A DNA stretch of 64,000 bases from assembly GCA_902582475.1 (NCBI GenBank), contig CACHSH010000002.1, forward strand, positions 38,595 through 102,594. Direction: 5' to 3'. Source of the DNA: an uncultured Pelagibacteraceae bacterium. GTDB lineage: Bacteria; Pseudomonadota; Alphaproteobacteria; Pelagibacterales; Pelagibacteraceae. Within the stretch, counting starts at the first letter, position 1, and each line of letters opens with the position of its first letter. The notes beneath the pieces were generated by a model. That model ran no database searches. It saw only the letters and a program-made list of their open reading frames with translations, and was not told the DNA's origin. This document shows positions 1 to 64,000 of this stretch, one piece after another. The position numbers were made by a program, and so were the translations under genes.

Positions 1-1925
1 ATCCCAGCAGTTTTTCTAACTTGTTCAGCTTCTCTCTGAACAGACTGATGCATAGTTTCATCTTCAGATTTTTTGAAGTACCAAGGTCTTTTCCACTGTC
101 CAACATTTTCAAAAACAGCGTTTTGATTTATATGCCAAGAATGTAACGGTGTTTTTCTCTCTGGATCATAAAACTCATATGTACTTCTTCCAGCTATGGC
201 AGAAAAATTAACGGGACTGTAAGGAGGCCTATAAGTTGTTGTTCCAACTTCAGAAATATCTTTCTTTAATATTTTTGAGACAATTCCAAGCGCATTAATA
301 CTACTGATTTTTCCTTGATCAGTTCCCATACTATTTGTTGTAAATCTTTTTAAATGTTCAATTCTATTAAAGCCTTCATTAACTGCTTGTTTTAAATCTT
401 TCGTAGTTACATCGTTTTGAAGATCGATAAACGATTTAGACCATAGTGATTTTTTTTCTTGCTTAGTTTCCCAAAGCTCTTTAATTTGAAATTTTTCAGG
501 CCCGCTAAGTTCAAACTTTACTTCGAGTTCATTTAGACCTTCAAATTCACTTAATTTTTTTTCAACTTCGACTAAAAGTTTTTCGTAGCTAAAGTTACCG
601 CTTACAGACCCTAGAGTAATTGTTTTTTGGAAAATTCTATCTGGTTTAAAAGTTAAATGGTCTTTGTCCCATTTTAAAAGACCTTTAGATTGAGTAAACA
701 AATGAATATCTGGATTAAAACCTCCTGACACACACAGCATTGAGGTTTTGATTTTACTAATTTGATTTTTCTTTGTTCTTATAGAGACTTTTTTAACTTC
801 TTTTTGTCCCTCACAACCTTCAATTTCAGATTTTGGGTAGAAAGGAATATTCAATTTTTCTAGAAGGTCTACTGTTTCTTTTTCAATATTTTTTTGATCT
901 CTTATATCAACATAAGCTTTTGGCTTGTGACCTAGATCTGTAAGGGATTTTAATAGACTATAGGTTGATGAATTATTTGTAAAAATAACAGGGCTTTCAT
1001 CAGGGACTACACCGTATCTATTTAAATATTTTTCAAAAGATGCTGCAAGCATTACCCCAGGTAAATCGTTATTTCTAAAAGTAATAAATCTTTCAATATG
1101 TCCGTTCGCTAAAATAGTGTGCTTCGTCCTAATCTTATGTAGAACTAGTTCTGGTTTTTCATTATTTTGCGGCTTTCCAACATTTTTATCCTCTAATGCA
1201 ATTAGATGATCACTAAAGTTATATGTGGTGACTAAAGTATTTTTTAATATTTTTATATTATTTGAATTTCTAATTAATCTTTCAGTTTTTTCTAACCAAT
1301 CATTTGATGATTGATCATTAATAGATTTTATTTTGTTGGCATTTTTTAAAATACCACCCAAAGCATCTTCTCTTTCAACTAATAGAACGTCATAATTTGT
1401 ACCTGCAAATTTTTTAGCTGCTAAAAGTCCACTCAAACCTCCGCCAACAATAATAATGTCTACGTTATGATGTTGATGGATACTTTTTGATTTAAATTCT
1501 TTTGGGGGCTTTCCCAACCCAGCCGTTCTTCTGATTAAAGGCTCATATACATTTTTCCAGAAACCTTTTGGTCCCATAAATGTTTTGTAATAAAAACCCG
1601 CAGAAAATATTGGTGATAAAATATTATTTATTGACCCCAAATCTGTTTTTAATGAAGGCCAACGGTTTTGGCTTTTAATAATCATGCCTTCATAGATTTT
1701 TTTTACAGTCGCTCTTACATTAGGTTCATTATGTTCGTTTATAATTTGAACTAATGCATTAGGCTCTTCAATTCCGCATGTATAAATACCTCTTGGTCTA
1801 TGATATTTAAAACTTCGTCCAATTAATCTTACATTATTTCTTAATAAAGCAGCGGCAATAGTATCTCCCTCATTACCAGCATATTTTTTTCCATCAAATT
1901 TAAAATATATTTTACTCTCAGTCAT
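1..1925 (-). CDS. soxA: sarcosine oxidase alpha subunit (partial, runs off window start)
   Basis: Reverse-strand reading from ATG at 1925 is open to position 1: MTESKIYFKFDGKKYAGNEGDTIAAALLRNNVRLIGRSFKYHRPRGIYTCGIEEPNAL..., with a dinucleotide-binding motif (VDIIIVGGGLSGLLAAKKF); follows soxB and soxD. Confidence 0.9.
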   Translation of the reverse strand, partial: MTESKIYFKFDGKKYAGNEGDTIAAALLRNNVRLIGRSFKYHRPRGIYTCGIEEPNALVQIINEHNEPNVRATVKKIYEGMIIKSQNRWPSLKTDLGSINNILSPIFSAGFYYKTFMGPKGFWKNVYEPLIRRTAGLGKPPKEFKSKSIHQHHNVDIIIVGGGLSGLLAAKKFAGTNYDVLLVEREDALGGILKNANKIKSINDQSSNDWLEKTERLIRNSNNIKILKNTLVTTYNFSDHLIALEDKNVGKPQNNEKPELVLHKIRTKHTILANGHIERFITFRNNDLPGVMLAASFEKYLNRYGVVPDESPVIFTNNSSTYSLLKSLTDLGHKPKAYVDIRDQKNIEKETVDLLEKLNIPFYPKSEIEGCEGQKEVKKVSIRTKKNQISKIKTSMLCVSGGFNPDIHLFTQSKGLLKWDKDHLTFKPDRIFQKTITLGSVSGNFSYEKLLVEVEKKLSEFEGLNELEVKFELSGPEKFQIKELWETKQEKKSLWSKSFIDLQNDVTTKDLKQAVNEGFNRIEHLKRFTTNSMGTDQGKISSINALGIVSKILKKDISEVGTTTYRPPYSPVNFSAIAGRSTYEFYDPERKTPLHSWHINQNAVFENVGQWKRPWYFKKSEDETMHQSVQREAEQVRKTAG

Positions 1926-1930
1926 ATTTT

Positions 1931-2140
1931 CTACTTAAGTAATTTCTTTTTTTCCCTCTCATATTCATATCCAGTGATTACTCCATCTTTATAAAGGTCC
2001 AAAAGCTTTTTTAATTGAACAGAAACCTCATCACTCGTGACTTTATTAGTTTCTACTTTATTAGATTTTTCTGCGTTCATATTTTCAGAGAATAAAGAGA
2101 AAAAAAATGTGATTAAAAAAAGAGTTGTAATTTTATTCAT
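1931..2140 (-). CDS. small secreted/lipid-anchored protein with SHOCT-like C-terminus
   Basis: 69 aa; hydrophobic N-terminal signal, C-terminal LKKLLDLYKDGVITGYEYEREKKKLLK resembles SHOCT; start overlaps soxD stop by 4 nt. Confidence 0.65.
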   Translation of the reverse strand: MNKITTLFLITFFFSLFSENMNAEKSNKVETNKVTSDEVSVQLKKLLDLYKDGVITGYEYEREKKKLLK

Positions 2141-2490
2141 GGTTTTTTTACCGAAAAGTTACCTGATCCAACATCTGGCTCACCAGATGGGGTTTTTATT
2201 GTATTTTTAAATTCTTTTAACGGAGGAGGGTTCTCTCCTATTTTATAAACTTTTAATATTTCATCCGTTGAAGTGTTTCTAACTGCATTAAACCATTTTT
2301 TGCATCCGTGAGTGTGAACCCAACGTTCGTAATAAATTCCTTTTGGATTTGCTCGGATAAAAACATATTCAGACCATTCTCTATCACTTATTTGTTCAGG
2401 ATCTTTGGGTCTCGCTACGTGAGCCTCACCACCATTAGAGAATTCAGATTGGTCTCTTTCTCCGCAATAAGGACATCTTATAGTAAACAT
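2137..2490 (-). CDS. soxD: sarcosine oxidase delta subunit
   Basis: 117 aa; MFTIRCPYCGERDQSEF zinc-ribbon start and HTHGCKKWFNAVRNT motif typical of SoxD; between soxB and soxA. Confidence 0.93.
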   Translation of the reverse strand: MFTIRCPYCGERDQSEFSNGGEAHVARPKDPEQISDREWSEYVFIRANPKGIYYERWVHTHGCKKWFNAVRNTSTDEILKVYKIGENPPPLKEFKNTIKTPSGEPDVGSGNFSVKKP

Positions 2491-3741
2491 TTAATGTGCT
2501 ACAGCTGCAGCTCCGTGTTCATCTACTAATCTTCCACTTACAAATCGATCTACACTAAATGGAGCATTAATTTTGTGAGCTTTATTTTTTGCTATCGTAT
2601 GTGCAAAAACGTTTGCACTTCCGGGTGTTGCTTTAAAACCGCCTGTGCCCCATCCACAATTAAAATATAATCCTTCTACTTCACATTTACTTAATATTGG
2701 ACTTGCATCTGGAGTTATATCAACAATACCACCCCATTGTCTGAGCATTTTCATTTTTCCAAAGATCGGATAGAGCTCAACTATCGCTCTGATCGTATCT
2801 TCAATAATATTATAACCGCCTCTTTGTGTATAAGAATTGTATCCGTCAGTTCCTGCACCAATAACAAGTTCACCTTTATCAGATTGACTTACATAAGCGT
2901 GAACAGCATTCGACATTACAACCGTATTGATCACAGGCTTAATTGGTTCGGACACTAATGCTTGTAGAGCTTTACTTTGAAGAGGCAATTTAATTCCAGC
3001 AGTTGCTGCTAAAACACTTGTGTGACCAGAAGCAACCACACCCACTCTGTTTGATCTAATAAAACCTTTAGATGTTTCAACACCCTGTACCTTTCCTTTA
3101 GCCGTTCTTATTTTTTTAACTTCACAATTTTGTATTATGTCTACTCCTAACTCATCTGCTCTCATTGCATAGCCCCAAGCAACTGCATCATGACGTGCTA
3201 CGCCAGCTCGTGGTTGATAAGAAGCACCTAAGACAGGATATCTACAATTTTCAGTATTCATAATTGGTACTAATTTTTTTATTTGATTAGGATCAACCCA
3301 TTCAGAGTCAATACCATTTAATTTATTTGCACTTACTCTTCTTCTAATTTCTTTAACATCATGCTCATTATGAGCAAGATTTAAAACACCTCTTTGGCTA
3401 AACATAATATTATAATTTAGTTCAGCAGATAAATTTTCCCAAAGTTTTAATGAATGTTCGTATAAATGCGCACTTTCATCCCAAAGATAATTTGACCTTA
3501 TAATTGTTGTGTTACGACCCGTATTACCTCCACCAAGCCAACCTTTCTCAATAACCGCAATATTTTTTAGACCATGTTCTTTTGCAAGGTAATAAGCTGT
3601 ACCAAGACCATGTCCTCCGCCCCCAACGATAATTACATCGTAGAATTTTCTAGGCTCTGGATTACGCCACATCTTTTTCCAATTTTGATTATCGGAAAGA
3701 GAATTTTTTACTAAGCTATAAATGGAGTATTTTTTTTTCAC
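2491..3741 (-). CDS. soxB: sarcosine oxidase beta subunit
   Basis: 416 aa FAD-dependent DAO-family protein: [56 protein letters not shown]. Confidence 0.95.
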
Positions 3742-3782
3742 AATTTAAAATTATCAAAAAATATGGCTTTCATCTAGTTAAT

Positions 3783-4247
3783 TTAGGTTGAAGACCCCAT
3801 TTGAATTGGCTGGGAAACCACCGTAGTTAGCCAACAATTTTTCAACGGACCGTCTTCTAAAAACTTTTCAACCTGCCATCTAAATTTAAAGTACTTTTTA
3901 TCTGGTCCTAAGATAATTACTTCGTAAAGAGCTCTTTTATTATCATTATCAATTTCTACAATCTCATGGCCAATATGACCAATTAACATTTTGTAAGATT
4001 CACCCTTTATCATTTTTGTGAAATTATCTAAAGGGCCAGTAAAACGTTGGTTGTTTGGATGTGCAAATTCCCATGTTTGTTTTATTCCATTATCTTTTGA
4101 TGGTGCATCATTCTTCATCAAGCTCTTAAGCTGGATTTTAATTACATCCTCTGGCTTAATTTTATCATTTGGTTTGATAAAATCTGCGTATGCAAAACAT
4201 TGATTTAAAATGAATATTGCTACAAAAAGTTTCAAAACTTTTCTCAT
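3783..4247 (-). CDS. DUF4864-like exported protein
   Basis: 154 aa, signal peptide, composition and QTWEFAHPNNQRFTGPLDNFTKMI motif resemble DUF4864. Confidence 0.55.
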   Translation of the reverse strand: MRKVLKLFVAIFILNQCFAYADFIKPNDKIKPEDVIKIQLKSLMKNDAPSKDNGIKQTWEFAHPNNQRFTGPLDNFTKMIKGESYKMLIGHIGHEIVEIDNDNKRALYEVIILGPDKKYFKFRWQVEKFLEDGPLKNCWLTTVVSQPIQMGSST

Positions 4248-4270
4248 TGGAAATTTGTAGTTTATTAGAT

Positions 4271-4301
4271 TGATACGTCAAGTAGCTTACTTGACGTATC
4301 A
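4271..4301. other. perfect 14-bp inverted repeat with 3-nt loop
   Basis: TGATACGTCAAGTA-GCT-TACTTGACGTATCA between metY stop and the DUF4864 start; no clear U-tract on either side. Confidence 0.8.
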
Positions 4302-4313
4302 AAAAGAAATTAT

Positions 4314-5603
4314 TTACGCTGCTAAAGCCTGTTCAATATCGGCAATAATATCGTCATGATGTTCTATACCGATAGAAAGTCTCACATAACCTGGTGTTAC
4401 ACCGGCATCAGCTAACTGTTTGTCATTTAACTGACTGTGAGTAGTAGAAGCAGGATGTATTGCCAAACTTCTAGCGTCACCAATATTTGCAACATGGTAA
4501 AGCATTTTTAAGTTGTCGATAAATTTAGCTCCAGCTTCTTTTGAGCCAAGATCCATTCCAACTAAAGAACCATAACCACCCTTCATGTATCTTTTAGCTC
4601 TATCTCTAATCTCACCTTGATGGTTTGTAGGATAGATTACATTCTTAACTTTTTTCTGAGACTCCAAGAATTTCACAACTTTTTCGGCGTTTGCACAATG
4701 TTGTTTCATTCTTAGCGCAACAGTCTCCAAGCCTTGAATAATTTGCCAAGCGTTAAACGGTGCTAAAGGTGCCCCTAAGTCTCTAAGCAAAACTACTCTC
4801 GCTCTTATTGCAAAAGCTACGTTTGCTCCTGTAAGCTTTGGAACATCTCTTCCCCAAATAGCGCCATTGTAACTTGGATCAGGTTCATTAAACAGAGGTT
4901 GTCTTTTTGGATCTTTAACCCAATCAAAATTTCCTCCATCAACAATGATACCTCCAATCGAAGTTCCGTGACCTCCGATATATTTTGTTAAAGAGTGCAT
5001 CACAATCGCAGCACCATGCTCAAGTGGTTTACAAATCACAGGAGCAGCTGTATTATCGATAATTAATGGAACGCCATGCTTTTTTCCAATATCTGCTACT
5101 TCTTTAATTGGGAAGACCCGCAAATAAGGATTTGGGCAAGACTCTCCATAATACGCTCTAGTTTTTTTATCCGTTAACTTTTCAAAGTTTTTAGGATCTT
5201 TTGGATCAGCAAATCTCACCTCAATACCTTGCATACTTAAAGTATTTTTGAATAAGTTTACCGTTCCACCATATAGATCGGTTGATGAGACTATATTATC
5301 TCCCGCCTGACAAACATTCTGTATACAAAAGGCAGATGCTGCTTGACCAGATCCAACTGCTACAGCAGCCAGACCTCCTTCTAGAGCAGCAACTCTTTTT
5401 TCAAGAACGTCGCAAGTAGGATTCATAATTCTTGTATAAATATTACCAAATTCTTTTAGGCCAAATAAATTTGCAGCAGTATCTGCATTTTTAAATTGGT
5501 AAGAAGTAGTTTGATAAATCGGAACCGCAACAGATGTTGTTGTCGGATCGCTTCTATATTCGCCTCCATGTAAACCGATGGTTTCTGGATTTTTAAAGGC
5601 CAT
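4314..5603 (-). CDS. metY: O-acetylhomoserine aminocarboxypropyltransferase / sulfhydrylase
   Basis: PLP Cys/Met metabolism family: NPETIGLHGGEYRSDPTTTSVAVPIYQTTSYQF, HSLTKYIGGHGTSIGG. ATG at 5603 preceded by AAAAGGAGG is preferred over the 5660 start in the ORF track. Confidence 0.93.
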   Translation of the reverse strand: MAFKNPETIGLHGGEYRSDPTTTSVAVPIYQTTSYQFKNADTAANLFGLKEFGNIYTRIMNPTCDVLEKRVAALEGGLAAVAVGSGQAASAFCIQNVCQAGDNIVSSTDLYGGTVNLFKNTLSMQGIEVRFADPKDPKNFEKLTDKKTRAYYGESCPNPYLRVFPIKEVADIGKKHGVPLIIDNTAAPVICKPLEHGAAIVMHSLTKYIGGHGTSIGGIIVDGGNFDWVKDPKRQPLFNEPDPSYNGAIWGRDVPKLTGANVAFAIRARVVLLRDLGAPLAPFNAWQIIQGLETVALRMKQHCANAEKVVKFLESQKKVKNVIYPTNHQGEIRDRAKRYMKGGYGSLVGMDLGSKEAGAKFIDNLKMLYHVANIGDARSLAIHPASTTHSQLNDKQLADAGVTPGYVRLSIGIEHHDDIIADIEQALAA

Positions 5604-5610
5604 TTTATTT

Positions 5611-5668
5611 TCCTCCTTTTTAGTACTTCGACAAAATGTCGGGCGTACAATACAGTTCAAATACCCGG
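5611..5668 (-). ncRNA. putative SAM-V riboswitch aptamer overlapping the metY ribosome-binding site
   Basis: Minus strand GGGTATTTGAACTGTATTGTACGCCCGACATTTTGTCGAAGTACTAAAAAGGAGG; GGGTATTTGAAC...GCCC and CTAAAAAGGAGG arrangement directly upstream of the metY ATG resembles SAM-V. Confidence 0.7.
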
Positions 5669-5688
5669 TTTTAATTTGAAACTATTCC

Positions 5689-5717
5689 AAAAAAAAACCA
5701 CCGACTAAAGCGGTGGT
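5689..5717 (-). terminator. intrinsic terminator between the two putative SAM aptamers
   Basis: Minus strand ACCACCG-CTTTAGT-CGGTGGT followed by a run of T (9 nt). Confidence 0.85.
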
Positions 5718-5731
5718 CTCGAAAGATTTAA

Positions 5732-5784
5732 CGCTTTAGCGGATTTTTTAAAGCGCTCGCAATTTGTATTAAATCAGCGCTAAT
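5732..5784 (-). ncRNA. putative SAM-II riboswitch aptamer
   Basis: Minus strand AGCGCTGATTTAATACAAATTGCGAGCGCTTTAAAAAATCCGCTAAAGCG matches the SAM-II pattern (GCGCUGAUUUAA...UUGC-AGCGC...GCUAAA) upstream of metY. Confidence 0.82.
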
Positions 5785-5870
5785 GAAGAAATTATATTAG
5801 ATTTAATATGACAAAGTCAATACCAATTTGCTTCATTTTTAAGCGCATAAAAATGATGTAAAGTGTTGGA

Positions 5871-6245
5871 ATGAGCAATAAATGGAATAGTAATTTAACC
5901 CCTGAACAAAATTACATTTTAAAAGAAGAGGGTACAGAGCCTCCTGGATCTAGCCACTTAAATCAGGAAAAAAGAGAAGGTGATTATCATTGTGCTGGGT
6001 GTGGGGTAAAACTTTTTAGTTCAACAATGAAGTATGAAAGCGGTTCTGGTTGGCCATCTTTTTTCTCTTCTTTACCTGACGTGTTTGAAACTAAAACAGA
6101 TACACATATTGGTTATGAAAGGACAGAATATCACTGTAAAAAATGTGGTGGACATCACGGACACATATTTGATGATGGCCCTAAACCTACTGGAAAAAGG
6201 TTCTGTAACAACGGTGTTTGCTTAGTATTTAAACCTAAAAAATAA
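5871..6245 (+). CDS. msrB: peptide-methionine (R)-S-oxide reductase
   Basis: 124 aa; YHCAGCGVKLFSSTMKYESGSGWPSF, HCKKCGGHHGHIFDDGP, GKRFCNNGVCLVF. Confidence 0.95.
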   Translation: MSNKWNSNLTPEQNYILKEEGTEPPGSSHLNQEKREGDYHCAGCGVKLFSSTMKYESGSGWPSFFSSLPDVFETKTDTHIGYERTEYHCKKCGGHHGHIFDDGPKPTGKRFCNNGVCLVFKPKK

Positions 6246-6576
6246 TAAAATAAACAATAAAAAAAATAAGAGAATATTCTAAAACAGTCTTTGTTTTTTG
6301 CAATTTTTCAGTGCCAAACTTGCTTTCTAAATATTTTTTTGAAAAATAAAACATTAAATGAACTATAATGATAGATATGCCAATTCCGATTAAAGTTGCT
6401 TTAAAACTAAAATTTTTGTATCCAAAATAGCAAGCTAATATGAAAGTTATCCAAGAAACTTTAGAAATAAAGACTTTAAATAAAATTGCTGTTTTTTTAC
6501 TGAAAATAGACTGTGTCCTAATGAAAGAGTAGGACCAAATAAGACCTAGCAGAAAGCTTAAGTATTTTATAATCAT
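6235..6576 (-). CDS. hypothetical membrane protein
   Basis: 113 aa, several hydrophobic segments; convergent with msrB, 11-bp overlap. Confidence 0.5.
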   Translation of the reverse strand: MIIKYLSFLLGLIWSYSFIRTQSIFSKKTAILFKVFISKVSWITFILACYFGYKNFSFKATLIGIGISIIIVHLMFYFSKKYLESKFGTEKLQKTKTVLEYSLIFFIVYFIIF

Positions 6577-6599
6577 TATATTAATAGTATCATTATTTT

Positions 6600-7313
6600 A
6601 TGTTAATTAAATCTTTCTTAGCTTTTGGTGCAGGCTTCATTAGTTTCTTATCTCCATGTGTTTTGCCATTAATACCTGGCTATATTTCTTATATTTCTGG
6701 AGAAAGCCTTGGAGATATAGTTGAAAAACAAAAAAAAGTTATTTTAAAAACAGTTTTATTTTCTCTAGGCTTCTCACTAGTATTTATTAGTTTTGGTGCT
6801 ACAGCATCTTTAATTGGAAATATATTGTTAGAAAATTCTAATACTCTAAGAATAATTGCTGGAATTATAATAATAATTTTTTCTCTTCAACTAATTGGTA
6901 TTTTAAACCTTAATTTTTTAAATCAAGAAAAAAGATTTCAAACAAAAAACTACTCAAATAATTTATTTTTTCCAGTTCTTGTAGGTGCAGCCTTTGGTTT
7001 TGGTTGGACACCATGTATTGGACCTGTGCTTGGATCAATTTTAACGCTTGCAGCAGTTGAAAGTAGCATAGGAAAAGGAATTTTATTATTAAGCTTCTAT
7101 TCTTTAGGTTTAGCAATACCTTTCATCTTGTCAGGTTACGGTATTTCAAAATTCTTAGCATTTTCTAAAAGTTTTAAAAAAAATATTAAAATTGTATCTG
7201 TCACTGGAGGAATAATTTTATTAGTTACTGGAATATTAATTCTTACAAATAAATTACAAACTCTAGGCTATTTTATACTGGAAGCTATACCGATACTTGG
7301 AAATTTAGGCTAA
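6600..7313 (+). CDS. ccdA: cytochrome c biogenesis / thiol-disulfide transmembrane protein CcdA
   Basis: 237 aa; FGAGFISFLSPCVLPLIPGYISYISG and FGFGWTPCIGPVLGSIL motifs. Confidence 0.92.
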   Translation: MLIKSFLAFGAGFISFLSPCVLPLIPGYISYISGESLGDIVEKQKKVILKTVLFSLGFSLVFISFGATASLIGNILLENSNTLRIIAGIIIIIFSLQLIGILNLNFLNQEKRFQTKNYSNNLFFPVLVGAAFGFGWTPCIGPVLGSILTLAAVESSIGKGILLLSFYSLGLAIPFILSGYGISKFLAFSKSFKKNIKIVSVTGGIILLVTGILILTNKLQTLGYFILEAIPILGNLG

Positions 7314-7559
7314 TAATTTATCTAACTCACCACTTTTATTAGCAGCTTGTAATTCAGCGTTACCACCAACGTGATGATCGCCTATGAAAATTTGAGGTAC
7401 AGAGGTTCTTCCTCCACTTTTTTTTAACATTTCTGCTCTTTTACTTTCATCTTCCCAAACATTTATTTCTTGATAAGGAATTTTCTTTGAGTCAAGCAGT
7501 GCTCTTGCATAAACGCAATAAGGACAAGGATTACCAGTGTACATAACAACTTTTTTCAT
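7305..7559 (-). CDS. grxC: glutaredoxin 3
   Basis: 84 aa; CPYC active site, GGRTSVPQIFIGDHHVGG. Confidence 0.93.
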   Translation of the reverse strand: MKKVVMYTGNPCPYCVYARALLDSKKIPYQEINVWEDESKRAEMLKKSGGRTSVPQIFIGDHHVGGNAELQAANKSGELDKLLA

Positions 7560-7561
7560 AA

Positions 7562-7858
7562 CTAATATATATCACTAATTCTAATTTTTTCTCTCATTTT
7601 TTTTCTTTCGAGTTTAAATTTTTTCCTATGTTTTATACTCGTCTTGTGAACTCTTTTCCTCCATAGCCTAAATGAACTAGGTTTTAAGTTTCTTCTCATT
7701 ATTTTTATTACTTGAGATTCATTTTTTCCTGTTTTCTTTTCTATTTCCTCAAATGTAATACGGTCTGCCCAACCTGCCCAAATTATCCAATCTTCATTAT
7801 ATTTTTTTGGCTCAGGGTTTTTTACTCTTGTTTCTGGAATAAGACTTCTTTTTTTCAT
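7562..7858 (-). CDS. TIGR03643-like small basic protein
   Basis: 98 aa; NEDWIIWAGWADRITFEEIEKKTGKNESQVIKIMRRNLKPSSFRLWRKRV. Confidence 0.7.
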   Translation of the reverse strand: MKKRSLIPETRVKNPEPKKYNEDWIIWAGWADRITFEEIEKKTGKNESQVIKIMRRNLKPSSFRLWRKRVHKTSIKHRKKFKLERKKMREKIRISDIY

Positions 7859-7879
7859 TAAAAAATATATAGTTTAATT

Positions 7880-8488
7880 ATGTTTCCCGAAAACTACTTT
7901 ATTTACGTTCAACTGTTACTGTTTCTTTTTATCACACCAGGGCCACCAAGGGTCGTAATTGTAACAAATACTATTAACTATGGATTAAAAAAATCGATTT
8001 GGACTGCCTGCGGTGATGTTTCAGCAAATGCTGTTCAGGCAACTTTAGTTACATTTGTAATAGGTACTTTACTTATAGATAACCCGAGTATCTTCGTTTA
8101 TTTAAAGTGGGCAGGAATTTCCTACATTATGTACTTAGCTTACGAAACTTTTACTTTAAAAGTTAAGGGATTAGGAAAAATGAGTACCTCATCAAAAAGT
8201 AATTTTGCAATGTATAGAGATGGATTTTTAGTAGCAGGATTAAGTCCAAAAGCTTTAGTTACTTTTGGAACAGTTTTTATTCAATTTATAAATTTCGAAA
8301 ATAATATTATTTCACAATTTTTAATTTTAACTTTTACTTGGGTATTTTTAGATTTTTTAAGTCTTATGATGTATGGATTAGCAGCCAGAAAAATTTCAGT
8401 TTGGTTAAAGGGCAATCCAAGACTTTTAAATACAATCTCAGCGTGTGTCTTAATTATCATTGCGATAATTATTGGAATTCGAACTTAA
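7880..8488 (+). CDS. LysE/RhtB family exporter
   Basis: 202 aa polytopic protein with LFLFITPGPPRVVIVTNTINYGLKKS. Confidence 0.8.
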   Translation: MFPENYFIYVQLLLFLFITPGPPRVVIVTNTINYGLKKSIWTACGDVSANAVQATLVTFVIGTLLIDNPSIFVYLKWAGISYIMYLAYETFTLKVKGLGKMSTSSKSNFAMYRDGFLVAGLSPKALVTFGTVFIQFINFENNIISQFLILTFTWVFLDFLSLMMYGLAARKISVWLKGNPRLLNTISACVLIIIAIIIGIRT

Positions 8489-8569
8489 TTTTTACATTTT
8501 AACCTGTTGTCTAAAAAGTCAAAAATTGTTTAAATAAATTAATAATTAATTAATTAATGGGAGGAAAAA

Positions 8570-9811
8570 ATGAATAAAATAGCAAAACTATTTATTACAT
8601 TTATTTCAGCTTTAACTCTAACATTAACAAGTATCACTTCATCTTTTGCAAAAGTTGAAGATGGTATGATTGTGTTAGGTTCTGCGATATCTCTTACAGG
8701 GAAATATTCTTCTAATGGAGTGCACACTCAAAACGGATACAACTTAGCTGTTGACCGAATTAATAAAATGGGTGGCGTAAAAGTTGGTGGAAAAAGTTAT
8801 AAATTTGAGATCATTTATTATGATGATGAATCAAATCCTAAAAGAGCCGCACAGTTAGCTGAAAGACTAATCAAACAAGACGGCGTTCATTACATGCTTG
8901 GACCTTACAGTTCAGGTTTAACGAAAGCCATTGCACCAGTAACCGAGAAATATAAAATTCCTATGGTTGAAGCAAACGGTGCATCAAGATCTTTATTTAC
9001 AAAAGGGTACAAATATTTGTTCGCGGTGTTATCACCAGCTAACCAATACCTTGAAGTAGCGATCGATCTTGCAGTCGAAAAAAATGGTGGAAAAGGTGTA
9101 AAAATTGCACAAGCATTTGAACAAGATGCTTTCTCACAAGACGTGAGACTTGGAATATTAGATGCTGCAAAAAGAACAGGATCTAAAATCATCATTGATG
9201 ACAAATTACCAAAAGAGCTAAATGATATGGCTGCTACATTGGCAAAAGTAAAAGCTACTAAGCCAGATGTACTAGTAGTATCAGGGCATACAAAAGGTGC
9301 ATTGACTGCAATCAGACAAATTTCTGAAATGAAAGTTGATGTTCCAATGTTAGCGATGACACACTGCGATGCTGCAAAACTTTCTAAACAACATGGAAAG
9401 AAATCAGAATACGCATTGTGCGCTTCTCAATGGCATAAAAACTTAAGCTACAAAGATAAATTCTTTGGTGGTGGTAAGAAGTATGACAGAGACTTTAAAA
9501 AAGAATTTGGTTATGCTCCACCTTACCAATCAGCTGAGTCATCTGCCGCTTTACTAGTGTTTAAAGATGCGTTCGAAAGAGCAAATTCTTTTGACAGAGA
9601 TAAAGTTAGAGATGCTTTAAAAGCTACAGACATGCAAACTTTCTATGGAAACATTAAATTTGGTCCTGGCGGTCAAAACGTTGCTAAGCCAATGATCTTG
9701 TTCCAAGTAAGATGCAAAGGTGATACGTGTGAGAATAAAGTTGTTGCTCCAACAAAATGGGCTTCAGACAAATTCTTTCACCCAATCCCACCGTGGTCTG
9801 AAAGAGGTTAA
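8570..9811 (+). CDS. Liv-type ABC transporter substrate-binding protein (system 1)
   Basis: 413 aa, signal peptide, periplasmic-binding fold sequence (VLGSAISLTGKYSSNGVHTQNGYNLAVDRIN...); followed by permease and ATPase genes. Confidence 0.9.
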   Translation: MNKIAKLFITFISALTLTLTSITSSFAKVEDGMIVLGSAISLTGKYSSNGVHTQNGYNLAVDRINKMGGVKVGGKSYKFEIIYYDDESNPKRAAQLAERLIKQDGVHYMLGPYSSGLTKAIAPVTEKYKIPMVEANGASRSLFTKGYKYLFAVLSPANQYLEVAIDLAVEKNGGKGVKIAQAFEQDAFSQDVRLGILDAAKRTGSKIIIDDKLPKELNDMAATLAKVKATKPDVLVVSGHTKGALTAIRQISEMKVDVPMLAMTHCDAAKLSKQHGKKSEYALCASQWHKNLSYKDKFFGGGKKYDRDFKKEFGYAPPYQSAESSAALLVFKDAFERANSFDRDKVRDALKATDMQTFYGNIKFGPGGQNVAKPMILFQVRCKGDTCENKVVAPTKWASDKFFHPIPPWSERG

Positions 9812-9831
9812 TACTTTTTAAGTATATTATT

Positions 9832-9867
9832 AAATGCCCCCTAAAATTTAGGGGGCATTTTTTTTAA
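9832..9867 (+). terminator. hairpin + T-tract between binding protein and permease genes
   Basis: AAATGCCCCCTAAA-A-TTTAGGGGGCATTT followed by TTTTT. Confidence 0.85.
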
Positions 9868-9875
9868 AAGGTTTT

Positions 9876-10769
9876 ATGGATTTTTTGATTTTTAAAGCTC
9901 CAATGTTAATGGTCCAAGCTTCATTGGATGGAATTCTTTTAGGTATTTTATTTGCATTAATTGCCTACGGCATGGCTCTCCAGTGGGGAGTAATGAATAT
10001 AATCAATATTGCGCAAGGTGATTTAGTAATACTTGGAGGTTATATCGCCTACACAATGTATATTGCAGGAATTCATCCAGCTTGGGGAGTTATTGTTTCT
10101 CCAATTTTAATGTATTTTGTTGGTTGGGGACTTTATAAATTGGTAATTAATAAAGTTGTGGATCGAGATTTATTTATTTCAATTTTAGCAACTTTCGGTA
10201 TCGCAATTGTATTTCAACAGTTAATGAATTTTATTTTTGGTGCTGACGTAGTTGTTGCTCAGTCTGAATACGGAACAACAATGTTATTTGATAATTCAGT
10301 TACCCTACCAAATTCAAAAATATTTTCTGCATTTGTAAGTCTAGCATATGCAGTAGCTTTGGTTATTTATATGAAAAAATCTAAACTCGGACGAGCTATA
10401 AGAGCAACAGCTCAAAATGCTAGAGCTGCAAAAATTCTTGGTGTAGATACTGAAAAAGTTTACGCTGCAACTTTTGGTATTAATGCTGCGTTGTGTGGGA
10501 TTGCGGGAGCTCTTATTTCAATCACTCTTACTCTTCATCCGTATGTAGGACTTCCTTATACAGTTAGATCGTTCATGATAGTTATTGTAGCAGGTCTTGG
10601 TAATTTACCGGCGGTTGCAATTTCAGGAATGGGATTAGGATTATTTGAAGAGTTTGCAGATTATATTTTAGGAACAGAATTTAGAATTGGTGCAGTATTT
10701 ATGCTGCTTGTCTTCATATTAGTTTACAGAAGATTCAAACTTTCAAAGAAAAGGGAATATTTAAAATAA
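9876..10769 (+). CDS. Liv-type ABC transporter permease (LivH-like, system 1)
   Basis: 297 aa; LLGILFALIAYGMALQWGVMNIINIAQGDLVILGGY. Confidence 0.92.
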   Translation: MDFLIFKAPMLMVQASLDGILLGILFALIAYGMALQWGVMNIINIAQGDLVILGGYIAYTMYIAGIHPAWGVIVSPILMYFVGWGLYKLVINKVVDRDLFISILATFGIAIVFQQLMNFIFGADVVVAQSEYGTTMLFDNSVTLPNSKIFSAFVSLAYAVALVIYMKKSKLGRAIRATAQNARAAKILGVDTEKVYAATFGINAALCGIAGALISITLTLHPYVGLPYTVRSFMIVIVAGLGNLPAVAISGMGLGLFEEFADYILGTEFRIGAVFMLLVFILVYRRFKLSKKREYLK

Positions 10770-11834
10770 ATGGAAAAAGTAAAACAAAAAGATTTAATAT
10801 TATATTCTGGCCTAATTATCTTAGGTTTAGTAGCTCCCTATTTATTTTCTGCTTTTAAAGTTCAGCTTACATACCTTTGTGTCTTGATCGTTTTGGCGAT
10901 GACTTGGAATTTACAGGGTGGAGAAATGGGCTACAATAGTTTTGGAAATATCCTTTTCTACGGTCTTGGAATGTATCTAACCGCATCAGTTCAAGTAGGT
11001 ATGTTTTTTCCATTAGCAGAATGGACAGAGAGCGGTGGAGAAAAAACATTCGTGCATACTACAGCACAATATTTTCAAGGAATAGGTGTTGGTTTATTAG
11101 TTGCAGCTATTGTCCCAGCATTAGTCGCTGGTGCCATAGGTTATGCTATTTTAGGTTTAAGAGGTCATTACTTTGCTATTTGTACTTTAGGTCTTGGGAT
11201 TGCGGCAGGTGAAATTGCTGGAGGGATAGAAATAATTGGAGCTGGTCAAGGCTTTACTACACCACCTTTTCCTGCAGAAATAGTTGATCCTGAAGCAAGA
11301 GGAAAATTTTTCTACTTTACAAGTTTTATTGTATTAGTTTTAGCATTTATTTTTGTAAAATATATTTACGGTTCTAGATTTAGATTAATTTTAAATGCGA
11401 TAAGAGATAACGAAGATAAAGCAGAGGCAATGGGTATTCAGACAATGAAATATAAAATTGTTGGCTGGATGGTATCTGCATTTTTCTGTGGTCTAGCCGG
11501 TGGAATTATGGGCGGACTAATTGGATATATAGATTCAACGGATGTAGCATTTGATGGAAGAGAGATGGGAGTGTTTATGGTCTTAATGGCAATACTTGGT
11601 GGAAAAGGAACTTTGTGGGGACCAATTATTGGTGCAACTTTATTCCATTTCTTCAAGGAAGGTCTTTGGACTTTTATATTAGGTTGGCAATATGTTGCGT
11701 TAGGAGTTTTGATTGTTGTAATTGTAATTTACTTCCCAGAAGGATTAATGGGTTGGTTAAGGGAAAAATATCCTGAAAGATTTGGAGAAGTAATAGACGA
11801 AAAGGATCGTAAATCACAGGTGGAATTAAAATGA
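10770..11834 (+). CDS. Liv-type ABC transporter permease (LivM-like, system 1)
   Basis: 354 aa; LRGHYFAICTLGLGIAAGEI, GILGGKGTLWGPIIGA-type motif. Confidence 0.92.
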   Translation: MEKVKQKDLILYSGLIILGLVAPYLFSAFKVQLTYLCVLIVLAMTWNLQGGEMGYNSFGNILFYGLGMYLTASVQVGMFFPLAEWTESGGEKTFVHTTAQYFQGIGVGLLVAAIVPALVAGAIGYAILGLRGHYFAICTLGLGIAAGEIAGGIEIIGAGQGFTTPPFPAEIVDPEARGKFFYFTSFIVLVLAFIFVKYIYGSRFRLILNAIRDNEDKAEAMGIQTMKYKIVGWMVSAFFCGLAGGIMGGLIGYIDSTDVAFDGREMGVFMVLMAILGGKGTLWGPIIGATLFHFFKEGLWTFILGWQYVALGVLIVVIVIYFPEGLMGWLREKYPERFGEVIDEKDRKSQVELK

Positions 11835-12565
11835 GTCTTTTAGAAGTAAAAAATGTAAGTAAATCTTTTGGAGGTGTGAAAGCCAATGTAGATATTTCTG
11901 TTTCTGTGGAGCAAGGATCAATAGTTGGTTTAATCGGACCAAACGGTTCTGGCAAAACAACGTTATTTAATTCAATCGTTGGAACTCATCCAATTGACCA
12001 AGGGTCTATCGTTTTTAATAATACTGAAGTTTCAGAAATGCCTGTCCCTGCAGTAGCTAAATTAGGATTATTAAGAACATTTCAGCAAACAAGAATTTAC
12101 TCTAAACTTAATTGTGTAGAAAATATGTTAATCAGCCATAAGGCTAGTGACTCAGGCTTTATATTTGCAAAAATACCTTCTGAACTAACTGAAAAAGCAG
12201 AAAGTCTTTTAAACTTTGTAGGACTTTATCAAAAAAGAAATTTAAGAGCAGGAGATTTATCATTTGGCCAGCAAAAACTTTTAGAATTAGCAATGGCATT
12301 AATGAATGAACCTAAAATGTTATTATTAGACGAACCTACCGCGGGTATAAATCCAACCTTAATAAATGGAATTATAGATAGACTTATAAAGGTTAATAAA
12401 GATTATGGAATTACTCTTTTAGTAATAGAGCATAATATGAAAGTTATAATGAGTTTAGCTCAAAGTATTTTTTGTTTGGCTCATGGAAAACTTTTAGCGG
12501 AAGGCTCACCGGATCAAATTAAAAATGATAAGCGAGTTGTTGATGCTTATTTAGGAGCGCAATAA
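11831..12565 (+). CDS. ABC transporter ATP-binding protein (LivG-like, system 1)
   Basis: 244 aa; Walker A GPNGSGKT, LSFGQQ signature, LLLDEPTAGINP. Confidence 0.94.
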   Translation: MSLLEVKNVSKSFGGVKANVDISVSVEQGSIVGLIGPNGSGKTTLFNSIVGTHPIDQGSIVFNNTEVSEMPVPAVAKLGLLRTFQQTRIYSKLNCVENMLISHKASDSGFIFAKIPSELTEKAESLLNFVGLYQKRNLRAGDLSFGQQKLLELAMALMNEPKMLLLDEPTAGINPTLINGIIDRLIKVNKDYGITLLVIEHNMKVIMSLAQSIFCLAHGKLLAEGSPDQIKNDKRVVDAYLGAQ

Positions 12566-13350
12566 TGGCAAATCAATATCAAGTATTAGGAAAAGCACCA
12601 GATATAAAAGATTTACAAAAACTTTCTGGATCTAACCTACATTTACAAATTAAAAATTTAAATGCTGGTTATGGAAAAATGGAGATACTTCATAATTTTA
12701 ATTTACTTGTAGATAAAGCTCAATCTTTGTGTCTAATAGGACCCAATGGTGCGGGCAAATCAACGATACTTCACTCTATTTATGGTTTTACTAATATTTT
12801 TTCAGGACAAATAGAAATAGACGGAAAAGAAATAACAAATCTTACACCTGCTGAAAAATTAAAAAGTGTAGGTATAGCCTATATTCTTCAAGATAATTCT
12901 GTATTTCCAGATATGACCGTTGAGGAAAATTTACTAATGGGAGGATATATCAAAGATAAATCCGAAGAGTCTTTCGCTGAGGCTCAAAGGGTTTTAGAAA
13001 AATATGAAAGATTAAATAAAAGAAGAAGCCAACCAGCAAAAGTTTTATCAGGAGGTGAAAGAAGATTATTAGAAATATCAAGAGCTTTAGTAATGCGTCC
13101 ATCAATACTTTTGGTTGATGAGCCATCAATAGGTTTAGAACCTAAATATATAGAAATGGTATTTGAAATTTTAGAGGATCTTCAAAAAAGTGAAAAGAAG
13201 ACCATTATTATGGTCGAACAGAATGCAAAAAAAGGTTTAGAGTTTGCGGATATCGGCTATGTATTAGTATCTGGACAAACGGCAATAGTTGGCAAAGGAA
13301 ATGATTTGCTAAAAAATCCTGACGTTGGAAGATTATTCCTTGGCGGTTAA
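12565..13350 (+). CDS. ABC transporter ATP-binding protein (LivF-like, system 1)
   Basis: 261 aa; GPNGAGKST, LSGGERR, LLVDEPSIGLEP. Confidence 0.94.
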   Translation: MANQYQVLGKAPDIKDLQKLSGSNLHLQIKNLNAGYGKMEILHNFNLLVDKAQSLCLIGPNGAGKSTILHSIYGFTNIFSGQIEIDGKEITNLTPAEKLKSVGIAYILQDNSVFPDMTVEENLLMGGYIKDKSEESFAEAQRVLEKYERLNKRRSQPAKVLSGGERRLLEISRALVMRPSILLVDEPSIGLEPKYIEMVFEILEDLQKSEKKTIIMVEQNAKKGLEFADIGYVLVSGQTAIVGKGNDLLKNPDVGRLFLGG

Positions 13351-14051
13351 TGATAAGATCCGGATTTTATTTAAAAGGCTTATTATCAGTTCGATCAGTT
13401 GATAGTCCCGCAATAGCTCTCGGTTGTAGTTTTTTAGCTATTGGCGCTCTATTAAAAAATATTGGTTTTAATTTTCAGCAAAGCGTTTCTTCTACATTTT
13501 TTACTTATGCTCTTCCTGGTCAACTAGTAATGGCTGAGTCTTTTTTAGTTGGAGCTTCCTTAGTAAATATTTTTATTGCAGTTTGGTTAGTGAACGCCCG
13601 TTTATTTCCAATGGCAGTTTCTATGTTTCCGTTATTAAAAAGCAAAAAACAACCTAAATGGAAATATTACATCTCATGTCATTTTCTTGCAGTTTCTTCA
13701 TGGTTGATAATGAAAAAAGATTATAGAACTATTAACGAAAATTATAGAATAGATTTTTGGATGGGTATTGGAACAGCTACTTGGTCCATTGCTATTTTCT
13801 CTACAATTTTAGGTTACTTCGTCTCCGATTATTTAAGTAAAGACATGATGATAGGTTTAGCTATCGTTAATCCTGTTTACTTTTTTTGCATGTTATTAGG
13901 ATCCATGAAAAACATAGCTATCGGAACTTCTGTGATTTTAGGAACAATTCTTGGTCCAGTTTTTTATTTAATCTCACCCGAATGGTGTATTCTATATGGG
14001 GGAGTAACCGCAGGTATAATCGCATTTTTCGTAGGAGAAATTAATGACTGA
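13350..14051 (+). CDS. azlC: AzlC family branched-chain amino acid permease component
   Basis: 233 aa; SPAIALGCSFLAIGALLKNIGF, polytopic; followed by AzlD-like ORF. Confidence 0.82.
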   Translation: MIRSGFYLKGLLSVRSVDSPAIALGCSFLAIGALLKNIGFNFQQSVSSTFFTYALPGQLVMAESFLVGASLVNIFIAVWLVNARLFPMAVSMFPLLKSKKQPKWKYYISCHFLAVSSWLIMKKDYRTINENYRIDFWMGIGTATWSIAIFSTILGYFVSDYLSKDMMIGLAIVNPVYFFCMLLGSMKNIAIGTSVILGTILGPVFYLISPEWCILYGGVTAGIIAFFVGEIND

Positions 14052-14376
14052 TTTTTCTTCAAATATTATTTTAGTTATAGCGGTTACTTCCATCGCAACT
14101 TATTTATCAAGATCATTAGGAGTATTATTTTCCGAAAGAATTGATGAAAATTCAAAAATATTTAGACTATTTGATTGTATTGCGTACTCAACATTAGCAG
14201 CTTTAATTTCTAAAGTGGTAGTTTTTCCAGCAGGAGATCTCGGAGAAGCAAACAATTTAATAAGATTAATAGTAGTTTTTGTTTGTGTTGGTGTATTTTT
14301 TATAGCAAAAAGAAACCTTGTCTATCCTACGGTGCTGTCTGCTATACTTTTAACAACTTTAATTAAATTTGTATGA
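14044..14376 (+). CDS. azlD: AzlD family transport protein
   Basis: 110 aa polytopic, overlaps azlC end; ATYLSRSLGVLF. Confidence 0.8.
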   Translation: MTDFSSNIILVIAVTSIATYLSRSLGVLFSERIDENSKIFRLFDCIAYSTLAALISKVVVFPAGDLGEANNLIRLIVVFVCVGVFFIAKRNLVYPTVLSAILLTTLIKFV

Positions 14377-15305
14377 AAAAAATATTATTAATTATAATTT
14401 TTTCTATTTTGATCACACCGCTTTATGCAGGACCTAAAGACAAAGTAAGAGATGGTTTCATTTCAAAAAAGAACGTTCATCCTGTAAAAAATGATTTTAA
14501 TATTAGCGATCCTAAAAACAAAATAATCTTGATTTATAATCACGGACAAAATGAAAATGATATGGCATTAAAGTCATGTGCGTGGGTATCAATGCTTAGA
14601 AATTCTGCTTCATTAATCGATGAAGAAATTGATGGAAAAAGAATAATGGTTTACAATTTTTGTACCAATCACTTAGCCGGTGACATGTCACCAAAAAAAG
14701 ATTGGTGGACCTTAAAAACTCCAGAAGTTTATAAAGGTAAACACAAACTAGATAAAAGGGTTGAAGCCAATCTTGATTTAATTAATAAATTTGTAAAAGC
14801 AGGTGTTCCAAGAAAACAAATTTTCATTACAGGACATTCTTGTGGAGGCAAGACTACTTTGCTTTTTATGAGTAGATACCCCGACAAAGTAGGAGGAGGT
14901 ATATCTTATATGCATGCTTGTTTTGGAAAGCTTTCACATAAATATAAAGTTAAAAAACTGGGTGTTGAAAAAGCAATGGAGAAATTTAGAAAAAAATGGA
15001 AAGGACCTCACGATTTAAGACAAAAAATGAACGATGAAATTAAAAATAATTTAAAAACTTCAGTTTTAGCTTTTACACATCCTAGAGATAAATATGAGGG
15101 TTTGCTTTCTGATTGGTTGGAGGAAATACCTGGAATGAAAAGAATAGTAATTTCAGAAAACTATAAAATTAATGGAAAAAAATGTATTCGAAAAGGAGAT
15201 GACTGGTCAGAACCTGTTAAAAAAGGTCATGATATGGATACAGGACTTTGTTTTCAATACTACAACCCTGTAATTTTAGATTATATAGCATCAAGAATGA
15301 AATGA
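14373..15305 (+). CDS. exported alpha/beta hydrolase (dienelactone hydrolase-like)
   Basis: 310 aa, signal peptide; ILIYNHGQNEND and nucleophile elbow ITGHSCGGKTT. Confidence 0.7.
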   Translation: MKKILLIIIFSILITPLYAGPKDKVRDGFISKKNVHPVKNDFNISDPKNKIILIYNHGQNENDMALKSCAWVSMLRNSASLIDEEIDGKRIMVYNFCTNHLAGDMSPKKDWWTLKTPEVYKGKHKLDKRVEANLDLINKFVKAGVPRKQIFITGHSCGGKTTLLFMSRYPDKVGGGISYMHACFGKLSHKYKVKKLGVEKAMEKFRKKWKGPHDLRQKMNDEIKNNLKTSVLAFTHPRDKYEGLLSDWLEEIPGMKRIVISENYKINGKKCIRKGDDWSEPVKKGHDMDTGLCFQYYNPVILDYIASRMK

Positions 15306-16201
15306 GTTTAAATATCAAAGATCATTCAATATCAAAAAGAATTAAAGTTATTAAAATTCAAGAGACTGAATTAGATAAACTAATATTCCCATTTAACAAG
15401 CACAGTATTCAATCATTAGAGTACAAACCTTTCTCAAGATTTTCATTAGCTAAAAGTGTTGATGATATTTTTTCAGGTGAATTAAGCAAAGTTTTAAATA
15501 CAACACTAAAAGACAGAAATACAGGTACCGCTATAATTGAGCCTGATATTAAAAATTCAAAATTTGATAAAGATTTTTTAGTTAAACTTTCAACCGCACT
15601 AGTCTATTTAGTTGGGCTTCCTAATTTTGACTCTATGACAGGGAAATATTATGCACGTTTTCATGTTAAGCATTCAGACTCTAGCGACTCATATTTAAGA
15701 AAAGCTTATAGAAATTTAGATCTTCATACGGACGGAACATTTGTAAAAGAAAAAACAGATTGGTTATTAATGACAAAAATGGAAGAAATCAATGTTAATG
15801 GGGGAGAAAGTACTTTGCTTCACTTAGATGATTGGGAGCATTGTGATGAACTAAGTAACGACCCTGTTGGAAATGAAAATTTTACTTGGGGATCTCCCAA
15901 AAGTAAAAATATTGAGTATAAAGTTGAGCATCCAGTATTCTCAAAAGATAAAAATGGAAAACCAACAATTTCATACATCGATCAATTTCCCGAACCCAAA
16001 AATATGAAACAAGGCCTATTTTTACAAAAATTATCAGACGCTTTAGAACAAAGTAAAAATAAATTAGTCTTTCCATTAAAAGTAGGATCTGCAATTTTTT
16101 CAAATAATTACTTTTGGTTACATGGTAGAAAGGCCTTTAAAAAAAATACTAATTTAAGCAGAGAGCTTTTGAGAATAAGGGGTGTATTTAGTGATTCTTA
16201 A
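15302..16201 (+). CDS. glaH: CsiD/GlaH family Fe(II)/2-oxoglutarate-dependent glutarate 2-hydroxylase
   Basis: Start at 15302 (ATGA overlap with upstream stop). SLEYKPFSRF, NFDSMTGKYYARFHVKHSDSSDSYLRKAYRNLDLHTDGTFVKEKTDW, GGESTLLHLDDWEHCDEL, NNYFWLHGRKAF match remembered E. coli CsiD segments. Confidence 0.88.
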   Translation: MSLNIKDHSISKRIKVIKIQETELDKLIFPFNKHSIQSLEYKPFSRFSLAKSVDDIFSGELSKVLNTTLKDRNTGTAIIEPDIKNSKFDKDFLVKLSTALVYLVGLPNFDSMTGKYYARFHVKHSDSSDSYLRKAYRNLDLHTDGTFVKEKTDWLLMTKMEEINVNGGESTLLHLDDWEHCDELSNDPVGNENFTWGSPKSKNIEYKVEHPVFSKDKNGKPTISYIDQFPEPKNMKQGLFLQKLSDALEQSKNKLVFPLKVGSAIFSNNYFWLHGRKAFKKNTNLSRELLRIRGVFSDS

Positions 16202-16396
16202 GCTATTTTCACATATATGGAGATTTATAAAATTAATCAAAAGTGTATCAATTTTGCAACATAAAAACGTTGATTTTATTAGCTTTTTAGGAAATAATTT
16301 ACAACTTAGAGTTTATCACCTTTAAAAGTTTTAGGGGACATAATGGTGAATATTTGCTATTAATTTTTCTCAAATATTAATATTTTAAGGAAGTTT

Positions 16397-17083
16397 ATGA
16401 AAAATTTAAAAATACTAGTAGCATTCGTAGGTTTAACATTGCTAACTATCACAGGCGCCAAAGCGGAGTTTGGAATTGGTGCATCTTTACAATACATGAA
16501 TGTAGAGGCAAGTGGTAATGAGAAACCTTCAGTAAATCCAAATAGCGCGCGAGATACAGAATCTGCATCAGTAGACAATGATGTAATAATTGGATCTCTT
16601 TTTGCAGAATATGCATTTGAGGATCTGTACAATTTAGTTCTTGGTTACGAATACGTTCCAGGAAGTGCTGACGTGAGTGATGGTATTAAACAGAGAACAG
16701 ATAGAGAAACATCAGTTACAGATACAGTCACAGAAACTACTACTGACAGAATTTTCAAAGCCCAAGCAGAAGTAGAAAATTTTCAAACTATATATGCAGA
16801 AATAGGATCAAGCTATTTTGTAAGATTAGGTTATGCTGAAATAGATGTTAATACTAAAGAAGAAAAATCAGGTAATGGTGGTAGCTACGGAAATGCTACA
16901 TTAGATGGAATAAACTACGGGATCGGTTACAAAACTGGACCTTGGAAAGTTTCATACGAAGTTACTGACTTTGATAGTTTAAGTTTAGTATCAACAGGTA
17001 ACAGTACTAACTCAGGTACTAACACACTATCTGCTGACTTAGACACAACTGCACTTAAGTTGTCTTACGGTTTCAAATTTTAA
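16397..17083 (+). CDS. outer-membrane beta-barrel protein
   Basis: 228 aa; signal peptide, alternating beta-strand pattern, C-terminal LKLSYGFKF aromatic end. Confidence 0.7.
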   Translation: MKNLKILVAFVGLTLLTITGAKAEFGIGASLQYMNVEASGNEKPSVNPNSARDTESASVDNDVIIGSLFAEYAFEDLYNLVLGYEYVPGSADVSDGIKQRTDRETSVTDTVTETTTDRIFKAQAEVENFQTIYAEIGSSYFVRLGYAEIDVNTKEEKSGNGGSYGNATLDGINYGIGYKTGPWKVSYEVTDFDSLSLVSTGNSTNSGTNTLSADLDTTALKLSYGFKF

Positions 17084-17112
17084 TAATTAAAATTTAAATT
17101 TTAAAAAATTAG

Positions 17113-17142
17113 CCCCGTACCTAAAAATACGGGGTTTTTTTT
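17113..17142 (+). terminator. intrinsic terminator
   Basis: CCCCGTA-CCTAAAAA-TACGGGG followed by TTTTTTTT. Confidence 0.88.
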
Positions 17143-18214
17143 ATCTTGTTTTGTAAAATTTTAAAATTACTGGAACTATAAATAAAATTAAAAGAAGTCT
17201 AATAATGTGATGAAAAGAAACAAATTCTGGGTCTAAATCAAAAAAAATTGCAATTACTGCCACCTCATAAATTCCACCAGGACAATATGATAGCAGCAAA
17301 GTATAGAAGTTTTTATCAATCACAAAAGTTGCTGCTAGTGCCGCGAGCAATCCTAAAATAACTAGAAATAATGTTGCAACAAAACTATGTAGAGCATTTT
17401 TTCCAATCTCATTAAATGTTTTATCAGCAAACCTACATCCAACAGATGCTCCAAGAATTAATAAACAATAATCGATAATATTTGATGGTAATTTAAAAGT
17501 AGCTATATCTGTTATTTGTAAGAAACCGCTTGCAACAAGGGTCCCTGCCAGTAGTGCCGCTGGAACTTTAAGTCTATCGAAAATTAAAATTAAAACTATT
17601 GATGTAAAAATAAGAATTAATAAGTGACCTATATTTTGATTAACAATTATATTTTCAATCTCTTTAATATTTTCTGTTTCATAAAAACTATTAACAATAA
17701 AAGGAAAAACAGTAATTATTATTATTAATCTTATTAGGTGAGAGGTAGCAACTTGACTTAAGTCTGATTTTTCATCCTCCGCTAAAATTAATAAAGGTCC
17801 CAAAGCACCAGGTGCGGCTGAAAAAATTGAAGTCTTTTTTCCATAACCTGAAAATTTTTGCAGATATTTTGAAACTAACAAAACACTAACAATAATATAT
17901 GCCAACATAATTAAAGAAGTCCAAATCCACTGGCTCATTTGGGAAAATAAATCTTTATCAATATAGTTGCCAATATAAAGGCCCAAAAAAATTAAAACTA
18001 TACTTAGCACCAGCCTCGGCATTTTTGTTTTTAAGCCCCCAAGTGTAACAACAGATGTAATTAACATAGGCCCTAAAAACCATGCTAGCGGAACCTTAAA
18101 ATAATCTGCAATAAGTGCACCTGGAATTGACACAATTATTACCCATGCAAAACCCTTGGATAAGATTTGTTTAAAATTTTCTTTATTAATGGGTATGGCT
18201 TGTTTATTCTGCAT
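17141..18214 (-). CDS. AbrB family membrane protein (often mislabelled ammonia monooxygenase)
   Basis: 357 aa polytopic, PLAWFLGPMLITSVVTLGG and LLILGASVGCRF. Confidence 0.75.
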   Translation of the reverse strand: MQNKQAIPINKENFKQILSKGFAWVIIVSIPGALIADYFKVPLAWFLGPMLITSVVTLGGLKTKMPRLVLSIVLIFLGLYIGNYIDKDLFSQMSQWIWTSLIMLAYIIVSVLLVSKYLQKFSGYGKKTSIFSAAPGALGPLLILAEDEKSDLSQVATSHLIRLIIIITVFPFIVNSFYETENIKEIENIIVNQNIGHLLILIFTSIVLILIFDRLKVPAALLAGTLVASGFLQITDIATFKLPSNIIDYCLLILGASVGCRFADKTFNEIGKNALHSFVATLFLVILGLLAALAATFVIDKNFYTLLLSYCPGGIYEVAVIAIFFDLDPEFVSFHHIIRLLLILFIVPVILKFYKTR

Positions 18215-18219
18215 AATTA

Positions 18220-18978
18220 ATGAAAATAGGTTTTTTGGGTTCTGGACATATCACCTCTTCAGTTATTGAGGGCATATTTAAGTCTAAACTTAAAATAAAA
18301 ACAATTTATGTTTCCCCTCGTAATAAACTAATATCAAAAAAATTAAGTAAAAAGTTTAAAAAAGTTACTATTTCTAAGAATAATCAACAATTGATAGATA
18401 TGTCTAGCTGGGTATTTTTAGCTATTACACCTAAAGTAGGACATAAAATTCTTGCTAAACTCAAATTCAAAAAAAATCATAAGATTATAAGTTTTATTTC
18501 AACAATAAATATTAATAAATTAAAAAACTATACAAAATCAAAAAATATTGTTCGTGTTATACCTCTTCCATTTATTGGCATAAGAAAAGGTCCAATAGTA
18601 ATTTATCCAAATGATAAAAAAATTAAAAAATTTTTTGATAAATTAGGAAAAACTTTACAAATTAATAATGAAAAAATTTCTAAAAATTTTTGGACAACCT
18701 CATCATTTATGGCTCCTTTTTATAATATGATGTTGATTACAAGTAATTGGCTTGTTCGAAGAGGTGTAAATAAAAAGGTTGCAGAGGATTATACGCGAGA
18801 ACTTTTCATGGCCCTTTGTCAGGACTCTATATTCAAAAATAAATTGTCATTAAAACAACTTGTAAGGGAATCTCAAACTCCTGGCGGTATTAATGCCCAA
18901 GCATTGACGGAATTAAAAAAAAAGAAATTTTACAAAATCCAACAAAAAGTTTTAAATAGTGTCTTTAAAAGATTTTAA
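18220..18978 (+). CDS. pyrroline-5-carboxylate reductase-like protein
   Basis: 252 aa; MKIGFLGSGHITSSVIEGIF Rossmann start, VIPLPF, RESQTPGGINAQAL C-terminal motif. Confidence 0.82.
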   Translation: MKIGFLGSGHITSSVIEGIFKSKLKIKTIYVSPRNKLISKKLSKKFKKVTISKNNQQLIDMSSWVFLAITPKVGHKILAKLKFKKNHKIISFISTININKLKNYTKSKNIVRVIPLPFIGIRKGPIVIYPNDKKIKKFFDKLGKTLQINNEKISKNFWTTSSFMAPFYNMMLITSNWLVRRGVNKKVAEDYTRELFMALCQDSIFKNKLSLKQLVRESQTPGGINAQALTELKKKKFYKIQQKVLNSVFKRF

Positions 18979-18995
18979 AATTTTTTGGGGGAGAT

Positions 18996-19907
18996 GTGGA
19001 ATATTTTCTACAACAATTAATTAACGGCGTAACCCTAGGTTCTGTTTATGGTTTGATAGCTATTGGTTATACAATGGTTTACGGAATCATTGGCATGATA
19101 AACTTTGCACACGGCGATATTTTTATGGTGGGTGCATTTGTTGCTTTAATTTCATTTATTCTTTTCGCACTGACAGGAATTTCATTACCAATTGTATTAA
19201 TTTTAGTTCTGTTAATCGCGATGGTTTTTACCGCTTGCTATGGATGGACAGTTGAAAAGTTAGCTTATAAACCATTAAGAAAATCTTTTAGACTAGCTCC
19301 ATTAATTTCTGCATTAGGAATGTCCATAGTACTTCAAAACTATGTTCAAGCAGCTCAAGGTGCCAGGATAAAAACTCTACAACCAGTTATTCAAGGTGGT
19401 TTTAATTTTTTTAAGAAATCAGAATTTGTTGTTACGCTTAGTTATCTTCAAATTTTTATAGTTTTAGTAACTATAGTTTTAATGGCTATATTTACTTTAT
19501 TAATAACGAGAACAGCTCTAGGCCGTGCTCAGCGTGCATGCGAACAAGACAGAACTATGACTGCACTTATGGGAATAAATGTTGATAGAACAATTTCTAC
19601 GACATTTATAATTGGTTCATCATTGGCTTCAGTTGCTGGAGTAATGTTTGTTATGTATTACGGTGTTATTGATTTTTATATTGGTTTCTTAGCTGGGATA
19701 AAAGCATTTACAGCTGCTGTACTTGGTGGAATAGGCTCTATACCAGGAGCAATGCTTGGTGGGTTGTTGATTGGACTAATCGAAACTTTTTGGTCAGGAT
19801 ATATTTCAATTGAATATAAAGATATTGCTGCTTTTACTACTTTAGTTATCGTATTGATATTTTTCCCAACAGGTTTTTTAGGAAAACCAGATATTGAAAA
19901 AGTATAA
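18996..19907 (+). CDS. livH: branched-chain amino acid ABC transporter permease (LivH, system 2)
   Basis: 303 aa; GTG start; LINGVTLGSVYGLIAIGYTMVYGIIGMINFAHGD. Confidence 0.94.
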   Translation: MEYFLQQLINGVTLGSVYGLIAIGYTMVYGIIGMINFAHGDIFMVGAFVALISFILFALTGISLPIVLILVLLIAMVFTACYGWTVEKLAYKPLRKSFRLAPLISALGMSIVLQNYVQAAQGARIKTLQPVIQGGFNFFKKSEFVVTLSYLQIFIVLVTIVLMAIFTLLITRTALGRAQRACEQDRTMTALMGINVDRTISTTFIIGSSLASVAGVMFVMYYGVIDFYIGFLAGIKAFTAAVLGGIGSIPGAMLGGLLIGLIETFWSGYISIEYKDIAAFTTLVIVLIFFPTGFLGKPDIEKV

Positions 19908-19909
19908 AA

Positions 19910-21178
19910 ATGGGTAAAGATTTAATACAAAAATCACTAAAAGATAGTTTATTTACTGGAATTATTGCGCTTGCTTTATTCGGACCTATTGTAGGGCTTA
20001 GGACAGTTGCTAAAAATGAAGTTTTAGTTGTTGAACCAAAATGGTTTATCGTATTACTTATAGTTGCCTTTTGTGCTGTAGGTAGATTTTTTATAAATAT
20101 TTATTCGTATAAAAAAGAGCAAAGAAGAGGAGAACCATCCTCCCTTGGAAAAGCAATTTCTAATTTTTTAGATGAAAAAGGATCTCAGATAGCTATAGCA
20201 GCTATCGCATTTTCAATAATCTTCCCTTTCATGCCATTCGCAGATCGTTATTGGATGGATATAGCAATCATGATGATGACTTATATAATGCTAGGCTGGG
20301 GTTTAAATATTGTTATTGGTTTAGCTGGACTTTTAGATTTAGGATATGTAGCCTTTTATGCGGTAGGCGCGTACTCATACGCTCTTTTTGCAATTCATTT
20401 TGGTTGGTCTTTCTGGATCTGTCTCCCAATTGCTGGCGTTTTTGCTGGAATGTTCGGAATTTTATTGGGTTTTCCAGTTTTAAGATTAAGAGGGGATTAT
20501 CTCGCAATAGTTACCCTAGCTTTTGGTGAAATGATAAGAATTCTATTGTTAAATTGGTATGAATTAACTAAAGGCCCAGATGGTCTTACCGGAATTCCAA
20601 GACCATCATTTTTTGGTTTGCCATTTAAACGTTATCCAGATGAAGGGGTAGAAACTTTTCATACTTTTTTTGGATTAGAATATGATCCAATGCAAAGAAT
20701 TATTTTTCTTTATTACTTAATTCTTATTTTAGCACTAATAACAAATGCTTTTACAATAAAAATTAGAAGGCTGCCGGTCGGTAGAGCCTGGGAGGCATTA
20801 CGAGAAGACGAAATAGCTTGTAAGTCTTTAGGTGTTAATCCGAGGAATACTAAATTAACAGCTTTTGCTATTGGAGCTATGTTTGGTGGTTTTGCCGGAT
20901 CATTTTTTGCAACTCGTCAGGCCTTTATTAGTCCTGAAAGTTTCACATTTATTGAGTCAGCTATAATAGTTGCGATAGTTGTTCTAGGTGGAATGGGCTC
21001 ACAAACAGGCGTAGTATTATCTACAATTTTTTTAATTGGTCTTATAGAAGTTTTTAGGGATTTTGAGTCCTATCGTATGGTTGCTTTTGGTGGCGCCATG
21101 GTTCTCATAATGATCTTTAGACCTAGAGGAATATTAGCAAAAAGAAAACCAACTATAATAATGGGTAAACAAGGATAA
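19910..21178 (+). CDS. livM: branched-chain amino acid ABC transporter permease (LivM, system 2)
   Basis: 422 aa; GLDLGYVAFYAVGAYSYAL-like, LRLRGDYLAIVTLAFGEMIRI. Confidence 0.94.
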   Translation: MGKDLIQKSLKDSLFTGIIALALFGPIVGLRTVAKNEVLVVEPKWFIVLLIVAFCAVGRFFINIYSYKKEQRRGEPSSLGKAISNFLDEKGSQIAIAAIAFSIIFPFMPFADRYWMDIAIMMMTYIMLGWGLNIVIGLAGLLDLGYVAFYAVGAYSYALFAIHFGWSFWICLPIAGVFAGMFGILLGFPVLRLRGDYLAIVTLAFGEMIRILLLNWYELTKGPDGLTGIPRPSFFGLPFKRYPDEGVETFHTFFGLEYDPMQRIIFLYYLILILALITNAFTIKIRRLPVGRAWEALREDEIACKSLGVNPRNTKLTAFAIGAMFGGFAGSFFATRQAFISPESFTFIESAIIVAIVVLGGMGSQTGVVLSTIFLIGLIEVFRDFESYRMVAFGGAMVLIMIFRPRGILAKRKPTIIMGKQG

Positions 21179-21181
21179 TTT

Positions 21182-21976
21182 ATGAGCAACAAATTGCTTG
21201 ATGTACAAAATTTAACAATGAGATTTGGAGGTTTAATCGCCATTGATGATCTGACTTTTTCTGCAAAAAAAGATCATATTACATCTATCATTGGACCAAA
21301 TGGAGCAGGAAAAACTACAGTATTTAATTGTTTGACAGGTTTTTATAAAGCTACAGCAGGCTCAATGTTTTTAAATAAAGAGGATAAAAAAATGGATTTA
21401 AAAAAATTTTCTGATTTTAAAGTAGCTCAAAAAGCAGGTGTAGCTAGAACCTTTCAAAACATTCGATTATTTCCACAGATGTCAGTGTTAGAAAATATGA
21501 TGGTAGCCCAACACAATAAACTAATGAAGGCATCTGGTTTTTCTATTCTTGGCTTGATTAATTCAAAGTCTTACTTACAAAAGGAGAAGGAAGCGATGAA
21601 AATCTCAAAATACTGGTTAGATATTATTGGCTTAACAAACAGAGCGGATGATAATGCAGGAGACCTTCCTTATGGAGACCAAAGAAAATTAGAAATTGTA
21701 AGAGCAATGTGTATCGAACCACATCTATTATGTTTAGATGAGCCTGCAGCAGGATTGAATGCAAAAGAGTCAGCTGAATTAAATAAACTACTTAAATTCA
21801 TAAAAAATGATAAAAAAACAGGAATTTTATTAATCGAACACGACATGAGTGTTGTTATGGGAATTTCAGATCACGTTGTTGTATTAAATTATGGAAAAAA
21901 AATCTTTGAAGGAACCGCTAAAGAAACAAAAAATAGCCCAGAGGTTATTGAAGCTTATTTAGGAACGGACGACTAA
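21182..21976 (+). CDS. livG: branched-chain amino acid ABC transporter ATP-binding protein (LivG)
   Basis: 264 aa; GPNGAGKTT, LPYGDQRKLEIVRAM, LCLDEPAAGLN. Confidence 0.95.
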   Translation: MSNKLLDVQNLTMRFGGLIAIDDLTFSAKKDHITSIIGPNGAGKTTVFNCLTGFYKATAGSMFLNKEDKKMDLKKFSDFKVAQKAGVARTFQNIRLFPQMSVLENMMVAQHNKLMKASGFSILGLINSKSYLQKEKEAMKISKYWLDIIGLTNRADDNAGDLPYGDQRKLEIVRAMCIEPHLLCLDEPAAGLNAKESAELNKLLKFIKNDKKTGILLIEHDMSVVMGISDHVVVLNYGKKIFEGTAKETKNSPEVIEAYLGTDD

Positions 21977-21978
21977 AC

Positions 21979-22692
21979 ATGTTAAATATTTCCAAAGTTG
22001 AAACTTTTTACGGTAATATTCAAGCTCTTAGAGGAGTAGATGTAAAAGTAAATAATGGAGAAATTGTTGCTTTAATCGGATCCAATGGTGCTGGGAAATC
22101 AACCTTATTAATGACGATAAGTGGAGTTAATAAAGCAGCTACCGGTGAAATACTTTTTGATAGCAAAAGTATTGCTAATATGCCCCCACATGACATCGTA
22201 AATCTTGGAATCTCGCAAGTACCCGAAGGAAGACGAATATTCTCAAGATTAACTGTAGAAGATAACTTGAGATTGGGAGCATCTGTAAATGAAAAGGGAA
22301 AAAATTTTGATCTAGACTCAAAGGATGTTTATGATCTTTTTCCTGTTTTAAAAGATAGATTATCACAAAGAGGTGGAACTTTATCAGGGGGAGAACAACA
22401 AATGTTGGCCATAGGTAGAGCCATGATGGCTCGACCAAAAGTACTTTTGTTAGATGAACCCTCTTTAGGTATAGCGCCTAAATTAGTAAACCAGATATTT
22501 ACGTCCATTAAAAACATTAATAAAGAGAAAAAAGTTACAGTTTTTCTGGTGGAGCAGAATGCCAAAAAAGCTTTAGAGCTTGCAGATCGAGGCTATGTTT
22601 TAGTTAATGGAAAAATTTCTTTAGAGGGCGCTGGTAAAGATCTACTTAACAACCCAGACGTGCAGGCTGCATACCTTGAAGGTGGAAAATAA
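21979..22692 (+). CDS. livF: branched-chain amino acid ABC transporter ATP-binding protein (LivF)
   Basis: 237 aa; GSNGAGKST, LSGGEQQMLAIGRAMMARP, LLLDEPSLGIAP. Confidence 0.95.
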   Translation: MLNISKVETFYGNIQALRGVDVKVNNGEIVALIGSNGAGKSTLLMTISGVNKAATGEILFDSKSIANMPPHDIVNLGISQVPEGRRIFSRLTVEDNLRLGASVNEKGKNFDLDSKDVYDLFPVLKDRLSQRGGTLSGGEQQMLAIGRAMMARPKVLLLDEPSLGIAPKLVNQIFTSIKNINKEKKVTVFLVEQNAKKALELADRGYVLVNGKISLEGAGKDLLNNPDVQAAYLEGGK

Positions 22693-22779
22693 TAATTTTT
22701 GGACAGTTTAAGTATTTACACAAACTAAGCGTTGTAGTTCAATATCTCAATTAATTAATTAATTAAGAGGAGAATAACA

Positions 22780-23883
22780 ATGATTAGATCAATAAAATAT
22801 CTAGTTTCTGTATTTGCTGCCTTGTTAATGTTTAGTTCATTCTCAGTGAAAGCTGAAGTTGTTGTAGCTAGCGCTGGACCAATGAGTGGACAATACGCAT
22901 CTTTTGGTGCTCAGTTAAAAGCTGGTGCTGAAATGTGGGTAAAAGACACAAACGCTGCAGGCGGTATAAACGGAGAAAAAGTTAAATTAGTTATTGGTGA
23001 TGATGCTTGTGATCCAAAACAAGCTGTTGCTGTTGCTAATAAATTTGTATCACAAAAAGTTGCTTACGTTGCAGGACACTTCTGTTCTGGATCTTCAATA
23101 CCAGCTTCAAAAGTTTATACTGAAGAAGGTATAATCCAAGTTTCGCCAGCTTCAACAAATCCAAAATTTACGGACGAAGGTGGACCAAACGTATTCAGAG
23201 TTTGCGGTAGAGATGACCAACAAGGTGAAGTCGCTGGTAATTTTTTAGCAAAAGAATACAAAGGGAAAAAAGTTGCAATTATTCATGACAAAACTGCTTA
23301 CGGAAAAGGTTTAGCAGATGCTACTAAAATGAATATGAATAAAGCTGGCCTAAAAGAAACTATGTACGAAGCAATAACAGCAGGTGAAAAAGATTACTCT
23401 GCTTTAGTTTCTAAACTTAAGGCAAATGGTATTGATGCAGTTTACCTTGGCGGTTACCATACTGAAGGTGGTTTGATCGTAAGACAAATGAGAGATCAAG
23501 GTATGAAAACTAAATTAATTAGTGGCGATGCATTAGTTACAGCTGAATACTGGCAAATTACTGGCGATGCTGGCGAAGGTACTTTAATGACTTTTAGCCC
23601 GGATCCTAGAAATAATCCAGAAGCAGCTCCATTAGTTAAAAAGTTTAAGGCCGCAGGTATAGAACCTGAAGGTTATGTACTTTACTCGTATGCTGCATTA
23701 GAAGTTTTTGCACAAGCTGCAAAAATGGCTGGTTCAACAGATAGCAATAAAGTTATGAAAGCTATGAAAAAAGGTAAATTCAATACAGTTCTTGGAACTT
23801 TAAGCTTTGATAAAAAAGGCGATGTAAGTTTACCAGGTTATGTATGGTATGAGTGGAGCAAAGGAAATTACAAACAACTGTAA
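22780..23883 (+). CDS. livJ: branched-chain amino acid ABC transporter substrate-binding protein (LivK/LivJ type)
   Basis: 367 aa, signal peptide, VVVASAGPMSGQYASFGAQLKAGAEM, GHFCSGSSIPASKVYTEEGI. Confidence 0.93.
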   Translation: MIRSIKYLVSVFAALLMFSSFSVKAEVVVASAGPMSGQYASFGAQLKAGAEMWVKDTNAAGGINGEKVKLVIGDDACDPKQAVAVANKFVSQKVAYVAGHFCSGSSIPASKVYTEEGIIQVSPASTNPKFTDEGGPNVFRVCGRDDQQGEVAGNFLAKEYKGKKVAIIHDKTAYGKGLADATKMNMNKAGLKETMYEAITAGEKDYSALVSKLKANGIDAVYLGGYHTEGGLIVRQMRDQGMKTKLISGDALVTAEYWQITGDAGEGTLMTFSPDPRNNPEAAPLVKKFKAAGIEPEGYVLYSYAALEVFAQAAKMAGSTDSNKVMKAMKKGKFNTVLGTLSFDKKGDVSLPGYVWYEWSKGNYKQL

Positions 23884-23906
23884 TTTTTTTTAGTTCTTAA
23901 AATTAT

Positions 23907-23934
23907 AAAGGGGGCTCTAAGCCCCCTTTTTTTT
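23907..23934 (+). terminator. intrinsic terminator
   Basis: AAAGGGGGC-TCTAA-GCCCCCTTT followed by Ts. Confidence 0.9.
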
Positions 23935-23944
23935 AGGAGGAAAC

Positions 23945-24280
23945 ATGGAAATAACATTTGATGATTTTAAAAAAGTAAAGATAAAACTAGGAACAGTTTT
24001 ATCTGTAGAAACTAATGAAAAGGCCAGAAAACCATCTTTAGTTCTTAAAGTTGATTTTGGAAAAGATATTGGCATAAAACAGTCATCTGCACAAATTACA
24101 CACTATTATTCAAAAGAGAATTTAGTCGGTAAACAAGTAATTGGCGTTTGTAACTTTCCAAAAAAAAATATTGCTGGAGTAATTTCAGAAGTTTTAATAT
24201 TAGGCGCAATTGAAAAAGATGGAAAAGTTGTTTTAGTTCACCCATCACAAAAATCTGAAAATGGTTTAGATATTGCCTAA
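23945..24280 (+). CDS. csaA: tRNA-binding-domain protein, CsaA-like
   Basis: 111 aa OB-fold: DDFKKVKIKLGTVLSVE, GKQVIGVCNFPKKNIAGVISEVLILGA. Confidence 0.85.
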   Translation: MEITFDDFKKVKIKLGTVLSVETNEKARKPSLVLKVDFGKDIGIKQSSAQITHYYSKENLVGKQVIGVCNFPKKNIAGVISEVLILGAIEKDGKVVLVHPSQKSENGLDIA

Positions 24281-24868
24281 ATGTACCCTGATTTACTAAG
24301 CTTGATAATATTTGGTTTTGTAACAGCTATGACACCTGGGCCAAATAATATTACATCTTCTTATTCAGGATTTAATTTTGGTTACAGAAAAACATTACCC
24401 CTGATACTTGCTGTGATCACAGGCTGGACATCATTACTAATTGTTATGAATACAGGGTTAATTCTAATTTTTAGGCAGTATCCAATAATTCAAGAAATAA
24501 TAAGAATATTAGGATCAATTTTTTTAGTTTATCTAGCGTATTTAATTTCTTTCTCTAAACCCTCAAAGGGAGCACCTATAAAGAACCCTATCACATTTAG
24601 TAAAGCTTTCTTCTTACAATTTGTAAATCCAAAAAGTTTAGTTGTATCAATGACCACTGTTTCAATATTTATAGATCCAGAAAATTATCTTAGAGACTCT
24701 TTAATAGTAATATCCTTCTTTTTCCTAATGGCTGTGGTTAGTATAAATAGCTGGTGTTTAATTGGAATGTATTTAAGAAATTTTGCCACAAGTGAAAAAT
24801 TTATAAGGAATTTTAACTACATAATGTCTTTTTTACTTATCGTTTGTGTTATTATGTTCTATGTATAG
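24281..24868 (+). CDS. LysE family transporter
   Basis: 195 aa; FVTAMTPGPNNITSSYSGFNFGYRKT. Confidence 0.85.
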   Translation: MYPDLLSLIIFGFVTAMTPGPNNITSSYSGFNFGYRKTLPLILAVITGWTSLLIVMNTGLILIFRQYPIIQEIIRILGSIFLVYLAYLISFSKPSKGAPIKNPITFSKAFFLQFVNPKSLVVSMTTVSIFIDPENYLRDSLIVISFFFLMAVVSINSWCLIGMYLRNFATSEKFIRNFNYIMSFLLIVCVIMFYV

Positions 24869-24871
24869 GAC

Positions 24872-27550
24872 ATGAATGTTAAAAGTAAAAACTCTTTTCA
24901 ATCACTTGATAAGTTTGATGTTTCTGGAAAAACTTATTATTTTTACAATTTATCTAAAGCTGAAAAAAATGGACTTAATGGTATCAAAAAATTACCAAAG
25001 TCTTTAAAGGTCCTACTCGAAAACTTATTACGTTTTGAGGATGGTATTACAGTAAACAAAAAACAAATCAAAGGCGTTGCAGATTGGTTGAAGACAAAGA
25101 ATTCCAAAATGGAAATTGCTTATAGGCCTGCAAGAATTTTATTACAAGATTATACAGGAATACCAGCCGTAGCAGATTTAGCTGCGATGAGAGATGCGGT
25201 AAAGTCAAAAAACAAAGATCCAAATAAAATTAATCCATTGTCTACAGTTGATCTTGTCATTGATCACTCGGTTATGGTTGATAATTATGCAAAAAATGAC
25301 TCCTTCAAAAAAAATGTAGAAAGAGAATTTGATAGAAATGGTGAAAGATATTCTTTTTTAAAGTGGGGGCAAAGCGCATTTAATAATTTCAGAGTTGTGC
25401 CACCTGGAACAGGTATTTGCCATCAAGTTAATTTGGAATATTTATCTAAAGTTGTTTGGTCTTCAGAAGTCAAAGGCCAGTTATTTGCTTATCCTGATAC
25501 TTTAGTTGGAACAGACAGCCATACCACAATGGTAAATGGTTTATCAGTTCTTGGCTGGGGAGTTGGGGGCATTGAAGCAGAAGCAGCTATGTTAGGGCAA
25601 CCAATTTCAATGTTAATACCTGAAGTGATTGGTTTTAAAATTAATGGAAAACTTACCGAGGGAACAACAGCAAGTGATTTAGTTTTAACAATTGTACAAA
25701 TGTTAAGAAAAAAGGGCGTTGTTGGAAAATTTGTAGAATTTTTTGGTGACGGGTTAAAAAATTTATCATTAGCTGATAGAGCAACAATTGCAAATATGGC
25801 CCCTGAGTACGGAGCTACTTGTGGATTTTTTCCTATTGATGATGAAACTATTAAGTATTTAAAATTCTCTGGAAGAGACCAAAGCACAATTGCTCTTGTT
25901 GAAAAATATTCTAAAGAACAAGGACTATGGTCAAACCAAAATGATCAAATAGAATTTACTGATACAATCTCATTAGATTTAAATTCTGTAGTTCCAAGTA
26001 TTTCTGGGCCAAAGAGACCACAAGATAAAGTTTTATTAACAAATGCTGCAAAAGATTTCGATAAAGCGTTTAAAGAAAATACAAAAAGAAAGGTTCCTTT
26101 AGAGGCTAAAGTTAATAATAAAGAATTTAAAATTAAAGATGGTGATATTGTTATTGGAGCAATTACTTCTTGCACAAATACATCAAACCCCAGTGTTATG
26201 ATTGGTGCAGGACTGGTAGCAAAAAAAGCTGTTGAAAAAGGTTTAAAGGTAAAACCGTGGGTAAAAACATCTTTGGCACCAGGATCTCAAGTTGTAACAG
26301 ATTATTTAGAAAAAGCTGGATTAAATAAGTATTTAGATCAATTAGGTTTTAATCTAGTTGGTTACGGTTGTACTACTTGCATAGGAAATTCTGGCCCTTT
26401 AGATAAAGAAATTTCTGAAACAATACATAAAGAAAATCTTTATGCAGTCTCAGTATTGTCAGGTAACAGAAACTTTGAAGGTAGAATTAATCCAGATGTT
26501 AAAGCAAATTATTTAGCATCACCACCTCTAGTAGTTGCTTATGCTTTAGCAGGTAATATGCATCATGATCTTTATAAAAATTCATTGGGTAAAGATGAAA
26601 ATGGAAAAGATGTATTTTTAAAAGATATTTGGCCTTCAAACAAAGAGATTGAAGAGTTAATGCTAAAATCTATTAATGCCGATATGTTTGTTAAGAGATA
26701 CTCCAACGTTTCTGAAGGACCGAAAGAATGGAGTTCTATTAAAACAGACCAAAGTAGTATTTATAATTGGGAGGAAAGTTCTACTTATGTCAAAAGACCA
26801 CCTTTTTTTGATAATTTACCAGATAAGCCAGAAGGATTTAAGAAAATTAAAGATGCAAGACCACTTTTAATATTAGGCGATACTGTAACAACCGATCATA
26901 TTTCCCCAGCTGGATCTATTAAAAAAGATAGCCCAACTGGCGATTACTTTATGAAACATCAGGTTCAGCAAAAAGATTTTAATTCTTACGGGGCTAGAAG
27001 AGGCAATCATGAAGTTATGTTAAGAGGAACATTTGGAAATATTAGGATTAGAAACGAAATGGCTGCAGGAACAGAGGGTGGCTTCACTATCCTACAACCA
27101 GATGGGAAACAAATGAGTGTATATGAAGCTGCAATGGAATACAAAAAGAGAGGAACCAGTTTAGTTGTTGTAGCTGGTAAAGAATACGGAACAGGTTCCT
27201 CAAGAGATTGGGCCGCAAAAGGAACAAAATTATTAGGAATAAAAGCTGTAATTGCCGAGAGTTTTGAGAGGATACATAGATCAAATCTAGTTGGAATGGG
27301 AATTTTACCACTTCAATTTAAAGAAGGTTTCGACAGAAAAAAACTCAATATTAAAGGCAATGAATTATTTACTATTATTGATATTGAAAAGGGAATCAAC
27401 CCTGGAGCAGAAGTAAACTGTGAAATCAAATATGCAGATGGTTCGAGCAAAACCATAAAACTTCTATCAAGAATAGATACAGAAAACGAAATTGAGTATT
27501 ATAAAAACGGTGGAATTCTCCAATACGTTTTGAGAAATATGCTTAATTAA
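24872..27550 (+). CDS. acnA: aconitate hydratase
   Basis: 892 aa; LVGTDSHTTMVNGLSVLGWGVGGIEAEAAMLGQP, GAITSCTNTSNPSVMIGAGL, GYGCTTCIGNSGPL. Confidence 0.97.
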   Translation: MNVKSKNSFQSLDKFDVSGKTYYFYNLSKAEKNGLNGIKKLPKSLKVLLENLLRFEDGITVNKKQIKGVADWLKTKNSKMEIAYRPARILLQDYTGIPAVADLAAMRDAVKSKNKDPNKINPLSTVDLVIDHSVMVDNYAKNDSFKKNVEREFDRNGERYSFLKWGQSAFNNFRVVPPGTGICHQVNLEYLSKVVWSSEVKGQLFAYPDTLVGTDSHTTMVNGLSVLGWGVGGIEAEAAMLGQPISMLIPEVIGFKINGKLTEGTTASDLVLTIVQMLRKKGVVGKFVEFFGDGLKNLSLADRATIANMAPEYGATCGFFPIDDETIKYLKFSGRDQSTIALVEKYSKEQGLWSNQNDQIEFTDTISLDLNSVVPSISGPKRPQDKVLLTNAAKDFDKAFKENTKRKVPLEAKVNNKEFKIKDGDIVIGAITSCTNTSNPSVMIGAGLVAKKAVEKGLKVKPWVKTSLAPGSQVVTDYLEKAGLNKYLDQLGFNLVGYGCTTCIGNSGPLDKEISETIHKENLYAVSVLSGNRNFEGRINPDVKANYLASPPLVVAYALAGNMHHDLYKNSLGKDENGKDVFLKDIWPSNKEIEELMLKSINADMFVKRYSNVSEGPKEWSSIKTDQSSIYNWEESSTYVKRPPFFDNLPDKPEGFKKIKDARPLLILGDTVTTDHISPAGSIKKDSPTGDYFMKHQVQQKDFNSYGARRGNHEVMLRGTFGNIRIRNEMAAGTEGGFTILQPDGKQMSVYEAAMEYKKRGTSLVVVAGKEYGTGSSRDWAAKGTKLLGIKAVIAESFERIHRSNLVGMGILPLQFKEGFDRKKLNIKGNELFTIIDIEKGINPGAEVNCEIKYADGSSKTIKLLSRIDTENEIEYYKNGGILQYVLRNMLN

Positions 27551-27553
27551 AAA

Positions 27554-28216
27554 ATGAATAACACAAAGGCTATAGTTTTCGATGCTTACGGCACATTATT
27601 CGATGTAAACTCAGCAGCTGAAAAGTGCAAAGATAAAATTGGGGATCAATGGGAAACTTTCGCCAATTATTGGAGAACTACTCAACTGGAATATACCTGG
27701 TTAAGAAGTTTAATGAAAAAACATAAAGATTTCTGGCAGATTACAGAAGATTCTTTAGATAAGTCTATGCTTACTTTTAAAATAGATAAATCAATGAGGA
27801 ATGAGTTATTAAATCTTTACAAAGAACTCTCTACTTTTCCAGAAGTAAAAAGTGTTCTTGAAGAATTTAAAAAAAAATCAATAAAACTAGCTATTTTATC
27901 AAATGGCACACCAAGTCTTTTAAGCAATTTAGTTAAAAATAGTAATTTAGAAAATTTATTTGACGATGTTTTCTCAATCGAAGAAGTAAAGATATACAAG
28001 CCTGATCCAAAAGTTTACGATATCCCGGTTAATAAATATAAGATAAAAAAAGAGGAAATTACTTTTTTGAGCGCAAATACTTGGGATGTTTCTGGCGGCG
28101 GAAATTATGGTTATACTGCAATTTGGGTTAATCGAAGCAACAATATATTTGACAAACTTGATTACACACCAAAACATGAGGTAAAAAACTTAAAAGAATT
28201 ATTGGATTTAAAATGA
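27554..28216 (+). CDS. haloacid dehalogenase type II (HAD superfamily)
   Basis: 220 aa; [41 protein letters not shown]. Confidence 0.88.
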
Positions 28217-29715
28217 GAAATATAAAAGTAAGAGTATACCCTTCAGCTTCAAAATTAAAAAAAAAACAACAATTAGCATGGAAAATTGCAGAAATAGCCT
28301 CAGATAAATCAAAATTAAATGAAGATGCTATTGATATGGTTATCAATAGAATAATCGATAATGCATCAGTAGCGATTGCTTCTTTTAATAGGAAACCAGT
28401 TGTATCTGCAAGAGAAATGGCTTTAGCTCATCCGAGAAAAAACGGAGCTACATTATTTGGTTTAAGTCCAAAGAAAAAATTTGATTGTGAATGGGCAGCC
28501 TGGGCAAATGGAACTGCAGTGAGAGAATTAGATTTTCACGATACATTCTTAGCAGCCGATTACAGTCATCCAGGTGATAATATTCCACCAATACTAGCAG
28601 TAGCTCAACAAAAAAAATTATCAGGTAGAGATTTGATTAGAGGAATTTTAACAGGCTATGAAGTTCAAGTGAATCTTGTTAAAGGAATATGCTTACATGA
28701 ACATAAAATAGATCACATCGCACATTTAGGTCCAAGTGTAGCTGCAGGCTTAGGCTCTTTATTAAAATTAAATACTGAAACGATTTATCAATCTGTACAA
28801 CAGGCGCTTCACACAACAGTATCAACTAGACAATCAAGAAAAGGAGAGATTTCCAGTTGGAAAGCTTTTGCACCTGCTCATGCTGGAAAATTAGCAATAG
28901 AAGCAGTCGACAGATGCATGAGAGGAGAGGGAGCACCTAGTCCTATTTATGAGGGAGAAGATAGTGTAATTGCCTATGTACTTTCAGGACCTAAAGCTAA
29001 ATATATAGTTCCTCTTCCAAATATTAATGAAGAAAAGAAAGCAATATTAGAAACTTATACAAAAGAACATTCAGCTGAATATCAATCTCAAGCACTTATC
29101 GATTTAGCAAGAAGAATGAACGAAAGTATAGATAACATTTCAAAAATTAAATCTGTAGAAATTCACACAAGTCATCACACTCACTATGTGATCGGAACTG
29201 GAGCAAAGGATCCACAAAAAATGGACCCAAATGCGAGTAGAGAAACTTTAGATCACTCTATTATGTATATTTTTGCTGTAGCGTTAGAAGATGGCAAGTG
29301 GCACCATGTGAATTCTTATACACCTAAAAGAGCTAATAAAAAAAGTACAGTGCAATTATGGAGAAAAGTAAAAACTTTTGAGAATAAAAAATGGACAAAA
29401 AAATATCATGACCCCGACCCTAATAAAAAATGTTTCGGGGGTAGGGTTGTAATTAAAATGAAAGATGGCTCAAAGGTAGAGGACGAAATATCTGTAGCAG
29501 ATGCCCATCCTGCTGGTAACAGGCCTTTTGAAAGAGAAAATTACATCGAAAAGTTTCAGACACTTACAAATGGAATTATTTTACCAAAAGAGTCAAATAG
29601 ATTTATTAAAGTTGTTCAAAATCTTAGAAAACTCAAATCAGGCGAACTTCATAAACTTAATGTTGAAGTTAGGGCAAAATCGTTGAGAACTAGAAGCAAT
29701 AAAGTAATTTTCTAA
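28213..29715 (+). CDS. prpD: MmgE/PrpD family protein (2-methylcitrate dehydratase-like)
   Basis: 500 aa; [73 protein letters not shown]. Confidence 0.88.
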
Positions 29716-29771
29716 TTGACTCTTTAATTAATTCAAAATTTAATAAGGTATTAAATAAAAAGGGGGAAAAA

Positions 29772-30749
29772 ATGATAAATATAAGAAAACTTATTAGTTT
29801 ATTATTTGCGTCTGTTCTTTTCCTATCTTTTTCAACACAATCATTTGCAATTGACAAACTTCACTTCATAATCGGTGGTGGAGCTGGCGGTGGTTGGGAT
29901 GGAACTGCTAGAGGAACAGGTGAAGCATTAACAAAATCTGGTATGCTCAAAAGTGCATCTTTTGAAAACATGTCAGGAGGTGGTGGAGGTAAAGCTCTAT
30001 CATTTTTAATTAATACAAAACCTGAGGGAACTGTATTAGTTCAATCAACACCATTAGTTTTAAGATCTATCACAAGACACAAAGGTTATGTGAAAGGTAG
30101 TGGCGTTCTTTCGTACAAAGATGTTGTACCAATAGCTGGAGTTATCGGTGATTACGGTGCAATCGCTGTAGCAAAGAACTCACCATATAAAAATTTCAAA
30201 GATGTTGTAGCAGCTTACAAAGCTAATCCAAAATCTGTGAAAATGGCTGGTGGATCTGTAAGAGGAAGTATGGACCATTTAATTGGCGCACTTGCATTTC
30301 AAGAAGCAGGAGCTGATCCAAATAAAGTAGTTTATATCCCTTACGATGCTGGAGGAAAAGCTTTAGCAGGATTGTTATCAGGAGAAACTCAAATTCTTTC
30401 AACTGGTTTGGGAGAAGTTATGGGAGCAAGAGACCAAGTTAGAATAATTGGTATCACTGCACCTAAAAGAGTAAGTGATGCACCTGACGTTCCAACATTA
30501 AAAGAACAAGGTTTCGATGTTCAGTTTGTAAACTGGAGAGGATTTTTTGGCCCTCCTGGTATGAGCAGTGGTGATAAAAAGAAAATCGCTAAAATGCTAG
30601 GTGATGTTCAAAAAACTCCTGAGTGGGAAGCTGTTAGAAAAAGAAATGCTTGGGTTAATATTTATAATCCAGACAAAAAGTTTGTGAAATTTCTTCAAAC
30701 ACAAACAAAAGAAATGACAGCTCTTATGAAAAAACTTGGAGTAATTTAA
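29772..30749 (+). CDS. tctC: tripartite tricarboxylate transporter substrate-binding protein
   Basis: 325 aa, signal peptide; LHFIIGGGAGGGWDGTARGTGEAL, followed by TctB/TctA genes. Confidence 0.88.
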   Translation: MINIRKLISLLFASVLFLSFSTQSFAIDKLHFIIGGGAGGGWDGTARGTGEALTKSGMLKSASFENMSGGGGGKALSFLINTKPEGTVLVQSTPLVLRSITRHKGYVKGSGVLSYKDVVPIAGVIGDYGAIAVAKNSPYKNFKDVVAAYKANPKSVKMAGGSVRGSMDHLIGALAFQEAGADPNKVVYIPYDAGGKALAGLLSGETQILSTGLGEVMGARDQVRIIGITAPKRVSDAPDVPTLKEQGFDVQFVNWRGFFGPPGMSSGDKKKIAKMLGDVQKTPEWEAVRKRNAWVNIYNPDKKFVKFLQTQTKEMTALMKKLGVI

Positions 30750-30774
30750 TCCGTTAGGATTTAAAGGAGGAGCA

Positions 30775-31245
30775 GTGAAGATAAGTTCAGTCAAAATTAT
30801 CTCGCTGCTCTTCTTTGTTTTATCAGCTTTCTATCTTTATACAGCTTACCAAATACAAGTGTTTTCATTCGATGAAAACGCCCCATTTAACGCAAAAACA
30901 TTTCCTATCTATCTTGGTTATACAGGAATGTTACTTTCAGCACTAAGAATGATTTTACCTGAAAAAACTGTAGAAGAGGTTAATCATAGAGTTTTAGATT
31001 ATAAAAAAGTTATTTTGTTGGTTGTTACAATGATTTTTTATGGCTTTACTATCTTAAGAGTTGGCTTCTTTTTATCTACATCTATTTTTTTACTTTTTGC
31101 TTATTATTTTCTAGGTGAAAGAAGGTGGAAATGGATGTTGCTATTTTCATTTCCATTTGTGGCTTTATTTATGCTTTTACTACATGGGGTTTTAGACATC
31201 TATCTTAGAGATCCTTTATTAAAATATTTAGGAATAATCGGATGA
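30775..31245 (+). CDS. tctB: tripartite tricarboxylate transporter small membrane protein
   Basis: 156 aa, GTG start, four hydrophobic segments, sits between TctC and TctA. Confidence 0.82.
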   Translation: MKISSVKIISLLFFVLSAFYLYTAYQIQVFSFDENAPFNAKTFPIYLGYTGMLLSALRMILPEKTVEEVNHRVLDYKKVILLVVTMIFYGFTILRVGFFLSTSIFLLFAYYFLGERRWKWMLLFSFPFVALFMLLLHGVLDIYLRDPLLKYLGIIG

Positions 31246-32738
31246 TCGAAGGAATTTTAATAGGATTAAATACTGCGTTATCGTTAAAAAACATTTTAAT
31301 GGTAATGATGGGATGTTTTTTTGGAACAATCATAGGAATGTTGCCAGGGTTAGGACCAATGACAGCTATCGCTTTGATGATCCCAATTACCTATGGTTTT
31401 GATCCTGCTACTGGTTTAATTTTAATGGCTGGAGTTTATTACGGAGCTGTTTTTGGTGGATCCACTTCATCAATTTTAATTAATGCCCCAGGTGTTCCTG
31501 GTACTGTCGCAACTTCATTTGACGGTTATCCCATGGCACAACAAGGTAAAGCTGGTAAAGCTCTTGCAATAGCAGCCTACAGTTCTTTTGCAGGAGGCAC
31601 GATCGCTGCAATATTTTTATTATTCGCTGCTCCAAGTTTATCAAAAGTGAGTTTAGCTTTTCGATCACCAGATTATTTTGCATTAATGGTTCTAGGTTTA
31701 ACAGCAGTTTCAGCTTTTTCAGCTAAGGGACAATTTTTAAAAGCGATGATGATGGCAGTATTAGGTTTGATGTTAGCCACAGTTGGACAAGATACTTTAT
31801 CTGATATTCCACGATTTGTTTTTAATAACATGAATTTATCTGACGGAATAAGTTTTGTATTAGTTGTAATGGCTACTTTTGCAATGAGTGAGGCTCTAAC
31901 AATAATTTTAAAGGGCACTGATCCAAGTAGTGCAGCTAAGGCTATTTCTCTTAAAGAATTAGGATCAATAAAACTAGATAAAGATGAAACAAAAAAAACT
32001 TTAAAAACTATTCCAAGATCATCAATAATTGGTTTTATTGTCGGTGTTTTACCTGGAGCTGGCTCAACAATTGCATCCTTTTTAGCTTACGGAATGGAGA
32101 GAAATTTCGTAAACAAAGAGGAAAAAGAAAAATTTGGTAAAGGAAGTGTTCACGGATTATCTGCACCAGAAACAGCTAATAATGCTGCGTGCTCTGGTTC
32201 ATTTGTACCATTATTAACACTTGGTATTCCAGGAAGCGGAACAACCGCTGTTATGTTAGGTGCTCTTTTAGGTTTTGGTATTCAGCCTGGACCTAGACTT
32301 TACATGACAAACCCTGAAATTTTTTGGTCAGTTATAATGTCTATGTATATTGGAATGGTTGTACTTTTAATACTTAACTTACCATTAATACCTTACATAG
32401 CTAGGATACTTGCAGTCCCAAGAACATTTTTAATACCTATGATTTTATTCTTTTCAGTAACAGGAATTTATTTAATGTCTTTTAATACTTTTGATATATT
32501 CCTAATGATTGGTATTGCAGTAGTTGCTACAGGACTAAGACTTTATAAATTTCCCATGCCACCACTAATATTAGCTTTTGTTTTAGGTGGCTTAATGGAA
32601 GAAAATTTAAGAAGATCTCTGTTAATTAGCGATGGATCTTTTAATTTTTTATGGGATAGGCCTTTAACAGCAATTATTCTTGTTTTTACAATATTGATTT
32701 TTTCTTGGCAAAGCTATTTAAGTTTAAAGACTAAATAA
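31242..32738 (+). CDS. tctA: tripartite tricarboxylate transporter large membrane protein
   Basis: 498 aa; GCFFGTIIGMLPGLGPMTAIALMIPITYG, YGAVFGGSTSSILINAPGVPGTVATSFDGYPMAQQGKAGKAL. Confidence 0.95.
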   Translation: MIEGILIGLNTALSLKNILMVMMGCFFGTIIGMLPGLGPMTAIALMIPITYGFDPATGLILMAGVYYGAVFGGSTSSILINAPGVPGTVATSFDGYPMAQQGKAGKALAIAAYSSFAGGTIAAIFLLFAAPSLSKVSLAFRSPDYFALMVLGLTAVSAFSAKGQFLKAMMMAVLGLMLATVGQDTLSDIPRFVFNNMNLSDGISFVLVVMATFAMSEALTIILKGTDPSSAAKAISLKELGSIKLDKDETKKTLKTIPRSSIIGFIVGVLPGAGSTIASFLAYGMERNFVNKEEKEKFGKGSVHGLSAPETANNAACSGSFVPLLTLGIPGSGTTAVMLGALLGFGIQPGPRLYMTNPEIFWSVIMSMYIGMVVLLILNLPLIPYIARILAVPRTFLIPMILFFSVTGIYLMSFNTFDIFLMIGIAVVATGLRLYKFPMPPLILAFVLGGLMEENLRRSLLISDGSFNFLWDRPLTAIILVFTILIFSWQSYLSLKTK

Positions 32739-33366
32739 CTTTTAAAATGAATCCCGGTATTGTTCCTGGGTAAATCTCATTTGTGCCGCCTAGAATTAAT
32801 TGAAATGCTACAAACAATATTACTACTAAACCAAGCACACCAACCCATTTATGGTTCTTGATATAATTAGCAAAAAAAGTTGCTACTGTTCCAACAAGCA
32901 ACACTGATAATAATAATCCAAAGATTAATAACCCAGTTTCATTTTTTGCAGCAGCGGCTACACCTAAAACGTTGTCAAAACTTAAAGTTACATCCGCGAC
33001 TACTATTGCATAAACTGCAGATGCAAATGATGGTGCTTTTTGAGGTTTGGGAGTTTGTTGTTTGGAAGTTTTTAAAGCATCAAAAATTTCTAAATCTTTT
33101 ATTAATTTAACGACGATCCAAATTAATAAAGCACCACCTATTACTTTAAGAATTGGATATTGTAAAAGCTGAACTGTAATTGCAGCAAAAATTACCCTGA
33201 AAATGAAAGCACCAAAAACACCAAGAAGAATAATTCTTTTTCTATCTTTTGCAGCAAATGATGATGCAATTAAACCTATTATGATCGCATTATCAGCAGC
33301 CATAACAATATCGATAAAAACTATTTGAAAAAAAATTATAACTTTGGGAAGTAGGATATTTTCCAT
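32731..33366 (-). CDS. TerC family integral membrane protein
   Basis: 211 aa; DIVMAADNAIIIGLIAS, VADVTLSFDNVLGVAAAAK. Confidence 0.9.
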   Translation of the reverse strand: MENILLPKVIIFFQIVFIDIVMAADNAIIIGLIASSFAAKDRKRIILLGVFGAFIFRVIFAAITVQLLQYPILKVIGGALLIWIVVKLIKDLEIFDALKTSKQQTPKPQKAPSFASAVYAIVVADVTLSFDNVLGVAAAAKNETGLLIFGLLLSVLLVGTVATFFANYIKNHKWVGVLGLVVILFVAFQLILGGTNEIYPGTIPGFILKVI

Positions 33367-33483
33367 TTAAGGGGCTATTTATATTCGTTTATTGGGCTTC
33401 TTTAAAGAAATATTTAATAAAATATACCTTGCAATTTACTGAATGGGAATGTGAAATAGAACAAATTAATTATAGGGGGAAAC

Positions 33484-34455
33484 ATGAATATAATTAAAAA
33501 AATTAGTATAATATTAACCTCTTTACTTATTAGTATAGGTTCTGCTCAAGCTGAGACATGGAATATGGCTCTAGCTTATGGAGCAGGTAACTTCCACTCG
33601 CAAAATGCGGCGGAATTTGCAAAAGCAGTTACTGATAAGTCAGGCGGTAAACTTACTATTAAAACTCACCCAGGTGGGTCGTTGTTCAAAGGCGGAGCTA
33701 TCTTAAGAGCTGTGCAAACTGGACAAACACAAATTGGTGAAAGATTTATGTCAGCACACGGAAGTTTTGATCCTTTATTAGAAGTGGACTCAATACCTTT
33801 TGTTGCTCAAACATATTCTGATGCTGAAAAACTTTACAAAGCTTCGAAACCAGCATTGGTTAAGGGATTAGATGAAAAGGGATTAGTTTTCCTTTACGCA
33901 GTTCCGTGGCCAGCTCAAGGATTGTACAGTAAAAAAGCTATAAACTCTGTTGGTGATCTTAAAGGTTTAAAATTCAGAGCTTACAATTCTGCTACGATAA
34001 GAATTGCAGAACTTACTGGTATGAAACCAACTAAACTTGAGGCTGTTGCGATTAGTCAGGCGTTTTCAACTGGAATGGTAGAAAGCATGATTACATCACC
34101 AACAACAGGTAAAAATAGTAAAATTTGGGAAAATGGCGTGAAATATTTTTATGATATTGCAGCTTGGTTTCCAAAAAATATGGTTGTTGCAAATAAAAAA
34201 GCTTGGAACAAGCTAGATGATGCAACAAAAAAAATGGTAATGAGCCAAGCAGCTTTAGCTGAAAGAAAAGGATGGAACTTATCTAAAAAAGGTAACGTTG
34301 CAGACAAAAAGGCTTTAGCAGATGCAGGCATGGTAGTAGGCAAAGTAAACGCTTCTCTACAAAGTCATTTTGAAAAAGTAGGAGCTACTATGGCCAAAGA
34401 GTGGTCAGGTAAAGCAGGTTCAAGAGGACAGGCTGTATTATCAGCATATAAATAA
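33484..34455 (+). CDS. TRAP transporter substrate-binding protein (DctP family)
   Basis: 323 aa, signal peptide; SGGKLTIKTHPGGSLFKGGAILRAVQTGQTQIGERFMS. Confidence 0.9.
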   Translation: MNIIKKISIILTSLLISIGSAQAETWNMALAYGAGNFHSQNAAEFAKAVTDKSGGKLTIKTHPGGSLFKGGAILRAVQTGQTQIGERFMSAHGSFDPLLEVDSIPFVAQTYSDAEKLYKASKPALVKGLDEKGLVFLYAVPWPAQGLYSKKAINSVGDLKGLKFRAYNSATIRIAELTGMKPTKLEAVAISQAFSTGMVESMITSPTTGKNSKIWENGVKYFYDIAAWFPKNMVVANKKAWNKLDDATKKMVMSQAALAERKGWNLSKKGNVADKKALADAGMVVGKVNASLQSHFEKVGATMAKEWSGKAGSRGQAVLSAYK

Positions 34456-34470
34456 ATTTTATTTAGGCAA

Positions 34471-34498
34471 AAAGGCCGTATAATAGGGTACGGCCTTT
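34471..34498 (+). promoter_or_regulatory. hairpin abutting the DctQ start codon
   Basis: AAAGGCCGTA-TAATAGGG-TACGGCCTTT ends one base before ATG at 34499. Confidence 0.8.
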
Positions 34499-34990
34499 AT
34501 GCTTCAAAAAATAGATAAATTTCTAAATTCTTTTTACAGAGCCTCCGGATATCTTGCAGCAATATTTTTAATTTTAATATTAGGTACTATAGTTTTAGGT
34601 ATTACATCTAGAATTTTTGGATTCTATATACGTGGTTTGACCGAATACTCCGGATATAGTTTAGCATCAGCATCATTCTTAGCTCTTGCCTATACATTTA
34701 ACGAGAACGCTCATATCCGAATTACTTTATTTTTAGAAAAAGCAAAAGGAAGATTGTTAAAATTTTTAACAATTTGGTGTTTAGCAGTATCAACTTTTTT
34801 TTCAGGTTTTTTAGCTTTTTATTTTATCAAAATGTGGATTGTTTCAATTCAATTAGCTGAAAGAAGTCAGGGGGCAGATGAAATTTTACTTTGGATACCG
34901 CAAACTGGAGTCACAATAGGTTCAATCATTTTTTTTATTTGTATAACACATAATTTTATAAAAATATTCATAGCCAAATCATATGATTGA
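34499..34990 (+). CDS. TRAP transporter small permease (DctQ family)
   Basis: 163 aa, four hydrophobic segments, FNENAHIRITLFLEK motif. Confidence 0.88.
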   Translation: MLQKIDKFLNSFYRASGYLAAIFLILILGTIVLGITSRIFGFYIRGLTEYSGYSLASASFLALAYTFNENAHIRITLFLEKAKGRLLKFLTIWCLAVSTFFSGFLAFYFIKMWIVSIQLAERSQGADEILLWIPQTGVTIGSIIFFICITHNFIKIFIAKSYD

Positions 34991-36293
34991 GATTTATTTA
35001 ACAGTATTTTTTATTGGCTTACTTCTATTCTTTCTTGGTTCAGGAATTTGGGTTGGAATAAGCATGATCGGAGTTTCGACTATTGGAATGATCATGTTTA
35101 CGTCTCGACCAGTAGGAGATGCAATGGCAACAACCATGTGGAGTATGGCGTCTTCCTGGTCTTTAACAGCACTACCACTTTTTGTCTGGATGGGGGAGAT
35201 TTTATTTAGGACTAAACTTTCAGAAAATTTGTTTAAAGGATTATCTCCTTGGCTTTCAAAGCTACCTGGAGGATTGATACATGTAAATATTTTAGGTTGT
35301 GCAATATTTGCAGCTATTTCTGGATCCTCAGCAGCAACCGTTGCAACAGTTGGAAAAATGTCCATCCCAGAATTAAGAAAAAGAAATTACCCTGAAAGAT
35401 TTCTGCTTGGAACCTTAGCAGGCTCAGGAACTTTAGGCCTTTTGATCCCACCTTCAATAATATTGATAATTTATGGCGTTACGGTTGAAGAATCTATAGC
35501 TAAACTTTTTATAGCTGGAATAATCCCGGGTATTGGGCTTGCTCTATTGTTCATGATTTATGTAGTTGCCTGGTCTCTTAAAAATAAAAAAATAATGCCA
35601 GTGATAAGTGAAGATTTCTCATTTATTGATAAAGTAAAACAATCTGGTCAATTATTACCTGTCATACTTTTAATTTTTGCAGTAATTGGTTCAATATACG
35701 CCGGTATAGCTACAGCCACAGAAGCAGCATCGCTTGGTGTATTAGGTGCATTAGTATTATCTTATTTTCAGAAAAGCTTAACCAAAGAGTCTTTTAGTAA
35801 ATCATTATTAGGGGCTACCAAAACTTCTTGCATGATAGCTTTTATTTTAGCTGGTTCATCTTTTTTAACATTAGCAATGGCATTTACAGGATTACCAAAA
35901 AATTTAGCAGTTTTTATTGATACACTACAATTATCGCCATACATGCTACTTCTGGTTCTAACATTGTTTTATATAATTCTTGGTATGTTTTTAGACGGGA
36001 TATCTGCTGTAGTTTTAACTATGGCAATCATCGAACCAATGATACGTCAAGCTGGTTTTGATATGATTTGGTTTGGTATTTATTTGGTTATAGTTGTTGA
36101 GATGGCTCAGATTACCCCGCCAGTTGGATTTAATTTGTTTGTTTTACAGGGAATGGCAAAAAGAGACATGGGTTTTATTGCAAGAAGCGCTTTCCCTCTT
36201 TTTCTTTTAATGATTTTAGCTGTGATCATTATTATTGCTTTTCCACAATTAGCTCTTTGGTTACCTGAACAAATGATACAACCGCTTAAATAA
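34983..36293 (+). CDS. TRAP transporter large permease (DctM family)
   Basis: 436 aa; SGSSAATVATVGKMSIPELRKRNYPERFLLGTLAGSGTLGLLIPPSI. Confidence 0.94.
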   Translation: MIEIYLTVFFIGLLLFFLGSGIWVGISMIGVSTIGMIMFTSRPVGDAMATTMWSMASSWSLTALPLFVWMGEILFRTKLSENLFKGLSPWLSKLPGGLIHVNILGCAIFAAISGSSAATVATVGKMSIPELRKRNYPERFLLGTLAGSGTLGLLIPPSIILIIYGVTVEESIAKLFIAGIIPGIGLALLFMIYVVAWSLKNKKIMPVISEDFSFIDKVKQSGQLLPVILLIFAVIGSIYAGIATATEAASLGVLGALVLSYFQKSLTKESFSKSLLGATKTSCMIAFILAGSSFLTLAMAFTGLPKNLAVFIDTLQLSPYMLLLVLTLFYIILGMFLDGISAVVLTMAIIEPMIRQAGFDMIWFGIYLVIVVEMAQITPPVGFNLFVLQGMAKRDMGFIARSAFPLFLLMILAVIIIIAFPQLALWLPEQMIQPLK

Positions 36294-36341
36294 TAGAGCG
36301 ACACATAGTTATATTTTGTTTAATTTAAAAATGTTTATAGA

Positions 36342-37769
36342 TTGTGCATGGAAAATAAAAAAGCACTAGTTTGGTTAAGAGACGATTTTAGAATAAATCG
36401 AAATAATGCACTTGTTTATGCATCTGAAAATCATGAGCAGGTTTCTGCAATTTATATATTTAATCCTGATGAATATGAAAATAAAAGAGAAGCACAACGT
36501 TGGTGGATTTATCATTCCTTAATAAATTTTAAACAAGAACTATCTAAATTTAATATTTCTTTAGAACTTTTAGTTGGAGATGAGGCGAAAGTTTTTAATA
36601 AAATTAAAAAAAACGAGGAAATATGCGTATACTGGAATAAAATTCCCGAACCTGAAGAGGAAAATAAAGAAAAGAAAATAACTAAAAATCTTAATGATAA
36701 AAAAATAAATTATAAGTTTTTTAAGGGAAACGTATTAAGCGAATATCAAGAAGTTACAAAAGATGACGGAACACCATTTAAGGTTTTCACTCCTTTTTGG
36801 AGAGTTGCTGAGGAAGTTTATCTAAAGAAAGTTCCATCGAGAGATGCAAAATTAAAGAAAAAAAATAAAAAAATATTTATATTTAAAGAGTCCAGCGATT
36901 TATCAAAGGTATTACCAAATAAAAACTGGTTTAAAAAATTTGAAAAATATTGGGTTCCATCCGAGATTAACGGCGACAAGGTATTAAAAAATTTAATTGA
37001 TAAAAAAATTAATAATTATCATAAAACAAGAGATTTCCCGTCGATAGAAGGTACATCTAAAATTTCGCCGTATCTTAAGCATGGACAGATTCATGTTGAA
37101 ACTATTTGGAAATCTTGTAACAAAATTGAAAATAAAAATACCGGATATAGAAAATTTATTAACGAAATTGGTTGGAGAGAGTTTTCTCATAGTTTAATTA
37201 ATTATTTTCCAAAAATGCTAAAGGGCAATCTTAGAAAAGAATTCGATAATTTTCCCTGGGTAGAAAATAAAAAATATTTAGAGGCTTGGAAAAAAGGAAC
37301 AACCGGCTATTCCATTGTAGATGCAGGTATGCGTGAACTTTATGAGACTGGATGGATACATAATAGAGTAAGAATGATAGTAGGATCATTTCTAGTTAAA
37401 CATTTGAGGATACATTGGAAAGAAGGAGAGAAGTATTTCAGAAATACATTATTAGATTTTAATGTTGCTAATAATGTTGCTGGTTGGCAATGGGTTGCTG
37501 GTTGTGGAGCGGATGCTGCACCATATTTTAGAATATTTAATCCAATTCTGCAGGGAGAAAAATTTGATAAAGATGGATCGTATGTAAAAAAATGGGTTCC
37601 AGAATTAAAAAATGTTCCCGCAAAGTTTATTCATAGAACTTGGGAGATGGATGAGGATACACAAAAATCAATTAATTTTAAACTTGGTAAAGATTACCCT
37701 TTACCTATAGTCGATCACGCCAAAGCAAGAGAAGCAGCCCTAAAGGCTTTTGATAAAATTACAAAATAG
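36342..37769 (+). CDS. phrB: deoxyribodipyrimidine photolyase / cryptochrome family
   Basis: 475 aa (start at 36342 or 36348); ALVWLRDDFRINRNNAL, INEIGWREFSHSLINYFP, NVANNVAGWQWVAGCGADAAPYFRIFNP. Confidence 0.94.
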   Translation: MCMENKKALVWLRDDFRINRNNALVYASENHEQVSAIYIFNPDEYENKREAQRWWIYHSLINFKQELSKFNISLELLVGDEAKVFNKIKKNEEICVYWNKIPEPEEENKEKKITKNLNDKKINYKFFKGNVLSEYQEVTKDDGTPFKVFTPFWRVAEEVYLKKVPSRDAKLKKKNKKIFIFKESSDLSKVLPNKNWFKKFEKYWVPSEINGDKVLKNLIDKKINNYHKTRDFPSIEGTSKISPYLKHGQIHVETIWKSCNKIENKNTGYRKFINEIGWREFSHSLINYFPKMLKGNLRKEFDNFPWVENKKYLEAWKKGTTGYSIVDAGMRELYETGWIHNRVRMIVGSFLVKHLRIHWKEGEKYFRNTLLDFNVANNVAGWQWVAGCGADAAPYFRIFNPILQGEKFDKDGSYVKKWVPELKNVPAKFIHRTWEMDEDTQKSINFKLGKDYPLPIVDHAKAREAALKAFDKITK

Positions 37770-37770
37770 T

Positions 37771-38151
37771 TTATTTTTTATTTTCTAGATAGTAATCGAA
37801 GCTGCAGATTTGGGGTTTATTTGATATTATAATTAATAATCCACCCAAAATAGAAAAATTTTTTAAAAAGGCTATCATTTGCATATTGTTTGAAAGATCG
37901 GTATGAAAAATCAAAGTTACTGCTAAAACGAAAATTCCAAGTAATGAGGCAACAATTTTTGTTTTAAAGCCAGCAATTAATAATAGAGGTAAGAAAAACT
38001 CAATAGCAAGCGAAGGATAAAAAAGAAACTCAGGTACCCCATAGTCAGACATATACATCATGCTCATATCAGGATTAAAAAATTTTCTAATTGCCTCAAC
38101 CAAGAACAAAGCAGATATTAATATTCTTCCAAAAACTTCTATAATATGCAT
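37771..38151 (-). CDS. DoxX family membrane protein
   Basis: 126 aa; GRILISALFLVEAIRKFFNPD, polytopic. Confidence 0.75.
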   Translation of the reverse strand: MHIIEVFGRILISALFLVEAIRKFFNPDMSMMYMSDYGVPEFLFYPSLAIEFFLPLLLIAGFKTKIVASLLGIFVLAVTLIFHTDLSNNMQMIAFLKNFSILGGLLIIISNKPQICSFDYYLENKK

Positions 38152-38643
38152 TTAATTGTTTTCAATGACCTCTTTTAACTCGGTATATTCTTCACAACCA
38201 CAATTTTTTAAAATTGCCAATCTTTCTTTAGCCAATTCAAGTCTACCCGTTTTAACATATAGTTCACCAAGATATTCATTAATTCCATTGTGATCAGGTT
38301 TAATTTTTAAACCTGCTAAATAAAATTTTTCTGCTTCCTTAAATTTTCCGGTTTTTCTTAATGTAAAACCCAGATAATTTAAAATATCTGGATTATTTCT
38401 ATCTTGTTTGTGTGCTTCCTGTAATTTATTCAAAGCTTTAGCATATAGCTTAGTTGCTCTATCAATTTTGTCTTTTTTTTCTAGTTTTTCAGCCCTAGAA
38501 ATAAACTGCTTTGCAGCTTTGTACTGATCCATGTAGTTATCTGAACCACTATCGCTACTTTCTGTTCCCGCTCCATGAGAAACACCTAAATACTGAGCGA
38601 AAATAAATGTTGCGATTAAAATTATAAATATTTTTTTAAACAT
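38152..38643 (-). CDS. TPR-repeat exported protein
   Basis: 163 aa; signal peptide, NPDILNYLGFTLRKTGKFKEAEKFYLAGLKIKPDHNGINEYLGELYVKTGRLELAKE repeats. Confidence 0.85.
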   Translation of the reverse strand: MFKKIFIILIATFIFAQYLGVSHGAGTESSDSGSDNYMDQYKAAKQFISRAEKLEKKDKIDRATKLYAKALNKLQEAHKQDRNNPDILNYLGFTLRKTGKFKEAEKFYLAGLKIKPDHNGINEYLGELYVKTGRLELAKERLAILKNCGCEEYTELKEVIENN

Positions 38644-38753
38644 ATTTATTAAATTGTTTTAAAATCTTATTTAATATCTTAATTATATCCAATGTTATTT
38701 AAGTCGCAGCAATAATCTGATTGGATTCATGAATATTTTATATATAGTTAAAT

Positions 38754-39815
38754 ATGGGAAGTATAAAAGATTCGCTCACATTTGATGATGTAAGCCTTGT
38801 TCCCCAAGAGTCATCAGTGGTGCCAAACGAAACTATCACTAAAATCACTTTACATAAAAGATTGAATTTGCAGATCCCTTTGATTTCATCTGCGATGGAT
38901 ACTGTAACCGAATCTAAAATGGCAATAGCTATTGCGAAGATGGGTGGTATTGGAGTTATTCATAGAAATTTATCAATAGAAGCCCAAATTAGGGAAATTC
39001 AAAAAGTAAAAAAGGCAAATTGTTTAGTAGGTGCTGCAATAGGCGTAAATAATAATGACCTAGAGAGAGCAAAAAAATTGATCGAATCAAACGTTAATAT
39101 GATTGTCATAGATACGGCTCACGGACATACGCAGAGAGTTTCAAAAATGATTTATAAGATTAAAAAAATTATAAAAAAAATTCCGCTCTGCGCGGGTAAC
39201 ATTGCAACTGGCAAGGCTGCTAAATTTTTAGCCAGTTGTGGAGTAGACATAGTAAAGGTTGGTATTGGACCTGGATCAATATGTACCACAAGATTAGTTG
39301 CTGGTGTTGGAGTACCACAGTTGAGCGCAATATTAGATGTAAAAAAAGCTTTAGGAAAAAGTAAGACTAAAATTATTTCAGATGGAGGGATTAAATTTTC
39401 GGGTGATTTAGCAAAAGCCATCGCTGCTGGAGCTGACGCAGTAATGATTGGATCACTTTTTTCAGGAACAACGGAAAGTCCTGGAAAAATTTTGAAACGT
39501 AAAGGAAAATTATTTAAGACCTTCAGAGGCATGGGGTCTGCAGGTGCGATGTCAGTTGGTTCAGCAGATAGATACTATCAAAAAAAATTTAAAGATATTT
39601 CTAAATTTGTTCCAGAGGGAGTAGAGGGAATAGTGAAGTTTAAGGGTCCAGTAAATAAAATTATTTATAACCTAACTGGTGGTCTGAGATCTTCAATGGG
39701 ATACTTAGGAGCTAAGACAATTGATGATTTGCAAAGAAAAGGTGAGTTTGTGAAAATAAGTAAAGCTGGTTTCTACGAAAGTATGGTTCACAATGTGGAT
39801 CAAGTCATAAAATAA
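38754..39815 (+). CDS. guaB: IMP dehydrogenase lacking CBS domains
   Basis: 353 aa; [35 protein letters not shown] active-site loop, [23 protein letters not shown]; the expected CBS insert between VHRN-type helix and VGAA is missing. Confidence 0.92.
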
Positions 39816-39817
39816 AA

Positions 39818-41365
39818 ATGAATCAAGATAATTTAGATAAAATAATTATTATAGATTATGGCTCACAAGTTACGCAACTAATAGCAAGAAAAATTAGAGA
39901 GATCGGTATTTACTCAGAAATAATAAATTTTGATAAATCCAAAAAAATTAAAGAAAATAAATTTATTAAAGGAATAATCCTATCAGGTGGGCCCCTAACT
40001 ATAACCAAATCAAACTCTTTGAATCTTCCCGATAACATTTTAAAATTAAAAAAACCTATTCTTGGAATATGTTATGGACATCAAATATTAGCAAAGAAGT
40101 TTGGGGGTAGTGTAAAAATATCAAAAACAAGGGAATTTGGGTTTGCACAAATCAAAAGTGATAAAAGATGTCCTTTGACGAAAAATTTCTTCAATAATGA
40201 AAAAAATTCAGTCTGGATGAGCCATCAAGATATTGTAACTAGAATACCAAGTGGATTTAAAAAAATAGCTTCAACTCAAAACTCAAAATTTGCAATTATA
40301 GCTAATGAAAAGAAAAAATTTTATGGAGTACAGTTTCATCCTGAAGTTACTCATACTAAAAACGGAAAAATAATTTTAAAGAATTTTGTCTTAAATATAT
40401 GTCAAACAAAAAGAATGTGGAGTCTAAGGAAACAAAAAGACTTAATAATTAATGATATTAAAAAAAGGGTAAAAAATGAAAAAGTAATATGTGCTTTATC
40501 AGGAGGTGTTGATAGTAGTGTAGTGGCATTCTTATTAAACAAAGCTATCGGTAAAAAATTGAAATGTGTTTTTATAAATACTGGTCTCTTAAGAAAAAAC
40601 GAAGAAAAAGAAGTTATAAAAAATTTTAAAAAAAAATTAAAATCTAATTTAATTTATTTAGATGCATCCAAACTTTTTTTTAATAAATTGAAAAATGTTA
40701 CAGATCCTGAATTAAAAAGAAAAGTTATTGGTAAACTTTTTATAAAATTGTTTGAAAACAAGGCAAAGAAAATTAAATTTTTAGCTCAAGGAACTTTATA
40801 TCCAGATTTGATAGAGAGTAGGTCGGTTACAGGAAGTCCTACTTCAAAGATTAAGTCACACCATAATGTAGGCGGGTTACCAAAAAATTTAAAATTTACA
40901 TTAGTAGAACCTTTGCAAACATTATTTAAAGATGAAGTAAGAAAATTAGGAAAAGAATTGTTAGTTCCAAAAGCTATACTCCAAAGACACCCTTTTCCAG
41001 GACCTGGGCTTGCCATTAGAATACCAGGAAAAATTTCAAAATATAAAATTAAAGTATTACAGGAAGCAGATTATATATTTATTGATGAGTTAAAAAAATC
41101 AAATCTTTATCACAAGATCTGGCAAGCTTATGCAGCTCTTCTTCCTCTAAAAACAGTTGGCGTTATGGGTGACAGTAGAACCTACGAATATACATGCATG
41201 CTTAGAGCAGTTACCTCACAAGATGGTATGACCGCAGACTTTTATAATTTTGATAAAACTTTTATACAGAAGGTATCTAATAGAATTATTAATTCTGTTA
41301 ATGGAATTAATAGAGTTCTCTATGATGTAACCTCTAAACCACCTAGTACAATTGAATTGGAATAA
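39818..41365 (+). CDS. guaA: GMP synthase (glutamine-hydrolysing)
   Basis: 515 aa; [52 protein letters not shown]. Confidence 0.96.
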
Positions 41366-41367
41366 AA

Positions 41368-42141
41368 TTATCTAAATTTGTTCAATAGATCTAAAGGCTT
41401 TAAAGAAACATTCGAATTTATTAATCCATCCTTAATCTCTTGAGCGGTTTTAACTGCATTCTTCCCATCACCATGGACACAAACAGAGTCAATTTCGCAT
41501 GGTATCTGTTTACCTGAAAAACAATTTAAAGCCTGGTTTTGAACCATTTTAATAACATGTTTCTTTGCTATTACTGGATCTGTTATAAGCGCATTTTTCT
41601 TTGATCTTGAGACCAAATTACCATCGTCCTCATAATTTCTATCGGCAAAAATTTCTGCAGCAACTTTCATATTAAGTTTTTTTCCTGCTTTTTCCATTTG
41701 TGATCCTGTAGGAACTAAAAAAATTAAATCTTTATTTGCATTAATGATAGATTTTGAAATTACACTTGCCAATTCAAAATCCTCACAAGCCATATTATTT
41801 AATGCACCATGGGGTTTCACATGTGTTACTTTCATCGCTTTTTTCTCAGCAATTTCTGACAAAATATTTATTTGATCAATAATTAATTTATTTATTTCTT
41901 TAGGACTTAGATTTAATCGTTTTCTTCCGAAGTTTTCTGGATCATTAAATGAGGGATGTGCACCAATACTTACACGATTTTTTTTAGAAATTTCTACTGT
42001 TTCCTTCATAGTAGGCTCATCTCCAGCATGATAGCCACAAGCTATGTTTGCTGAATTGACAATACTTAATAATAAAGGGTCATTTTCTGTAGAACAAAAT
42101 TTAGAAGTTTCGCCAAGATCACAATTAATATTAATTTCCAT
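41368..42141 (-). CDS. pxpA: 5-oxoprolinase subunit PxpA (LamB/YcsF family)
   Basis: 257 aa; INCDLGETSKFC, SANIACGYHAGDEPTMKETV, SIGAHPSFNDPENFGRK. Confidence 0.92.
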   Translation of the reverse strand: MEININCDLGETSKFCSTENDPLLLSIVNSANIACGYHAGDEPTMKETVEISKKNRVSIGAHPSFNDPENFGRKRLNLSPKEINKLIIDQINILSEIAEKKAMKVTHVKPHGALNNMACEDFELASVISKSIINANKDLIFLVPTGSQMEKAGKKLNMKVAAEIFADRNYEDDGNLVSRSKKNALITDPVIAKKHVIKMVQNQALNCFSGKQIPCEIDSVCVHGDGKNAVKTAQEIKDGLINSNVSLKPLDLLNKFR

Positions 42142-42178
42142 ATTTTAAACCTTTATATAATATCTATTATAACAATTT

Positions 42179-42868
42179 ATGTTAAAAAAAATAAGTAATA
42201 TTGGAGACTGCGGAATCACTTGTGATTTTGGTGATGAGGTTAATAAAACTATAAATAAAGAAGTAATTAAACTTTTCAACTTTGTAAGAGATTCAGTAAA
42301 AACCGGAAAAATTAAAGGAATTTTAAATTACACCCCATCTTACAACAAGCTGATTATAAATTTCGAGTTGGGACAAATTAAATCACAGCAGATTATAGAG
42401 TTTATAAAAAGTAGCGACTATTCAAAAATAAATTTGAACGAAAATAAAAATATTATTGAAGTTCCAATATGTTACGACGAAGAATTTGCTTTAGATCTAA
42501 AAAGATTAGAAGAAAAAACAAAACTAAATTTTAATGAAATAATTAAAAAACATATCGAAACAGATTTTTTTGTATATATGATCGGATTTGTTCCTGGGCA
42601 ACCTTTTCTTGGTGATTTAGATAACAGTTTATATCATGACCGTTTAGATACGCCTCGTATAAAAATTAATAAAGGCTCTGTAGGTATAGTTGAGAAATTC
42701 TGTACCATATACACTTTCGATAGCCCTGGTGGATGGAATATTATTGGAAGAACACCATTTGAATTATTTAATATCAACAAAAAAAATACAAGTGTTCTTT
42801 CTCCAGGGGACACAGTTAAATTTAAATCAATAACAAAGGAACAGTTTTTTTCATTTAAAAATGAGTAA
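42179..42868 (+). CDS. pxpB: 5-oxoprolinase subunit PxpB (carboxyltransferase subunit domain 1/C)
   Basis: 229 aa; YMIGFVPGQPFLGDLD, SVGIVEKFCTIYTFDSPGGWNIIGRTP. Confidence 0.92.
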   Translation: MLKKISNIGDCGITCDFGDEVNKTINKEVIKLFNFVRDSVKTGKIKGILNYTPSYNKLIINFELGQIKSQQIIEFIKSSDYSKINLNENKNIIEVPICYDEEFALDLKRLEEKTKLNFNEIIKKHIETDFFVYMIGFVPGQPFLGDLDNSLYHDRLDTPRIKINKGSVGIVEKFCTIYTFDSPGGWNIIGRTPFELFNINKKNTSVLSPGDTVKFKSITKEQFFSFKNE

Positions 42869-43784
42869 TTATTTTAAGGTTATAAGACCAGGTATTAATT
42901 CTACTTTTCAAGATTTAGGTAGATTTGGGCTGCAACATTTAGGAATTGTTGCAGGTGGGTGCATGGATCAATTATCATTTTGTATTTCAAATAAATTAGT
43001 TGGAAATAAAATCTCTGAAGGAGCTTTAGAATTTGCATACCAAGGACCATTGCTAGAGCTGGTTGGAGACTCAGTGTTGGTTGCGATTTCAGGAAAGGTT
43101 AACTTTAATATAATAAAAAAAAATGGAGACACAATACAAGGTGTTTCTAATGAAAGTTTTATTATTTCGAATGGGGATCAGATTGATATTTTATCAACAA
43201 TAAATTCTGTTTATGGATATTTTTCTATACTAGGTGGTTTTAAATTAAATGACGTAAAAGGAAGTGTATCAACGCTGGTTCGAGCAAAAATTGGGCCGAA
43301 TAAAGGTGATAAATTAAAATCTACTGATAAAATATTTTTTAATAGACTCTCAAAAAAAGAAAAAACAAAAAAAATCCAATTTGAGTTTGAACAAGATAAT
43401 ATAATAAGAGTTATGCAGGGGTTACAAATACATTATTTTTTAAAAAAAAGTCAGGAAGATTTTTTTTCAAAAGAATATAAAGTGACAAAATTAACTGATC
43501 GAATGGGAATGAGATTAGAGGGTCAAAAACTTGAAAACACAGTTAATAAAAATATTAAATCTGAAGGAATTACAAAAGGATCAATACAAGTGCCCGGTGA
43601 TGGTCAACCCATAATACTCCTTTCAGATCATCCAACTATTGGTGGGTATCCAAAAATCGCAAATGTTATAACAGCTGACTATGATAAATTGGTTCAAAAA
43701 ATACCTGGCACAAATATTAAATTCAAATTGGTCGATCTAGCAGTTGCTGAAAGTGCTTTTCAAGAATATATAAAAAAATTCTAA
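42861..43784 (+). CDS. pxpC: 5-oxoprolinase subunit PxpC (carboxyltransferase subunit domain 2)
   Basis: 307 aa; VIRPGINSTFQDLGRFGLQHLGIVAGGCMDQLSF, TDRMGMRLEG. Confidence 0.92.
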   Translation: MSNYFKVIRPGINSTFQDLGRFGLQHLGIVAGGCMDQLSFCISNKLVGNKISEGALEFAYQGPLLELVGDSVLVAISGKVNFNIIKKNGDTIQGVSNESFIISNGDQIDILSTINSVYGYFSILGGFKLNDVKGSVSTLVRAKIGPNKGDKLKSTDKIFFNRLSKKEKTKKIQFEFEQDNIIRVMQGLQIHYFLKKSQEDFFSKEYKVTKLTDRMGMRLEGQKLENTVNKNIKSEGITKGSIQVPGDGQPIILLSDHPTIGGYPKIANVITADYDKLVQKIPGTNIKFKLVDLAVAESAFQEYIKKF

Positions 43785-44645
43785 ATGCATTTCATTTATA
43801 AAATTCCTGGACCAATACTAGTTCTTTTAGGTGGCTTTTCTTTAAGTTGGGGCGGTTTGATCATAAGAACTTTTGAAGGTGCGAGTATTTGGCAAATTCT
43901 TTTTTATAGATCAATATTCTTTTTATGGGCTTTAATAACCTTCCTCTTGTTAACGTACGGTAAAAAAACAATAAAAAAAATTAAAGAAGCAGGTCTACCA
44001 GGATTAATTGGAGGAATATTTCTTTCTGGAAGTTTTGTTGCTTATATGTATTCGATGACTGAAACCACAGTTGCAAATGTAGTTTTTATTATTAGTACTC
44101 AAACTGTTTTTTTACCAATTGTAGCTTATATTTTTTTAAAAGAACGAATATCTCCTCGAGGCCTTGTTGCCATTGTATTAGCAATGATCGGTGTAACTTT
44201 AATGATTGGTGATTCTATAGGCACAGGATCTTTAAGCGGTAATTTAGCAGCTCTTGTCATTCCAATAAATTTTTCAATTTTAATTTTGATAATAAGAAAA
44301 TATCCGAAGGTAGATATGATACCAGCTATTTTTTATGCCGGATTTTTTAGCTGTTTGTATGGATTAATTTTACTTGAAAATATATTTATATCTACAAAGG
44401 ATATTTGGCTGTCATTTCTGCTTGGTGTTCCTCAATTAGCTTTTGGTTTTATTTTCATTACAATTGGGTCAAGAACAACCCCCGCAGTAATGGTTGGTTT
44501 GTTAATGTTAATGGAGACCATTTTTGCGCCCATATGGGTTTGGCTATTTTACAATGAAATACCACCATCAAGTGTACTTATTGGAGGAATAATTATAATT
44601 TCAGCAGTTGTAATGAAAACCCTTGATTATAAAAAATTGCAATAA
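43785..44645 (+). CDS. DMT superfamily (EamA) transporter
   Basis: 286 aa; ten-TM pattern, GLLMLMETIFAPIWVWLFYNEIPPSSVLIGGIIIISAVV. Confidence 0.88.
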   Translation: MHFIYKIPGPILVLLGGFSLSWGGLIIRTFEGASIWQILFYRSIFFLWALITFLLLTYGKKTIKKIKEAGLPGLIGGIFLSGSFVAYMYSMTETTVANVVFIISTQTVFLPIVAYIFLKERISPRGLVAIVLAMIGVTLMIGDSIGTGSLSGNLAALVIPINFSILILIIRKYPKVDMIPAIFYAGFFSCLYGLILLENIFISTKDIWLSFLLGVPQLAFGFIFITIGSRTTPAVMVGLLMLMETIFAPIWVWLFYNEIPPSSVLIGGIIIISAVVMKTLDYKKLQ

Positions 44646-44673
44646 ATCAAAATTTTATGTTATAGTAAAACCT

Positions 44674-44837
44674 TAACGGGAGAGACTATTTAAATATAGC
44701 GCCGAAGGAGCAACCTCCCTGGAAACTCTCAGGCAAAAGGACCGTTATTGTAATAACTCTGGAAAGCAGGCTTTAGCCTCACCGAAGGAGTAAATCTCTC
44801 AGGTTCTTAGACAGATGGGGACGAAAAGGGTTATTAC
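44674..44837 (+). ncRNA. tandem glycine riboswitch upstream of gcvT
   Basis: Aptamer 1: CGGGAGAGAC...GCGCCGAAGGAGCAA...GGAAACTCTCAGGCAAAAGGACCG; aptamer 2: CTCTGGAAAGC...TCACCGAAGGAGTAA..TCTCTCAGGTTCTTAGACAGATGGGG; directly upstream of gcvTHP. Confidence 0.95.
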
Positions 44838-44840
44838 AAA

Positions 44841-45929
44841 ATGGAAAAAACAGCTTTATATAATTTTCATAAAAATTCAGGAGCAAAGTTCGTTCCTTTT
44901 GCAGGATATGAGATGCCTATCCAATATAAAGATGGCATAGTCAAAGAACATATAAACACAAGACAGTCTGCTGGTTTTTTTGATGTATCACATATGGGGC
45001 AATTTTTTGTTTCTGGAGGTCGATCAACTGAACTTAGTTTAGAAAAAATTATCCCATTAGATTTTAAAGAAATTCAGATGAACCAGTCTAAATACTCCTT
45101 TTTGATTAATGATGAAGGGGGAGTTATAGATGACCTTATTATAACACGAGTTGAAAATGGTTTTAATATTATACTAAACGCAGCTTGCAAGGATAACGAT
45201 ATTAAAGAAATTGCAAAATGTTTAAATTCTGAAAGCAAATACGAATTAAGAAAAGATTTATCTCTTATAGCTTTACAAGGTCCCAAATCAGAGTCAATTC
45301 TTGAATCAATTATAAAAGGTGTAAAAGAACTCAAATTTATGAATGGAAATTATTTTGAATTTCAGGAAAAGAAAATTTACATAACTCGTTCTGGATATAC
45401 TGGCGAAGATGGTTTTGAGATTTCTGTGCCAAATTCAATTGTTGAAAATCTTATCAAACTTCTTACAGATAAAGATGCAAAACCTATTGGTTTAGGAGCA
45501 AGAGATACACTTCGATTAGAAGCAGGATTATGTTTGTACGGTCATGAATTAAATCAAGAGATTAACCCTATACAAGCAGATTTAAAATGGGCTATTTCAA
45601 AAAAAAGAAGAGAAACAGGAGGATTCAAAGGTTGGGAAAATATTAAAAAAGATTTACAAAATGGAGTTTCAAAAATTAGAATCGGCATTAAACCAGCAGG
45701 TAAAATTATAGCAAGAGAAGGTACAAAAATTTATTCTCAAAGCGGAGAGGAAATAGGAGTTATCACAAGCGGCACATATGGACCAAGTGTTAATAGTCCA
45801 GTTGCTATGGGATATATTAAAAGTAAATTTTCAGAAATTAATAATAAAATTTTAATAGAAGTAAGAGGAAAAAAGCATGAGGCTAAAGTATCTAAATTAC
45901 CATTTTATAAAAAAAGTTATGTTAAATAG
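44841..45929 (+). CDS. gcvT: glycine cleavage system aminomethyltransferase
   Basis: 362 aa; [50 protein letters not shown]. Confidence 0.96.
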
Positions 45930-45937
45930 GAGGATAT

Positions 45938-46318
45938 ATGAGTGAGAAAAAATATTCAAAAAAACATGAATGGATTATGTTAGATGGAGAGTCCGCAACA
46001 GTCGGTATAAGCAAGCATGCGACGGAAATGCTTGGTGATATTGTTTTTGTTGAACTTCCTGAAAAAGGCAAAAGCTTAAGCAAAGAAGAAAAAGCCGCTG
46101 TAGTAGAGTCCACAAAAGCTGCAAGTGATGTATATACGCCCGTATCTGGAGAAATTGTAGAAACAAATCAACCAATTGTTGATGACCCATCAAATGTAAA
46201 TAAAGATCCAGAAAATAATGGTTGGTTTTTTAAAATTAAAATTAAAGACAAATCAGAATTGAACTCTTTGATGAGTCAGCCAGATTATGAAAAATTTGTA
46301 AAGGACAATCCAAATTAA
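45938..46318 (+). CDS. gcvH: glycine cleavage system H protein
   Basis: 126 aa; [21 protein letters not shown] lipoyl-lysine motif. Confidence 0.97.
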
Positions 46319-46319
46319 C

Positions 46320-49187
46320 ATGATAGACGATACTTCAAAAGAATTTATCAGTAGGCACATTGGTCCGAGCACTGAAGACCAAAAAGAGATGTTAAAAGCA
46401 ATATCTTCAAAATCAATTGATAATTTAATCGAGAATACTGTTCCAAAGAATATTTTAATAAAAGACGAACTTAAAATTGATGAACCTATGTCAGAGAATG
46501 ATGCTCTAAAAAAATTGAAACTTTTGTCAAAAAAAAATGAAGTTTTCCGTAATTTTATAGGAATGGGTTACTATAATACTGTTACTCCAAATGTTATTTT
46601 AAGAAATATACTCGAGAATCCTGGTTGGTATACTTCTTACACTCCATACCAACCTGAAGTAGCCCAGGGAAGATTAGAAATGTTAATTAATTTCCAACAA
46701 ATGATAATGGATTTAACTGGTATGGATATAGCAAATGCTTCGTTGTTAGATGAAGGAACTGCTGCTGCTGAAGCAGTGGGTTTATGTCAAAGATTAGATA
46801 AAAATAATTCAAAAAAGATATTTGTATCAAGTTCATGTAATCCTCAAACAATAGATATAATTAAGACAAGGGTTGAGCCATTCAATATAGAGCTAATTAT
46901 TGGTGATGAGGAAAAAATTTTAAAAGGTATTAAAGATAAAATTATTTGTGGTGTTTTAGCTTACCCTGGAACTTTAGGTGAAATTAAAGACCCTAGTGAG
47001 TCTATAAGCTTAATTCATAAAAAAGAAGGCAAAGTAATTGTTGTTAGTGATCTGTTATCTTTAACAAGACTTAAAACCCCAGCAGAACTTGGGGCAGATA
47101 TTGCTGTTGGAAGTGCGCAAAGATTTGGAATACCTATGGGTTATGGAGGTCCACATGCAGCGTTTTTTGCAACCAAAGAAGAATTTAAAAGATCTATGCC
47201 AGGTAGAATTATTGGAGTATCAGTTGATAGACATGGGAAAAAAGCGTTTAGATTATCTCTTCAAACAAGAGAACAGCACATAAGAAGAGACAAGGCTACA
47301 AGCAATATTTGTACTGCTCAAGCACTACTTGCAATTCTTTCAGCTGCTTATGCAATTTATCATGGACCTGAAGGAATTTTAAAAATAGCTAATAGGACAT
47401 CAAAGTTAGCAAAAATTTTTGCTGACGGACTGAAATCAGGTGGTTACCAACTACACTCTGAAAATTTTTTTGATACAGTTACTGTCAAAACAAATGAGAA
47501 AACAGACACTATAAATAACAAGGCTTTATCAGAAAAAATTAATTTGAGGGTAGTAGATAAAAATACATTATCTGTAGCTTTTGATGAGGTTAAGAGAGTT
47601 GATCATGTAAATACTCTACTAAAAATATTCGGAATAAAAAAAACATTTAGTAATACTGATAAAGTTGATTTAACTAATTTACCAAAAAATCTTTTAAGAA
47701 CATCTAAATACCTTACTCATCCTATTTTTCATAAATATCATTCAGAAACTGAGATGCTTCGTTATTTAAAAAGATTAGAGGATTGTGATATTGCTTTAAA
47801 TAGATCTATGATTGCACTTGGTTCATGTACGATGAAGCTAAATGCTACAGCTGAGCTTATCCCTGTGACTTGGAAAGAATTTTCATTACCACACCCTTTT
47901 GTACCCCAAGATCAAATGAAAGGTTATAAGGTTTTATTTAATGACCTAGTTAATGATTTAAAAGAAATCACAGGTTTTGACGCGGTTTCTCTTCAACCAA
48001 ATTCTGGTGCTCAAGGTGAATATTCAGGATTAATGACTATTCGTAAGTTTCATTTAAATAATAATCAAAAAAATAGAAACGTATGTTTAATACCAGAGTC
48101 AGCACATGGTACGAATCCTGCAAGTGCACAAATGTGTGGTATGAAAGTAGTAGTTATTAATTGTGATGATGAAGGGAATGTTGATTTGGAAGATTTAAAA
48201 GATAAGGTTAATAAGCATTCAAAAGATCTTGCTGCACTGATGGTGACTTACCCATCAACACATGGAGTATTCGAAGAAAAAATTAGTGAAATTTGTGATT
48301 ATGTCCATAAAGCTGGCGGTCAAGTTTATATGGATGGTGCAAACCTTAATGCACTAGTTGGTATTGCAAAACCTGGAAAATTTGGACCAGATGTTTGTCA
48401 TATTAACTTACACAAAACTTTTTGTATTCCACATGGAGGAGGAGGGCCAGGCATGGGTCCAATCGCATGCGCAAAACACTTAAAAGATTTTTTACCAAAT
48501 CATAACATTACTAAAAATAATAGATCCGAGAAAAGTTTAGGCTCTGTATCTGCTGCGCCATGGGGAAGTGCGAGTATATTACCAATTTCTTGGATGTATA
48601 TAAAGATGATGGGAGCTGAAGGTTTAAGAAAAGCATCTGAGGTAGCAATTTTAAACGCAAATTACATATCAAAAAAATTATCTAATTATTACAAAGTTCT
48701 CTACAAAGGAAAAAATGGAAATGTTGCACACGAATGTATTATAGATCTTAGACCAATAAAATCTAAATCCGGAATTTCAGAGGAAGATATCGCCAAAAGA
48801 TTAATAGATTACGGTTATCACGCCCCAACAATGTCCTGGCCTGTTGCTGGAACATTAATGATTGAACCAACGGAGAGTGAAAATCTTGCAGAGATAAATC
48901 GTTTTTGTAATGCATTAATATCTATTAAAAAAGAAATTGACAAAGTTGATAATGGTAGTTTTGACAAAAAAGACAATCCTTTGAAAAATGCCCCGCACAC
49001 ACATCTTGAGCTAAGCGCAGATGAATGGAAACACTTATATAAAAGAGAAGAAGCCGCATTTCCAAATGAATATTTGAAAGATAATAAGTTTTGGCCACCA
49101 GTTGGAAGAGTTGATAATGTTTTTGGTGATAGAAACTTAGTTTGCTCCTGCCCTAGTCTTCAAGAATATAAAGAAGAGGCAGCTTAA
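46320..49187 (+). CDS. gcvP: glycine dehydrogenase (decarboxylating), full-length P protein
   Basis: 955 aa; [14 protein letters not shown]-like N-half and [27 protein letters not shown]-type PLP-lysine site. Confidence 0.97.
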
Positions 49188-49194
49188 CTACTTA

Positions 49195-50472
49195 ATGAAA
49201 ATCGCAGTTATCGGTTCAGGAATATCAGGTCTATCAGCAGCTTATTATTTATCAAAAAAACACAAAGTAGATCTTTTTGAAAAAGAGGACTATTTTGGAG
49301 GGCACTCATATACATACGAAATAAACGAAAATAATAAAAAGGTCCCTGTAGACCTAGGATTTATAGTTTTTAATAAATTAACTTATCCAAATTTAATAAA
49401 TTTTTTTAATGAACTCAAAATCCCATTTGAAAAAAGTGATATGTCCTTTTCAGTTTCTGTAAAAAACTCAACCATCGAATATGGTGGTACTGGTTTTAAT
49501 TCATTATTTGCAAGAAAAAATAATTTAATAAACTTTAATTTCATTAAAATGATTTATGAAATTATATCTTTTTACAAAACAGCACCCATTTTGTTAAAGA
49601 AAGATTTAAGAAATCTGACGCTAGGAAACTATTTGGACAGCTCAAAGCTTTCTAAATATTTTGTAAATTATCATATTGTTCCTATGGTAGCTGCAATTTG
49701 GTCAATGCCTTATTCTAAAGCACGAGATATTCCTTTCGAACTTTTTTTAAACTTTTTTAATAATCATGGTTTATTTAAATTAAAAAATAGGCCGCAGTGG
49801 TATACCGTAACTCACAGAAGTAGAAACTATGTTTTAAAAGTTTTAGAAAAAATTAGTGGGGAATATTTTAAAAATTATGAAATTAATAAAATTATAACAA
49901 GTAATGATAATGTAAGAATTTTTTCACAAAACTCACAAGAATATAGAGATTATGACCACGTTGTACTATCTTGTCATGCCGATCAAAGTTTAAAAATAAT
50001 CGATAAACCATCTGTTGATGAAAAAAAAATACTTAGTGAATTTAACTATGTATCTAACGATGCTTACTTACATACAGATAATAATCTAATGCCAAATAAG
50101 AAAAATGCATGGTCTAGTTGGAACTCAATATCAAAAAAAGATTTATCAAAAATTTGTGTTACATACTGGCTGAATAAATTACAAAATTTAGATACAAATA
50201 TTAATTATTTTTTGACTCTAAATCCAATTGTAAAAATTAAAGAGGATAAAATTATTAAAAAGGTAAATTTTACACATCCATATTTAAATACCAAGAGTTT
50301 TGAAATGCAAAGTCACCTTAAATATTTACAAGGAAAAAATAGAATTTGGTTTTCAGGAAGTTATTTTGGATATGGTTTTCATGAAGATGGATTAAAATCG
50401 TCTTTAGAAATGCTTAAACAATTTGAAGGAAAAAATGGAGACATGTATATACAAAGGTATAGTAACGCATAG
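49195..50472 (+). CDS. NAD/FAD-binding amine-oxidase-like protein
   Basis: 425 aa; [42 protein letters not shown]; next to DUF1365 and CFA synthase genes. Confidence 0.88.
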
Positions 50473-51196
50473 AAGATTTAAACCAAAAAGGCATTTTTTT
50501 TCTTATAAAACTTTTTCTATATTATTTGATTTAGATGAGTTAGAAGATTTAGAAAAAAAAATTTCAATTTTTTCCTTAAATAAGTTCAACTTATTTAGTT
50601 TTTATAATAAAGATCACGGTGATAGAGACGGAAAAAATCTTAAAAATTGGGTAAGAACAAACTTAAAAAAAAATAATATCAATTTTAGTGTTTCAAAAAT
50701 TAAACTTCTATGTTTTCCAAGAATTTTTGGATATGTTTTCAATCCCTTAAGTATTTTTTATTGTTATAACGAAAATCAAGAATTAAAAGCTATTCTTTAC
50801 GAGGTAAAAAATACTTTCAATGAACAGCATACTTATATTTTTCCCGTAGATAAAAATAATAAAATTATAACACAAAGTTGTAATAAAAAATTTTATGTCT
50901 CACCATTTATGGAAATGGATACAGCTTATAGATTTAGATTGGCCGAACCAAAGAAAACCTTAAGTGTATTTATAAAACAATCAGATAAAGAGGGAATGTT
51001 ACTATCAGCTTGCCAAATTGGCAAAAAACAGGAAATATCCACAAAAAAATTATTCAGTAATTTCGTTAAACATCCAATGATGACAATTAAAATTATTATG
51101 GCGATACATTTTGAAGCATTAAGACTATGGAGAAAAGGAGTTAAATTGGTGAAAAGAAAGTCAAAAGTTAAAAACAATCTTTCTTTAGAAAAATGA
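50435..51196 (+). CDS. DUF1365 family protein
   Basis: [60 protein letters not shown]; internal start at 50435 preferred. Confidence 0.88.
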
Positions 51197-52380
51197 ATTT
51201 AAGTATTTATAAAATTTCAGAAAAATTTGTATTAAAAAAACTTAATAATATAAATTATGGAAATCTTATTTTAGAAAATTATAATGGTAAATCTTATAAT
51301 TTTGGGGAACAAGACAGTATTTTAAAAGCAAAAATAAAAATTTATAATCCTAAATTTTATTTAAACATCGTAAAGGGTGGTAGTACAGCCTTAGCCGAAA
51401 GCTATATTAAAAATGATTTTGAAACTAATAATTTACCATCACTTATAGAACTCACCGCTAAAAATATAAATATCACTCATGAATTTTCTGGAATTTTAAA
51501 TATATCAAGTTTAACCAGTATCTTTAGAAAAGTCTTTAAATCAAATACTAAAAAAAAAAGTGTGGAATATATTTCTAAACACTATGATTTGGGAAATGAA
51601 TTTTTTTCAACCTGGCTTGACAAAACTTTAACATATTCTTGTGGGATTTTTGATAAACCTGGACAAGAACTAGAAAAAGCACAAATTAATAAATACAACA
51701 AATTAATTAATATGATTAATCCCAAGCCTGGAGATAAAATTTTAGAAATAGGGTGTGGTTGGGGAGGGTTTGCAGAGCATCTTGCAAAAAATTACGATGT
51801 TCAACTAGATTGTATTACCATTTCAAAGAAACAATTTGAATTTACAAAAAAAAGAATAAATCGTCTTGGTTTAAACAATAAAGTAAAAGTGAAATTTTTA
51901 GACTATAGGGATTTAAAAGATAAATATGATGCGATTGCATCTATAGAAATGATAGAGGCTGTTGGAGAAAAACATTTGAATAAATATTTTTCTATAATTA
52001 AAAATAATCTAAAACCTGATGGGGTTGGTGCAATTCAAGCCATTATAATTAAAGATGAACTTTTTAACAGATATAGAAGAAATGAAGATTTTATTCAGAA
52101 ATATATTTTTCCAGGAGGCTTTCTGCCATCTCTTCAATCAATTAAAGATTACTCTAAAAAAACTGGATTAACGCTAAAGAGTTATAATTCTTATGGAACT
52201 CACTATTCACACACATTAAGCAAATGGAGAGAAAATTTTATAGGATCTTGGAACAATATTGCCAAACAAGGCTTTGATAATTCATTTAAAAAAATTTGGG
52301 ATTTCTATTTTTCTTATTGTGAAGCAGGTTTTAGATCGAAGAATATAGATTTAATACAATTTTCAGTTAGGAATAAATAA
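51193..52380 (+). CDS. cyclopropane-fatty-acyl-phospholipid synthase family SAM methyltransferase
   Basis: 395 aa; VEYISKHYDLGNEFFSTWLDKTLTYSCGIF, ILEIGCGWGGFAEHLAKNY, IEAVGEKHLNKYF. Confidence 0.92.
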   Translation: MNLSIYKISEKFVLKKLNNINYGNLILENYNGKSYNFGEQDSILKAKIKIYNPKFYLNIVKGGSTALAESYIKNDFETNNLPSLIELTAKNINITHEFSGILNISSLTSIFRKVFKSNTKKKSVEYISKHYDLGNEFFSTWLDKTLTYSCGIFDKPGQELEKAQINKYNKLINMINPKPGDKILEIGCGWGGFAEHLAKNYDVQLDCITISKKQFEFTKKRINRLGLNNKVKVKFLDYRDLKDKYDAIASIEMIEAVGEKHLNKYFSIIKNNLKPDGVGAIQAIIIKDELFNRYRRNEDFIQKYIFPGGFLPSLQSIKDYSKKTGLTLKSYNSYGTHYSHTLSKWRENFIGSWNNIAKQGFDNSFKKIWDFYFSYCEAGFRSKNIDLIQFSVRNK

Positions 52381-52383
52381 AAA

Positions 52384-52908
52384 ATGAGATATATATTAAC
52401 TTTATTTTTAACTTTGTTTTTAACTAACTGTGTGGCAGGTATGAAACCAGAGGATTTTAAGGATCAAAAACCAAAACTTATAATTGAAGAATTTTTAAAG
52501 GGAAATGTTAAGGCCTATGGTGTACTTCAGAATAGAGGTGGAAAAGTTACAAGACAGTTTTCTGCGGACCTAGATGGCAAATGGGATGGAAAACAATTAA
52601 TTCTAGATGAAAGATTTAATTGGTCTGATGGAGAAGTTCAGACAAGACAATGGAAAATAATAAAAAAAGATGATCATAATTACGAAGGCACCGCAGCAGA
52701 TGTTGTTGGCATAGCAAAAGGATTTTCTTACGGTTCTGCTTTTAAATTAGAATATGTTTTGCTAGTACCAGTAAAAGGAAAAGAAATTAAAATTACTTTT
52801 GATGATTGGATTTTTAAGCAAAGCGACACCGTTGCAATTAATAGGGCCAAAATGACTAAATTTGGTTTTAAAGTAGCGGAGCTAACAGTTGTTTTCATTA
52901 AAAATTAA
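52384..52908 (+). CDS. DUF3833-like lipoprotein
   Basis: 174 aa; lipobox-like LFLTNCVAG, DLDGKWDGKQLILDERFNWSDGEVQTRQW. Confidence 0.78.
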   Translation: MRYILTLFLTLFLTNCVAGMKPEDFKDQKPKLIIEEFLKGNVKAYGVLQNRGGKVTRQFSADLDGKWDGKQLILDERFNWSDGEVQTRQWKIIKKDDHNYEGTAADVVGIAKGFSYGSAFKLEYVLLVPVKGKEIKITFDDWIFKQSDTVAINRAKMTKFGFKVAELTVVFIKN

Positions 52909-52988
52909 GTTATTTACTTTAAATATAATCTTAATATTTAATTATTTTTTTTCTGGTTTTAACTTACAATAAATTATATTTCATAATT

Positions 52989-53453
52989 ATGTTAAGTAAT
53001 AAATATTTATCTTTATTTTTTATAATAATAATTACATTCCTTCCTTCTGTTATAGGCGGTGTTGTAACATCTATATATAAAGAGCCATGGTATACAGAAA
53101 TAATTCGACCATCGTTTAGTCCACCAGATTGGGTTTTTGGTCCAGTATGGACTACATTATATATTTTAATGTCAGTGGCAATTTGGTTAAATTGGATTTT
53201 TAATCGTGAAATTAAAACAATTAAAATCTATTTTTATCATATTTTTTTTAATTCAATTTGGAGTATAATTTTTTTCGGCTTTCATCAAATATTTTTAGCC
53301 ATGATCAATTTAGTTGTAATATTATTTTTTATCCTTTGGTTAATGAAAATTTATTACAAAAATAGTAAAATAAGTTTTTTACTAATGATACCTTATTTGC
53401 TATGGTCGTCTTACGCTTTATTACTTAATATGAGCATTTTTTATTTAAATTAA
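52989..53453 (+). CDS. TspO/MBR family protein
   Basis: 154 aa; KEPWYTEIIRPSFSPPDWVFGPVWTTLYILMSVAIWL. Confidence 0.93.
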   Translation: MLSNKYLSLFFIIIITFLPSVIGGVVTSIYKEPWYTEIIRPSFSPPDWVFGPVWTTLYILMSVAIWLNWIFNREIKTIKIYFYHIFFNSIWSIIFFGFHQIFLAMINLVVILFFILWLMKIYYKNSKISFLLMIPYLLWSSYALLLNMSIFYLN

Positions 53454-53455
53454 TA

Positions 53456-54559
53456 ATGGATGATATTGTTATAATTGGTGGGGGAATTATTGGCACAGCA
53501 ACAGCTTATTTTTTAACAAAAGAGGGAAGAAAAGTTAAAGTAATTGAGCAAGATCCTACCTACAAAAAAGCGTCATTTCCATTATCTCTAGGAGGTTTTA
53601 GAAGACAATTTTTTCAAAAAGAAAATATATTGCTTGGAAAATATGCAAGAGAATTCATTTTTCAAGTTCCAGAACTATTAAAAACAAAAAAAAACCCAAA
53701 ACCTACTACTAGTGTGGTTCCAAATGGTTACTTATTTCTATTTGGACCCAACCATGCTCTAGAACAATACGAAGCGCTTAAAAATCATAAACATTGCGAC
53801 GCGGGTACCAAAAATATAAAAGGTTCAGAACTTAAAAAAAAATTTCCATATGTAAATGACGAAGGTATCGAAACGGTAACATATACTGATGATAAAAAAG
53901 AAGGCTGGATTGATCCTTATTTGTTTCATGGAGCTCTCAAAAATAAGGCTCAAGAACAGGGCGCTGAATTTGTTAAAGGTGAAATCAAAGATGTTTCTGA
54001 GATTAATTCAAATATTATAATTTGCGCAGTTGGTTATAATACAAATAATTTACTAAAAGATGTGCCTGTTGTGCCTCAAAAGCATACAGTATTTAGAATT
54101 AGTTGTCCTAAACATATACCTGAAATGCCATTAACTTCTGATTTTACTACAGGCGTTTATTGGAGACCTGAAGGAAAGGAATATTTAGCAGGCTCTCCTA
54201 TATCAACATTTGACGCAAATGACCTTGAACCTGACTGGGATCACTTCGAGGATTTGGTTTGGCCAGCATTGGCAAAAAGAATTCCAGTTTTTGAAAAACT
54301 CAAATTGACGGGCGGATGGGCCGGATATTACGACTGTAACAAACTAGATAATAATGCAGTCGTTGGAAAGCATCCAAAATATAAAAATCTATATTTAGCG
54401 TCTGGTTTTACCGGAAGAGGTTTAATGCAAGCACCAGGTATCGGTAGAGCTTTAACAGAATTAATTACTACTGGATCTTTTCAGTCAATTGATTTAAATG
54501 CCTTATCTGTAAACAGAGTTCTTGAAAATAAAAAAATACCAGAACCATATGTGCTTTAA
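53456..54559 (+). CDS. FAD-dependent oxidoreductase (DAO family)
   Basis: 367 aa; DDIVIIGGGIIGTATAYFLTKEGRKVKVIEQD, GLMQAPGIGRALTELI. Confidence 0.88.
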   Translation: MDDIVIIGGGIIGTATAYFLTKEGRKVKVIEQDPTYKKASFPLSLGGFRRQFFQKENILLGKYAREFIFQVPELLKTKKNPKPTTSVVPNGYLFLFGPNHALEQYEALKNHKHCDAGTKNIKGSELKKKFPYVNDEGIETVTYTDDKKEGWIDPYLFHGALKNKAQEQGAEFVKGEIKDVSEINSNIIICAVGYNTNNLLKDVPVVPQKHTVFRISCPKHIPEMPLTSDFTTGVYWRPEGKEYLAGSPISTFDANDLEPDWDHFEDLVWPALAKRIPVFEKLKLTGGWAGYYDCNKLDNNAVVGKHPKYKNLYLASGFTGRGLMQAPGIGRALTELITTGSFQSIDLNALSVNRVLENKKIPEPYVL

Positions 54560-55078
54560 ATGAAATCAAATTTTTTAAATAGAATTTATAGGGCTATAAA
54601 AATTGATCCTGACTTATATGAAGAAGTTGAACATGATAAATCGGCTACTTTTCAGGCTGCCTCAGTAGTAATTCTTTCAAGCTTGGCAGCAGGAATAGGA
54701 GCAATTCATTTGGGAGCTTCAAATTTACTTTTAGGCCCTTTACTCTCTTTAGCAAGTTGGTATTTTTGGGCTTTTCTTATCTATATTGTTGGAACAAAAA
54801 TATTTCCTGATAAACAAACTAAAAGTAATCATGGAGAATTACTTAGAACAATTGGTTTTTCTAGCGCACCCGGTTTAATTAGAGTATTTGGTTTTACACC
54901 AGAGCTTATGACTGTAACTTTTATCGGATCATCATTATGGATGCTCGCCTGTATGGTGGTAGGAGTAAGACAGGCTCTCGATTATAAAAGCTTGTGGAAA
55001 GCTTTTGGGGTAGTAGTTGTTTGCTGGTTTCTTCAAGCTTTATTATTATTTTTGTTGGTGATGTTGTTTAATAGATAA
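54560..55078 (+). CDS. YIP1 family membrane protein
   Basis: 172 aa, five hydrophobic segments, TIGFSSAPGLIRVFGF. Confidence 0.7.
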   Translation: MKSNFLNRIYRAIKIDPDLYEEVEHDKSATFQAASVVILSSLAAGIGAIHLGASNLLLGPLLSLASWYFWAFLIYIVGTKIFPDKQTKSNHGELLRTIGFSSAPGLIRVFGFTPELMTVTFIGSSLWMLACMVVGVRQALDYKSLWKAFGVVVVCWFLQALLLFLLVMLFNR

Positions 55079-55079
55079 C

Positions 55080-55547
55080 TTAAATTTTTGTTGGATTTGG
55101 TTTATCCTTATAAACTTTTTTGGGATCAAATTTTTTCTTTTTATTATTAAAATTTATTTTTATTTTTTCTTCATTATCAATTTTTCCAAGGGTTATCGAC
55201 CTATAAAAACAAGATTTATAACCAACATGACAACTAGCTCCATCACCTATATCCACACTCATCCATATAGAGTCTTGATCATCATCTATTCTCATTTCAA
55301 TAACTTTTTGAATAAAACCACTAGTCTCACCTTTGTGCCAAACCTCTTTTCTTGATCTGCTCCAGTAATGCGCTTCCTGAGTTTCAATTGTTTTTTTTAA
55401 AGCATCAGAGTTCATGAAACCTTGCATTAAAACTTCTTTAGTTTTAAAGTCAGTTGTTGTAACCGGTATGAGACCGTTGCTATCAAATTTTGGAGAAAGT
55501 AAATTTCCTTCTTCGATATCTGCGACATTTTCTCTTTTTTTAAACAT
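55080..55547 (-). CDS. hisI: phosphoribosyl-AMP cyclohydrolase
   Basis: 155 aa; VLMQGFMNSDALKKTIETQEAHYWSRSRKEVWHKGETSG, CHVGYKSCFYRSI. Confidence 0.92.
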   Translation of the reverse strand: MFKKRENVADIEEGNLLSPKFDSNGLIPVTTTDFKTKEVLMQGFMNSDALKKTIETQEAHYWSRSRKEVWHKGETSGFIQKVIEMRIDDDQDSIWMSVDIGDGASCHVGYKSCFYRSITLGKIDNEEKIKINFNNKKKKFDPKKVYKDKPNPTKI

Positions 55548-55618
55548 TTGATTTATGATTTTAATACTTTTTAATAGTTTGCATAAGTAAATAATATTAT
55601 ATATTAATTTTAATTATT

Positions 55619-56236
55619 ATGAAAATAGTTAAAAACTTAGATTCTACAATTTTGAATGGTAAATCCGAAGTTTCTGATAAACAAGCAGAGGAAGCTTTTA
55701 GAACTATTATTCGTTGGATTGGTGAAAACCCTGATAGGGAAGGCTTGGTTGAAACACCAAGAAGAGTTACTAAGGCATTTAAAGAATATTTTAAGGGATA
55801 CAAACAGGAGATTACGTCAGAACTATTAAAAACTTTTGGAGATGTTAATGGGTATGATGATATGGTTTTACAAAAAAATATTTCGGTATCAAGCCATTGC
55901 GAACATCATATGGCTCCAATTATAGGTGTCGCTCATGTAGCTTACCTGCCTAACAAGAGAGTGGTTGGGTTAAGCAAACTTGCAAGAGTCGTTGAAGTTT
56001 ACTCAAAAAGACTCCAAACACAGGAAAGATTGACAATGCAGATCGCAGACAGTCTTATGAAAGGTTTGGATGCACATGGGGTTGCAGTTACAATTGATTC
56101 TACCCATCAATGTATGACCATGAGAGGAATTAAAAAAGAAAAAGCCACAACAATTACAAATTATTTTTTAGGTAAGTTTAAAAATGATTTAAGTTTTCAA
56201 AATAGATTTTTAAGATATATTTCGGATAAAAATTAA
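55619..56236 (+). CDS. folE: GTP cyclohydrolase I
   Basis: 205 aa; GENPDREGLVETPRRVTKAF, SSHCEHHMAPIIGVAHVAYLP, VYSKRLQTQERLTMQIAD. Confidence 0.96.
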   Translation: MKIVKNLDSTILNGKSEVSDKQAEEAFRTIIRWIGENPDREGLVETPRRVTKAFKEYFKGYKQEITSELLKTFGDVNGYDDMVLQKNISVSSHCEHHMAPIIGVAHVAYLPNKRVVGLSKLARVVEVYSKRLQTQERLTMQIADSLMKGLDAHGVAVTIDSTHQCMTMRGIKKEKATTITNYFLGKFKNDLSFQNRFLRYISDKN

Positions 56237-56427
56237 TCTTCTTCTCTCCAATTATCTATATATAATTTATAGCATGCATACGATACAGCAACTATTCCGT
56301 AGCAAAAAGCAAATAGTAGACCATCTTTTTTTCCAAATAAATACCAACCTATTTGAAAAGCTAAAATTGGAGAAAGCAATATCAATATTATTATACTCAG
56401 TCTTATATAATAGGGAAATCTCTTCAT
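56233..56427 (-). CDS. small membrane protein, unknown function
   Basis: 64 aa, two hydrophobic segments; overlaps folE stop by 4 nt convergently. Confidence 0.45.
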   Translation of the reverse strand: MKRFPYYIRLSIIILILLSPILAFQIGWYLFGKKDGLLFAFCYGIVAVSYACYKLYIDNWREED

Positions 56428-56491
56428 AATAAATAATACGACTTAAAGAAATTATTTGTCATATTAATTTGTCACATGTAAGATCAATCAA

Positions 56492-57493
56492 ATGTCAAAG
56501 AAATTCAAAGCAATAGTAATAAATAATCAAAATGAAAAGTTTACACGCGAGGTTAAAGAGGTAGACACTGATATTTTGAAAGACGGCAATGTTCTGGTGA
56601 AAGTTGATTATTCAAGTTTAAATTATAAAGATGCAATGATATTAAAGGATGGCGGAAGAATTGTAAGAAAATTTCCATTTATACCAGGGATTGATTTTTC
56701 AGGATCAGTCATTGAGTCTGCTGATAATAAATTTAAAAAGGATGACAAAGTAATATTAACCGGGTTTAGAGTTGGAGAGGCATACTTTGGTGGCTTTTCT
56801 CAATACGCTAAAGTTGATTCAAATTTTTTGGTTAAAATCCCTGAAAATTTAGATACCAAAAAGTCTATGATGTTAGGTACAGCAGGTTTTACTGCATTAC
56901 TTTGTTCTTTCGCTGTAAAAGCAAAAGAAGAACTTTTACTTGGTACAAAAGTAAAAGATGTTTTGGTTACTGGAGCTACTGGTGGTGTAGGTAGCATCGC
57001 AATAATGATATTATCTAAAATGGGATATGATGTTCATGCAGTCACAGGAAAAAAAGATAAAAATGAATATTTAAAGGATCTCGGGGCAAAGAACATTATT
57101 GATAGAAAAGAGTTTGAGGGTGAGAGCAAGTTGTTAGAAAAAGGTTTGTGGGATGGAGTAGTAGACACAGTTGGTGGTCAAGCACTAACAAAAATCTTTG
57201 CACAAACAAAGCCAGGCGGAATAGTAGCAGCATGCGGTAATGCAGGAGGTAATAAAATTAATACAACAGTCATGCCTTTTATTATTAGAGGTGTAAAGCT
57301 TTGGGGAATAGACTCCTCAGGCTCATCCTTAAAAAGAAGAGAATTTGTTTGGAACCAAGCTGCTAAATTAATAGATTTTTCTAAGGTACAGACATTTACA
57401 AAAGAGCTTTCATTTAACGATCTTTTGGAAACTTATCCTGAATTATTAAAAGGTGAATTTTTCGGAAGAGCTATAATAAACACAAACAAATAA
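56492..57493 (+). CDS. acuI: MDR-family acryloyl-CoA reductase / YhdH-AcuI oxidoreductase
   Basis: 333 aa; VDYSSLNYKDAMILKDGGRIVRKFPFIPGIDFSGSV, VLVTGATGGVGSIAI. Confidence 0.85.
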   Translation: MSKKFKAIVINNQNEKFTREVKEVDTDILKDGNVLVKVDYSSLNYKDAMILKDGGRIVRKFPFIPGIDFSGSVIESADNKFKKDDKVILTGFRVGEAYFGGFSQYAKVDSNFLVKIPENLDTKKSMMLGTAGFTALLCSFAVKAKEELLLGTKVKDVLVTGATGGVGSIAIMILSKMGYDVHAVTGKKDKNEYLKDLGAKNIIDRKEFEGESKLLEKGLWDGVVDTVGGQALTKIFAQTKPGGIVAACGNAGGNKINTTVMPFIIRGVKLWGIDSSGSSLKRREFVWNQAAKLIDFSKVQTFTKELSFNDLLETYPELLKGEFFGRAIINTNK

Positions 57494-57505
57494 TAAAGAT
57501 AATTA

Positions 57506-58396
57506 ATGGATTGGGATAAATTAAAAATTTTTCACACTGTTGCTGAGGCTGGAAGCTTTACTAATGCATCCACAATTTTAAATTTGAGTCAATCAGCTAT
57601 AAGTCGTCAGATTCAATCTTTAGAATTAGAACTAAAAATTCACTTATTTGAGAGACACGCCAGAGGCTTGGTTCTTACAAACAATGGAGAATATTTATAT
57701 AAAACTGCGAATGAAGTTATTTCAAAACTTAAAGATGTAGAGGCCACTCTTAGTGACGAAAAAGATAAAATTAATGGAAAATTAACTGTTACGACCGTAG
57801 TTAGTTTCGGCACTACTTGGTTAACCCCAAGAATACAGGAATTTATGAGTCTTCATCCTGAAATTGAAATTGATTTAATTTTTGATGATAAAGAATTAGA
57901 CCTTAGTACTAGACAATCTGACATTGGAATTTTTATGAGAAGACCAAAACAATTAAATTACATACAAAAAAAATTAATTGATCTCCACTACCATATATAT
58001 GGATCCACTAAATATTTAGAAAAAAATGGACACCCCAAAAAAATTTCAGATTTAAATAAACATAAATTCATATCTTATGGAAGAGGAGCTCCTTCTCCAG
58101 TTTTTAATCCTGATTGGGCACTTAAATTAGGTTCAAAAGATAATAAAAAAAGAAAACCAGTGATGAAAGTTAATAGTGTTTATGGTTTATTATTGGCTGT
58201 TCAAAGTGGTGTAGGCTTAGCAGCTTTACCAGATTACATAACAGTTAATGTCCCTAATATCACAAAAGTACTTCCAGAAATAGAAGGGCCTTTAACAGAG
58301 GCACACTTTGTTTATCCGCAATCTTTAAAAAATGTTGGCAAAGTTAAAGCCTTTAGAAATTTTTTGTTTAGCAAAGTAAGTGAGTGGAAGTTTTAA
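57506..58396 (+). CDS. LysR family transcriptional regulator
   Basis: 296 aa; WDKLKIFHTVAEAGSFTNASTILNLSQSAISRQIQSLELELKIHLFERHARG HTH. Confidence 0.94.
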   Translation: MDWDKLKIFHTVAEAGSFTNASTILNLSQSAISRQIQSLELELKIHLFERHARGLVLTNNGEYLYKTANEVISKLKDVEATLSDEKDKINGKLTVTTVVSFGTTWLTPRIQEFMSLHPEIEIDLIFDDKELDLSTRQSDIGIFMRRPKQLNYIQKKLIDLHYHIYGSTKYLEKNGHPKKISDLNKHKFISYGRGAPSPVFNPDWALKLGSKDNKKRKPVMKVNSVYGLLLAVQSGVGLAALPDYITVNVPNITKVLPEIEGPLTEAHFVYPQSLKNVGKVKAFRNFLFSKVSEWKF

Positions 58397-58398
58397 AA

Positions 58399-58746
58399 TT
58401 AAGTTGTTTGAGCTTTAATTTTTAGTTTTGCCCCATCCTCAATTGAAAGGTTTTTTTGATTTAATTCACCCTCGACGTCTGCAGATGATTTAATTCTTAA
58501 TTTGTCTGATTTAACATTGCCCTTTAATGCTCCACCTAAACTAACGTCTTTTGCAATAATATTTCCTTTTATATTTGAACCTTCAAAGGAATTCAGCTCC
58601 TCAACATTGATGTCGCCTTCAATTTTTGCGTCAGTCATCAATTTTTCTTTTTCAACTATATTACCTTTTACAGACACATCTGATAGAAGCACTGATGTTT
58701 TTTCACTCATAGCGATAATTCTACAATTATAGGTTGATAAAATCAA
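58399..58746 (-). CDS. bactofilin-like polymer-forming protein
   Basis: 115 aa (start possibly internal at MSEKTSV); repeated beta-helix turns such as GNIVEKEKLMTDAKIEGDINVEELNSFEGSNIKGNIIAKDVSLGGALKGNV. Confidence 0.75.
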   Translation of the reverse strand: MILSTYNCRIIAMSEKTSVLLSDVSVKGNIVEKEKLMTDAKIEGDINVEELNSFEGSNIKGNIIAKDVSLGGALKGNVKSDKLRIKSSADVEGELNQKNLSIEDGAKLKIKAQTT

Positions 58747-58795
58747 ATGTTTAAAATATCCATTATTTGATTAAAAAGACACTAAAATTAAAAAA

Positions 58796-59521
58796 ATGAT
58801 ACCGCTTAAAGACGATAATCCAACCAGCAAAAAACCAATTGTAAGTTATAGTATAATTGCCTTCTGCGTGGTTATTTTTTTAGCTCAACTTGGTTTGAGT
58901 GAAAATGAGTTAAAAGATTTTACCTATTCATATGGATTAATACCGTCTGTACTAATGGGCATTGATCAGTTACCTAGTGATCTTTTTAAAATTTCTCCTG
59001 TTGGAACAATTTTTACATCAATGTTTATGCATGGCGGATGGATGCACTTAATTGGAAACATGCTTTATCTATGGATTTTTGCTGACAATATTGAAGACGA
59101 TCTTGGAACCTTGAACTTCGTAATATTTTATTTTGTATGTGGTGTAGGAGCTGCTATGTCACAAGTTTTAGTAGATATAAATTCACAGATCCCAATGATT
59201 GGTGCAAGCGGAGCTATTGGAGGTGTACTAGGAGCATATTTAATTAATTATCCAAATGCTAAAGTTTTAGTACTAATTCCCTTTGGTTTTTTTAGTCAAT
59301 TGTTAAAAATTAGAGCACTTTATGTACTTGGGTTTTGGTTTATTTTGCAATTTATAAATTCTTTTCTTTCCTCATCATCTGTAGGAGGAGTAGCATATGC
59401 CGCGCACATAGGTGGTTTTATTTCAGGTGTAATTTTGATATTATTTTTTAACAAAAAAAGTAGAAAAATAAATTATAAAAATAAAACTAAACAGAATAAA
59501 AAAGGACCTTGGGAGCAATGA
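58796..59521 (+). CDS. rhomboid family intramembrane serine protease
   Basis: 241 aa; MFMHGGWMHLIGNMLYLWIFADNIEDDLG, MIGASGAIGGVLGAYL, AAHIGGFISG. Confidence 0.95.
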   Translation: MIPLKDDNPTSKKPIVSYSIIAFCVVIFLAQLGLSENELKDFTYSYGLIPSVLMGIDQLPSDLFKISPVGTIFTSMFMHGGWMHLIGNMLYLWIFADNIEDDLGTLNFVIFYFVCGVGAAMSQVLVDINSQIPMIGASGAIGGVLGAYLINYPNAKVLVLIPFGFFSQLLKIRALYVLGFWFILQFINSFLSSSSVGGVAYAAHIGGFISGVILILFFNKKSRKINYKNKTKQNKKGPWEQ

Positions 59522-60615
59522 ATTTTATCATACCGTTTATAATACTAATTACTGTTGTTGTTTTTATACATGAATATGGACATTATTATTTTGCAAAAAG
59601 ATATAAAGTAGGTGTAACAGATTTTTCTATAGGATTTGGTAAAGAAATCTTTGGTTTTAATGACAAGAGCGGTACTAGGTGGAAATTTTGTTTAATACCA
59701 TTAGGCGGATATGTAAAATTTTTTGGTGACAGAAATGTCTTTAGCCAAGCTGAACAAGAGGAAATTTTAAAAAAATATAGTAAAAATGATCAGGAAAAAT
59801 TATTTATTACAAAACCTTTATACCAAAGAGCATTAATAGTTTTCGGTGGCCCATTAGCAAATTTTTTATTAGCAATTTTAATCTTCTCTTCTATATATAT
59901 GTTTATAGGAAAAGATTTTACACCAGCTAAAATAGATAAAGTATCTATTGATAGTCCTGCAGAAAAAGCAGGTTTGTTAAAAAATGATATTATAGTTGGC
60001 GTTAATAAAAATAAAGTTTTAAGTATAAGGGAGGTATCAACTTTTATTAATACCTCTACATCAGAAACTATAGACATTACTGTAAAAAGAAATGATAGAG
60101 AAATTACTTTTCAAACTAAACCTAGAATCATTGATTCAAAAGATGCTTTTGGCAACGCTATTAAAAAAAAAATTATTGGAATTTCGATCACGCCAGCAAC
60201 AAATGATATAAATCAAAAAAAATTGGGTCCCGTTTCAGCTATATATTATTCAATCAAAGAAATTTGGTTTGTTTCAAAAACAACCCTTGGTTACGTCGGG
60301 TCTTTAATAACAGGTAATGCAGACACTTCCCAACTTGGCGGACCTATTAAGATTGCAAAAATTTCTGGTCAGGTTGCAGAATTTGGTTTATTAGCTTTTA
60401 TAAGCACTATTGCTTACATATCCATTAGCCTAGGATTAATTAACCTTTTCCCTATTCCTTTATTAGACGGAGGGCATTTAATGTTTTTTCTATTTGAAAA
60501 AATCTTAGGCCGACCTTTATCACAAAAAACTCAGGAAGGTTTTTTTCGAATCGGTCTTTTTTTGCTAATTTCTTTAATGGTTTTTACTACTTTTAACGAT
60601 ATTAATACTTGGTAA
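59518..60615 (+). CDS. rseP: RIP (site-2) metalloprotease, M50 family
   Basis: VVFIHEYGHYYFAKRYKVGVTDFSIGFG, PDZ-like middle, LGLINLFPIPLLDGGHLMFF; ATG at 59518 overlaps rhomboid stop. Confidence 0.93.
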   Translation: MNFIIPFIILITVVVFIHEYGHYYFAKRYKVGVTDFSIGFGKEIFGFNDKSGTRWKFCLIPLGGYVKFFGDRNVFSQAEQEEILKKYSKNDQEKLFITKPLYQRALIVFGGPLANFLLAILIFSSIYMFIGKDFTPAKIDKVSIDSPAEKAGLLKNDIIVGVNKNKVLSIREVSTFINTSTSETIDITVKRNDREITFQTKPRIIDSKDAFGNAIKKKIIGISITPATNDINQKKLGPVSAIYYSIKEIWFVSKTTLGYVGSLITGNADTSQLGGPIKIAKISGQVAEFGLLAFISTIAYISISLGLINLFPIPLLDGGHLMFFLFEKILGRPLSQKTQEGFFRIGLFLLISLMVFTTFNDINTW

Positions 60616-60771
60616 TTTTTTTTGGTTTTTTATAGGCCTTAAAAAAGGTAGTAAAATCAACATTTTTTTTATGTACAATATATAGTGTTAATATGTGTTG
60701 AAAACACTAGATTATTGTTGATTTTGTTGAATTTATATAGAAATTCAAAATATCAATAAAAAGGGGCATAA

Positions 60772-61047
60772 ATGAACAAAAAACAACTAGTAAACAAAAT
60801 TGCTTCTACTTTAAATCAAAGCAAAGCTGATGCGGAAAGGACTTTCGACACAATTACGCAGATTATATTGGATTGTTTAAAAAGTGATGAACCCGTAAAA
60901 ATCGCTGGTTTTGGCACATATAAAGTAGCAAAAAGAAAGGCCAGAATAGGAAGAAACCCTAGAACTGGCGAGCAAATTCAAATTAGCGCTTCACAGAAGG
61001 TTAAATTCCTTCCAGCGAAAAGTTTGAAAGATATGTTCAATAAGTAA
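60772..61047 (+). CDS. HU family DNA-binding protein
   Basis: 91 aa; MNKKQLVNKIASTLNQSKADAERTFDTI, GRNPRTGEQIQISASQKVKFLPAKSLKD. Confidence 0.95.
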   Translation: MNKKQLVNKIASTLNQSKADAERTFDTITQIILDCLKSDEPVKIAGFGTYKVAKRKARIGRNPRTGEQIQISASQKVKFLPAKSLKDMFNK

Positions 61048-61055
61048 AAGAATTT

Positions 61056-61092
61056 AAACAATCCCTGAAATAGCTGTTTCCAGGGATTGTTT
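61056..61092 (+). terminator. long hairpin downstream of HU gene
   Basis: AAACAATCCCTGAAA...TTTCCAGGGATTGTTT, one-base bulge, no long U-tract afterwards. Confidence 0.65.
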
Positions 61093-61195
61093 GAAATAGC
61101 CGCACCCCTTGCAAAAACTGCATAACTAATTTCCTTACTTAACTTAGCTCATTTTCTCTAAATGAATTAAGAATTTATACTTCAAAGGAGGAAGT

Positions 61196-62488
61196 ATGAA
61201 AAAAATACTTGGTTATTTTTTTGCAGGTACAGCACTTTATTTCAGCTTTGCTGGTTTAGGGTACGCAAATACGACTGTATCAGCAGAAGTACAATACATA
61301 TTTAATACAATATTATTTTTAATGTCAGGTTTTCTGGTCATGTGGATGGCAGCAGGTTTTGCCATGCTCGAATCGGGGTTGGTAACATCTAAAAGTGTAT
61401 CAGCAATCTGTGCAAAAAATATAGGTTTATATTCAATTGCTGGAATAATGTTCTGGTTAGTTGGATACAATTTAGCATACGGTATACCGGAAGGTGGATG
61501 GATAGGTTCATTCTCTTCTTGGAGTGACGCATCATCATTGGAAACAGGTTATTCTGATGGATCAGATTGGTTCTTCCAAATGGTATTCTGTGCAACAACA
61601 ATGTCAATCGTATCAGGAACATTGGCTGAAAGAATAAAAATTTGGCCATTCTTCTTATTTGCAGCTATTTTAACTGGATTTATTTATCCAATTGAAATGG
61701 GATGGCAGTGGGGCGGTGGTTGGTTATCAGCTGCTGGTTTTTCTGATTTTGCAGGTTCAACATTAGTACATGCTGCTGGAGGAGCTGCTGCTCTTGCTGG
61801 TGCAATTGTACTTGGTGCGAGATCTGGAAGATTTACTTCAGGAGGTGGCGTAAAAGCTATGGCACCTTTTGCGGCTTCTTCAATTCCATTAGCAACACTT
61901 GGAGTATTTATACTTTGGTTAGGTTGGTTTGGATTCAACGGTGGCTCACAATTAGCTGCCGGAACACTAGAAGACGTTAGCTCTGTTGCAACAATATATA
62001 TTAATACAAACTTAGCTGCAGGTGGTGGTGTATTAGCCGCTGCTACAGTATCTAGACTTGCCGGCGGTAAAACTGACGTAGTCATGATGCTTAATGGTGC
62101 GATAGCTGGTTTAGTTGGTATAACAGCGGAACCTTTAGCACCAAGCCCACTTGCTGCAATCGTGATTGGAGCAATAGCTGGTGTATTAATGTACTACTCA
62201 ACAAAATTATTATACAAAATGAAAATAGATGATGTTGTTGGTGCTATTCCTGCACACTTAGTTGCTGGAGTATGGGGTACATTAGCAGTTCCATTTACAA
62301 ATACGGAAGTAGGTTTTGGTTCACAATTCCTAGGAACGATTTCAGTAGTAGTTTTCGTTTTCGTAGTGTCATACATCGTATGGTCAATTATGAAAATGAC
62401 TATTGGAATAAGAATCAGTAAAGAAGCTGAAAGGCTTGGAACTGATAAGTCCGAGGTTGGTGTAATCGCTTACGGAATAAGAGATTAA
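61196..62488 (+). CDS. amt: ammonium transporter
   Basis: 430 aa; MWMAAGFAMLESGLVTSKS, FAGSTLVHAAGGAAALAGAIVLG, LGWFGFNGGSQLA. Confidence 0.95.
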   Translation: MKKILGYFFAGTALYFSFAGLGYANTTVSAEVQYIFNTILFLMSGFLVMWMAAGFAMLESGLVTSKSVSAICAKNIGLYSIAGIMFWLVGYNLAYGIPEGGWIGSFSSWSDASSLETGYSDGSDWFFQMVFCATTMSIVSGTLAERIKIWPFFLFAAILTGFIYPIEMGWQWGGGWLSAAGFSDFAGSTLVHAAGGAAALAGAIVLGARSGRFTSGGGVKAMAPFAASSIPLATLGVFILWLGWFGFNGGSQLAAGTLEDVSSVATIYINTNLAAGGGVLAAATVSRLAGGKTDVVMMLNGAIAGLVGITAEPLAPSPLAAIVIGAIAGVLMYYSTKLLYKMKIDDVVGAIPAHLVAGVWGTLAVPFTNTEVGFGSQFLGTISVVVFVFVVSYIVWSIMKMTIGIRISKEAERLGTDKSEVGVIAYGIRD

Positions 62489-62523
62489 ATAACTCTCCCT
62501 CCCTTTCGATACAGGAGATAAAT

Positions 62524-62556
62524 TAAGGCCCGGATTAAGTCCGGGCCTTATAAAAA
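62524..62556 (+). terminator. hairpin downstream of amt
   Basis: TAAGGCCCGGA-TTAAG-TCCGGGCCTTA perfect 11-bp stem. Confidence 0.8.
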
Positions 62557-62586
62557 ATTACCTTCCCTAAAGTTTAGGTAATATAG

Positions 62587-62611
62587 AGGCCCGAGAAATC
62601 GGGCCTTTTTA
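62587..62611 (+). terminator. second GC hairpin with GAAA loop and T-tract
   Basis: AGGCCCGA-GAAA-TCGGGCCT followed by TTTT. Confidence 0.85.
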
Positions 62612-63067
62612 TTTTGAGTTTATAAAATTGAGAACTTCTTTTGCGTGATCTTTGACCCTAACATTAGACCATATTTTAACTATCTTACCCTCATTAACAA
62701 GGATGGTTGACCTTATAGTACCCATAAATTTTTTACCCATAAAAGATTTGGCCCCCCATACACCATATTTTTTTTGAACTTGTTTTTTGTCATCTGATAG
62801 CAATTGAAAAGGAACTTTATATTTTTTTTTAAATTTTAAATGACTTTCCATATCATCTTTAGATATACCAACTACTTCATATTTAGCTGATTTAAATTTA
62901 CTATAAAGTTTAGAAAAGTCCTTAGTTTCCAAGGTACATCCAGGAGTATTATCCTTAGGGTAAAAGTACATAACCACACCGCTTTTTATGCCAGATAATT
63001 TAAATATTTTATTAGAGGTAGATGCTAATTTAAAATCTGGTGCTTTTTTATTAATTTGAATTTTCAT
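62609..63067 (-). CDS. bcp: thiol peroxidase / peroxiredoxin (BCP family)
   Basis: 152 aa; VVMYFYPKDNTPGCTLETKDFSKLY. Confidence 0.95.
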   Translation of the reverse strand: MKIQINKKAPDFKLASTSNKIFKLSGIKSGVVMYFYPKDNTPGCTLETKDFSKLYSKFKSAKYEVVGISKDDMESHLKFKKKYKVPFQLLSDDKKQVQKKYGVWGAKSFMGKKFMGTIRSTILVNEGKIVKIWSNVRVKDHAKEVLNFINSK

Positions 63068-64000
63068 CCCACAGCCTTTTCCAATCTACATTTGGAGACA
63101 AGCCATAAATTGAATTTATATTTGTAAAGTGAACAGCTAAAGATGGTATTGGAGATATGCATAATTCGTTTCTATAAATATTATGCAAGGGTTTTTCAAA
63201 AGGATAGTGTTCAAATTTACACATGCTTGTCATCTGATCCCAATATTTCAAAATTATTTCCCTGCTAGTTAAAAATGTACATAAAGATTGATCTATTTGA
63301 CGCCAATGTTTTTTTTCACCTAAAAAAATTCTAGTATTTTCATTTTGATTATAAAGATATGGATAATCAGTTGGACAAATAATCAATTCTTTTTTGGTGA
63401 GTGATGCAATTTTTTCGTATGTATAGAGCATTTCTATTAAACTATCTTTTTCATGAATATAATCGTCTTCCACAAAATAAGTAAGATCATCAGATTTCTC
63501 CTTTGAAAGTATTAGTGATTGATGAATGTTTGACATGTTAGATTTTTGATTATCTGTTACCTGATTATTTTCTTCATTTGTATTTTTTATTTGATTAGAA
63601 AATTCTTTTAATTTTAAAGCTAAAATCTCAAAATGTAAATTCGATTTCCCTAATATTATTTTTAGATCATTAATTTGTTTTTTTGACGAATTGTGATCAA
63701 TTACATAAATTTTGAATTTAACTTTATTAAAAATACCACTGGCGTGAACAACACTTTTAATTAATGATATTAAAGTTTTTTTGGTGTAATCCTCTTTTTC
63801 CTTTTCAAATATTCTTCTTTTAGATTGAGTTAACATATTAACCGACATACAGGTTCGCAAAATAATATTTAAAGATTTCACAGGTCTTACAATATCGATT
63901 TTACCCATTGGAAGAGTTATTGATTTTTTACCCGGTAAACTTAAATTCTCATTAATAGATTTATTAGACGTTGGTATTGAAAAATTACTTTGGTCTATTA
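63051..64000 (-). CDS. glycosyltransferase-like protein (partial, open to window end)
   Basis: Reverse-strand frame is open from stop at 63051 through 64000 (upstream of the listed ATG it reads ...SNKSINENLSLPGKKSITLP-MGKIDIVRP); DDLTYFVEDDYIHEKDSLIEM has a DxD-like acidic motif. Confidence 0.6.
   Translation of the reverse strand, partial: IDQSNFSIPTSNKSINENLSLPGKKSITLPMGKIDIVRPVKSLNIILRTCMSVNMLTQSKRRIFEKEKEDYTKKTLISLIKSVVHASGIFNKVKFKIYVIDHNSSKKQINDLKIILGKSNLHFEILALKLKEFSNQIKNTNEENNQVTDNQKSNMSNIHQSLILSKEKSDDLTYFVEDDYIHEKDSLIEMLYTYEKIASLTKKELIICPTDYPYLYNQNENTRIFLGEKKHWRQIDQSLCTFLTSREIILKYWDQMTSMCKFEHYPFEKPLHNIYRNELCISPIPSLAVHFTNINSIYGLSPNVDWKRLWDENSN

Follow-up and report, generated by a model that had tools for sequence, protein, structure and literature searches.

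The leader of metY in a Pelagibacteraceae (SAR11) draft genome of 0.78 Mb raises the question of why a single gene should carry two aptamers for the same ligand, and how both could act on one transcript. Cells of SAR11 bacteria rank among the most abundant in the ocean and rely on reduced sulfur, and metY provides one of their routes to methionine. The tandem class to which such leaders belong has 149 published cases, and the division of roles predicted for it is transcription termination by SAM-II and a translation block by SAM-V (PMC9481103); this agrees with the statement in the preliminary description of this DNA that the class is already known. We consider it likely that the metY leader works as a two-stage SAM OFF switch, in which SAM-II, an antiterminator, and a terminator would act first and SAM-V second. 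This reading draws on the elements found in the window (the whole stretch of 64,000 nucleotides that was analysed), their conservation, the covariation in SAM-V, and the mutually exclusive pairings described below, and it takes SAM binding and the two-level model from relatives.

Layout of the metY leader

The preliminary description, made from the letters alone, had placed SAM-II, a terminator, SAM-V, and metY in this order on the minus strand, and every element that it named was found (Table 1), including the tail of exactly nine T and the ribosome-binding site AAAAGGAGG within the 3′ end of SAM-V. Its proposal that the listed start TTG 5660 lies inside the RNA was also borne out: this codon falls within SAM-V, and since homologous MetY proteins begin at an ATG a few nucleotides after the Shine–Dalgarno sequence (SD), the metY start was assigned to ATG 5603. 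Judging from the promoter sequence, transcription is expected to start at about 5785, directly 5′ of SAM-II P1. The leader fold was matched in stability by only 1 of 200 shuffled sequences (z -2.45). Two features had escaped the preliminary description, namely a predicted antiterminator joining SAM-II to the terminator and a SAM-II score under the Rfam cut-off.

Table 1. Coordinates of the metY leader features in the window.
Feature	Position	Strand	Basis
Promoter TTGACT - 18 nt - TATAAT	5820-5791	minus	11/12 consensus matches; block kept in genus members
SAM-II aptamer	5783-5730	minus	model R1 72.1 bits, E 1e-15; RF00521 27.7 bits, under cut-off 36
SAM-II P1	5781-5777 with 5756-5752	minus	compensatory changes
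SAM-II L1 GAUUU	5775-5771	minus	
SAM-II P2 strands	UUGC 5762-5759 and GCUAAAGCG 5740-5732	minus	
Antiterminator helix (predicted)	5742-5701	minus	MFE, pairing in 60 sequences, two loop variants, ensemble calculation
Intrinsic terminator with 9-T tail	5717-5689	minus	sequence; kept in all tandem leaders
Terminator 5′ arm ACCACCG	5717-5711	minus	
Terminator loop CUUUAGU	5710-5704	minus	
Terminator 3′ arm CGGUGGU	5703-5697	minus	
Terminator nine-U tail	5697-5689	minus	
SAM-V aptamer	5675-5610	minus	RF01826 73.4 bits, cut-off 41; covariation
SAM-V P1	5666-5663 with 5644-5641	minus	
SAM-V P2	5650-5645 with 5627-5621	minus	
SAM-V P3	5640-5638 with 5632-5630	minus	
Ribosome-binding site AAAAGGAGG in SAM-V 3′ end	5620-5612	minus	sequence; position as in published SAM-V mechanism (PMC6061858)
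metY, O-acetylhomoserine aminocarboxypropyltransferase	5603-4314	minus	TIGR01326 570 bits, over cut-off

Regarding the surroundings, msrB is divergent from metY (5871-6245 plus), while the region downstream (2137-4247 minus) encodes a 154-aa protein without NCBIfam match, followed by soxB and soxD (sarcosine oxidase). Elsewhere in the window, a single-aptamer glycine riboswitch was located at 44667-44754 plus (71.4 bits).

Identity and conservation of the two aptamers

The covariance search with Rfam models, suggested by the preliminary description as a check, supported SAM-V and matched SAM-II at the expected place with scores under the cut-offs. The SAM-V match was complete, covering model positions 1-66 of 66, and was the single RF01826 match in the whole genome. 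In an alignment of 32 sequences, 97.1% of the stem cells were paired and 51 cells were changed on both sides, compared with 17.9 in shuffles; the covariation score was 0.314 (0.182 in shuffles), a value reached by 0 of 500 shuffles, and slid versions scored far lower. The P1 differences between the SAM-V of the window and its closest relatives were compensated. As in the crystal structure of a metY SAM-V (PMC6061858), the RNA contains P1, P2, P3, and an SD in the 3′ tail, and it differs by compensated stem variants, with UAC/GUA for UGC/GCA in P2 and GAC/GUC in P3. Binding of SAM, and not of SAH, has been demonstrated for the HTCC1062 metY and bhmT SAM-V aptamers (PMC6061858).

For SAM-II, RF00521 matched 5790-5719 with 27.7 bits against a cut-off of 36 (local E 1.4e-4), and RF01726 gave 22.7 bits against 44, so that SAM-II was rejected as a formal Rfam call. 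At E<=0.001, the metY-leader site was nevertheless the sole RF00521 match in the 0.78 Mb genome, and the genus-level RF00521 matches were all situated (10/10) about 40 nt 5′ of a SAM-V match. Since the gathering score was reached by no member of the genus, the low score reflects how SAM-II of SAR11 differs from the Rfam seed. Weak matches of sroD, rnk_leader, and anti-hemB on the same stretch, all under their cut-offs, were dismissed as chance or terminator-driven.

A model termed R1, constructed from 37 aligned SAR11 SAM-II sequences that include HTCC1062 bhmT and exclude the sampled members of the window's genus, scored 72.1 bits (E 1e-15) at 5783-5730, against E values of 0.18 and 0.89 for the next matches in the window; across the whole genome it identified one further site, 5′ of metX on another contig. 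Among 60 dissimilar SAR11 sequences, the core elements GAUUU, UUGC, and GCUAAA were invariant or nearly so, and 3 of the outer P1 pairs were changed on both sides (7 cells). Compensatory changes were found in the stems of both aptamers, strong in SAM-V and thinner in SAM-II P1, and the checks that the preliminary description had named as able to refute its reading did not do so. The scores of RF00521 and RF01726 under their gathering thresholds could be read as a chance likeness, with a SAM-V riboswitch lying behind an unrelated terminator, but this reading is effectively refuted by the R1 match at E 1e-15, by the presence of the SAM-II element at all SAM-V sites of the genus, and by its being the same element as the biochemically tested SAM-II of HTCC1062 bhmT (L019), itself a row of the model that matches the window. 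The results support the metY-leader SAM-II as a homologue of the SAM-binding HTCC1062 bhmT aptamer, from which, as from other relatives, binding here would be carried over.

The tandem is conserved within the genus of the window: SAM-V scored over the cut-off in 18 of 31 genomes, and SAM-II with its terminator lay upstream in all 18. The other sampled tandems showed the same layout 5′ of metY, bhmT, or a MetE-like gene. Of the 22 genus genomes with metY, four had no SAM-V match. In G001, G049, and G142 (L288, L289, L290, L296), metY directly follows bhmT with no riboswitch between the two genes, and bhmT of G001 has SAM-II and the terminator with SAM-V absent; in G121, SAM-II and the terminator are retained, and the SAM-V behind them has diverged strongly. 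Dual control of transcription and translation, as put forward in the preliminary description, fits the covariance models, the 18/18 conservation, the compensatory changes, and the published class (PMC9481103), from which binding and switching would be extended to this leader.

The closest known system is HTCC1062 bhmT ('Ca. Pelagibacter ubique'), which likewise has the order SAM-II, terminator, SAM-V, a nine-U tail, a complementary CUUUAG loop, and a sulfur gene. A genome whose SAM-V coordinates match the published HTCC1062 ones falls into the family of the window's genome. The controlled gene is bhmT there and metY here, and the start codon directly follows the SAM-V SD in the window, whereas it is about 70 nt further downstream in HTCC1062 bhmT. 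The window is thus a clear, ordinary member of the known tandem class, at a gene listed as SAM-V only in HTCC1062 (PMC2704228, PMC5069961), and a clear metY tandem outside the genus of HTCC1062 shows dual SAM sensing to be used more widely than was known.

Several related arrangements were observed outside this set. L128 (HIMB114), L116, L162, and L171 carry a SAM-II of the same type with a terminator and no SAM-V before a metF-like gene. A SAR11-type tandem 5′ of metY in L112 (SXSU01000080.1, labelled Bdellovibrionales) probably belongs to a mis-binned SAR11 contig, and the phage collection contained no related leader.

The terminator and a predicted antiterminator

CGCUUUAG, from the 5′ arm and loop of the terminator, can base-pair with CUAAAGCG, the strand of SAM-II that binds SAM. 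In the predicted antiterminator, the 3′ strand of the SAM-II pseudoknot, CCGCUAAAGCG (5742-5732), pairs with CGCUUUAG-U-CGG (5712-5701), leaving U5704 bulged, and the helix occupies the terminator loop and both inner arms. Because these strands are shared, pseudoknot, antiterminator, and terminator are mutually exclusive, as an OFF switch requires. The helix was estimated at about -16.6 kcal/mol, compared to -7.4 with shuffled partners.

Folding of growing transcripts was calculated at equilibrium without pseudoknot energies, and the values indicate compatibility with the predicted switch. At 54-74 nt, the MFE was a competing hairpin of the P1 3′ strand with UAAAGCG; at 78-86 nt it was the antiterminator, the 3′ arm of the terminator being still incomplete, with an antiterminator probability of 0.98-0.99 at 80-84 nt. 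At 88-110 nt, the terminator probability was 0.32-0.89 with the P2 strand free and 0.96-0.99 with that strand blocked, which mimics SAM binding. The antiterminator returned to 0.98-0.99 at 120-150 nt, and at 184 nt antiterminator and terminator shared the ensemble (0.58 and 0.42). The MFE of the full leader contained the antiterminator and no terminator. Over 130 sequences, the two folds lay within a few kcal/mol of each other (median -2.1 favouring the antiterminator). Since the SAM-free equilibrium often favours the terminator already at the decision point of 88-96 nt (0.32-0.88), the ON state must depend on kinetics; we infer the antiterminator switch and its timing from these models.

In 60 SAR11 sequences, 96% of the antiterminator cells were paired and mostly invariant, so that the alignment added no pair changed on both sides and covariation is thin; most of these sequences came from a pattern search requiring the motif, and the unselected ones carry it as well. 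Two further comparisons carry less of this bias. All 38 tandem leaders found via SAM-V alone have the loop, as CUUUAG in 37 and CUUCAG in 1. In a scan of 397 family genomes, the loop base examined was changed in 2: G029 keeps the pair as G.U, and G121 has an A-U pair in which the SAM-II base is changed too, compensating the loop. The neighbouring loop position was changed in 0 genomes, and the outer antiterminator pairs showed no clear covariation between loop base and spacer. The probable antiterminator wiring of the metY leader, as read from sequence, may be an addition to the known class; Poiata et al. 2009, reportedly the founding SAM-V paper, may have proposed an antiterminator earlier.

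Under the two-stage model, the SAM-II aptamer would be transcribed first. At low SAM, CCGCUAAAGCG would remain free and pair with the emerging CGCUUUAG-U-CGG, preventing the terminator, while in the SAM-bound state it would be locked in the pseudoknot, allowing the terminator ACCACCG/CGGUGGU with its U9 tail to form and transcription to stop. In read-through transcripts, SAM-V would bind SAM and hide AAAAGGAGG, blocking metY translation. Because the antiterminator would capture the SAM-contacting strand, SAM-II would act only once and be blind to SAM in the finished RNA, and after this single co-transcriptional use SAM-V would be the sole sensor.

These predictions can be set beside SHAPE experiments on the HTCC1062 bhmT tandem, in which each of the two aptamers responds to SAM when isolated, while SAM-II in the full-length RNA is unresponsive; the linker is responsible, oligonucleotides pairing with the linker restore the response, and the cause is not understood by the authors (PMC11508383). 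Both the loss of response and its rescue could follow if the linker CGCUUUAG captures the SAM-contacting strand, and core capture, if true, would resolve this puzzle. The little SAM response of SAM-II in the full-length bhmT RNA and the missing cooperative effect (PMC11508383) would also suit a leader regulated by SAM-V only, with SAM-II as a non-binding leftover folded in the antiterminator and the terminator as a fixed attenuator. We regard this as unlikely, given that truncated SAM-II binds SAM (PMC11508383), that the SAM-II core is invariant or nearly so across SAR11, which is not expected of a leftover, and that SAM-II and its terminator are kept as the sole element before bhmT-metY in the genus mate G001 and, in the HIMB114 group, before metF. 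The core-capture antiterminator of the two-stage model offers a testable reason for two sensors of the same ligand, one for the polymerase and one for the ribosome.

Proposed SAR11 wiring compared with other SAM-II leaders

The motif CUUUAGC/GCUUUAG was present in 0 of 84 SAM-II RNAs of other alphaproteobacteria, and core capture is therefore not a general SAM-II mechanism. The best pairing with the terminator mainly involved the P2a strand in these RNAs and the core in 97-100% of SAR11 sequences. For instance, the rhizobial-type SAM-II (RF00521) shares P1, the pseudoknot P2, the GAUUU, UUGC, and GCUAAA core, and a following intrinsic terminator, but its P2a strand (AGGUCGG) complements the terminator arm, whereas the metY leader has a minimal P2a and its core strand would be captured. 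A cross-pairing comparison within the non-SAR11 set gave no proof of a P2a antiterminator, as native pairs (-14.05) were only slightly more stable than swapped pairs (-13.8).

The P2a pairing of other alphaproteobacteria and the long P2a of the Rfam SAM-II raise the alternative that SAM-II controls the terminator without a core-capture antiterminator, for example via P2a or by sterically aiding the terminator. This appears quite improbable, since P2a, as read from the sequence, amounts to no more than a single C-G pair in the window and to 1-2 pairs in relatives, the SAR11 pairing falls on the core strand, and the loop is conserved although terminator loops need not be. It seems reasonably probable that SAR11 SAM-II is wired unlike the others, with the SAM-binding strand captured so that SAM-II would serve as a one-shot co-transcriptional sensor and SAM-V alone would act on the finished mRNA.

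The second SAM-II of the same genome (L295; contig C15, 2363-2311 minus; R1 36.1 bits), 5′ of a metX-like gene, has the terminator GCCCAG/CUGGGC, which lacks the CUUUAG loop; one genome therefore seems to contain two kinds of SAM-II wiring.

A SAM-II-like element without terminator was observed about 30 nt 5′ of SAM-V in HTCC1062 metY (L060:441-593) and mmuM (L292), and the same element in L003-L018, L020, L021, and L023-L032. It reads GCCGAUUUG-UCC-UAUUGC-GG-GC...GCUAAAAAGGA, with P1 GCC/GGC replaced by ACC/GGU in mmuM and P2a UCC/GGA by UCU/AGA in L005. Rfam made no call on it at E<=0.05 in the loci scanned (at most seven), and leaders carrying it appear as SAM-V only in literature listings. 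A possible conserved helix, CCGAUUU/AAAUCGG (UUUACCGAUU/AAUUGGUAAA in mmuM), links this element to SAM-V.

Finally, many tandem leaders (L019, L068, L070, L071, L077, L087, L197, and others) carry the SAM-V AAAAAGGAG 60-100 nt from the real start. Between the two lies CUUCUCC or CUCUCC, complementary both to GGAGAAG of SAM-V and to the GGAG that belongs to the gene itself, which might possibly act as a relay hiding the true SD.
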